Assembly: GCA_026003235.1 (NCBI GenBank)
Contig: BPGW01000004.1
Location: 146,665 to 188,819 of the forward strand
Reading direction: 5' to 3'
DNA: 42,155 bases
DNA from: Bacteroidia bacterium
GTDB taxonomy: Bacteria; Bacteroidota; Bacteroidia; SpSt-205
A program made the position numbers and the translations under genes. Numbering within the stretch: position 1 is the first letter of the stretch; every line of letters begins with the position of its first letter. The notes under the pieces are model-generated. The model searched no databases and was not told the DNA's origin. It saw only the letters and a list, made by a program, of their open reading frames with translations. Of the stretch, positions 1 to 42,155 are shown piece by piece.

Positions 1-1
1 C

Positions 2-2563
2 TCCAGACGGGATCTATGGAATCTGAGCCGCTCGCTCCTGGCTTACGATCGCGTCGCAGTGCGGGACGCTCGTACCCTTCGGACTTTCGTGCGGCTCCAG
101 CAGACTTTCCCCGGTGACACAGGCAGTTTGCTACGCAGCTTCTTTTATACCCTTCAGTTTGACTATACCCGTTTTGATGGGCGCACGGCTGACCCCCAGT
201 TCATCAAAAGCTGGTGGCGGTATAACCAAATAGACTGGTTCCGTCATGGCCATATTGGGCGTTTTGAAACGCGGTACGCTGAACTAGTGGTGCCTTCCCT
301 GGTGAATGGAAACTTGCCTGCGTATGAGACGGTAGGTTATGTGGAGAATGAATATACTTTCGATCCTTCCAATAGCAGCCACCCCATTTTGGCTAATTAT
401 AACACCTTCATTTATAGCTACCTTGCACAAAATCCTCGTCTACTCTTCAATCCCTATACCCTCCAGGTAGAACCCAGTGGTCGCGTGCGCAGCTTCGCAG
501 ACCTCTTACAATTGGGGGGCAATGTAAACGGCCTCTTAGGGGCGCAGACCCTCATTTATAACCTTTATCTGGGCCAAGGCTATCTGGCTACGGGCGGGCC
601 TTCCTTTGACAACACCGACATGTTTCGGGTCACCGGTCAGGCTGCTGTAGAACTGGGGCGGCACAACATCAAGGTGGGGTTTGAGTTTGACCAGCGGTAC
701 TCCCGGTTTTATGGGGTTCAGCTCACAGGGTCCAATGGCCTATGGAATCTTATGCGGCTCTATGCCAACCGCCACCTGCAAGAACTGGATAGAAGCCGTC
801 CTATTGTTTCGGGGGATACGATCCGCTATCTTCCTTTATATCAGGCGGACCAGCAGAGTTATTTTGACAAGCAGATGCGAGAAAAGCTCGGTCTGCCAGT
901 AGATGGACGGGATTTCATCACTCCGGATGCCATGGATCCGAGCTTTTTCAACCTGCGCATGTTTGACATCAACGACCTGTACGCAGGAGGTAACCCTGCC
1001 GTCGTCTATCAGGGCTACACCGCTTGGGGAGAGAAGGCTCGACGGGTGGCGCCAGAGAAGTTCTTCACCGACCGAGAAAATCGCCCGCAGAACGCTTTTG
1101 CGCCCACCTATGTGGCCTTGTATGCACAGGATAAGTTTGAGTTTGATAAGATGTTCTTCAACCTGGGGGTTCGGGTGGATCGCTTTGATGCTAACCTGCC
1201 GGTCTTGCGTGATCCGTACATCATCCGGCCTTTTTATCGGGCGGAAGAAACAGCTCGGCTGCTGGGCATCAGCATGCCCCAAGGCGTAGGAGGAGACTGG
1301 GTGGCTTACGTGGATAATGCGCTCAATCCTACCCGCATCATCGGCTATCGGAAGGACAACACGTGGTATGACGCCAACGGTGCCCCTACCAGTGCGCTGG
1401 CCATCATCCGGGCCTCAGGTGGTCGTGCCCTGCCTCACATCAAAGCCGACAGCCTCACCTACGACGCTTTTGAGGACTATAAGCCTCAAATCAACATCAT
1501 GCCTCGGATTTCCTTTTCCTTCCCTATCTCGGACGAAGCGACCTTTTTCGCTCACTACGATGTGCTTACGCAGCGTCCCCGCTCTGGGCAAGTGGCCCAG
1601 TTCGTGGATTACCTTTTCATCTTACAAAACGCTACCCTGGATGTAGCCAATCCCCGCCTTCGTCCGGAAAAGACCATAGACTTTGAAGTCGGCTTCAAAC
1701 AGCTCCTTACGCAAAATATAGCTCTCTCTATCGCCGGCTACTATAGAGAAATGCGCGATATGGTTCAGTCCTTCTCTTTCTACGGCGGATATCCCGTCAA
1801 TTATACCAGCTTTGAGAACCTTGACTTCTCTACAGTCAAAGGGATCAATGTGGACCTGGATATTCGTCGGATAGGGGTGCTGGAGCTGCGTTTTGCCTAC
1901 ACCTTGCAGTACGCTCAGGGCACGGGCTCTTCGGCTACGTCCAGCCGTGCGCTGATCGGCAGCATTGAAGGCTTCAACGTCTTTCGCTCTCTCTTGCCCT
2001 TGTCGTTTGATCAGCGGCATACTTTTACGGGGGTAGCGGACATTCGTTTTCTGGAGAGGGGCGTGAAAGGCCCTGCCTTGACCTTGGGAGGCAAGACGAT
2101 TTACCCTCTTCTGGGGGCGGGCGTCAACATCACTTACAACCTTGGCTCGGGCCGCCCATATACCCGCTATCTACTACCTAACCCGGCCGATGTGCAATTC
2201 GGCGTGAACCCCGTCAACCTCATCAGCGGCCAGCCTCTGTCCAATAACCTCCCCTGGTACAACCGGTTTGATATTCGGGTGGATCGGGACTTTATCATCC
2301 GCCGAGGCGAGGATAAGCAGTCTATTTTGAACGTCTATGTTATCTTTCTCAACGCCTTCAACCAGCGGAACGTCTTAGGGGTCTATCCTTACACCGGTTT
2401 GCCGGACGATAGCGGCTACATCCAGTCGCCTGTGGGGCAGCAGCTAGCCCGTAGCCAGTACTCCAAGGAGAGCTTTGAGTATCTGTACCGGCTTAAGGAG
2501 AAAAACCCGGGTAACTTGGGGGCTCCTCTCCGCATTCGGCTGGGCTTGCTTTTTACCTTCTAA
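2..2563 (+). CDS. TonB-dependent outer-membrane receptor, C-terminal part (5' end outside window)
   Basis: The reading frame is open from base 2, so the start and the N-terminal plug domain lie upstream of the window; about 853 residues are visible. They are rich in alternating aromatic/polar strands and read as the transmembrane beta-barrel of a TonB-dependent receptor. A typical late-barrel stretch (RPEKTIDFEVGF, then LSIAGYYREMRDMVQ) lies near bases 1660-1770, and the protein ends in FTF, the terminal aromatic expected for BAM-assembled barrels. Such receptors import a ligand across the outer membrane using TonB energy; the substrate cannot be read here. It is followed 21 bases later by a large secreted protein and then a PorV/PorQ-like protein, an arrangement I associate with this phylum. 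A GTG at 59 is internal and not the start. Confidence 0.85.
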   Translation, partial: SRRDLWNLSRSLLAYDRVAVRDARTLRTFVRLQQTFPGDTGSLLRSFFYTLQFDYTRFDGRTADPQFIKSWWRYNQIDWFRHGHIGRFETRYAELVVPSLVNGNLPAYETVGYVENEYTFDPSNSSHPILANYNTFIYSYLAQNPRLLFNPYTLQVEPSGRVRSFADLLQLGGNVNGLLGAQTLIYNLYLGQGYLATGGPSFDNTDMFRVTGQAAVELGRHNIKVGFEFDQRYSRFYGVQLTGSNGLWNLMRLYANRHLQELDRSRPIVSGDTIRYLPLYQADQQSYFDKQMREKLGLPVDGRDFITPDAMDPSFFNLRMFDINDLYAGGNPAVVYQGYTAWGEKARRVAPEKFFTDRENRPQNAFAPTYVALYAQDKFEFDKMFFNLGVRVDRFDANLPVLRDPYIIRPFYRAEETARLLGISMPQGVGGDWVAYVDNALNPTRIIGYRKDNTWYDANGAPTSALAIIRASGGRALPHIKADSLTYDAFEDYKPQINIMPRISFSFPISDEATFFAHYDVLTQRPRSGQVAQFVDYLFILQNATLDVANPRLRPEKTIDFEVGFKQLLTQNIALSIAGYYREMRDMVQSFSFYGGYPVNYTSFENLDFSTVKGINVDLDIRRIGVLELRFAYTLQYAQGTGSSATSSRALIGSIEGFNVFRSLLPLSFDQRHTFTGVADIRFLERGVKGPALTLGGKTIYPLLGAGVNITYNLGSGRPYTRYLLPNPADVQFGVNPVNLISGQPLSNNLPWYNRFDIRVDRDFIIRRGEDKQSILNVYVIFLNAFNQRNVLGVYPYTGLPDDSGYIQSPVGQQLARSQYSKESFEYLYRLKEKNPGNLGAPLRIRLGLLFTF

Positions 2564-2569
2564 GCACCT

Positions 2570-2577
2570 TAACTTTG
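2570..2577 (+). promoter_or_regulatory. Bacteroidota -7 promoter element TAACTTTG
   Basis: Exact match to TAnnTTTG, ending 7 bases before the ATG at 2585. A TTG lies at 2546-2548, 21 bases upstream, where a -33 element would be expected. Transcription should begin within a few bases of the start codon, although the receptor gene just upstream probably also reads through. Confidence 0.6.
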
Positions 2578-2584
2578 TGTTGAT

Positions 2585-5500
2585 ATGCGATACCTGGGCC
2601 TCATAAAAAGTGTCTTGCTCGGAGCCGCCTGGATTGCTTCGCTCTGGGGGCGAGAGATCCTAGGCTCTGTGGAAAGGCGAGTTCTCCCCCGTACGGCCAA
2701 CAACTGTACCGCTCCCACCTCCAGTGTGCAGCTGGACATCAACAATGTGCGATGTCTGATTCACAATGGGGGGGATATGTGGTGGGACCTGGTAGGTAAT
2801 CCTCGCTATGAGATTCCCAAGGTGCCGCCGGGGGTGCCGGCTATTCACTCCATGTTTGCGCACGCGTTGTGGATAGGGGGGTTGGATGCGGCCGGGCGCT
2901 TGCGCTTGGCCGCTCAAACCTATCGTCAGAGTGGTATAGATTACTTTGCTGGGCCCCTTTCTTTGCAGGGCACGACCGATGCCACCACTTGCCAGCAATG
3001 GGATCGTCACTTTGTCATCACCCGCCAAGAAATCAACGCTTTCCGCGCCGCTTACCAGGCCGATCCTAACAACCTCAACTTAGGCAACTACCCCAACGTT
3101 GCCAGCTGGCCTGCTATCAATACGACGCCCGGGTTTGATCGGTATTTAGCGCCCTTCGTAGATGTCAACGGGGATGGCGATTATACGCCGGCGGCAGGCG
3201 ATTACCCCGATGTCCTCGGGGATATGGCGATTTGGTGGGTCTACAATGATAAAGGGAATGTGCACACCGAGACAGGCGCTGCCCCTATCGGCATTGAAGT
3301 GCAGGCGCTGGCTTTTGCCTTTTCCACCACCGACCAGATCAACAACATGACCTTTTACCGGTATCGCATCATCAACCGGGGTACGCTGGCTCTTACGCAG
3401 GCTTACTTGGGTGTATGGGTAGACCCAGACTTGGGTCAGTATAGCGATGACTATGTGGGCTGTGATACTGCGCGGGGCCTCGGCTTTTGTTACAACGGGG
3501 ACAATTATGACGACCCCCCTTCAGGCTATGGAAGCAACCCACCGGCGATTGGCACGGATTTCTTCCGAGGACCGCGCGGAGATGATGGGCAGCTGATGAA
3601 AATGACCAACTTCGTCTACTATGAAAATGACTTTAGCGTGCGAGGCAACCCTTCCAACCCTATACACTTTTACAACTATCTCCGTTCTATATGGAAGGAC
3701 GGTTCTCCTATGATTGCTAACGGGCGTAATGCTTATGGGGGTGTAGGTCCTTTGACCAACTATGTGTACACTGGCTATCCGGGGGGAGCCTCCCAAGCTT
3801 CAGCCTGCCCGTTCAATCCGCCGGCACCCGGATGGGATGAGGCTTCTGCGGGGAACTCTCCGTTTGACCGGCGTTACCTTCAGTCGGCCGGGCCTTTTAC
3901 CCTACAGCCCGGTGCGGTAGATACCGTCGTGATTGGCGTACCGTGGGCTCGCGATGCAAACGCCGTCTATGCCGCTGGCGGGGATGGCCGAATCGGTTCG
4001 GTGTGTCTTCTCTACCAGGCCGACGATATCGCGCAGGCGCTTTTTGACAACAACTTCCAGCTGGTAGAAGGGCCCGACGCACCCGACTTGGAAATTGTAG
4101 AGTTAGACCGAGAGCTTATCCTTAAGTGGGGCTATAAAAATCCGCTGTCTAATAACTACCGGGAGGATTACATTCAGCGCAGCCCCGTTTTTGCCGCGCA
4201 GGGCTTTAGAGACCCTTACTATAGATTTGAGGGCTATCTTGTCTATCAGCTCCGAGATGCGCGCGTAGGGGTGACAGACCTCCAAGACCCCAACAAAGCC
4301 GCTCTTATTGCTCAATGTGACATCAAGAATGGGGTCACCACCATTGTCAACCGCGAAGAGCTTAGCGTACCGGGCCAATCCCAGCCCCTCATTGTAGATA
4401 AGGTCATGGTGAATGGAAAAGATGAGGGGCTCTTTTATTCCTTGCGGGTCACCGAGGATAAGTTTGCCGAAGGGACAGACCCGCGCCTGGTCAACTATCG
4501 GCGGTATTATTTCATGATTGTGGCCTATGCGTACAATGGCGATACGGCAAATAAGTATGTGCGCTTTATCTTAGGCCGCAATAATGTGCGCTCTTATGAA
4601 GCTGTGCCTCATAAAGTAGAGTTTGAGAAGATGGGTACGGTACTGGCTAGCGCCTATGGGGATGGTATAAAGGTTTCTCGTGTGCAGGGCCAAGGAAATG
4701 GCGGTAACCTTCTGCGTCTTACCCCAGAGGCTGAGCAGCAGCTCTTTTCACCGCCTTATCGGGCCAATCCGGTGATGTATGAGGCGGGTGCGGGGCCCTT
4801 CACCGTCAAAGTGGTGGACCCCAAGCAGGTCAAGCCCTACGATTATAGGCTCGTGGTGAATGTAGACACGACGGTGCGCGACACCATCATCTCCCCTACG
4901 GGTGACCCCATCTACCTGGTCAAAGAGTGGGACTTGTATGGACGCCCGGCGGGTAGTGGGCAGGCGTATCAGCTCCTCTATACCTCCTGGGCCGCTCTGG
5001 CAGCTGCCGACTGGGACGGCGCCAAAAACACTTGGGATTTCATCGTGAACCGATACCATGCAGGAACCGAGCGAGTCATCCCTGGGCATGGGATCTCCAT
5101 CGCCCTCAGGCAGGTCTTAGACCCGGGTATAGAGGGGCGTGTCTACAGTGCTATCCCAGTACCCTTGGCCTGTGTGGTACCATTAATGACCCTAAGATAC
5201 TTACTACTTACCTCCAGGATAAAAACAATGGGCTCATCGATCTCCAGATTGAGTACGCCGATCCCACCCGCCCCTGGTGGAGTACTTTCGATCCTGCTAC
5301 GGTAGAGTGGGCCAAAGGACCAGGAACAAGTTCCGCAACTATATCGCAAACTATACCGAGTTTCAATATCTGCGAGTACACTATCCCCAGAGCCAAAGCG
5401 TGATTCTCTGGTCTATGATATGAACATAAAGGCTTTCTACCGAGTCAGCGCTGAGAAGGGATGGATACCTTTTGTCCTCTGGTCCCCTTATAATCCCAGC

Positions 5501-6679
5501 AGGCCAGAACAGGTCGGCCTCGGCATGGCCTATTCCTTCAATGCAAGTGTTCCCGTAGGTCCTACGGCTCGTTCTCTCCAGACAGGGCTGGGTTATCATG
5601 TGTACTTTTCCAAGCTGCCCAGCATGAAGGTCGTCATCACTGCGGATAGGAGCAAGTGGAGCAAGTGTCTGGTTCTGGAATCGTCGCCTTCCCCTTCCCT
5701 TTCTCAACTGGTGGGGCGGGGTTATCCTCGCGTAGCTAAATGGCAGCTCAGCCGGGATGTGATCCAGGGCGATACGCTCGCCTTCCGCTCTGGCCCCCTA
5801 ACGGTGAGCTCGCAGGGGTACAGTTACTTCCCTGGGTACGCCGTCAACCTGGAGACAGGGGAGCGGGTGAATATTCTCTTTGCTGAAGCTTCTTGGTTCC
5901 GGGGAGAGAACGGGGACGACATGCTCTTCAACCCCACCTCCAGCGCTGGGTCTTCAGGGGATGCGTACGCAGGACGCCACTGGATCCTCGTGACCACGTA
6001 TCCTTACGATGAGTGCCAAAAGTTTGCTGACTGGCTTGCGGTGGCAGATTCCACCCCTGTTTTGAAAACTTCGGTCGGACAAGAGCGGGGTATTACCTTC
6101 CGAAAGGCCTCTGGTGACACCGTTCGGCTGGATTCCTTCACCAAGTATGTGGCCTGGGTGGGCTTCCCTCGGATCGCTTCCAAGCAGTACGAGTTTAAAC
6201 ACTACAAAGACATCCCCACTGAAGTGCGTATCACCCTGGCGGTAAACAAGTCTTACCAGCCGACCGCTACAGGGCAGCCGCCTACCTTTGAGTTTTCAAC
6301 GAGCGAGGTAGCTGCTCGCCTTGGCGATGTTCCTACGGCTAAGAACGCCCTCGACTTGATCCGGATTGTGCCGAACCCCTTCTATGGCCGGTCCGGTGTG
6401 GGTCGCGGTCGTTACGAGGTAAGCCAGGTGGACACCCGGGCCAAGATCACCAACCTGCCTCAGCGATGCACTATCCGTATCTTCACCCTGAATGGCGTGC
6501 TTGTGCGCACATTCCGCAAAGACTCGGAGGAGCCTGATGTGGAATGGGACCTCAAGAACGAGTACGGGGTCCCTATTGCCAGTGGGGTTTATATCATCCA
6601 CATAGATGCTCCCGGCTTGGGTGAAAAGGTAATCAAGTTTTTCGCCATCATGCCGCAAGTGGACCTCAACAACTACTGA
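2585..6679 (+). CDS. Large secreted protein with FlgD-like/T9SS-type C-terminal domain (frame broken)
   Basis: About 1,364 residues when joined; the total length is an exact multiple of three. It begins with a signal peptide (MRYLGLIKSVLLGAAWIASL). A calcium-loop-like segment DVNGDGDYTPAAGDYPD lies near residue 193. The last 110 residues form an FlgD/T9SS-type beta sandwich: IVPNPF, then TIRIFTLNGVLVRTF, then ASGVYIIHI. The reading leaves its first frame near 5165 (continuing as TINDPKILTTYLQ) and returns to it before 5420 (DMNIKAFYRV). The exact path between about 5310 and 5410 is unclear, because two other frames both look protein-like there. It lies between a TonB receptor and a PorV-like protein and is probably exported and surface-attached with them. 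The function is unknown. Confidence 0.7.
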
Positions 6680-6680
6680 T

Positions 6681-7780
6681 ATGCAGCGATACTTCGTACT
6701 TCTGGCTGTGGCGGGGTTGGCGCTGGCGGGTAACCCGGAACGGGCGGGCCAGGCCGGCGCCACCCAGCTCCTCATCAATCCTTATGCCCGCAGTTCGGGC
6801 ATGGGCGGCCTCAACATCAGTAACTGCTACGGTATTGAGAGCGTGATTATCAACCCAGCTGGCATCGCCCTCACACGCCGTACGGAATTTCTCTTCTCGC
6901 ACACCCGCTGGCTCGTGGGCAGCGACATCAACATCAACGCCTTCGGCTTTGCTCAAGGCTTCAAAAACGGAGGCACCTTAGGGCTGGCTGTCATGGCTTT
7001 TGACATGGGGAGGTTTGAACGCACGACGATCGACAACCCCGATGGAGGCTTAGGTTATTTTTCCCCTACTATTCTGAACATATCGGTGGCCTACGCCAAG
7101 GTCTTTGCCGACGATCGCATATTTGTCGGGGCTACGCTGAAGCTCATTCATGAGTCTATTCCTGACGCAGCGGCTAATGGAGTGGCTTTTGATGCGGGGG
7201 TGCAGTACCGGGATAAGCAGGGTAACTTCAAGTTAGGGGTTGCCTTGCGTAATGTTGGCCCGCAGATGCGCTACCGAGGGGAAGGCCTCTCCGCCAGAGC
7301 CAACCTTAGTGGGGCGGGGGGTACTTTTACCAACGTGGTTCAGACGCCGGCGGCTTCTTTTGAGATTCCTTCGTCCTGCTGATTGGGGCCTCGTATCGTT
7401 TCGGATTCGGGGGCCAGGTGGAGCTCAAAAGCCGGGAATCCAGCAGTGGCGGTACAGGGGGCGATACCGATTACCTCTTCTCCATGGTGCCGATGGTCGG
7501 GTTTTACGCTCACTCCTTCCAGAATAACCAGCTGGGCGCCGGTCTGGAGCTGCGATATAAAAACTACTTCATGGTGCGGGGGGCCTATCTGTGGGAGCCT
7601 GACATCACCAGCCAAGAAAAAACCCAGAACGCCTTCAGCGGGCTGAATTTCGGCGCTACGGTGGAGCTTCCCTTCCGCACCGGTGAAAATCGCTACTCTA
7701 CGTTCGGCATAGACTACAGCTATCGTCCTACCTACTTCTTCAACGGAACCCACAGTATTGGTGCCCGTCTCTATTTATGA
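6681..7780 (+). CDS. PorV/PorQ-family outer-membrane protein (one frameshift)
   Basis: After a signal peptide ending in ALAG comes the family's opening, GATQLLINPYARSSGMGG, followed by ESVIINPAGIA, where the usual family sequence has NPAG. The rest alternates beta strands of a small outer-membrane barrel and ends in YL after about 366 residues. PorV shuttles T9SS cargo to the attachment complex; PorQ-like paralogs are common beside individual cargo genes. The first frame stops at 7382. The true continuation (VLLIGASYRFGFGGQ) begins in another frame at about 7374, so one base is missing near 7365-7375. The ATG is one base after the preceding stop, and the end overlaps the greA start by four bases, so this is one operon. 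Whether it serves the upstream secreted protein is inference. Confidence 0.8.
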
Positions 7781-8250
7781 GTCGGATTCTCACGCGGGAA
7801 GCTTTTGAGCGGCTTCGCGAGGAGCTGCACTACCTCAAAACGCAGCGGCGTCAGGAGGTAGCCGCCGCTATTGCGGAGGCTCGTGAAAAAGGCGATCTGA
7901 GCGAAAACGCCGAATACAAGGCCGCCCGAGAGGAACAGCGCCTTCTGGAAGCGCGCATCGCAGAGCTGGAAGCCTTTCTGGCGGAAGCCCAGGTATGGGA
8001 CCCCACACAGCTTGACCCCTCCCGAGTAGGGCTGCTCGCTACCGTCAGGCTTCTCAACCGGAAAACCCGCCAAGAGCTGGTCTACACGCTGGTTCCCGCT
8101 GTGGAGGCTCAGATACGAGAAGGGAAGATTTCCGTAGAGTCCCCTGTTGGGCGGGCTCTTTTAGGGCGCCGGGTAGGTGAAGTCGTGACCATCCAGGTGC
8201 CAGCCGGTGTCCTTGAATTGGAAATTTTACATATCCAATACCCTGCCTGA
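7777..8250 (+). CDS. greA: Transcript cleavage factor GreA
   Basis: 157 residues, the normal length. The N-terminal coiled coil (about 1-75) carries the tip sequence KGDLSENAEY at residues 38-47, including the acidic residues D40 and E43 that reach into the RNA polymerase secondary channel and drive cleavage of backtracked transcripts. The C-terminal globular domain has SPVGRALLGRRVGE. The ATG overlaps the stop of the preceding gene (ATGA), and the greA stop overlaps the next ATG (TGATG), so it is translationally coupled on both sides. Its place at the end of a surface-protein operon is unusual, although greA followed by a HIT gene is a pairing I associate with Bacteroidota. Confidence 0.95.
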   Translation: MSRILTREAFERLREELHYLKTQRRQEVAAAIAEAREKGDLSENAEYKAAREEQRLLEARIAELEAFLAEAQVWDPTQLDPSRVGLLATVRLLNRKTRQELVYTLVPAVEAQIREGKISVESPVGRALLGRRVGEVVTIQVPAGVLELEILHIQYPA

Positions 8251-8672
8251 TGCCCAGTGTGTTTTCCCAGATCGTAGAAGGCAAGCTGCCTGCTTACAAA
8301 GTCGCCGAGACCCAGGACTACCTGGCTTTTTTGGACATTCGCCCGCTGACGCGGGGGCATACCCTCGCTATCCCCAAAAAGGAAGTAGATTACCTTTTGG
8401 ACCTGGAGGAGGGATTGTATGTAGGCCTGTGGCTTTTTGCGAGGGAAGTGGCACGGGCTATTCATGCGGCGATTCCCTGTGAGCGGGTGGCCTTTGCGGT
8501 CGTGGGGTTGGAGGTGCCCCATGCCCATATCCACCTCGTGCCTATCCGAAGCATGGCCGACCTGAACTTCCAGAATCCCCGTTTAGAGCTTTCTCCCGAG
8601 GAGTTTGAGGCTACCGCACAAGCGATTCAAGCGAAGCTGCGGGAATTCCACCCGCAAAGAACCGTTTCGTAG
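8250..8672 (+). CDS. HIT-family nucleotide hydrolase/transferase
   Basis: 140 residues. The histidine triad HAHIHLVP sits near residues 90-97, and the N-terminus (FSQIVEGKLPAYKVAE) and the DIRPLTRGHTLAIPK segment are typical of the HINT branch. These enzymes hydrolyse nucleoside phosphoramidates and related AMP or GMP conjugates; the physiological substrate is not known. It starts on the last base of the greA stop codon. Its 3' end overlaps the convergent HD-domain gene by 62 bases. One of the two C-termini could therefore be misread, but both look protein-like. Confidence 0.9.
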   Translation: MPSVFSQIVEGKLPAYKVAETQDYLAFLDIRPLTRGHTLAIPKKEVDYLLDLEEGLYVGLWLFAREVARAIHAAIPCERVAFAVVGLEVPHAHIHLVPIRSMADLNFQNPRLELSPEEFEATAQAIQAKLREFHPQRTVS

Positions 8673-9766
8673 GGCCGGCTAGCCCCTTTAGCCAGGGGGC
8701 TACTTCGGAGAGGGGGCGTACTTTTCCATCTTTACCGAGGATGGGGATTTCGCCGCTGCCCTCTGGCCAGTAGGCGATGTTTTCGGCCTGGCCCTCCGTC
8801 CAAAACCAGGCTGTCCAAGGCCGTGCAGCCGCCGGCAGAGAAGCCTCCCAGCTTTCTCGTAGAGAAGCCGCCTCTTCCGGCAAGACAAACTTCAGTTTGT
8901 ATAGCACCCGCCACAAGAGGGCACGGCTAAGCGCTCGCAAGGGGGGGAAAGCCGCCTCCGCCCCTTGGTGAATCCAGCTCCAAACTTGCATCTCGTCCAG
9001 CGCTAAAAAACCCTCTATCGTGGAAATAGGAGGGTGCCCTGCGTGATGCTGCCAGGCCTGCCACCATCGCCGCAAAAGCTGTTCAGCACTTAGAACAGCC
9101 TTGTGCAAGTACACCTGCCAGTACATAAAGCGGCGGGTCACAATAAACTTTTCTGCGGAGTTGAGCCCTTTTTCCTCTATCGACTAAGCGCCCTTCCGCT
9201 ACGGTCATCGTATAAACGAGCCTTTCGGTGCCTACCATTCCTTCCTGTACGCCGGTGAAAAAACTATCTCGCGTCAGGTAATCCAGTCGGTCCACATCCA
9301 GCGGCCCCGCAATCAGCTCACACAAAAAAGTCTGGGGGTGTTTGCCTTGCCATAGGGCTCGCACTTCCTCCAGCGAACCCAGGTCCTTTTCCAGCTTTTC
9401 CAGGATAAGGTAGCCTATCTCCTCGTGGGAGCGGGCTAAAATCTGCCCTTCCAAGGTATGGGAGAAGGGGCCGTGTCCGATGTCGTGCAAAAGAGCCGCC
9501 AGCAGGGTGGCTTCCTGGGTTTCGGAAGGCAAGGAAAAACCTTTGGTCTGGAGGGTCATGAGGGCCTCTTGGGCTAAGTGGAGAACCCCCAAGGTGTGGT
9601 TGAAGCGGGTGTGGGTGGCGCCTGGATAGACAAACTGAGCCAAACCTAACTGCGAAAGACGCCTCAGCCGTTGCACGTAGGGATGCTCCAAAGCCTGCAT
9701 GATCCGCCCTTCTGGCAGCCGGATGAATCCATGTACCGGGTCGTTCACAATCCGGGCTTGTCGCAT
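8611..9766 (-). CDS. HD-domain phosphohydrolase (one frameshift)
   Basis: About 385 residues, read from an ATG at 9766 (MRQARIVNDPVHGFI, the usual N-terminus of this family). The metal-binding set is visible: RFNHTLG with His57, LLHDIGHGPFSH with His94-Asp95, and DVDRLDYLTRDS. This is the dGTPase/SAMHD1-like HD family, probably a dNTP or nucleotide phosphohydrolase. The first frame runs to 9083, but the conserved continuation (IEEKGLNSAEKF, then TRRFMYWQVYLHK) is in another frame from about 9180; the net length is a multiple of three plus one, so an extra base is likely at about 9175-9190. The longer open frame to 9868 was rejected because it runs into the divergent gene. Confidence 0.85.
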
Positions 9767-9786
9767 GAGAGCAAGGTACGAACTCG

Positions 9787-9794
9787 TATCTTTG
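9787..9794 (+). promoter_or_regulatory. -7 promoter element TATCTTTG
   Basis: Exact TAnnTTTG, ending 5 bases before the ATG at 9800. It lies between divergent starts only 33 bases apart and supports 9800, rather than the longer in-frame opening at 9671, as the start of the acyl-activating enzyme. Confidence 0.7.
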
Positions 9795-9799
9795 TTTTT

Positions 9800-11806
9800 A
9801 TGGACAGCGCTGCGCGCTGGCTGGCTGCTTTGCCTGCGCTGCGAGGTGAGAAAGACTTTCGCCGGCATGTGGAAGCCTACGAGGAGGCTTTCCAGAAAAA
9901 AGCTGTGCCCCCCTTAGAGCCGTTGTGGTACCCTGAGCTACTCGGTTCTCACAAGCCTCACCTGCAAGCGATCCTGGAAGAGCTGGGCCATCCCTCTTAT
10001 GCCAGCTTGCATCGCTGGAGCGTAGAACGGCGAGCGGAGTTCTGGGGCTACCTTCTCCAGCGGCTACGCATTCCCTTTGAGCGGCCTCCTGTGCAAATAC
10101 TGGCTTTCCCTGAAGGAGACATAACCCAGCCCAGGTGGCTAACCGGCGCTGTGTGGAATAGCGTGGAAGCCCTTTTTCAGGCCGATCCTCAAAGCATAGC
10201 GCTGGTGTTTTACCCCATAGCGGGGGCTCCTCGTGCGTGGACGTATGAGGAGCTGCGGATGGAAGTGCGTCAAGTGGCTGGGGCTCTTTATGCTCAAGGC
10301 CTTCAGCCGGGCCAGACCGTCGCGCTTTGCTTGCCCATGCGGCCCGAGGCAGTCTTTCTGTACTTGGGGGCCTTGTACGCTGGCGTTACGGTGGCTACCA
10401 TCCCCGATAGCCTCTCCGGCGAAGAGATCGCCGCTCGCCTCCAGATCGTCCAGCCGCAGCTTTTCTTCACGCAGGATGGGCTGGTGCGCGAAGGAAAGTT
10501 CTTGCCCCTGTTTGATCGGCTCCAGGCGCACCGCCTGCCTCGTACGTACCTCTTAGCGGCGGGCCAGGCCCTCCAAGCTCGCCTACGCAATAACACCTAC
10601 CCTTACCGATCCTTCTTTGAGAATGTAGAGCCGCTGACCCGACCGCATCGGGCTGGTTCGTACCATCCCATCGGGGTGCTTTTCTCTTCGGGCACCACCG
10701 CCACCCCCAAAGCTATTCCTTGGACGCATCTGACGGCCCTAAAGGCGCTGACAGACGGCTACTTGTACCATGATTTGCGGCCGGGGGATGTGGTGGCCTG
10801 GCCTACTAACCTGGGGTGGATGATGGGGCCCTGGCTGCTTTTTGCAGGGTTGGGAGCGGGAGCTACCGTGGCGCTCTACGAAGGCCCCCCTAATACGCCG
10901 GGTTTTTGCGATTTTGTGGAGAAAGCCGGGGTTACCGTGCTGGGCGTGGTGCCCTCTCTGGTGCGCCGCTGGATAGAGACCCAGGCCTGGGAAGGAAAAG
11001 ATTGGAGCCGAATCCGCCTCTTCAGTTCAACCGGCGAGGCCTCTAATCCCTGGCACATGTGGCAGCTCATGGCTAAAGCCGGGTACAAACCTATCCTGGA
11101 GTACTGTGGAGGGACAGAGATAGGTGGGGGCTACATCACCAGCACGCTTCTGCATCCCAACGCTCCCAGCCAGTTCACCGCTCCGGCGCTCGGACTGGAT
11201 TTTGTGATCCTTTCGGAGGACGGCCAGCCCGCGGACGAAGGGGAGCTCTTTTTGGTTCCGCCTTCCGTGGGGCTTTCGCAGACGCTGCTCAACGCCGACC
11301 ACGAGCGGGTGTATTATGCGGGCACGCCGCCTGTCCAGCCGGGATGGGTTGGGGCTACAGGAGCTGAAGTGCCGCGAGAGTATGCGGGCGTGCCCATGCG
11401 GTTGCGACGACATGGGGATTACATGCGCCGCCTACCTTCGGGCTACTGGGTTTCTGGTGGGCGGGCCGACGACGCCATGAACCTGGGCGGGATCAAGGTT
11501 TCCTCCACCGAGATCGAGCGGGTGGTGGCGCAGGTGCCTGGCGTGGGCGAAGCCGCTGCGATCGCTGTGCCCCCGCCTGAAGGGGGGCCCGACCGCCTCG
11601 TGCTTTACCTGGTGCTCCAGGAAGGCCAACCCCGTGACCCCTCCTTCTGGAAGGAAGCCTGCGCCCAAGCTATCCGGCAAAAGCTCAGCCCTCTCTTTGC
11701 CTTGCATGAAGTGGTCCTGGTGGAGGAACTCCCCCGCACGGCTTCCAACAAGGTGATGCGCCGGCTCTTGCGCCAACGCTACCTGGAGCAGCACGCCCAC
11801 CCGTGA
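9800..11806 (+). CDS. AMP-forming acyl-activating enzyme, resembling plant AAE17/AAE18
   Basis: 668 residues; it should convert a carboxylic acid, ATP and CoA to the acyl-CoA, AMP and pyrophosphate. Motifs: P-loop SSGTTATPKAIP (about 296), WPTNLGWMMGPW (about 333), STGEASN (about 410), EYCGGTEIGGG (about 433), RRHGD (about 535), hinge/C-domain GRADDAMNLGGIKVSS (about 554), and TASNKVMRR near the end with the expected catalytic Lys. From memory, the run from WPTNLGWMMGPW to NLGGIKVSS follows plant acyl-activating enzymes 17/18 more closely than ordinary acetyl- or acetoacetyl-CoA synthetases, which it otherwise resembles in size. The substrate is unknown. The last codon overlaps the next gene (GTGA). 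Start chosen from the promoter and the divergent neighbour. Confidence 0.85.
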   Translation: MDSAARWLAALPALRGEKDFRRHVEAYEEAFQKKAVPPLEPLWYPELLGSHKPHLQAILEELGHPSYASLHRWSVERRAEFWGYLLQRLRIPFERPPVQILAFPEGDITQPRWLTGAVWNSVEALFQADPQSIALVFYPIAGAPRAWTYEELRMEVRQVAGALYAQGLQPGQTVALCLPMRPEAVFLYLGALYAGVTVATIPDSLSGEEIAARLQIVQPQLFFTQDGLVREGKFLPLFDRLQAHRLPRTYLLAAGQALQARLRNNTYPYRSFFENVEPLTRPHRAGSYHPIGVLFSSGTTATPKAIPWTHLTALKALTDGYLYHDLRPGDVVAWPTNLGWMMGPWLLFAGLGAGATVALYEGPPNTPGFCDFVEKAGVTVLGVVPSLVRRWIETQAWEGKDWSRIRLFSSTGEASNPWHMWQLMAKAGYKPILEYCGGTEIGGGYITSTLLHPNAPSQFTAPALGLDFVILSEDGQPADEGELFLVPPSVGLSQTLLNADHERVYYAGTPPVQPGWVGATGAEVPREYAGVPMRLRRHGDYMRRLPSGYWVSGGRADDAMNLGGIKVSSTEIERVVAQVPGVGEAAAIAVPPPEGGPDRLVLYLVLQEGQPRDPSFWKEACAQAIRQKLSPLFALHEVVLVEELPRTASNKVMRRLLRQRYLEQHAHP

Positions 11807-12258
11807 AAAGAGCGCTTCTGCTGGCATGCTTATGGGCCTGCAGCCGTGAGACAGGCGCTTCTTCACCCTGGGAAAGTACCCTCTTCGGACCCCAAGGGTG
11901 GGTAACCTGGCTTGGTCGGTCTGCCGCTGACACAACCCTCTTTCCAGGTATAGCTCCTTATTACGCTGATAGCCTGGGGTGGGTCTATCTCTACAGCGAA
12001 GAAGAAGGGACCAAGTTCTGGGTGGAAGTGTACAGAGGCCAAGGGCCAAGCGTCCAAACCCTTAGCTTGACGTGGGAAAGTACAGACTTTCGGCAGCTTA
12101 CCGAGCGGTACGTACAACTGCGGCGGCTTTTAGAGCGGCGATATGGCCCTTCGCGGGGGGTGGTAGGGCGTCAGTACTGGAGCCTTGACACCCTTGAAGC
12201 CTACCTGGTCCTTAGCCCGGAGCGCCGTTACTTGCAGGTTCACTTTGTGCGCAGATAG
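11803..12258 (+). CDS. Small predicted lipoprotein, function unknown
   Basis: 151 residues. It begins with a GTG that overlaps the preceding stop (GTGA), so it is coupled to the acyl-activating enzyme. The N-terminus MKRALLLACLWACS is a short signal sequence with two possible lipobox cysteines (LLLAC at residue 9 or LWAC at 13), suggesting a lipid-anchored periplasmic protein. The rest is hydrophilic with several aromatic and arginine-rich strands (RYVQLRRLLERRYG near residue 100). I recognise no family. The downstream adenosyltransferase has its own promoter element overlapping the end of this gene. Confidence 0.65.
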   Translation: MKRALLLACLWACSRETGASSPWESTLFGPQGWVTWLGRSAADTTLFPGIAPYYADSLGWVYLYSEEEGTKFWVEVYRGQGPSVQTLSLTWESTDFRQLTERYVQLRRLLERRYGPSRGVVGRQYWSLDTLEAYLVLSPERRYLQVHFVRR

Positions 12259-12259
12259 C

Positions 12260-12267
12260 GAACTTTG
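12260..12267 (+). promoter_or_regulatory. Near-consensus -7 element GAACTTTG
   Basis: One mismatch to TAnnTTTG (G for the first T), ending 4 bases before the GTG at 12272. The same CGAACTTTG nonamer occurs before the gene at 32569. Confidence 0.45.
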
Positions 12268-12271
12268 CCCG

Positions 12272-12823
12272 GTGAAAATCTACACCCGTACAGGCGATCA
12301 AGGCGAGACAGGCCTCTTAGGAGGGGGGCGCGTCTCCAAGGCAGACTTGCGCATTGAGGCCTATGGTACGCTGGATGAGCTGAATGCCGTCTTGGGGCTG
12401 CTGGCGCAGGAAGTTTCGCCGCAGGACGAGCCGGCCATCCGACGCATCCAGACCCAGCTTTTTGTGATGGGTTCGCATCTGGCGGCAGGCCGCACCGACA
12501 AGCCGGTTCCTTTGCCTCCTTTTTCAGAGGAGGAGATTAGCTGGCTTGAAGCGGACATAGACCGGAGGCAGGCCGAAGTGCCTCCTATGCGGTACTTTAT
12601 TCTGCCGGGGAGCTGTCGCGCCGAAGCTTATGCGCACTTGGCCCGCACCGTGTGCCGGCGAGCTGAGCGGCGCCTCGTGGCCCTTCATGCGCAGGAGCCC
12701 GTTCCTTCCCTTTTTCTCTCCTACCTCAACCGCTTGAGCGACTGGCTCTTCGTGCTGGGGCGCCACCTGTCTCACCGGCTGGGCGCCACTGAGATCCCCT
12801 GGCAGCCCGAAAAACCCCGCTGA
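12272..12823 (+). CDS. PduO-type corrinoid adenosyltransferase
   Basis: 183 residues from a GTG start (KIYTRTGDQGETGLLGGG follows immediately, the usual N-terminus). It transfers the 5'-deoxyadenosyl group of ATP to cob(I)alamin to make adenosylcobalamin. The ATP-binding N-terminal motif is at residues 5-19, AYGTLDELNAVLG at about 30-42, and the conserved helix with RTVCRRAERRL near 130-140. The frame is open further upstream to 12185, but that part overlaps the lipoprotein gene and is not family sequence. No B12-dependent enzyme is seen in the window. Confidence 0.92.
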   Translation: MKIYTRTGDQGETGLLGGGRVSKADLRIEAYGTLDELNAVLGLLAQEVSPQDEPAIRRIQTQLFVMGSHLAAGRTDKPVPLPPFSEEEISWLEADIDRRQAEVPPMRYFILPGSCRAEAYAHLARTVCRRAERRLVALHAQEPVPSLFLSYLNRLSDWLFVLGRHLSHRLGATEIPWQPEKPR

Positions 12824-12869
12824 GATTTTCCAAATCCTAAGTTTAGTCCGCTCGTCTAGGTTTTCGAAC

Positions 12870-12914
12870 CACTCGTGCGCACTTTTGCGCAAGTGAGGTA
12901 GCCTACCGCTACCT
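12870..12914 (+). terminator. Two small hairpins in the intergenic space after the adenosyltransferase
   Basis: CACT-cg-TGCGCA (12870-12881) pairs with TGCGCA-AGTG (12886-12895) around a CTTT loop with a two-base bulge. It is followed directly by AGGTAG (12896-12901) pairing with CTACCT (12909-12914). No T-run follows, so termination is uncertain; the hairpins could instead act in regulation of the next gene. Confidence 0.3.
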
Positions 12915-12955
12915 GTCAGCCGCTCCCTCTTGCAACCTATGGGGCATTTTTGACG

Positions 12956-12963
12956 TATCTTTG
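12956..12963 (+). promoter_or_regulatory. -7 promoter element TATCTTTG
   Basis: Exact TAnnTTTG, 15 bases before the ATG at 12979 and 8 bases before an out-of-frame ATG at 12972; a TTG lies at 12930-12932. Confidence 0.65.
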
Positions 12964-12978
12964 TTGTGTCTATGAGAT

Positions 12979-15900
12979 ATGCGCTTCTTGACAGGAGCAG
13001 CCTTGCTCTCTCTGCTTTGGGCTCAGACGATTGGAACGAGCGAACCCACCCTTTTGGTGTGCGGTACGCCTGGGACGGTATCCGTGACGATAAGCAACAC
13101 CACCCCCAACCCTATGACGGGGGTGCAGCTTGCGGTGGCGATGCCTCCTGGGGTGCTTTACCAGGTGGGCACCGTAAGCGCTCCAGCGACAGAGGTATCT
13201 GTTAGTCCGCCCAATCAGCCGGTATTTGGACTGCCGGACTTAGCGCCTACCCAGTCTGTAACCTTCACTTTTGCGGTACAGGCCGGCTGCGATGTGCTGG
13301 CTTTCTTAGCTGACCCTGACAACGAAGTCAAGAACACCTATACCCTCACTTGGAGTGGGGGCGGTTCGTACACCTACACACCTGGGTATGAGTATACGAT
13401 CCAGCAGCCTCTCCTGCAGTATGCCAGCATCGTCAACCAGACCTACACCGCTCCGAGTGCGCCGGCCACTTTTACGCGCACCTTTACCGTTACCAACGCA
13501 GGGGATGGACGGCTGGCGCTTTTCCGCCACACCGAAACCAGCGGTAGTGGACTTCTCATCACCGGCAGTACTGGCGGTACGGTGATTAGCGGGGGCCCTC
13601 ACGCGCTTACGCTGGAGTTTACGGGCGCTCACTTCACGGCGGTGGGAAACAACGACGCCTACTTGGACCCCGGGGAAAGCATCTCTTTCACGGTGAGCTA
13701 TGAGATCACCAGCTGTTCGGATTTGGGCTCCTCTTTTGCGCTCACTTGGGGCTGTAATAGCCAGACTTGTCAGACGGTGAACGAAACGGGTGGAGCTACG
13801 GTATCAGCCAGTGGGCTAGTACCCAATTTGGTCACAAGCGGCTATACCCCCAATGGGAATGTAGTGCTGATTACCCAGGAAAGCAGCTGTTACCAAGATG
13901 CGCCGGGGGCTGCAAGCCGTGTACGCCTCCGCTTAGCCAACGCAGGTACGGGAGCCGCCTACAGCGTCACGTTGGCTATTTTCATCTCTGACTACCCCTC
14001 TGATGTGTATCGCTCCTACATGCCAGCTCGGATAGATACGCATTCCCTGGTGGTGCGGATAGGGTCTACTGTCCAGCCCCGCATCATCACAAGCTCCTTA
14101 GCAGGCGATCCCACACCCTGCTTTACGGCGCCCGATCCGGTCAAGTACCTCACCCTCTATGTGCCCCAAGTGCCAGCCGGCGAAACCTTATACGTGGAGT
14201 TTGACCATTACCTATGCGGGCTGGAAGCGTGCCATGGCGTCACCCGTCCCAACATTCGCAGCATAGGGTGGAACCTCTCCTACAAAAACGCTTGCAACGA
14301 CTCCTATACGGCCTCTGGCGGCTCTAACTACCGCACGCAATTCAACGCTTCGCTTACGAATACCCATCCAGGCACGGTTTCCGATGGGCAAGCCTTCAAT
14401 GTATGTGTATCTTTGGGAGAAGAGCCAGGGAATTACACAGAGTACTTTGTAGGGAACTACGTCAACTCCGGTGGAGCTCCTTCCTCTACAGGCTATTACT
14501 TTATGTGGGTTTTTCAGCTGCCGCCGGGGGTGCTGTACACGGGCGGGCCTATTCAATGGGTGGGCACCCAGTGGAACGACCCGACCATTACGCTCACTTG
14601 GCCTGCCGATAATGTGATTGTCTCCGGTTCTACGGTGACGGTCTATTTCACGCACCCGAACCGACCAGGGGGGTGGCAGACTTATTGGCCGACCGGCTCC
14701 TTCAAAAACTCGTATGTGTGCCTGCCTGTGCAGGTGGTGTGTGGTACAGGAGGGACAGCTCCTATCACTTCGGCGGTGTATTATAACCCGGACCCTTCCT
14801 GCAATCCTGCCCCTTTCTGCTATGGCATGCCGCAGAGCACCTCTATCAGCGTAAACTGTCCCGTGGCGTGCCCAGCGGGAATGGAATTCACGCACTTCAG
14901 TTTTGAGCGGGTCTCGTACGGCCTGCGGGACGATAACAACGATGGCGTACCCGATGCTAACACAGCCCCGAACCTTGCTCTGATACGCAAGGACCGCTTC
15001 ATGGTCACGGACACAGGGCTGGCGGTTTTTGAAGGGGTGGTGCGCGGCGGCCCTTGGCAAGATGCCTGGGCTTGGATGGAGTTTGGTTCATGGGGCGACG
15101 TCTTCCGACGAGTGGAAGCTCAAGTGGAGGTGAAGCGGCCTGGGGTTGGCGTATGGCAAGGGGTAGTGCCTCTGTTAGAGGATCCTTTCTGCAGCGGGTG
15201 GCCGGATTGCATGCGGTTTGCGGTGGATTTGCGGGTCTCTACCCTGCAGGCGCAGGGTATTTTGCCGCCGGGTTTCACCTACCAGGACCAGGATACCGTG
15301 CGGGTGCGCATGCGGGTTTATTACCTTTACAACCCAGGTGGGTACCAAGGCCCCATGAACATCACGCCTTACTTGTACATCACGGCTAATCCTGCGCCGT
15401 TGGGGCCCCAACTGACTCCCCACGCGCCTGGAGATCGGCTCAGCTGCCGAAGCTGGAGCGCTACCGCTGAGCTCATTGGGTATTATTTCTACGCGACGGA
15501 TCCTTTTCTGTACGATGTGAGCGGATGCGATACAGTGCTCGTAGGGCTGCGGCAGTACCTTAGCATAGGTCCTTGCTGCGCTAACTACTGTTCTGGCAAC
15601 CTTTTCCCTTATGAGTATCGGCTTTGGGCTTTGCCGGCGCAGATCACGGTGACGCTACCGGCGGGGTGGCGCTACGTGCCGGGCAGCGGCTACCTGCATC
15701 ACCAGCGCACCCAGGGCAATGCCACCGCCACTTCAGCTACCTGTGTGCCCCAAGAGACTACGCCGGGTACCGCAGAGCCCGTCGATCCCAACGCCAGTCC
15801 CCTGGTCTTCAACCTAAATTCCCTCTTCACGACGAATGGGGGATCGCTCGTGGCCAGCGATGATGGGCTGTTTGGCCTGCTTCACTTCAAGATCGTGCCT

Positions 15901-18810
15901 TCCTGCGCTGCAGCTGTGGAGACCGAGGTTCCCTTGGCGTTACAGCATTCCAGTTTGCAGGTCGGCTAAATGAGGCTATCACCTCTCTCCGCCGCCTCCT
16001 GCTGGGCTGCGGCTCTTCTACCCGAGGGACCCCGTTTGGCTGTAGAAGCTATCGCTAACCCCCGTGGTCGCTACCCCAGAATCAAATCGAGTGGTACATC
16101 AAAGTCTCCAATACCTCCAACGTTTCCGATGCTCCAAATACCTTCCTGTTTTTCCAATCGCAGCATGGCAACCTCTCGGTGGTCAGTGTGACAGATGCGG
16201 TTACAAGCACGGTGATTGCGCCGGTGGGGGGATATTATCCCATAGGCACACTGGCCAAGGGGACGGATCGGTACTTTTATGTGCGGGCGCAGCTGGCCGG
16301 GTGTACCCCGCCCGACACGCTCTGGGCACGAGTGGGGTGGGATTGTGCCGGCTATCCGCCTTCGTTAGCCACGTATGCGTGTGTGAACAGCGCGCCGCGC
16401 GATACCCTTACCTATCTCTTAGGCACACCAGCTCTCACCATTGGCTCCACGGTAAGTCCTAACCCCTCAGAACTTTGTGACTCTTTAGAGGTGACCGTGA
16501 CCGTGACCAATGCGGGTTCTGCGTACGCTTACCAGCCGCGGTTGTACTTTATCTTGCCGACGGGGGTGGTGTATGTAGCGGGGTCGGCCGAGGCTAATAC
16601 AGGCAGTGGCTGGTATCCTATCGCTGATCCGTCGGTGTTCTTTGGGGTGTTGCGGTTCTGGGACCTGGCGGGGGTGGTGCCTGCCTGGAGCGGGGGCATG
16701 CCGCATACGGGGACGAACCAAGTGCAGATTCGCTTCCGTGTCACCCACCACCTGCAGTTACATAAGTGGCGCACAAATACGCTATTACGCCCTCTGGCGC
16801 AACCTGTGTAACCAGCCCCAATACCAGATTGCCGCTTCGCCCGTGGTGGCCCTCTCCAACGTGATTGTGCCCTACAACGCCAACATAACTGCACCTGATA
16901 TAGAGGTGCGAGGCTGTACGCAAACCTATACGTATGCGGTCAGCATCACCAACCTGGGCACGGGTACCACCACTTCGTTTGACAGTGTGCGGGTTTCCAT
17001 TCCTGCCGGGATCTATGTGACCGGCAGTACGGTGCCTGGCTCCAACTTTACCCCGCATGAGCCGGTGGTCACCAGCAGTGGCGGGTTTACGCTACTCACC
17101 TGGGGGCTTCAGGCGGGACACGGACCAGGGACAAACATGAGTTTTTCGTTCAGCTTCCAGGTAGACCCTTCGCTGCCCAGTGGGAGCTACCCGATTACGG
17201 TGCAGACGGTGATCAACGCCAGTCGGGCCTGTGGGGCTAGCACGTGCAACGTCTTTTATGCTACGGGTACGGCCAATGCGACGATGACGGTGGTGCGGCC
17301 ATCGGGTCTTTGGACTGGCGAGGTGGACCGAGACTGGTTCAGGCCCTTCAATTGGGGCGATTGTCAGGTGCCTACCTGTGCTGTGGATGTGATCATCCCT
17401 GATACCATCAACGATCCGCTCATCGCAGGAGGTGTAGCTTCGTGTCGGGATATCACCATTCAAACCGGTGCGCTGCTGGAGATTGCTCCCAATGGGCAGA
17501 TAGACATTTGCCGGCACTATACCCTTGAGGCGGGGGCCACCTTAGATGCTAAGCCGGGTTCGCATGGCCGTTTTGTAGGGGCGGTGGATCAAAACTACCG
17601 GCGACAGGGCACGGGCGACTGGTGGGATGTGACCATAGCCCAAGCGGTGCCGGGCCGGCGCCTAATCCTGCTGGATGACTTGGTTCTGGACGGCACGCTC
17701 ACGCTCAACCTGGGCGTAATAGACGGCTTCTCGTTTGGGAAGGAAGTGTTTGCCCGCCGGGCCGCAGCCAATGCTGTGACGATAGGCAACCCCAACAGCT
17801 ACGTATCGGGCATTTTGCGGCGCAACCTCAACACCTCGGCCGTAGATGGGTGGTACCACTTACCGGTAGGGGAGCTGCCCAGTGGCAAGGGATATCAGCT
17901 GGCTCAAGTGCTATTTGATGCAGCGCCGGGCTTTCCTCAGCTGGTGGCTCACTTTGAGCCTATCGCTCCTACGTCGTGCGTGACTTATACGGACTGTGGA
18001 GCGAATTATGGCATGTTGCCTAATTTGGACAATGGCTACTGGGTGATTGATCGGGCGGCAGGCACGGCTACGTCGTTCCACATTCGGGTCTATGCGCGTA
18101 ACTACACCAATGCCAGTGGGGCTTCGTATGCGGTGGTCAAGCGGCCTACAGGCAGCGGTGTACCGTTTGATTTTTACGGCGTATGCGAAGGGGCACCCTA
18201 CGATCAGGCCAGCCAGACGGGTCGCCTGCAGGTGCCGGACTTTTCGGAGTTTGCGGTGGCGCAAAGCCCCATGCCGTTGGCGGTGCGCTTCATTGAGGTG
18301 CGGGCGTATCCTCACACTCAACATGTGCAGGTGCTCTTTGTGGTGCGGCAAGATTGGGAGCTGGCGCTGCGGCACGAAGTGGAGCGAAGCTTAGATGGTC
18401 TCAGCTGGCAAAAGGTGGGTGAATTGCCTGCCGAAGCTGCCTGGAGTCGCGAAGGGGAGGTAGGCAGCTATCGCTGGATAGACAACGAGGTTCAGCCGGG
18501 CAAGCGGTATTTCTACCGAGTGCGGGCGGTAGAACGAACTGGCAGCAGCTACCTTTCTCCGGTGGTGGAAGCGGTCATTCCTCTACCAGGGGAGCTGTGG
18601 GTGCGGGTCTGGCCTAATCCCGCCAGCACCGAAGCCTGGGTAGAAGCTTCCGAACCAGGCCACACGGTGCGAGTGTGGGATATGCGAGGACAGTTGGTGT
18701 GGCAAGGCATAATGCAGACGGAGCGGCTGGCGCTGCCGGCGGCCTCGCTGGCCAGCGGGGTGTATGTGGTGGAAGTGGGTTCGGTGCGGGTGCGGTGGGT
18801 GAAAGAGTGA
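12979..18810 (+). CDS. Giant T9SS-secreted protein with DUF11-like repeats (frame broken)
   Basis: About 1,943 residues after joining. Signal peptide MRFLTGAALLSLLWAQ; then many DUF11/CARDB-like beta-sandwich domains (recurring VTVTNAGS and PPGVLY patterns); a thrombospondin-3-like calcium loop DDNNDGVPD near residue 651; a region from about 17300 (DWFRPFNWGDCQVPT) like the cell-wall adhesion domains found before T9SS tails; and a type A sorting domain (VRVWPNPAST, then VRVWDMRGQLVW, then ASGVYVVEV). It is probably exported by T9SS and attached to the surface, perhaps as an adhesin. The frame breaks near 15966, changes frame twice around the C-runs at about 16059 and 16077 (LAVEAIA, then PVVATP, then QIEWYIKVSN) and again near 16745. 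An alternative start at 12972 would need one indel near 12990 (giving MRYALL then TGAALLSLL). Confidence 0.75.
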
Positions 18811-18835
18811 CGGGCTTCGGAGCGACAAGCTTGCT

Positions 18836-18878
18836 AAGGGCTGGCGGCCTGAAAAGGGTTGCCAGCCCTTGGCTTTTT
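18836..18878 (+). terminator. Intrinsic terminator between convergent genes
   Basis: A perfect 10-bp stem, AAGGGCTGGC (18836-18845) with GCCAGCCCTT (18861-18870), a 15-base loop and a T5 run after GGC on the plus strand. It sits between the end of the giant T9SS gene and the end of polA and could serve both directions. Confidence 0.7.
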
Positions 18879-18894
18879 AGGGCTTTTCGTTGGG

Positions 18895-21641
18895 CTACTC
18901 CTTGCTGGGTAGCTTAGACGACTGCGTCTGAAGGGGAGACATATCCAGCCAGTTGGGCCCCACTTTGACTTCTACTTCCACGGGCACTTGGTGCGGAAGG
19001 GGGAGGGCTCCTTCCATCTCTTGCACGATGAGCGGGGCCACTTCCTCCACCACCGAAGCTGGCATCTCCCACACCAGCTCGTCATGGATTTGGAGGAGGA
19101 GGTGGGCTTGAGGGGTGAGTTTTTCAGCTAAGCGAATCATGGCCAGCTTAATCATGTCGGCTGCCGTGCCCTGAATAGGCGTGTTGATGGCGAGCCGTTC
19201 GGCTTCGGCGCGTTGGGCTTTGTTCTGGGAGTGAATATGAGGGATGTAGCGGCGCCGGCCTAAGAGGGTTTCGGCGTAGCCGGTTTCGCGAACCCGGGCG
19301 ATTTGTTTTTCAATGTAGGCTTTGATGCCGGGGTATCGGTGGAAGTACTGATCGATCAGCTGTTGGGCTTCGGTGCGGGAAAGGCCTCCTCCCAGCCGCT
19401 GTACCAAGCCATGCGCCGTGATGCCGTACAAGATGCCGAAATTGACGGTTTTAGCGATGCGCCGCATTTCAGGGGTTACGTCGTGGGTGCCGAAGAGGCG
19501 CTGGGCGGTGGCGGTGTGGATGTCGCGTCCGGCTCGGAAGTCTTCCAGGAGTTGGGGGTCTCCACTTAGGGCGGCGGCGATGCGCAGCTCAATCTGCGAG
19601 TAGTCCGCCGAGAGCAGGACCCATCCAGGCTGGCCGGCTACGAAGGCTCGGCGAAAGGCCTTTCCTTGTTCGGTGCGGATGGGGATGTTTTGGAGGTTGG
19701 GGTTTTGGGAGCTAAGGCGGCCTGTCGCAGCCACCGCTTGCTGGAAAACGGTGTGGATGCGTCCCGTTTTGGGGTGAATGCTGCGCAGCAGCCCTTCTCC
19801 ATAGGTGTAGCGCAGTTTGTACAGCTCCCGGTACCGAAGCAGGGTTTCTATAAGGGGGTGTAGGTGGGCTAAGGCTTGAAGGGCTTCCTCGTCGGTGGCG
19901 GGCTGGCCGGTGGGCGTCTTGCGCTGAACCGGCAGCCCTAACTCGCCAAATAAAAGTTCGGCCAGCTGCTTGGGCGAGTTGAGGTTGAAGGGCTTGCCAG
20001 CCAGCTGGTGGGCTTCTTTTTCCAGCTTTTTCCAGCTCCTCCTCAAAGTGCGCATTGAGGGTATGAAGGTAGGGGGCATCTACCCGAATGCCTCGCTCTT
20101 CCATGGAAGCAAGGCAGCGCAGAAGAGGCAGTTCCACTGAAGCGTAGAGGGTGTAGAGGTCTTTTTCGTGGAGGCTCTTTTCCAGGCGGGGTGCCAACCG
20201 CAAAGCCAACTCTGCGTCTTGGCAGGCATAGGCGGCGAGCCGCTCCAGGGGCACAGCTCGGATGTCTTTGGTTTTGAGCCCGGCAAAGAGGTCAGCGTAG
20301 TTATGGGCCTTTTGGAGGCCAAGTTCGCGGTGGGCTACATCGTTGAGGTTGTGGGGCCTTTCGGGATCTAAGAGATAGTCAGCCAGCAGCGTGTCAAAGA
20401 AGGGGCCTTGGAGGGAGAGGCCATGCGCTTCAAGCACCACGAGGTCGTATTTGAGGTTATGGGCGATTTTTCTTCGGGGGCTTTCGGCCCAGGGGCGTAG
20501 GGCTTCTCTCCACGCAGGCCAAGTGGTGGGGGTGATGGGGCAAAAAAACAGCTTGGCCGGGCTCGGCGCAGAGGGCTAACCCCACCAATTCGGCGTGCAT
20601 GGGATGGAGGTGGGTGGTTTCGGTGTCAAAGGCCACGGGCGCTTCAGGCGGTAGGCTCCGCAAGTAAGCGCTTAGCTCTTCGGGCTTCTCTATTAGGCGG
20701 TAGGAAGAGACGCTTACAGAAGGGGAGGGTTGGGGGTCGGCGTTCCATAGTTTTTGGAGCCGTTCTCGGAGGCGGCGAAATTCCAGCTTTTCAAGGAGGG
20801 GGAGGAGGGTTTCCCAGTCTGGGGGCTGCACGGCGAAAAGGCTGGGCAGGAAACGGTGGCTTTCTGGATGGGGACGGCTGGGCTTATCGGCGGAAGGAAG
20901 GAGCCGAGCCAAAGCGTAGGTGGCCCAGGCCAGGTCTCGCCCTGCTTCCAGCTTCTGGGCCAGGTTTTTGGGGAGGAGAGCAAGGTTTTGGTAAATAGCT
21001 TCCAAAGAGCCGTATTTTTGCAAGAGTTGTACGGCGGTTTTTTCGCCAATCCCTTTGACGCCGGGGAGGTTATCGCTGCTGTCGCCTACCAAGGCGAGGT
21101 AATCGGGGATTTGGTGGGGCTCTACGCCAAACTTGGCTTTGACGCCGGCGGGGTCTAACTTTTCTGCGGGGGCTTTGCCGCGGGCTGGACGATACAGGTG
21201 AATCTTTTCTGAGACGAGCTGGGCAAGGTCTTTGTCGGCGGAGACGATCCAGACTCGTTCGGTCTCGGGGTGGGCGGCGGCCTGTAAGGCCCAACCTGCT
21301 AAGAGGTCATCGGCTTCGTAGCCAGGCACTTCCGCTTGGTAGAGGTGGAGGGCCTGCGCAAGCTGGCGTACATAGGGCAGGCTTTCCAGAAGCTCTTCAG
21401 GGGGCTCGCTGCGGTGGGCCTTGTAACCGGCCAGCTCCTCATGCCGAAAGGTCGGCTCCGCGCTATCCCAAGCAAGCCCCCAATGGGTGGGCTTGAGCTC
21501 TTCGTACAGGTCCAAGAGGGTGGAGAGAAACCCGAAGGGAGCCGCGGTGGGAATCCCTTGGCTGGTGCGCAGCGGCCGGTCCGCAAAAGCAAAGTAAGCC
21601 CGATACGCCAAACCCATCCCATCCAGCAGTACCACCTGCAT
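18895..21641 (-). CDS. polA: DNA polymerase I (two frameshifts)
   Basis: About 915 codons in three frames. The N-terminal 5' nuclease (about 1-290) has VSADKDLAQLV and the helix-hairpin GVKGIGEKTAVQLLQKYG. The proofreading domain keeps FDTETT (about 338), HNLKYD and YACQDAE. The polymerase has motif A DYSQIELRIAA, motif B RRIAKTVNFGILYG and motif C HDELVWEM. It fills gaps in repair and replaces RNA primers. The first break is near 20512-20525 (LACVER should read on as AWREALRPWAE). The second is a T5 run at 20027-20031 that should be T4 (EEELEKLEKEAHQ). Both are single inserted bases. All catalytic motifs survive in a repair gene of this importance, so the breaks are probably sequencing errors. 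Confidence 0.93.
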
Positions 21642-21645
21642 GCCC

Positions 21646-21653
21646 TAAAGGTA
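21646..21653 (-). promoter_or_regulatory. Near-consensus -7 element for polA, TACCTTTA
   Basis: One mismatch (final A for G) on the minus strand, ending 4 bases before the polA ATG. Confidence 0.4.
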
Positions 21654-21666
21654 CTACCCAACGCTG

Positions 21667-21674
21667 CAGTTTTG
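21667..21674 (+). promoter_or_regulatory. Near-consensus -7 element for the UbiD-family gene, CAGTTTTG
   Basis: One mismatch to TAnnTTTG, ending 12 bases before the ATG at 21687, within a 45-base divergent intergenic region. Confidence 0.4.
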
Positions 21675-21686
21675 TTTTTTAGAGAG

Positions 21687-23615
21687 ATGCCTTACGACGG
21701 CATGCAGGATTTTGTCAAGACCCTGGAGAGGGTAGGGGAGCTCAAGCGGGTCACGGTGCCCGTCTCGCCCACGTTGGAAATCACCGAGATCACCGACCGC
21801 GTGGTCAAGGCAGGAGGGCCTGCTTTGCTTTTTGAGAACACGGGAACCGAATTTCCGGTCCTTATAGGGGCTTACGCTTCGGCCCGGAGGATGGCCTTGG
21901 CGCTTGGCGTGGAGAAGATAGAGGAGGTGGCAGAACGGATCCTGGGCCTTTTTCGGCAGCTTACAGGTCCCAAAAGCTCAGTGTGGGAGAAGCTGGCTCT
22001 TTTACCGAAGCTGGGCCAGGTGGCCAGTTACTTGCCTAAGCGCTACCGAGGGGGGCGGGCCCCTTGTCAGGAGGTGGTCTGGACAGGCAAAGAAGCGCGC
22101 TTATCTCGGCTGCCGGTGCTCACTTGTTGGCCGGCCGATGGGGGGCCTTTCCTCACCCTCCCTATCGTCCACACCTACCATCCCCAGACCCGCCAGCGCA
22201 ATGTAGGCATGTATCGGGTTCAGGTTTTTGATGACTATACGGCGGCGGTGCACTGGCAGCTTCACAAAGTGTCTCGTCGCCATTACGAAGCCTGGAAAGC
22301 TATAGGCCAGAAAATGCCTGTGGCCATAGCGCTGGGAGGAGACCCCGTCTACGCTTACGCAGCGACGGCTCCCCTGCCTGAAAACGTAGACGAGTACATC
22401 CTGGCAGGTTTTTTGCGCAAAAAAGCGGTGCAGCTCGTGCCGGCCATCACGCAGCCTATTGAGGTACCTGCCGATGCAGACATCGTCATTGAAGGGTATG
22501 TAGACCCGAGCGAACCCCTGGTGCTGGAGGGCCCCTTCGGTGACCATACTGGGTACTATTCGCTGCCCGACTACTACCCAGCCTTTCATGTCACAGCCAT
22601 CACGCATCGGAGAAACGCCATCTATCCAGCTACCATTGTAGGCATCCCCCCTCAGGAGGACGCTTGGCTGGGCAAGGCCACCGAACGGATTTTCCTGGCT
22701 CCCCTGCGCCTGACTTTCCTGCCAGAGCTTCATGATATGGAGCTCCCCGTAGAGGGGGTCTTTCACAACCTGGCCATCGTTTCTATCCATAAAGAATACC
22801 CTGGCCAGGGCATGAAGACGATTCACACCCTTTGGGGAGCTGGCCAGCTTATGTTCACTAAGATGGCCCTGGTGGTGGATGCGGATGTGCGCCTTTCTGA
22901 CTACTGGGAAGTGGCGAGGGTTCTGGCGCAGCATGTGGACCTGCGCACGGATCTGGTTTTCAGCCAGGGGCCTATAGATGTGCTGGATCACGCTTGTAGC
23001 CAGATGGGCTTTGGGGGTAAGCTGGGCTTGGATGGCACCCGCAAGCTGCCAGCCGAACGGCTGGAACCCCCTCTGGCGTATCCCCCACCTGAAGAGGCCC
23101 TCCTGCGCCTTGAGGTTCTCCAGCGCGACTTTCCCGAACTGCAAGAAGTCAACCTCCGGCTGATAGAAGCGGGCATACCGGTGTGGATAGGGCGGTTTCG
23201 TAAGAGCTTGCCCCGCCACGGCCTTCAGCTGGGGCAGCGTCTGGCGCAACACCCCGCCTTCGCTGGAATCAAAGCGATCCTGCTCCTGGATGGCGAAATG
23301 CCTATTCAAGACCTGTCTGACGTCTTCTGGCGCTTTGCCAACAACACCGACATGCGGCGAGACTGCCGCCTGGTGGAAGATGCGGCAGGTCGGCCCCACC
23401 TCCTCCTGGATGCCAGCACCAAGACCCGCGAGCTGGATGGGTTCACGCGAGACTGGCCCAATGTGATCGTCATGTCCGACTCCATCATTGAGCTGGTGGA
23501 TCGCCGCTGGCCAGAATATGGCATAGGTGCTTTTATTCCTTCTCCTTCTCGTAAGTACCGGTTGCTTGTCCAGGGCTCAGGGGCGGTAGCTTTTCATGCC
23601 CAGCCGAGGTCATAG
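21687..23615 (+). CDS. UbiD-family prenylated-FMN decarboxylase (menaquinone-type)
   Basis: 642 residues, the length of the menaquinone-biosynthesis decarboxylase branch of UbiD rather than the shorter E. coli UbiD. N-terminal segment FVKTLERVGELKRV; central prFMN-site region with VGIPPQEDAWLGKATERIF and LPELHDMELPVEGVFHNLA; then LWGAGQLMFTKM. It would remove a carboxyl group from an aromatic acid, plausibly in quinone biosynthesis; a UbiA prenyltransferase is encoded 6 kb away but is not in the same operon. The start at MPYDGMQDF is chosen because the longer open frame (to 21336) runs through the divergent polA gene. A UbiX partner to make prFMN is not in the window. Confidence 0.88.
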   Translation: MPYDGMQDFVKTLERVGELKRVTVPVSPTLEITEITDRVVKAGGPALLFENTGTEFPVLIGAYASARRMALALGVEKIEEVAERILGLFRQLTGPKSSVWEKLALLPKLGQVASYLPKRYRGGRAPCQEVVWTGKEARLSRLPVLTCWPADGGPFLTLPIVHTYHPQTRQRNVGMYRVQVFDDYTAAVHWQLHKVSRRHYEAWKAIGQKMPVAIALGGDPVYAYAATAPLPENVDEYILAGFLRKKAVQLVPAITQPIEVPADADIVIEGYVDPSEPLVLEGPFGDHTGYYSLPDYYPAFHVTAITHRRNAIYPATIVGIPPQEDAWLGKATERIFLAPLRLTFLPELHDMELPVEGVFHNLAIVSIHKEYPGQGMKTIHTLWGAGQLMFTKMALVVDADVRLSDYWEVARVLAQHVDLRTDLVFSQGPIDVLDHACSQMGFGGKLGLDGTRKLPAERLEPPLAYPPPEEALLRLEVLQRDFPELQEVNLRLIEAGIPVWIGRFRKSLPRHGLQLGQRLAQHPAFAGIKAILLLDGEMPIQDLSDVFWRFANNTDMRRDCRLVEDAAGRPHLLLDASTKTRELDGFTRDWPNVIVMSDSIIELVDRRWPEYGIGAFIPSPSRKYRLLVQGSGAVAFHAQPRS

Positions 23616-23620
23616 CTTTG
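23613..23620 (+). promoter_or_regulatory. -7 promoter element TAGCTTTG
   Basis: Exact TAnnTTTG overlapping the end of the UbiD-family gene and ending 7 bases before the ATG at 23628. The repair enzyme can therefore be transcribed on its own. Confidence 0.6.
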
Positions 23621-23627
23621 CAGACGG

Positions 23628-25178
23628 ATGAAGCCGGTCTTCAACTCGGCCCAGATGCGCCGCGCCGATGAGATCATGCAGATTGAGTATGGGTATCTGG
23701 GTGTGCTGCTGATGGAGACGGCCGGGCGGAGGGCCGCACAGCTCATACGGCGGTTGTACCCTAATCAGCCGCGCTTCGTAGTGGTCGCTGGCGGGGGAAA
23801 CAACGGCGGAGATGGGCTGGTGATTGCCCGGTATCTGCGCCGCTACGGGAAAGAGATTTTTATCCTGCTGACCCATGAGCCGGCTAAACTCAGTGCTCTT
23901 TCCCGCATTCAGTACGATATCCTGACCCGATTTGGTCTTTCGTGCCATGTGGTTTCTCCGGATGCCCTTCGTAAGCTGCAGGCTTTTTGTGAGGGGGAGC
24001 CGCGGCCGGTTCTCATAGACGCGTTGGTGGGAGTGGGGCTTACGCAGGCGCTGCGCCCCGCTCAAGCCAGCCTGCTGGAGTTTTTGCGCTCGCTGCACCT
24101 GCCTACCGTAGCGGTGGACCTGCCCTCGGGTTTGAGCGCGGATACGGGTGCGCTTATCAACGAACCTTTGCGCTGCGAACACACCCTTACCTTCCAAGTA
24201 CCTAAGATTTGTCATTTGGTCTCGCCTGCGGCGCTCTACTGCGGGCGCGTGCATGTGGTGGATATTGGGATATACCCGGAGGTGCTGGATCGGATTGGAG
24301 CCCGTACTTTTTGGGTGGTACGCCGAAGTCTAAGGGGATTTTGGCCTCCCCGGCCCCCGGATGCCCATAAAGGCACTTTTGGGCATGTTCTCATTGTAGG
24401 AGGGTCTCGCGGCAAAGGGGGAGCTCCGGCTCTGGCTACCGTAGCGGCTTTGCGCGTAGGGGCAGGGCTGGCTACCGCCATGATTCCAGGTTCGGCTTTG
24501 CCGGCGTTTCATCGGCGCACCTTGAGCGGGATGAGCTTGCCCTATGGAGACCTCCAGGTGGCTTACCTCAATGAAGCTGCGGCGTTGTGGGGCCTGCGTT
24601 ACTTGGAAGGCAAAACCGCGGTGGCTGTAGGCCCTGGCTTGGGCCATACCCCCGAAACGGCGGCCTTCCTGCGGGAATGGCTGCCGGCCCTCCAAGTGCC
24701 TTGCGTGATGGATGCCGATGCCCTGAACTTTCTCGCTGAGAATGAACCCCTTCGTGCCCGCATCAAAGCCCCTCTTATCTTGACTCCCCATCCGAAAGAA
24801 GCGGCTCGCCTTCTTAGCACTTCGGTGGAAGCTGTTCAAGCTCGCCGGCTGGAGTCTGCCCTCCGGTTGGCCCAGAAATGGCAAGCCCTTGTCCTGCTTA
24901 AGGGGGCTTACCCTATCGTGGCTACCCCTCGGGGCGAAGCGTATTTTTTCCGCATAGCCGAGCCTGCCCTGGCTACCGCTGGCACAGGGGATGTGCTTGC
25001 TGGCATGGTCGCTGGGTTCGTAGCGCAAGGGATAGAACCCCTACCTGCCCTGCTGCTGGGTGTGTATGTACATGGATTGGCGGCTCGGCTGGCTACCCAT
25101 AAGCGCCACCCCGCCGCGCTCACAGCGGCTATCCTCCTGAAGTACCTCGGTCGTGCCCTTCACAAGCTCACCGCTTGA
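23628..25178 (+). CDS. nnr: Bifunctional NAD(P)H-hydrate epimerase / ADP-dependent dehydratase
   Basis: 516 residues with two fused repair domains. The N-terminal YjeF_N epimerase (about 1-215) has GGGNNGGDGLVIARYL near residues 52-68 and VDLPSGLSADTG. The C-terminal ribokinase-fold dehydratase (about 225-510) has GGSRGKGGAPALAT, MDADALNFLAEN, LTPHPKEAARLL and ATAGTGDVLAGM near residue 450. It converts damaged NADHX and NADPHX back to NADH and NADPH. Both domains look complete. Its stop lies three bases from the end of the convergent CDGSH gene. Confidence 0.95.
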   Translation: MKPVFNSAQMRRADEIMQIEYGYLGVLLMETAGRRAAQLIRRLYPNQPRFVVVAGGGNNGGDGLVIARYLRRYGKEIFILLTHEPAKLSALSRIQYDILTRFGLSCHVVSPDALRKLQAFCEGEPRPVLIDALVGVGLTQALRPAQASLLEFLRSLHLPTVAVDLPSGLSADTGALINEPLRCEHTLTFQVPKICHLVSPAALYCGRVHVVDIGIYPEVLDRIGARTFWVVRRSLRGFWPPRPPDAHKGTFGHVLIVGGSRGKGGAPALATVAALRVGAGLATAMIPGSALPAFHRRTLSGMSLPYGDLQVAYLNEAAALWGLRYLEGKTAVAVGPGLGHTPETAAFLREWLPALQVPCVMDADALNFLAENEPLRARIKAPLILTPHPKEAARLLSTSVEAVQARRLESALRLAQKWQALVLLKGAYPIVATPRGEAYFFRIAEPALATAGTGDVLAGMVAGFVAQGIEPLPALLLGVYVHGLAARLATHKRHPAALTAAILLKYLGRALHKLTA

Positions 25179-25181
25179 GGC

Positions 25182-25422
25182 TTACAGAGATTTGTGCGTG
25201 CCGTCACAGAAAGGGGGATTATGGGTGTGCTTACAGCCGCACAGCCATACTTTTTTAGGGGCTTCCAGAGTAAGCTTTACGGGGGGTAAAGCCTCGTCCG
25301 CGATGGCTTCCGTCACAGAAGGGTTGTTTCTGGCTGTAACCGCAAGCGCACCACCAGTAAGTGCCTGCTTCCAGCTCTATGGCGTAGGGGCCTTTTTGGG
25401 GGATATTCGGCGTGGGTTCCAT
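25182..25422 (-). CDS. Small twin CDGSH iron-sulfur protein (one inserted base)
   Basis: About 79 residues, missed by simple frame scanning because an extra base splits it. From ATG 25422 the first motif is WWCACGYSQKQPFCDGSH. The frame then breaks at a G6 run (plus strand 25281-25286). Reading it as G5 gives GFTPVKLTLEAPKK and the second motif, CGCKHTHNPPFCDGTHKSL, then a stop. Each CxCx(n)CDG(S/T)H motif binds one 2Fe-2S cluster by three Cys and one His; two motifs in tandem are typical of small prokaryotic CDGSH proteins. The role is unknown, possibly electron transfer or redox sensing. It lies 19 bases downstream of the phosphohexomutase on the same strand. Confidence 0.85.
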
Positions 25423-25427
25423 GCCTC

Positions 25428-25435
25428 CAAAGTAA
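25428..25435 (-). promoter_or_regulatory. Possible -7 element TTACTTTG before the CDGSH gene
   Basis: One mismatch to TAnnTTTG on the minus strand, ending 5 bases before the ATG at 25422. Confidence 0.35.
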
Positions 25436-25441
25436 AGAAAA

Positions 25442-26816
25442 TCAGTTGAGTAGAGCCTGGATGCGTTGGGACCAATGGCTCAGCAAGGCCTGGGCTTCGG
25501 TGGGGGTGGGGGGCTTCTACGATGAGGCGCAGGAGGGGCTCGGTGCCGGAAGGGCGTATGTGTACCCAACGATCTGGCCAGCGCAATTTGAGTCCGTCTT
25601 CCTGCGAGAGTAGGGCGCCGTCAGCCTGGCTTGCCAGCTCTTGGAAAAAGTTCGGTGGGAGAGGCTTTTCCAAGGGAAGACGGGCTTTGTAGAGGGTGTA
25701 AGTGGGGTACTTGTGGCGCAGGTGATGGGCATTGCCGCCGGCTTGGACTAGGGCGCTAAGGAAAAGCGCGATGCCGGCCAAAGCATCGCGGCCGTAGTGG
25801 AGGGCGGGCCAGATGACCCCGCCGTTGCCTTCTCCACCTATGACGGCGCCGACGGCTTTCATCTTTTGCACGACGTGGTATTCGCCTACGGGACTTTCGT
25901 AGAAGGGCACGCCGTGTTTTTGGGCCACCCACGCTACCGCTTGGGTGGTGGACTGGTTAGCTACGACCGGGCCTTTCTGACGATGCAGGACATAGTCAGC
26001 CACCACGACAAGCGTATACTCCTCGCTAAAGGGGGTTCCATCCGGCAAAAAGAAAGCCACCCGGTCTACGTCAGGGTCTACGGCGATGCCCAGGTGGGCT
26101 TTTTTTTCCTGGACGGCCTGGGCTAAGGCTGTGAGGTTTTCGGGTAGCGGTTCGGGTGGGTGGGCAAAGTGGCCGGTGGGTTCGCCGTTTAGGAGGTGGA
26201 CTTTTTGTACGCCCAGGGCTTCCAGGAGTGCTGGCACGAAGAGAGCACCACCGCTGTTGATGCCATCTACCACGAGGCGCAGACCTGCCCTTGCGATGGC
26301 TTCTTTTTCAATCCAGGGGTGAGCTACGATGGAGCGAAGGTGATGCTGCATCAGGTGGGGGGCTTCCTGCACAGGGGCCGGGTGATCGGTGTGAGGAAAG
26401 TGCAGATGGGCGCGCAGCGTGCGGATTTCCTCTATGGCGCTAGGGGGCAAGAACGTTCCTTCTTCGTTTAGGAACTTGAGGGCATTCCAGCCGGCTGGGT
26501 TGTGCGAAGCGGTCAAGATGAGTCCGCCCTGAGCTTGGAGGAAGGGTATGCCCATAGCCAGCGTGGGCGTGGTGGTGAGGCCCGCATCCCAGACGGATAC
26601 CCCCAGTGCGCGCAGTGTTTGGATTGCGAGAGGTCGTAGGACCCCGCCGCTGGGGCGAGCGTCTTGCCCTACGACGACGGTAGGGTGGTCGTGCCGCTCA
26701 CGGAGCCACAGCCCCCAAGCGGCTACCCATTCCACCACATCTAAGGGGGTGAGGTTCTGGCCGACTGGGCCTTCTACCGTGCCCCGAATGCCAGAAGCCG
26801 AGATAACCAGAGCCAC
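25442..26816 (-). CDS. glmM: GlmM-like phosphoglucosamine mutase / phosphohexomutase (one inserted base)
   Basis: About 458 codons. Catalytic phosphoserine loop TASHNPAGWNALKF (Ser104), metal loop DPDVDR, sugar loop GEGNGGVI followed by LHYGRDALAG, and phosphate-binding RPSGTEPLLR. The GEGNGG form matches Bacteroidota enzymes annotated as GlmM, which convert glucosamine-6-phosphate to glucosamine-1-phosphate for peptidoglycan and LPS; a phosphomannomutase role is possible. A G6 run at 25508-25513 should be G5. Read so, the tail becomes EAPTPTEAQALLSHWSQ and the gene stops at 25442 instead of running on to 25377 into the CDGSH gene. Confidence 0.87.
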
Positions 26817-26821
26817 GCCCC

Positions 26822-26829
26822 CGAAGATA
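26822..26829 (-). promoter_or_regulatory. Near-consensus -7 element TATCTTCG for the phosphohexomutase
   Basis: One mismatch to TAnnTTTG on the minus strand, 5 bases before the ATG at 26816. Upstream DNA overlaps the divergent -7 element at 26842. Confidence 0.4.
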
Positions 26830-26841
26830 GGGCAGATTGCG

Positions 26842-26849
26842 TAGTTTTG
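26842..26849 (+). promoter_or_regulatory. -7 promoter element TAGTTTTG
   Basis: Exact TAnnTTTG, only 4 bases before the GTG at 26854, which supports a leaderless GTG-initiated message. Confidence 0.65.
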
Positions 26850-26853
26850 GACT

Positions 26854-27984
26854 GTGCGCCGATTTCGTACTCTTCTTCTGGTTGGGATTCTGGCAGCGCT
26901 GGTGGTGTATGGGCTGCTTAGACCCGCGGTATGCGATGAGGGGGTGCATCTGGGGCCTTTGCGTTATGCGGAGGTAGGGCCTGTGCCTACAGCCCCAGCG
27001 ACGCTCGTGGGCTTCCAACCTTACCTGGAGCCGGTGGACTATCGCTGTGAGCGCAGCTTTGCAGCGAAGATAGAGGCTTATTTAGACAGCGCGCGAGCGC
27101 GGGGCTACCTTCGTCCGGGCAGCGTAGCGGTCTTTCCTGAGTATATCGGGACGTGGTTGGTGCTGATGCGGGAGCCGGGCATAGGGCTTCGGTGGGCTTC
27201 TACCCTGGAAGGGGCGCTGACTTGGTTTGTGCTGCGGCATCCTTGGGCTTTCTGGAAGGCATATAAACAAGTGCGGGAAGCTGGGCTGGCTGATCCTTCG
27301 GCCGCGGCGGTTTTCCAGGTCAAAGCCGAGGCGATAGCCCAGGCTTACCATCGCACTTTTTCCCGGCTCAGTCGTCGGTATGGGGTTACCCTGGTGGCGG
27401 GTTCGGTGGTCCTGCCAGGAGCTCGCATTGAAAAGGACTCGCTGGTGGTTCAGGTCGGCGCACCTCTGGAGAATGTATCCGTGGTGTACGGTCCGGATGG
27501 TCGGCCTTTTCCTCGCCTTGTGCGCAAAGCTTTTCCCATTGCCACGGAATTGGCCTTCACCCGGCCGGGACGGGTAGAAGAACTACCCACCTTTGAGACG
27601 GCGGTAGGGCGCCTGGGCGTACTTATCTGTGCCGATAGCTGGTTTCCGCAAAGCTACCAGGCCTTGGGTAAAGTAGATATCTTGGTGGTGCCGTCGTATC
27701 TCATGGGGGATTCGTGCTGGGGGCTGCCATGGCGGGGCTATAGTGGGTGGCCGGCTCCCGCTGACGTGCGAAGCGATTCCCTTACAGAAGGGGAAGCGTG
27801 GCTCACTTATGCCATGGGAGGGCGCCTGCCCAAGTGGGATTCTACGGCGGTAGGACTGAATGTGTTTCTACGAGGCCGCTTTTGGGAGCTGGGAGCAGAT
27901 GGAAGGGCTATTGCAGTCTGGCGAGGCCGTGCGCAGTCAGCCGAGGCGGATATTGTCGCGGTGGCGCTGACTACAGCTCCATAA
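26854..27984 (+). CDS. Membrane-anchored carbon-nitrogen hydrolase (nitrilase superfamily)
   Basis: 376 residues from GTG. One N-terminal hydrophobic segment (LLLVGILAALVVYGLL, residues 7-22) should anchor or export it. The nitrilase Glu-Lys-Cys triad is visible: VFPEYIG with Glu96, VRKAFP with Lys225, and LICADSW with Cys259. Family members cleave or form amide bonds; apolipoprotein N-acyltransferase is a relative, but the several transmembrane helices of Lnt are absent here. The substrate is unknown, and a periplasmic location is inferred. Its last 14 bases overlap the end of the convergent nucleotidyltransferase. Confidence 0.78.
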   Translation: MRRFRTLLLVGILAALVVYGLLRPAVCDEGVHLGPLRYAEVGPVPTAPATLVGFQPYLEPVDYRCERSFAAKIEAYLDSARARGYLRPGSVAVFPEYIGTWLVLMREPGIGLRWASTLEGALTWFVLRHPWAFWKAYKQVREAGLADPSAAAVFQVKAEAIAQAYHRTFSRLSRRYGVTLVAGSVVLPGARIEKDSLVVQVGAPLENVSVVYGPDGRPFPRLVRKAFPIATELAFTRPGRVEELPTFETAVGRLGVLICADSWFPQSYQALGKVDILVVPSYLMGDSCWGLPWRGYSGWPAPADVRSDSLTEGEAWLTYAMGGRLPKWDSTAVGLNVFLRGRFWELGADGRAIAVWRGRAQSAEADIVAVALTTAP

Positions 27985-28960
27985 CCGTATTCTCACCCAG
28001 GTTGAGGGCACTCTCTCGCCCCACCAAAAACGAGTCTCCCCCAATAACCGACTCCCGCAAGAGCAAATTCCGCACCCGGCTGTAGGCTCCTATGATGCTA
28101 TTCTGGATCACGGCATTCTGGATTTCTACCCCTTCTCCCAAGCTGACGTAGGGGCCGATAATGGTGCGATATAGCTTGCAGGAGGGCGGAACATACACCG
28201 GCGGGATCAGCACCGTATGAGGGTACTCGGTGGGAAGGGGTGGAGGGTTTTTGTCTAAGAGCATGCGATTGGCTTCAAGGAGGGCTTCTTTTCGTTCGCA
28301 GTCAAGCCAGTAACGCACCGGCAGCGCATAAATGGGGATGCCCTGTTGGACCATGCGGTCCAGCGCATCTGTCAGCTGGTACTCTCCATGTGAAGTCAGG
28401 CGGTGCTCAAGCAGGTAAGCGATAGCCTCAAAGAGGGCTAAAGTGTCCTGTATTTTGTACAACCCCACCAGGGCTTGGTTGCTGCGAGGGATGAGCGGTT
28501 TTTCCACTAGGCGCAGAACCTGGCCATTTTCTCCTACTTCTGCAATCCCGAAAGCGGAAGGTGTAGACACGGGGGCCACACCCACCAGCGTGTGGGGCGA
28601 GGAACGGATAGGCTCCCATTCCACTTGTAGGAGGGTGTCTCCAAGCACAATGAGCAGAGGTTCTCCGTGGGGGAAGTGGTCCTTTGTCAGGTAGATAGCG
28701 TGGGCCAGGCCTTGCCGAGGCTCCTGGAGGACAAAATGCAGCGTTACACGCCCTTCATAGGTGGAGAGAAGGTAAGAGCGCACTTTCTCGCTGAGGTACC
28801 CCAGTACGAAGATGAACTCCGAAAAGCCTGCCTGAATCAGGTCGTCTACGATGTGGCTGAGGAGGGGTTTGCCTGCTATGGGAATAAGCGGCTTAGGGTG
28901 GGTATAGGTGTGAGGGCGTAAGTGCATGCCTGCCCCAGCCACGGGTAGGACCACCTTCAT
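27971..28960 (-). CDS. Sugar-phosphate nucleotidyltransferase with left-handed beta-helix tail
   Basis: 329 residues from ATG 28960, supported by an exact -7 element 7 bases upstream; the frame is open further back to 29029 without family sequence. The N-terminal Rossmann-like domain has the signature VAGAGMHLRPHTYTHPKPL, then LVGLYKI and LTSHGEYQLTDAL. The C-terminal hexapeptide-like beta helix (TIIGPYVSLGEGVEIQNAVI) resembles long RmlA-type or GlmU-like enzymes. It should make an NDP-sugar from a sugar-1-phosphate. The usual G-x-G-T-R-L-R-P motif here reads GAGMHLRP, so the first Thr-Arg pair is replaced by Met-His; some Bacteroidota members are likewise divergent at this place. Confidence 0.82.
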   Translation of the reverse strand: MKVVLPVAGAGMHLRPHTYTHPKPLIPIAGKPLLSHIVDDLIQAGFSEFIFVLGYLSEKVRSYLLSTYEGRVTLHFVLQEPRQGLAHAIYLTKDHFPHGEPLLIVLGDTLLQVEWEPIRSSPHTLVGVAPVSTPSAFGIAEVGENGQVLRLVEKPLIPRSNQALVGLYKIQDTLALFEAIAYLLEHRLTSHGEYQLTDALDRMVQQGIPIYALPVRYWLDCERKEALLEANRMLLDKNPPPLPTEYPHTVLIPPVYVPPSCKLYRTIIGPYVSLGEGVEIQNAVIQNSIIGAYSRVRNLLLRESVIGGDSFLVGRESALNLGENTVMEL

Positions 28961-28967
28961 GAAGCAG

Positions 28968-28975
28968 CAAAGGTA
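28968..28975 (-). promoter_or_regulatory. -7 promoter element TACCTTTG
   Basis: Exact TAnnTTTG on the minus strand, ending 7 bases before the ATG at 28960. Confidence 0.65.
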
Positions 28976-29017
28976 GAGGAGTTTCTTTACCGTTCGCCAT
29001 TCCCCATTTGCCAATAG

Positions 29018-29055
29018 ACCCCTCCCCACTTCATGAATGCACCAAGGAGGGGGGT
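29018..29055 (-). terminator. Possible hairpin after the UbiA gene
   Basis: CCCCTCC (29019-29025) pairs with GGAGGGG (29046-29052) across a 20-base loop, just beyond the end of the prenyltransferase. No T-run follows on the minus strand, so this is weak. Confidence 0.25.
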
Positions 29056-29059
29056 ATTT

Positions 29060-29912
29060 TCACAAGGCCCATACCGCTATGAGGCCGCCTGCCATGGCGA
29101 TCTTGAGGGCTCGGCTTAGACGAGGGTAATCGCCCCACCGCACCCAAAGCAGGGGAAGAACCACGGCTACGCTGACCAGCAGGAGGTATCCCCAGGCCCA
29201 TTTGTCCCAGAGTACGCCTTGCACAAGGAAAGGAAGCCCTGCCAGAACCAGCAAAAGTCCCCATACGCTGCGCAGGAGGCGATTCCAGGCTTGGGGGGGA
29301 GAGCTGGGTAGGGAGGGAGCGTACGCCGTACAAGCGGTCGCCGGGGAGGTCTTCGGCGTCTTTGACCAGCTCCCGAGCGAAGTTGAATACAATGGCCAGC
29401 GGGATAAGCCAATCGGCGGCGTAGGTGGTGGTTCGGGTCAGCAGCATCACTTCCCAAGGCACGAGGCCTGTGAGGGTGGCCACGAGGGCGTTGCCGGGCA
29501 GGCCGGTTTTCTTGCCCCAGCGCGCATACCAGGCCAGCGCTACCAGCGCCGCCAGGTGTAGGAGGCTGACCTTCCAGGGTAGTCCTACACACAAAAGCAG
29601 CGAAGCGGCCCATATCACGAGGGTAGCCGTAAGAAGTCGGCGCACCCCCACCAGGGCTACCCACCGAGCCCGGAGAGGGCGGTTGATGCGGTCTATAGCC
29701 CGATCGTACAGGGCATTGAGCCAGTAGCCGCCTGCCGCAATCCCCACGGTACTGAGAAGCATCTGAATCCAGCGTTCTGCGTACAGCGTTAGGGTTGGGG
29801 CTTCCCGCAGTAGAAGGCCGTAGGTGCAACCGCTTGTAAGGCCCATCAGCACAAGGTTCACGGGCCTAGCCAGAAAAATAAGCCCGTAGAGCAGCCGGCG
29901 CTGCCTCTTCAA
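29060..29912 (-). CDS. UbiA-family membrane prenyltransferase (one inserted base)
   Basis: About 284 codons, nearly all hydrophobic helices. First aspartate-rich motif NALYDRAIDRINRPLR (family consensus NDxxDxxxDxxxRP, with Ala for the first Asp); second motif RELVKDAEDLPGDRLYG. These enzymes join a polyprenyl diphosphate to an aromatic ring or to glycerol phosphate; the substrate is not readable. A G7 run at 29293-29299 shifts the frame. Read as G6, the sequence continues LSPQAWNRLLRSVWG with two more transmembrane helices and ends at 29060. I prefer a TTG start at 29912, overlapping the esterase stop (TTGA); an ATG at 29960 would lie inside the esterase gene. Confidence 0.82.
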
Positions 29913-31009
29913 GGGCGCCAGACCCGCCGACAAAAGCCCTGAGGAGAGCGCAGCAGCCATAAACCGGATGGAAGCTCAGAAACCCTCTCCACCCTCCCGA
30001 CCTGGCGCCCATCCCAGCTCCACACCTCATAAGGGCCTGAAGAGGCTTCTGTCTCTGGAGGCGGCGTCAAGTTCGTACTGAAGCGGCTATTCCACTGGTA
30101 GAAGTGGTAGCGCAGGAACTGCTCTACATCAGCCATGTAAGGGGGGTTTACGCTGGTTTGGGTGCCATAAGGCACATGTCCCGCGCCTTGCCAGGTGAAG
30201 AGAGCATGGTACAGCCCCCGCTCGGCCGCTACGGAGTCTATGTTGTAGCCGCCTTCCACTTCCAGCGCAATGAAGGGGAGAAGCCCTTTCTTATAGGGGA
30301 CTGTGTTGTCGCCGGTGCCATGCATGGCTACGACGGCAGGGACTTTGGCGGGGCTGATCCAGGCGGTTTTGAGCATGGCCCCCGATAGCGAGAAAACCGC
30401 CGCGAACCGGCTGCTGTAGCCGGGACTGCCCGACCGGCCCTCTATGCCTCCTTGAGAGCGGAGATAGGCGGTATCGGCCTGAGGCACCTGCGCCAGCTCT
30501 TCGGGAGAGGTTATATACGCAGCGTGTAGCGCAGTGAAGGCCCCTGCCGAAGACCCTCCCACATAAATGCGGCTGGTGTCTATACCGTAGGGGTTGTTCT
30601 GTTCGATGACCGACCGCTTGAGGAAGCGAACGAAAGCCTTCAGGTCGTGCACCGCCCGAATGCCGGCCTTGATCCACTCGGTGGCGGTCGGAAACGCCAC
30701 ACCTATGCGATAGTCTATCGTAGCGGTCACGTAGCCCCGCTTAGCGAAATAGCGGGCCAGGTGCGTTACATCGCTATCGTTTCGGGAGCCGGAGATGTAC
30801 CCGCCTCCGAAAAGAAAGACCACCACAGGTCGCCTCGTCTCGGGGTCGTTTTCGGGTAGGTAGAGGTTGGCATAGAGGTTCTGAGGTGAGCCGTAGAGGT
30901 TCTGGGCCGTACCATACTGCACCGTCTCTACCCGAGCCGTGAAGAGGCTATCCCAGTATCGGCCACTCTGAGCCAAGGCCCAACTTAGCGCTAACCCGAC
31001 ATATCGCAC
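29909..31009 (-). CDS. Secreted alpha/beta-hydrolase (carboxylesterase) with T9SS-like tail
   Basis: 366 residues from a GTG at 31009; signal peptide MRYVGLALSWALAQ. Oxyanion-hole motif FLFGGGYISGS, nucleophile elbow GGSSAGAF, HGTGDNTVPY as the probable acid and GAGHVPYG as the probable catalytic His, in the right order for a carboxylesterase/lipase. After the catalytic domain come a TPPPETEASSG linker and about 40 residues (YEVWSWDGRQVG, then LPSGLWLLRS, ending RRVWRP) that look like a short type A T9SS sorting domain. It is probably exported to the surface or medium to act on ester-linked glycans or lipids. The TTG at 31024 would place the start inside the promoter element and was rejected. 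Confidence 0.82.
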   Translation of the reverse strand: MRYVGLALSWALAQSGRYWDSLFTARVETVQYGTAQNLYGSPQNLYANLYLPENDPETRRPVVVFLFGGGYISGSRNDSDVTHLARYFAKRGYVTATIDYRIGVAFPTATEWIKAGIRAVHDLKAFVRFLKRSVIEQNNPYGIDTSRIYVGGSSAGAFTALHAAYITSPEELAQVPQADTAYLRSQGGIEGRSGSPGYSSRFAAVFSLSGAMLKTAWISPAKVPAVVAMHGTGDNTVPYKKGLLPFIALEVEGGYNIDSVAAERGLYHALFTWQGAGHVPYGTQTSVNPPYMADVEQFLRYHFYQWNSRFSTNLTPPPETEASSGPYEVWSWDGRQVGRVERVSELPSGLWLLRSPQGFCRRVWRP

Positions 31010-31013
31010 CTTC

Positions 31014-31021
31014 CAAAGATA
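31014..31021 (-). promoter_or_regulatory. -7 promoter element TATCTTTG
   Basis: Exact TAnnTTTG on the minus strand, ending 4 bases before the GTG at 31009, in the 23-base gap after the preceding gene. Confidence 0.65.
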
Positions 31022-31032
31022 CAAAGGATCGC

Positions 31033-32449
31033 TTATGGGAGGAGCTGAAATAGCTTGTCCATCATGGCGTGGAGGGGGGCAGGAAGGGCGAGGAAGTGTT
31101 TTTCGCGGTAGAGGTGGAGCGATAAACCGGTCTTTTTGGCTTCTATCCAGTCAGGCAGGAGCGTGAGGCGCCATAAGAGCGCTTCGGTGGGATGCTTCTC
31201 CAGGTGGTCGTTCCAGGCCTGCACTGACCGGCTGAGAACCTTTCCTTGGAGGCGGTGCTGGTAGAGCTGGCGCACCCATTTTCTGAGGAGGGGAGCGGAG
31301 GCGATCTTAGGCTCCAGATGCTTCAGTAGGCGCAAAAGAGCCTCCATACTCCTAATCAGCGGCCCCCACGCCCCAGCTTCGGCAGCGAGAACGACCAGCA
31401 GAAGTTCTCCTTGCAGGCGCAGGAAGGGGGTCAATGGAGCTTGGAGGAGCTGGGGTATCTCTTCCAGGGCTTTTGGAGGTATGGCCGGCGAGGTAGAGGA
31501 GTTGCGCCCACGTGAGCCCATTTTCATAGGTGTAGAGGGATTGCCGGCGCACCTGCCGGTCCAAAGCTTCCTTGTAGTAGGGGAGGAAGCTGGGTGGGGC
31601 GTACCGCAGCAAGGTGAGCAAAACCCTATTCAGGAGGACCGCCTGGTACTGTGGTGGGAGGGGTGGGGATAGCCCTTCCCATAGGGGTACCAGGGTCTCT
31701 ATAGGCGAGCTGGCCATCAGGTGCACCAGCCAGGCGTTGAGGCGGGTAGGAACAGCGTTCGCAGGTAGCCGCTCGTACCATCGCAGGGCTTCCTCCAGGT
31801 CGGCTCGGGCTATGGCGTACAAGGCCCGGAGGTTAGCTTCCTGGGCGGCTTGATCCGGCTGGGCAGGTAGGGGTTTTTGCCAGCGAGGATGCCGTGCCAG
31901 CCGTGCCAATAGACGCTGCGCCGATCGCGTGTAAGAACCCCCATGTTCTCGCAAAAGCCGGTGAAAAAGCAGTTGGAGGCGTTGTGTCTCAAGGTTTTGT
32001 TGAAGCTTCTCAAGTTCTGTTTGCAACTTTTGGAGGGTCCAGGTGCTTTGGCGAAGCTTACCTTCGGCGATCTCCCATCGCAGCCGCTGGAAAAGAAATG
32101 AGAGCCTGTCCAGCGGCTCGGAGGGTAGGCGCTCCAAAAGGGCGAAGGCTTCTTCTTTCAGGCCGGCTTGGTAGTAGAGGGTAGCTCCTGTCAGCACCCA
32201 CGCAGGTCGGGCCGGAGCCCGCAAAGGATGGTTGAGATGCCCACTCAGCCAAGCCCGCCGCCATATCCACCGTTCGGCGCGCTGGGCCAGTTCTTTCTCC
32301 GAGCCGGAGAGCACCTGTGGTACGCCCGTTTGGCGCAGACGAACCAGCAAGGCTTGCGTTTTGGGGCCCAGTTCTTGCTTGGCGGCCCAAAGGAGCGCTT
32401 CCCACGCTTCACCCGATAGCCGACGCAGGTAGGTTTGGAGCCTCCCCAT
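31033..32449 (-). CDS. Alpha-helical repeat protein, function unknown (one frameshift)
   Basis: About 472 codons. Nearly the whole sequence is leucine-, alanine- and arginine-rich amphipathic helices (for example ALLERLPSEPLDRLSFLFQR and LARADLEEALRWYERLP-like pairs), suggesting TPR-like or other helical repeats; no catalytic motif and no signal peptide are seen. Cytoplasmic scaffold is a guess. The frame changes near 31472, where the reading should pass from LLYLAG to KALEEIPQLLQAPLTPFLR; the net length indicates one extra base. The start at MGRLQTYLRRL is chosen because an exact -7 element ends 7 bases before it, overlapping the longer open frame. Confidence 0.6.
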
Positions 32450-32456
32450 AGTCCAC

Positions 32457-32464
32457 CAAAAATA
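32457..32464 (-). promoter_or_regulatory. -7 promoter element TATTTTTG
   Basis: Exact TAnnTTTG on the minus strand, ending 7 bases before the ATG at 32449. Confidence 0.6.
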
Positions 32465-32553
32465 GCCCAAATCAGGCTCTGCAGGCCTACTTCCGATTCT
32501 CTCCCGGTCTACCAGACCCTCATCTGAAGCGCAGTTTGGGAGTTCGCGTTCCC

Positions 32554-32561
32554 GAACTTTG
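32554..32561 (+). promoter_or_regulatory. Near-consensus -7 element GAACTTTG
   Basis: One mismatch to TAnnTTTG, ending 7 bases before the ATG at 32569. It shows that the longer TTG-initiated frame from 32536 is not the start. Confidence 0.45.
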
Positions 32562-32568
32562 TACAGAT

Positions 32569-34071
32569 ATGAAAGCGCGTGCGATAATCACAGGATTGGG
32601 GGCGATAGCCCTCGTTTGGGCCAACGACCTACGCATCACGAATTTCTCGGTCAACCAAGCGGCCCAGACCGTGACTTTTAGCATTCAATGGAGCAATGCG
32701 TGGCGCCTTACCACCCCGCCTGGCAACTGGGATGCCGTGTGGGTATTTGTGAAGTTCCGGCCCTGTAATGCCTATACAGACCCTTGGACGCATGGTCAGA
32801 TTAGCACCACGCTTGCGGACCATACGTTTCCTGCGCAGCTTGAGCCGGTGCTCTCGGACGGTAGCGCGGTGGGCATTGACCCTGCGCCTAACAACCTGGG
32901 CGTGATGCTCCGCCCTGCTGCGGCGGGCACTTACGCTACCCTGGGCCCGGTAACCGTCACCCTCAAGGTAACGAATATCCCCGCCACGGGCAGCTACGAC
33001 TTCCGCATCTTCGGCATTGAGATGGTCTTCATCCCTCAGGGCAGTTATGTGCTGGGCACCTTGAATGGATGGTATAACTACGACGATGGAGCGGCCTACG
33101 CTTTCGACCAGAATGGAAACAACGACAACCCCCACGTTCCTTACAACATCACCTCCGAGAATTCGGTTGCCCTCAAATGGGCCGGCTCGGGCGCCACTTC
33201 TATAACGGTACCGGCGGCCTTTCCCAAAGGCTACAAGCCCTTCCATGTGATGAAGTACGAGATCTCCCAAGGCCAGTATGCGGCTTTCCTCAGTACCCTC
33301 CCTTCGGGGGCTGCCTCGCTGCGCTATCCGGGTAACTATAACAGCAATAGAAACCGCTTGGCGAGTAATGGAAGCTACCCCAACCAGTACTATTCGGACC
33401 GGGAAGACCGTACGCAAAACTATATCTCCTGGCATGATCTGGCGGCTTATTTGGACTGGGCTGCACTCCGACCGCTTACGGAGATGGAGTACGAGAAGAT
33501 CTGTCGGGGTCCGCTCCCAGAAGTACGAGGGGAGTACGCCTGGGGCACGACGAATATCACTTTTGGGACGACCCTGAGCCTCACACCTGAAAACGGCACC
33601 GAGGTTTTCAGCGCGCCGGCCAACGCTAACTGCACTGGCTATCTTGGATGGGGTGTAAACTATACTGGAGGCGATGGCGGGCAGGGTCCTGTCCGGGTGG
33701 GGATTCACGCGAAGCCCGGCTCTCCTACCCGGGAAGCCAGCGGCGCCGCTTACTATGGCGTGCTTGACATGAGTGGGAATGTCTGGGAAATGGTGGTGAT
33801 GGTCAGTGCGCCGGATGGTACGGTAGGAGCTCCTGCGTACGATGGCAAGTGGGGCGATGGGGTTTTAGACTGGACCACGGGCCAAGCCAATGAGACCACC
33901 TGGCCCCTCGGCAATCCAGGGGGCTTCGGTTTCCGAGGGGGTTCGTGGGGAGATGACTGGCGGTACCACCGGGTCTCTGGGCGATGGTGTTCTAGACCAG
34001 GTCATACTTGCGGGTGGACGCGCGATCCTAACGGTCGAGGTGGAGGTCAGGGGGGGCGAGGCGCTCGCTAA
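32569..34071 (+). CDS. Secreted SUMF1/formylglycine-generating-enzyme-fold protein
   Basis: 500 residues. Signal peptide MKARAIITGLGAIALVWAND; an N-terminal beta domain (ITNFSVNQAAQTVTFSIQW) found in front of several Bacteroidota SUMF1 proteins; then the SUMF1 fold from about residue 155: MVFIPQGSYVLG, HVMKYEISQGQYAAFL, RPLTEMEYEKICRG, LDMSGNVWEMV and GFRGGSWGDDWRYHRVSGR. The closely spaced copper-binding cysteines of true formylglycine-generating enzymes are not evident, so it is more likely a structural or sugar-binding relative, as GldK and GldJ are in gliding/T9SS machinery. It is 12 bases upstream of the giant T9SS protein and probably co-transcribed. The extreme C-terminus (RGGGQGGRGAR) is compositionally odd but may be the normal end. 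Confidence 0.78.
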   Translation: MKARAIITGLGAIALVWANDLRITNFSVNQAAQTVTFSIQWSNAWRLTTPPGNWDAVWVFVKFRPCNAYTDPWTHGQISTTLADHTFPAQLEPVLSDGSAVGIDPAPNNLGVMLRPAAAGTYATLGPVTVTLKVTNIPATGSYDFRIFGIEMVFIPQGSYVLGTLNGWYNYDDGAAYAFDQNGNNDNPHVPYNITSENSVALKWAGSGATSITVPAAFPKGYKPFHVMKYEISQGQYAAFLSTLPSGAASLRYPGNYNSNRNRLASNGSYPNQYYSDREDRTQNYISWHDLAAYLDWAALRPLTEMEYEKICRGPLPEVRGEYAWGTTNITFGTTLSLTPENGTEVFSAPANANCTGYLGWGVNYTGGDGGQGPVRVGIHAKPGSPTREASGAAYYGVLDMSGNVWEMVVMVSAPDGTVGAPAYDGKWGDGVLDWTTGQANETTWPLGNPGGFGFRGGSWGDDWRYHRVSGRWCSRPGHTCGWTRDPNGRGGGQGGRGAR

Positions 34072-34083
34072 CCGCGGCGACTT

Positions 34084-37000
34084 ATGTGGGGTCGTGGGAT
34101 TTTGGGCTGGGCTATAGGGGGCTCCCTTCTCCTTGTAGCCCAGCCCCCAGCTAACGACAACTGCACCAACGCCGCGTTTATTTCTTTTGGCAGCCCTCAT
34201 AATCCCTATGCGGTAGGTACCTTCTACAGCGATACGGTAGATATCACGGCCGCGACCCTCCAGGCAGGGGAGTATATCCCTGCGGGCGTACCGAATGGGA
34301 AGACCGTCTGGTATCGGTTTTACCTGCCGACCACCCGTACGGTGCGCATCGTTTTGCGGCAGGTGGGCACCAGCATTGACCCCACGCACGTAGGGTGGAC
34401 CCTCTATCGGACAAATAGCTGCTTGCCGGGCGCTGCCCAGCGCGTGGATCCCCCCATCGTCCTCATGGAGGGGTATACGCATGCCTGCCTAAAGCGGGGT
34501 TGGTACCTCGTCCAAGTAGGGGCCAACCTGGTAGCCAGCGGCCAGATTTTCTTAGAGCTTATCGTTTCATCACCCCAAATAGAGGCAGGGGCAGAGGCGT
34601 ATTATGACCACATGGCTACCGCACAGAACTTGGGGCTGCTTTCTACCTCCTCCTCCAGTGTGCTGTTGAAGGATGTGACTTTTGACTATGCATGTCAGTC
34701 GGTAAGTGAGGGCGAGGTGATTTGTGACAACGATTCAAGTTGGAGCAAGAGCACCTGGCATGTGTTTCGTACGGATGGGCATGTGGACTGGGTGGGCATA
34801 GAGCTGAGCGAGGACCCTTGGAATAGCGGCAACCCCACGCCTCGGGAGTGGCGCCTTTTCGTGTACCAGGGGAATGCCCTGACGGATTCGGCCAGCGGCC
34901 TCACCCCCCTCGTGAGCTGTGTGCCTCTGGTGCAGAGCAGCGCGAGCGTCCCCTCTCGGTACGACTTTCTATGCCAGCTTCAGCCGAATACGTACTACAC
35001 TATCCGAATTCTTGGGCGCACCGATTATGCCCATCGCGTCCGACTACGCCTCTATGAGCGAGGCAGCCAACCGAGCGTTTCTCCCAATCCCCTTACGATC
35101 CCCTCTACGCACAACTTAGGGACCTTAGCGTTTGGGCCGACATATACCGTAACTGATTACTGGAGCTGCGCTTCTCGCATCAGCTCCAACCTCTGCGGAA
35201 GTCTGGGTACAGCGGTCACGCCTGACGATACGATTGGGGATTTTGACTTAGCGTTGTACTACACCTTCACGCTGAGTGGAGCTGCGCATGTGCGGCTTTG
35301 GCATACTAACCCTTGGTGGTGGTACTACTGCATGGGCACGGTGCGGTTCCGGGTCTTTCAGGGGGTGCCGGCCGTGGATGGGTGTAATCTGACCCACCGA
35401 GCCACGGTGGATAACGATGGGTGGATTCAGTGTCTGGAAGCTGGAACGTATACGGTGCAGGTGTTGGCTCGGCTTAACCGTTCGGTGCTTTGGGGGACTT
35501 GCTGGGGCCCTTATTCGGCGCTGGGACTTCCGGTAAATCTCCACATAGCCTTGGGGTCTACGCCCCAGCAGCGGTTTGGTCTCCATGTGCGCCCTGACGA
35601 AGCCGACCTCATCAACGGTGGGACTCCCCTCACGCCTGGGGTGACTTACTACGCTACTTGGGATACGCTGGATTGTCGCACTACCGTGCTGCCCGCGGGA
35701 GATGTATGTGGCGGTGGAAACAATCGCGCCATCTATCGGATTATCCAAGTGGACCAGCCAGGTATCTTAGAGGTAGGCGGTGGGAACTGGTGGCGCTTTC
35801 GCTACCGCCTCTATAGGGGAGATGCGCGGGTAGAGCCTATCGTCGCTGGCCGCATTCAGAATCTTATTGACCAGATGGGATGCCAAGATCTGTACTGGCC
35901 CGCGAAAGTGTGCGTAACGCCAGGCTATTATACGCTGGTGAGCTTTGGGGATGATGGAGACATCGGAGAGCGAGATCGGCCTTGGGTGCGTCTGCATGTG
36001 TTTCCGCCAGGGGAAAGGCGATTTTATGATCCTTCTTCGCCGGTTTCACTGCCGGGGGACCCCGACCCGCGTCCCCGCGTAGAGCAGGTTGGCACGCTTG
36101 GAGGGTAGCACGAACTCCCTTACAGCTACTTGGACCCGAGTCACCTGTGACGACAATCCCCTTACGATTTTGGGCTACGCGCCTTGTGGCGGGGCCACCA
36201 AGCAGTTTTACTGGGAAGTGTACATCAGCGAGCCGAGCCTCGTGACTTTTTCGCCTCAATATGATTATGTCGCCTGGCCGGAGTTAGGGGTGGCCGGCTG
36301 GCGGACTTTTCGGGGAAGGATTAGTGACGGTTCCCTTACTGCGCTTGAGCGGGATTGTCACGGAGGGTTTACTGCCTGTATGAGCCCAGGGTGGTACACT
36401 TTTGTGGTGTATGCGTATGGGGGCACCTACAGCTCTCCCAGCTACAGCAGCGGGCGGGGCGGGGCTATCGGAAATCGCATCTGGTTTACAATTAGCCGGG
36501 ACCCTCGCTCTCAGAAGTATGGCACTTTTGCTACGGCAGACCGGCCAGGCAATCTGGATTGGGTTCCCCACTATGTCTATGCCCCTAATCAGCACCGTAG
36601 CTATACCCTGGACTGGGAGTTTTGGCCTTGCTCGAACAATCTTCCTTTTCCGGCGGGCGTTACTCCTTGCGGAGCGGGGCAAAATCGCGTGAGTTATCGG
36701 GTTTTTTCTGTGACGCGCCCCAGCTACCTGGTCATTTATCAGAGTGGGTGCTATGCCAGTTCCCGCCTGTATCAGGGGGATATTACGGCGCTTACGCCGC
36801 CCTTTACGGTGGTGCATGAGTGTTTTTCAGGAACGGGGCGGGTTTGCTGGGTGCCGCCAGGCACCTATACGCTGGTCACGTTTGCGGGGGATGGATGCAT
36901 AGGCCAGACCTATACGCCTACGATTTATGTAGATTCTGTGGGCTATTCCCTGCACAACTATGCTGCGCTGGCGTATGATTTTGGGGCTTTACCTGCGGAC

Positions 37001-40000
37001 AATACCGAGTATCGCACAAGGCCGGGGGATCCTCTGGGGCCGTATGGGCGGCCGGGTAGCACGGACTGGATTTTCTGTACCACGGACGCTTTTGCCTCCG
37101 ATCCCGTCAACAACTGTCCGGTAGGGGGGTGTGAATACCGATCCGCCTTCGGATAATCCCCCGACGGTGCTCCCTGACCGGCGTCGTAACCTGTGGTACA
37201 CTTTCGTAGCGGGGGGCAATGTACGGGTGCACGTGAGCGTGTATCCGCAGACGCCGGGTACAGGCTGGCAACCCGCTTTCGCCGTATACGAGAGCGACGA
37301 CCCCCCAGGTGCTTTTCCTGGAAGCGTAGACTCTACCGTAGCCAGTGGCCTGACTCTGATGGCTTCGTCTCAGGGGTGGTGGTGGTGCTGTGACCAGTAC
37401 CAAACGATTAGCTTCCAGCGAGATGGCTGTAAGCCCCCTAAACGATATTATGTGGTAGTCTATCGGAACACCTGCGGCAAGGAGCCCAACATTCAAGTAG
37501 AGGTGGGGGTACGGCTGGAGCCCCTGCCGGGCGGCGGAGTCAACTATGACCACTACTCCGAAGCCAATGTGATTACGGGCAACCCTACCCTTCAGTGCGA
37601 CCAGCCTTATACATGGACGGCCTTGCCCGCGGGCACTTACACGGGCTGTCAAGGAGACCTCACCTGCGCCACGAAAGACCCCACGGATCAGAACACGTGC
37701 GGTAATCGCACTATCTGGTATGCCTTTGAGTCGGCTATTACAGGGTACATCTATCTCAACTACGATCGGCCGGGTGCTTCGCCGCCGGACAATTTCCGGT
37801 ATAACCCCGATGATATTCAGCTGTATTACCAGGTGGTGCCGGGAGACTCCTCCAGCACAGGGCTGGTACGAGTGCCTCTTACAGCTGTATGGGCTACGCA
37901 CCCCGACTTAGGCTATCGGTATTGGGGGCGAGGGTGTATCCGTCCTGGCCGGTACTACTTGATGTTGACCGGCTGTAACCATCTGGGGCTGGTGGTCCCG
38001 CGCATTTGGCTGCAAGAGCACATCGGAGACCATTGCTACGACTCGCTCACCATCAGCGTAAGTGCGGCAGGTGGACCCTACTCGGCTAATCTCTTCATTG
38101 ACTGCTTCACGATAGGGGAAGGGGCAGGAGAACAGGACACAATCATGGCCTGCTTCGGTACGCCCGTGGGTAAGAAATCCGCCTGGGTGCTTGTACAGAA
38201 CCTCACCCCCGACACCATGGACTTTGATGTGCAGATCGTGGAGAACACCACAGCGCTTGGTAGCCAGGTGTTGTATCGGGTGCTAACAGGGAACTGCTTG
38301 ACCATGAACCAGGAAGAATGCGTGGCCGAAGGCACCTACGTAACCCTGCACCTGAAATGCCGCCCACCCTTCAAGAGCTTTTGGATTCAGATTGTCATGC
38401 CCGATTGGGCGACGGGGGATATCACCGTAAATGTCACCGCTAATCCTATTACGCAGACTTGTATTCCTCCTGATCCGGAGCGCCCCCGAGCTAACTTTGA
38501 CTTTATAGGCACCTGTTTAGGCCAGACTACGCAGTTCTTGAATTATTCTTCTGTGGGTCCGGGTATCTCGTACTACTGGAACTTTGGGGATGGGGCTACT
38601 TCTACCCTCTTTCAGCCGCAACACACCTATGCAGCGGCCGATACCTACCTGGTGTGCTTAGGGGTCGGCAACGGGAGCCAATCAGATACCGCCTGCCGCT
38701 GGGTTATCATTTATCCTAATCCGGGGGTGAGTGTGGGGATGTCCCCTACCTCGCCTGTAAACTTGGGGGTACCGATTACTTTCTCGCCGACTTATGTGGA
38801 TACCGTGGTCGGTACAGGCCCTACGATATACTGGAACTTCTGCGCAGGCGGGGGAAGTTGTGGGGCTTCGCAGGTGGATTACATTGGGCCGGTGCCGCCC
38901 CCTGTATGGTATACCATCCCAGGTCCTAAGCGGGTCTGTGTGACGGTCGTGAATGGAACGGGGTGCGATAGCACCTTCTGTATAGATTTTGAGGTCATCT
39001 GGCCGCCTCGTCCCGGAGGGCCGTACGATGGCGCAGCGACAGCTTATGTAACAAGCACCTGCCCTCGGCCTGCCTATGCGGGGGGGCCGTATGATGGGGC
39101 AGCTACGCAGGTTCTTTCAGCTGGATGCGCGCTGCCGTATGCGGGCGGGCCGTACGATGGCGCCAGTGGTGAGGTAGTCTTAGCGAGCTGTGCGGTGGCG
39201 GTGTATCCGGGTGGGCCGTACGATGGGGCAGCTACGCAGGTGTGCTGGGTGGATGTGCGCTGCCGTATGCGGGTGGGCCGTACGATGGCGCCAGTGGTGA
39301 GGTAGTCTTAGCGAGTTGTGCGGTGGCGGTGTATCCGGTGGGCCGTACGATGGGGCAGCTACGCAGGTGGTGCTGGGTGGATGTGCGCTGCCGTACGTGG
39401 GTGGGCCGTACGATGGCGCCAGTGGTGATGTAGTCTTAGCGAGTTGTGCGGTGGCGGTGTATCCGGGTGGGCCGTACGATGGGGCAGCTACGGCTTTTTC
39501 TGGGGCGATCTGCTGGCCTATCACGGAGTACACCGGAGGACCTTACGATGGATCTGCTGTGGCTTCCCTCATCAACTGTCCTCCACCTATTCATCCGTAT
39601 GCGGGTGGGCCGTACGACGGGGCCAGTGGTGAGGTAGTCTTAGCGAGTTGTGCGGTGGCGGTGTATCCGGGTGGGCCGTACGACGGGGCAGCCACACAGG
39701 TGGTGCTGGGTGGATGCACGCTGCCGTATGCGGGTGGGCCGTACGATGGCGCCAGTGGTGAGGTAGTCTTAGCGAGCTGTGCGGTGGCGGTGTATCCTGG
39801 CGGGCCGTACGACGGGGTAGCCACACAGGTGGTGCTGGGTGGATGCACGCTGCCGTATGCGGGTGGGCCGTACGATGGCGCCAGTGGTGAGGTAGTCTTA
39901 GCAAGTTGTGCGGTGGCGGTGTATCCTGGCGGCCCGTACGATGGGTCAGCTACACAGGTGGTGCTGGGTGGATGCACGTTGCCGTATGCGGGTGGGCCGT

Positions 40001-41664
40001 ACGACGGGGCCAGTGGTGAGCTAGTCTTAGCGAGTTGTGCGGTGGCGGTGTATCCGGGTGGGCCATACGATGGGGCAGCTACGCAGGTGGTGCTGGGTGG
40101 GTGCCCCCTGCCCATTGCAGGAGGGCGTTATGATGGGTTTGCTACGGCTTACTGGGCTGCTTTTTCGGTGCGGGATACCGCGGTATGTGCCGGCTTGCCA
40201 GCCGCTCTCGTGGCGACTGCGCCTGCAAGCTGGTACGCCGTCCCATCAGGAGGGACCCCCGTCGCTACAGGAACGGCGACCTTAGCCATTCCTTCCCTTA
40301 CCCAATCCCAGCTCTACTATGTGGAAAATGGCTGCGTCAGTAATCGCGTAGAAGTGGCCGCAATCGCTGTACCTCGCCTGAATGCTAACTACTCTATCAG
40401 CGCGGGCCCTTACTGCCCCGACCAACCTGTCACTTTCACCAATCAGACGCTCGTCTCCGGATCCAGTCAGCCCAGCTTTGGGACGCTCATTACGGGCTTC
40501 GGTACGCATGGAACGGTGCCCTCTGTGGGGCGGCTTACCTTCTCTTCGGTGCAAACGGCCAACTTCGCCTACCTAACTGATGGGACGCACCAGCAGTGGC
40601 AAGCCTGGACAGCTAACAACGCTAGTGCCAGCACCCAATGGGCTATGTGGAACTACCCTATCCCCCGCAGCGTCAACCGGATTGTCTTCTGGGCCTGCCA
40701 GACCTGCGCAAGCGCCGCTCAGCGCCTCCCTCTGCGCGCCCGCCTTTATTACAACGATGGCTCGGGCTGGAAGCTGGCGAAAGTCTTCCGCTTTACCCCT
40801 GGAACCTACCTGTATGATAGTGGGGTATTTACCGAGACTCAGGTGATTTTTGCCCAGTTGTGGAAGCTGGAGTTTGATGTGAATGCGGCGAATGCACCGG
40901 CCTTTGGGGAGTTTCAGGTCTACTCCAGTTCGCCGGTGATAGGCGGTTCTGTGCAGTGGAGCTGTGATGGCGGCAGCACCTGGGCAGCCGGCAACAGCGC
41001 CTCCTGCAGCTGGTCCAGCGCAGGCACGTACACGGTGATGCAGGTCGTGTCGGCACCGGGGGCCTGCCCGGATACCGAACAGGTTTCGCTTACGGTGGAT
41101 CCCTGTGGGCCTTTGCCGGTGGTGCAGAGCGTCTTGACAGCTCGACCTGTCCCCCAAGCTCAGGTAGAATTGCGGTGGCAAGCTAATCTGCCTGCCCAGT
41201 ACGCTATTCTCCAGCGGCGCAGCGATACAGGCTGGGTGGCGATCTACCGACATCAGGTGGCCGGCACGCAGTCTTTCGTGTGGGTAGATAGCTTCCCCAG
41301 CTTCAGTCAGCCTAACCTGTACCGGGTGGTGAGCGAACACGGGCTGAGGGCGCTCGTCTACAGCAATGTAGCCGAAGCACGTTTTGAGATGGAGACGGCC
41401 TCAGAAGAGTTCGTGCGGGCTTTTCCGAATCCCCTCCAGGCCCTTCTCACGGTGCAGTTTGGCTTGTCCCAAGAACGCGAGGTGGAGATCCTCATCTATG
41501 ACATGAAGGGTTCCCAGGTAGCTTACCTGCGACCTACTCGGTATGCGGCAGGACTGCACGAGATAGTGCTCTATGCAGAGGGGTGGGCTACAGGGGTCTA
41601 TACCCTCCAGTTTGTACGGGACGGTCAGACCAAGAGCCTGAAGCTGCTGAAGATGGTGCCTTGA
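34084..41664 (+). CDS. Giant T9SS-secreted protein with eight beta domains, PKD domain and GGPYDG repeats (frame broken)
   Basis: About 2,527 codons in total, an exact multiple of three. Order: signal peptide (GWAIGGSLLLVAQ); PPANDNCTNA opening; roughly eight degenerate domains of 130-160 residues to about 38000, each ending in a Cys then PGxYTLVxxG-like strand; a PKD domain (YYWNFGDGATST, about 38570); 18 GGPYDG repeats (39009-40180); an Ig-like segment (VCAGLPAALVATAP); a lectin- or F5/8-like beta region; a fibronectin-like stretch; and a type A sorting domain (RAFPNPLQALLTV, then LIYDMKGSQVAYL, then ATGVYTLQFV). Breaks: near 36100; a G6 run at 37124-37129; and two missing G bases inside repeats near 39240 and 39335. 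It is probably a surface adhesin or matrix protein; the role is unproven. Confidence 0.78.
39009..40180 (+). repeat. 18-copy GGPYDG tandem repeat array, alternating 66- and 63-bp units
   Basis: Coding repeats beginning at 39009, 39075, 39138, 39204, 39266, 39332, 39394, 39460, 39529, 39598, 39664, 39727, 39793, 39856, 39922, 39985, 40051 and 40114. Two unit types alternate: A (22 residues, YAGGPYDGASG then EVVLASCAVAV) and B (21 residues, YPGGPYDGAAT then QVVLGGCTLP), giving a 129-bp period. The four A-B pairs from 39598 to 40113 are almost identical in DNA; the copies at 39460 and 39529 are 69 bp and divergent. The regular A and B units have one Cys at position 18. The first and last units are degenerate edges. 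Confidence 0.95.
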
Positions 41665-41760
41665 CAGGCCTAGGGCGGAGGCTGAGCGGCTGCGTACCGG
41701 GGTTGGGGGAAGAAGCGTTCGGGGGGTGGGGTGGTTTTTGGGGTGGTAGGGGAGAAAGCG

Positions 41761-41789
41761 GGGGGCCGGCGCCGCAGGCGCCGGCCCCC
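41761..41789. terminator. Perfect 13-bp G+C hairpin between convergent genes
   Basis: GGGGGCCGGCGCC (41761-41773) and its exact complement (41777-41789) around a GCA loop, in the 185-base gap between the giant T9SS gene and the ribonucleotide reductase gene. There is no strong T-run on either side (only CTTT-type runs), so it may be a bidirectional terminator or mRNA 3' stabiliser. I see nothing else in this gap. Confidence 0.5.
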
Positions 41790-41849
41790 TAGCCTTTAGC
41801 CTCCGCCCAAAAAACCCTCTAACCCAGCCTCAAAGCACCACCTGCCTAT

Positions 41850-42155
41850 TCACTGGCACGCTTCGCAGATCTCGCCTTCGCTCTCGGCATTCCATCGGCA
41901 CACCGCCCCTGAAATAGAAGTAGGTGTTTCCCAACTACCTAATACTTCTGCCCGAGACACGGTGCTCTTCTCTATCGCCGAAGCCCCCAGCGTACGCAGG
42001 TAGTAGGTCGTCTTTAGCCCAGCATGCCAGGCGTAGCGGTACATGTGGCTCAGTTCTTTCATGTCGGGCTGTGCCAGGTAAAGGTTCAGCGATTGGGATT
42101 GGTCTATCCATTTTTGGCGGTGGGCCGCCGCGTCAATTATCCGCTTCCAGGAAAT
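41850..42155 (-). CDS. Class I ribonucleotide reductase large subunit, C-terminal end
   Basis: Only the last 101 residues are in the window; the gene continues beyond 42155. The visible part has [18 protein letters not shown], then [20 protein letters not shown] and ASAIEKSTV, the highly conserved end of the catalytic (alpha) subunit barrel with the two radical-path tyrosines in TTYYLR. It finishes with CEACQ; this C-terminal Cys pair passes electrons from thioredoxin or glutaredoxin to the active site. The enzyme reduces ribonucleotides to deoxyribonucleotides with a radical-bearing beta subunit, which is not seen here. Confidence 0.93.

Follow-up and report, generated by a model that had tools for sequence, protein, structure and literature searches.

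A homogenised GGPYDG repeat array in a large protein with a T9SS sorting tail, and its FGE-like upstream gene, in a Bacteroidia bacterium

Background

This locus raises the question of what a tandem array of short, similar units, nearly all of which carry a single cysteine, does within a very large protein, and how it relates to the gene directly upstream, which resembles formylglycine-generating enzymes (FGE). It lies in a stretch of 42,155 nucleotides of contig BPGW01000004.1 (assembly GCA_026003235.1), which as a whole is referred to here as the window. On balance, it seems probable that the type IX secretion system (T9SS) exports the protein, of which the array forms the repeat segment, and that a dedicated FGE-fold partner, encoded upstream, is made together with it and binds the repeats.

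Results

The repeat array and its homogenisation

A motif scan, Tandem Repeats Finder and a comparison of the units delimit the array at 39006-40182 on the forward strand, with the 18 units that the first-pass annotation had counted. Seventeen read GGPYDG and the last reads GGRYDG (GG codons at 39015-40120); the same 17 have one cysteine each, so that the earlier claim of one per unit holds for all but the last. The units are mostly spaced by 66 or 63 bp (66, 63, 66, 62, 65, 63, 66, 69, 69, 66, 63, 66, 63, 66, 63, 66 and 63), and Tandem Repeats Finder reports a period of 129 with 4.0 copies and 92% matches at 39595-40112, as well as one of 128 with 3.3 copies and 93% matches at 39075-39492. 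Within the window, the mutual DNA identity is 91-98% for the A-type units (3, 5, 7, 10, 12, 14 and 16) and 84-95% for the B-type units (4, 6, 11, 13, 15 and 17), and units 10-17 make up four homogenised A-B pairs with a period of 129 bp (39595-40110, forward strand). The signature VxL(A/G)(S/G)C, formerly ascribed to the units in general, is a feature of the regular ones: it is absent from units 1, 2, 8, 9 and 18, while unit 16 reads LVLASC in its place and a deletion disturbs unit 4. Similarly, the edge copies are diverged, as had been noted, but so is an interior pair, units 8-9 (39457-39594, forward strand), which is conserved between species, each of the two being 77% DNA-identical to the KatS3mg025 unit in the same place.

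The comparison with KatS3mg025 also bears out the homogenisation that had been proposed. The A-type units of the window are at most 66% identical to any KatS3mg025 unit, whereas units 8-9 and the last unit match their counterparts at 75-77%; A-type units are alike within but not between genomes, which shows homogenisation within the genome. Unequal exchange or gene conversion would keep the regular units alike and presumably changes the array length by whole A-B pairs; selection presumably holds units 8-9 and the last unit constant. Five of ten congeners have an open-frame orthologue (18, 14, 10, 10 and 10 units), two being cut at a contig end, and with the 18 of the window the unit counts of the six genus members examined are even. 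The array offers a case of a bacterial repeat protein under concerted evolution in which particular units escape homogenisation.

The array gene and its frame breaks

In this assembly the array gene consists of four open pieces (four frame changes, two of which lie inside the array), all on the forward strand: the N-terminal part at 34084-36108 (81% identical to KatS3mg025), a second piece in a different frame at 36089-37156 (85%), a third at 37131-39305 (81%) with PKD (38523-38693) and units 1-4, and a fourth at 39316-41664 (69%) with units 6-18, Ig_7 (40171-40374) and Por_Secre_tail (41422-41640). The array is therefore no single open frame, since the third ORF stops inside it and the fourth takes over. 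These breaks went unnoticed in the first-pass annotation, as did the FGE-like gene upstream and the wider repeat family described below, with its cysteine-less branches. The stretch at 39228-39352 (forward strand) carries the two single-base deletions responsible, one in unit 4, which reads CAGGTGTGCTGG versus CAGGTGGTGCTGG in other units, and one where units 5 and 6 meet, with TATCCGGTGGG instead of TATCCGGGTGGG; most likely, both are assembly errors.

Four frame changes, two of them within the array, are also what a decaying pseudogene could show, but such decay of the window copy is improbable. Pieces 1-3 keep 81-85% identity to KatS3mg025 (piece 4, with most of the array, 69%), and in the overlap of contigs C4 and C3 of the same assembly there are four one-base gaps, all in G or C runs and two of them inside the array gene, besides two substitutions in 954 columns. 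The source genome is moreover 82% complete, compared to 96-99% for the five congeners with the gene, and the FGE-like gene beside a paralogue in the same genome is likewise broken. That the length or near-identity of the array is itself an assembly artefact, a possibility raised earlier, is very improbable: tandem near-identical units do assemble poorly, and the actual count at this locus may be different, yet arrays of 10-18 units occur in open frames in five congeners, and one single-contig genome also has 18.

The complete protein, of approximately 2,500 residues, combines PKD and Ig_7 domains with a T9SS sorting tail. Both models of the C-terminal sorting domain match the window piece above cut-off (PF18962, E 2.1e-6; TIGR04183, E 2.9e-6), by which the protein is assigned to the T9SS type A cargo, and its export to the surface is predicted. 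With such cargo it shares the sorting tail, the PKD and Ig_7 modules and the very long multidomain build, and it differs in that no model of the searched libraries reaches its cut-off on the array and that an FGE-like gene is paired with its own. The C-termini of some other array ORFs (e.g. L046, L101 and L127) look unlike a T9SS tail by eye.

The FGE-like partner

The partner gene (32536-34071, forward strand; 511 aa as listed) ends 12 bases before the array gene, directly upstream of it; the orthologues agree better with a start at a Met near 32569 than with the listed one. Its product begins with what by eye appears to be a signal peptide and has, besides the PF03781 domain (E 2.2e-14), a conserved additional N-terminal region and a conserved GGRGAR end; it is 78% identical to its orthologue over 504 aa; PF03781 is above cut-off in partners L055 and L043 as well, and below it in L046 (17.8 of 23.3 bits). 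Neither a matched T9SS tail nor, by eye, a lipobox is present in the partner, so it may be retained in the periplasm when the array protein is exported. The catalytic cysteine pair, which in formylglycine-generating enzymes follows the GGS motif, is absent: the window reads RGGSWGDDWRYHRVSGR, and no such pair is common to the 11 aligned partner rows. Judged by its sequence, the partner is best explained as a secreted FGE-fold protein lacking the catalytic cysteines of a true FGE. Conversion of the array cysteines into formylglycine was rejected as its function, because the catalytic pair is absent and cysteine-less arrays have a partner too.

NCBIfam contains models for GldK and PorK, neither of which is among the matches of the four partners scanned; the window and KatS3mg025 partners give only a weak PvdO match, and the remaining two have no match with E of 0.1 or less. 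The likeness to PorK, GldK and GldJ, the FGE-fold proteins of the T9SS, therefore lies in a PF03781 domain without the catalytic cysteine pair and possibly in a cysteine as bonding site, while the conserved N-terminal region that bears this cysteine and the near-constant position beside a repeat gene are the partner's own. A precedent for a repurposed FGE fold is PorK, which is without the catalytic cysteines and acts as a hub for docking (PMC12421860).

The gene pair and the repeat family

An FGE-like gene on the same strand precedes 63 of the 65 array ORFs whose upstream side is covered (54/56 outside the nine loci that supplied the model), 58 of these at distances from -175 to +182 bp, compared to none of 17 control stretches. 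All 22 array ORFs of less than 360 aa in the same set have the partner, which argues that the array, and not the large N-terminal part, is the shared feature. Exceptions are the 15-unit array L233, with no FGE-like gene in 4.2 kb of upstream sequence, and the FGE-like genes L162, L172 and L175, with no array within 1.5 kb, a range that would miss an array lying farther along a long gene like that of the window. Because the array nearly always lies just downstream of an FGE-fold gene, the two proteins probably work together and, from the gene order, would be co-transcribed.

The window array falls within a wider GGxxDG repeat family, defined here by tandem aromatic-x-GGxxDG units of about 19-29 residues, which includes cysteine-less branches and is matched in 38 of the 395 genomes sampled from the class, counting the one studied here, in line with the earlier hint of loosely similar repeats in the phylum. 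The impression that the repeat itself was unfamiliar was likewise correct: no Pfam or NCBIfam model above cut-off covers it in the proteins scanned (below cut-off, JUPITER at E 0.5 and MerE over 16 residues at E 0.004), and no solved chain matches it convincingly. In the open-licence literature, GGPYDG, GGSYDG, GGxYDG and GGPYDGAA have no match, other GGxxDG spellings give matches that are off topic judged by title, and T9SS, tandem repeat, cysteine and hot spring combined give nothing. A delimited repeat family with a near-constant gene partner amounts to a testable two-component system.

Structure and look-alikes

The first-pass annotation had suggested stacking through disulfides or a ligand and a stalk or adhesive role, which the structure predictions fail to support, both AlphaFold models being of low confidence (15-row alignment, pLDDT 52 and pTM 0.44; 23-row alignment, pLDDT 42 and pTM 0.36). 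With the 15-row model, the one used in Foldseek, none of 105 matches at E up to 10 reaches E 0.001. Curli CsgA has 22-residue repeats; the array has likewise about 22 residues per unit, with one or two strands per unit in the low-confidence 15-row model, for which Foldseek lists a CsgA (probability 0.35, E 0.15). The motif of the array is different, though, and Pfam gives no curlin match. Kelch and WD40 propellers are look-alikes in motif (YxGGxxDG), and the array profile matches the designed propeller Ika8 at a whole-sequence E of 3.3e-7; this assignment was rejected, as single stretches reach no better than E 7.5 (81-150 for Ika8), the period is 22 and Pfam gives no kelch match.

Discussion

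The cysteine of the partner's WVFVKFRxC motif (32764-32766, forward strand; Cys67 in row 1 of the partner alignment) accompanies 29 of 31 cysteine arrays and none of 25 cysteine-less ones, while six of seven other cysteine-rich partner columns do not follow the array cysteines (p 0.10-0.29). It could thus bond to the cysteine of each unit, the array serving as a row of covalent docking sites or the partner as a thiol escort, for which there is a precedent in the FGE-fold protein GldK, whose Cys343 bonds to SprF and PorG (PMC12635249). Such a bond is nevertheless unlikely. A quick tree of 60 partners requires two changes of the motif cysteine and four of the array cysteine, and the independent pairs on starred branches (one the same way, none opposite, two without difference) are not significant allowing for relatedness; with only two partner changes, the link between the two cysteines is not proven. 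One other partner column also follows the array cysteines (19/34 versus 1/22, p 6e-5), a pattern compatible with a bond internal to the partner, and binding to an exported array could not persist if the partner were retained in the periplasm. We regard as equally doubtful the more elaborate picture of a two-gene Bacteroidota surface system in which a cysteine every 19-29 residues forms the covalent docking row for the upstream-encoded partner and unequal exchange by pairs, around an interior unit that stays fixed, adjusts the array length.

Somewhat less doubtful, though still rather unlikely, is that cysteines of adjacent units, or of A and B units, pair with each other inside the array to brace a beta stack, with no relation to the partner cysteine. 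Exactly one cysteine in every counted unit, as in 33 of 41 arrays with at least four units, and the regular spacing would suit such a ladder. Against this, six of the 41 have no cysteine at all, and counts are odd in the window (17) and in seven of nine full arrays (17, 9, 13, 9, 9, 9 and 11, against 10 and 14 in the remaining two), which means that not all cysteines can pair inside the array.

On the favoured reading, the array is a repeat segment of a very large T9SS-exported protein, in which GGPYDG turns would connect short beta strands, probably giving a stalk at the surface or a segment for binding. The partner would most likely attach to the repeats, as an escort, docking or assembly factor dedicated to them. 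The low-confidence structures without a structural match at E 0.001 or below, a perhaps periplasmic partner, L233, the three FGE-like genes without a nearby array and the C-termini unlike a T9SS tail speak against it. Should the partner bind or bond to the repeats, this would build on the recent finding of roles for the FGE fold and for disulfides in type IX secretion and the gliding machinery.

The partner stretch before GGRGAR varies. The partner was dismissed as a DGR target, as neither RVT_1 (in G000, 82% complete, or eight congeners) nor a second copy of the partner 3' end (in G000) was found; RVT_1 does occur in one of the 12 genomes examined (eight of them congeners), namely G013.

An array gene with an FGE-fold partner

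The best-supported reading of the 18-unit GGPYDG array is that a T9SS-exported protein carries it as a surface repeat segment and has a dedicated FGE-fold partner. The partner gene (32536-34071) lies directly upstream of the array gene and encodes a PF03781 domain together with an additional conserved N-terminal region. Its stretch ahead of the conserved GGRGAR end (window ~33,930-34,071) is highly variable among orthologues.

A profile built from 12 such proteins was applied upstream of array genes at 67 loci, 66 of which yielded 68 array ORFs (L113 yielded none). The ORFs of L132 and L225, both with a partner gene, were dropped for having fewer than two recognised units; of the remaining 66, that of L136 is truncated by the end of its contig, and the other 65 (in 63 loci) were counted. 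Four further loci (L056, L057, L060 and L062) and two contig-end matches of genome G487 stand outside this count. A partner gene was found on the same strand and at most 1.7 kb upstream for 63 of the 65 ORFs, at a distance between -175 and +182 bp in 58 of the 63, and for 54 of 56 when the nine loci that supplied the profile are excluded. It is lacking for two ORFs: that of L137 matches weakly and is possibly no genuine array, and that of L233 has an array of 15 units. No partner gene turned up in the control set, 17 further stretches of ~12.5 kb taken from the same genomes (20 were requested, of which 3 did not exist). At L162, L172 and L175 an FGE-like gene occurs with no array in the 1.5 kb examined, and at four loci two or three FGE-like genes stand in tandem ahead of the array gene (L063 357-4982, L064 2-2812, L105 1776-4817 and L106 2718-5741).

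PMC12421860 describes PorK as a docking hub with an FGE fold that is devoid of catalytic cysteines, and PMC12635249 reports a disulfide bond between the FGE-fold protein GldK and outer membrane proteins, SprF among them. The partner here could bind, escort or bond to the array. It appears to carry a signal peptide; no T9SS tail was matched and no lipobox was seen by eye, and it may therefore work in the periplasm, before the array protein is exported. Two structure predictions of the array reached pLDDT values of 52 and 42, and the first gave no structural match at E ≤0.001.

The array in the window and its broken frame

A motif scan of the window yields 18 units (39006-40182), as the first-pass annotation had counted, the last being GGRYDG and the other 17 GGPYDG. 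Unit spacing alternates between 66 and 63 bp for most of the array, and the 129-bp period proposed earlier was recovered by Tandem Repeats Finder at 39595-40112 (4.0 copies, 92%). The single cysteine that had been ascribed to every unit is present in 17 of the 18 and absent from the last.

The array is spread over two ORFs, of which 37131-39305 stops within it and 39316-41664 carries on; two single-base deletions, in unit 4 and at the junction between units 5 and 6, keep it from being one open frame. Four pieces of the gene (34075-36102, 36056-37126, 37104-39275 and 39337-41661, with 81, 85, 81 and 69% identity) together align with residues 14-2536 of the 2,536-residue open frame of the congener KatS3mg025. 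After the gene, a G+C-rich inverted repeat (~41766-41793), terminator-like by eye, separates it from an opposite-strand open frame at the contig end.

The frame breaks are probably not real mutations. The window ends where contig C4 ends, and its last 950 bases (41206-42155) are repeated at the start of contig C3 (L044 1-954) with 948 of 954 columns identical, four one-base gaps and two substitutions; all four gaps fall in runs of G or C, two of them inside the array gene. These are probably overlapping contig ends that were left unjoined and carry homopolymer errors, a true duplication being a conceivable alternative. Completeness is 82% for the window genome versus 96-99% for the five gene-bearing congeners (G003, G005, G006, G009 and G010). 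In these five the array gene is a long open frame without stops, truncated by the contig end in G003 and G009, and G006 is a single-contig genome. The remaining five of the ten congeners searched gave weak matches only or no match to the array gene. Upstream of the partner, the gene at 31033-32470 (-) consists of two overlapping frames, possibly a further frame error.

Cysteines in partner and array

Many partners carry a cysteine in a WVFVKFRxC motif. In a first count of 47 partners, the motif column held cysteine in 30 of 36 with cysteine arrays versus 0 of 11 with cysteine-less arrays. In an enlarged set, in which an array was scored as cysteine-bearing when at least half of its units had a cysteine and partner cysteines were counted anywhere in the motif loop, the numbers were 29 of 31 versus 0 of 25. 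This count omits partners shorter than 300 residues (L118, L221, L228), those whose loop was not readable (L108, L117, L134) and L132, whose array was not scorable, and it scores L131 as cysteine-less, one of its three units having a cysteine. Both exceptions (L129 and L133) have the array cysteine at a different place in the unit. Among seven other cysteine-rich partner columns, six do not track the array cysteine and one does (19 of 34 versus 1 of 22). A quick tree of 60 partners, constructed without the motif columns, requires two changes of the partner cysteine and four of the array cysteine; of the independent pairs on starred branches, one goes the same way, none the opposite way and two show no difference, which is not significant. 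This association holds at the level of clades and is a lead rather than proof.

Distribution of the repeat

Profile A1, mainly of the GGPYDG type, matched 4 of 395 genomes in a phylum sample (E 1e-5): the genome of the window and three others, whose GGxxDG arrays lack cysteine. The broader profile A7 (E 1e-4) matched 38 of 395 genomes in a class sample, own genome included; in the family to which genome G232 belongs it matched 17 of 298, part of the matches being inspected in both cases. E-values here apply to each genome separately, the initial search step scores only a limited set of candidates, and the genomes sampled are subsets of larger groups. Among 41 arrays with at least four units, 33 have exactly one cysteine per counted unit and six have none. 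No Pfam or NCBIfam model scored above its cut-off over the repeat in the scanned proteins, and the repeat was not found in print in the open-licence literature. The designed propeller Ika8 reached a whole-sequence profile E of 3.3e-7, yet this match fails per stretch.

Evolution of the units

The A-type units of the window share 91-98% DNA identity among themselves and at most 66% with any KatS3mg025 unit, and the B-type units 84-95% among themselves and up to 71% with KatS3mg025 unit 17. Units 8, 9 and 18 are 77, 77 and 75% identical to the KatS3mg025 units in the same place. This pattern within and between the two genomes shows that the A-type units have been homogenised within each genome, and that the interior pair (units 8-9) and the last unit track descent. 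Unit 17 gives no evidence of descent by place, since it matches its counterpart at 70% and window units 11 and 13 match that counterpart at 71%; units 1 and 2 are unremarkable (60 and 56%).

Members of the genus have 18 (the window), 18, 14, 10, 10 and 10 units, all even numbers, which fits length steps of one A-B pair. Strict A-B alternation is not general, being absent by eye from L099 and L105. Eight of nine fully read loci (the exception is L063) have a pair of longer units in the interior, and by eye the pairs of distant loci were judged to be the same unit.

The window genome also carries a paralogue with the same architecture (L009 5018-11803, minus strand), a single open frame comprising 2,262 codons and including five GGPYDG units of 24-25 residues each; the FGE-like gene upstream of it is broken into pieces. 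KatS3mg025 has a second array (L108 9285-11277), with 25-residue units, some identical, divided between two frames of 14 and 3 units.
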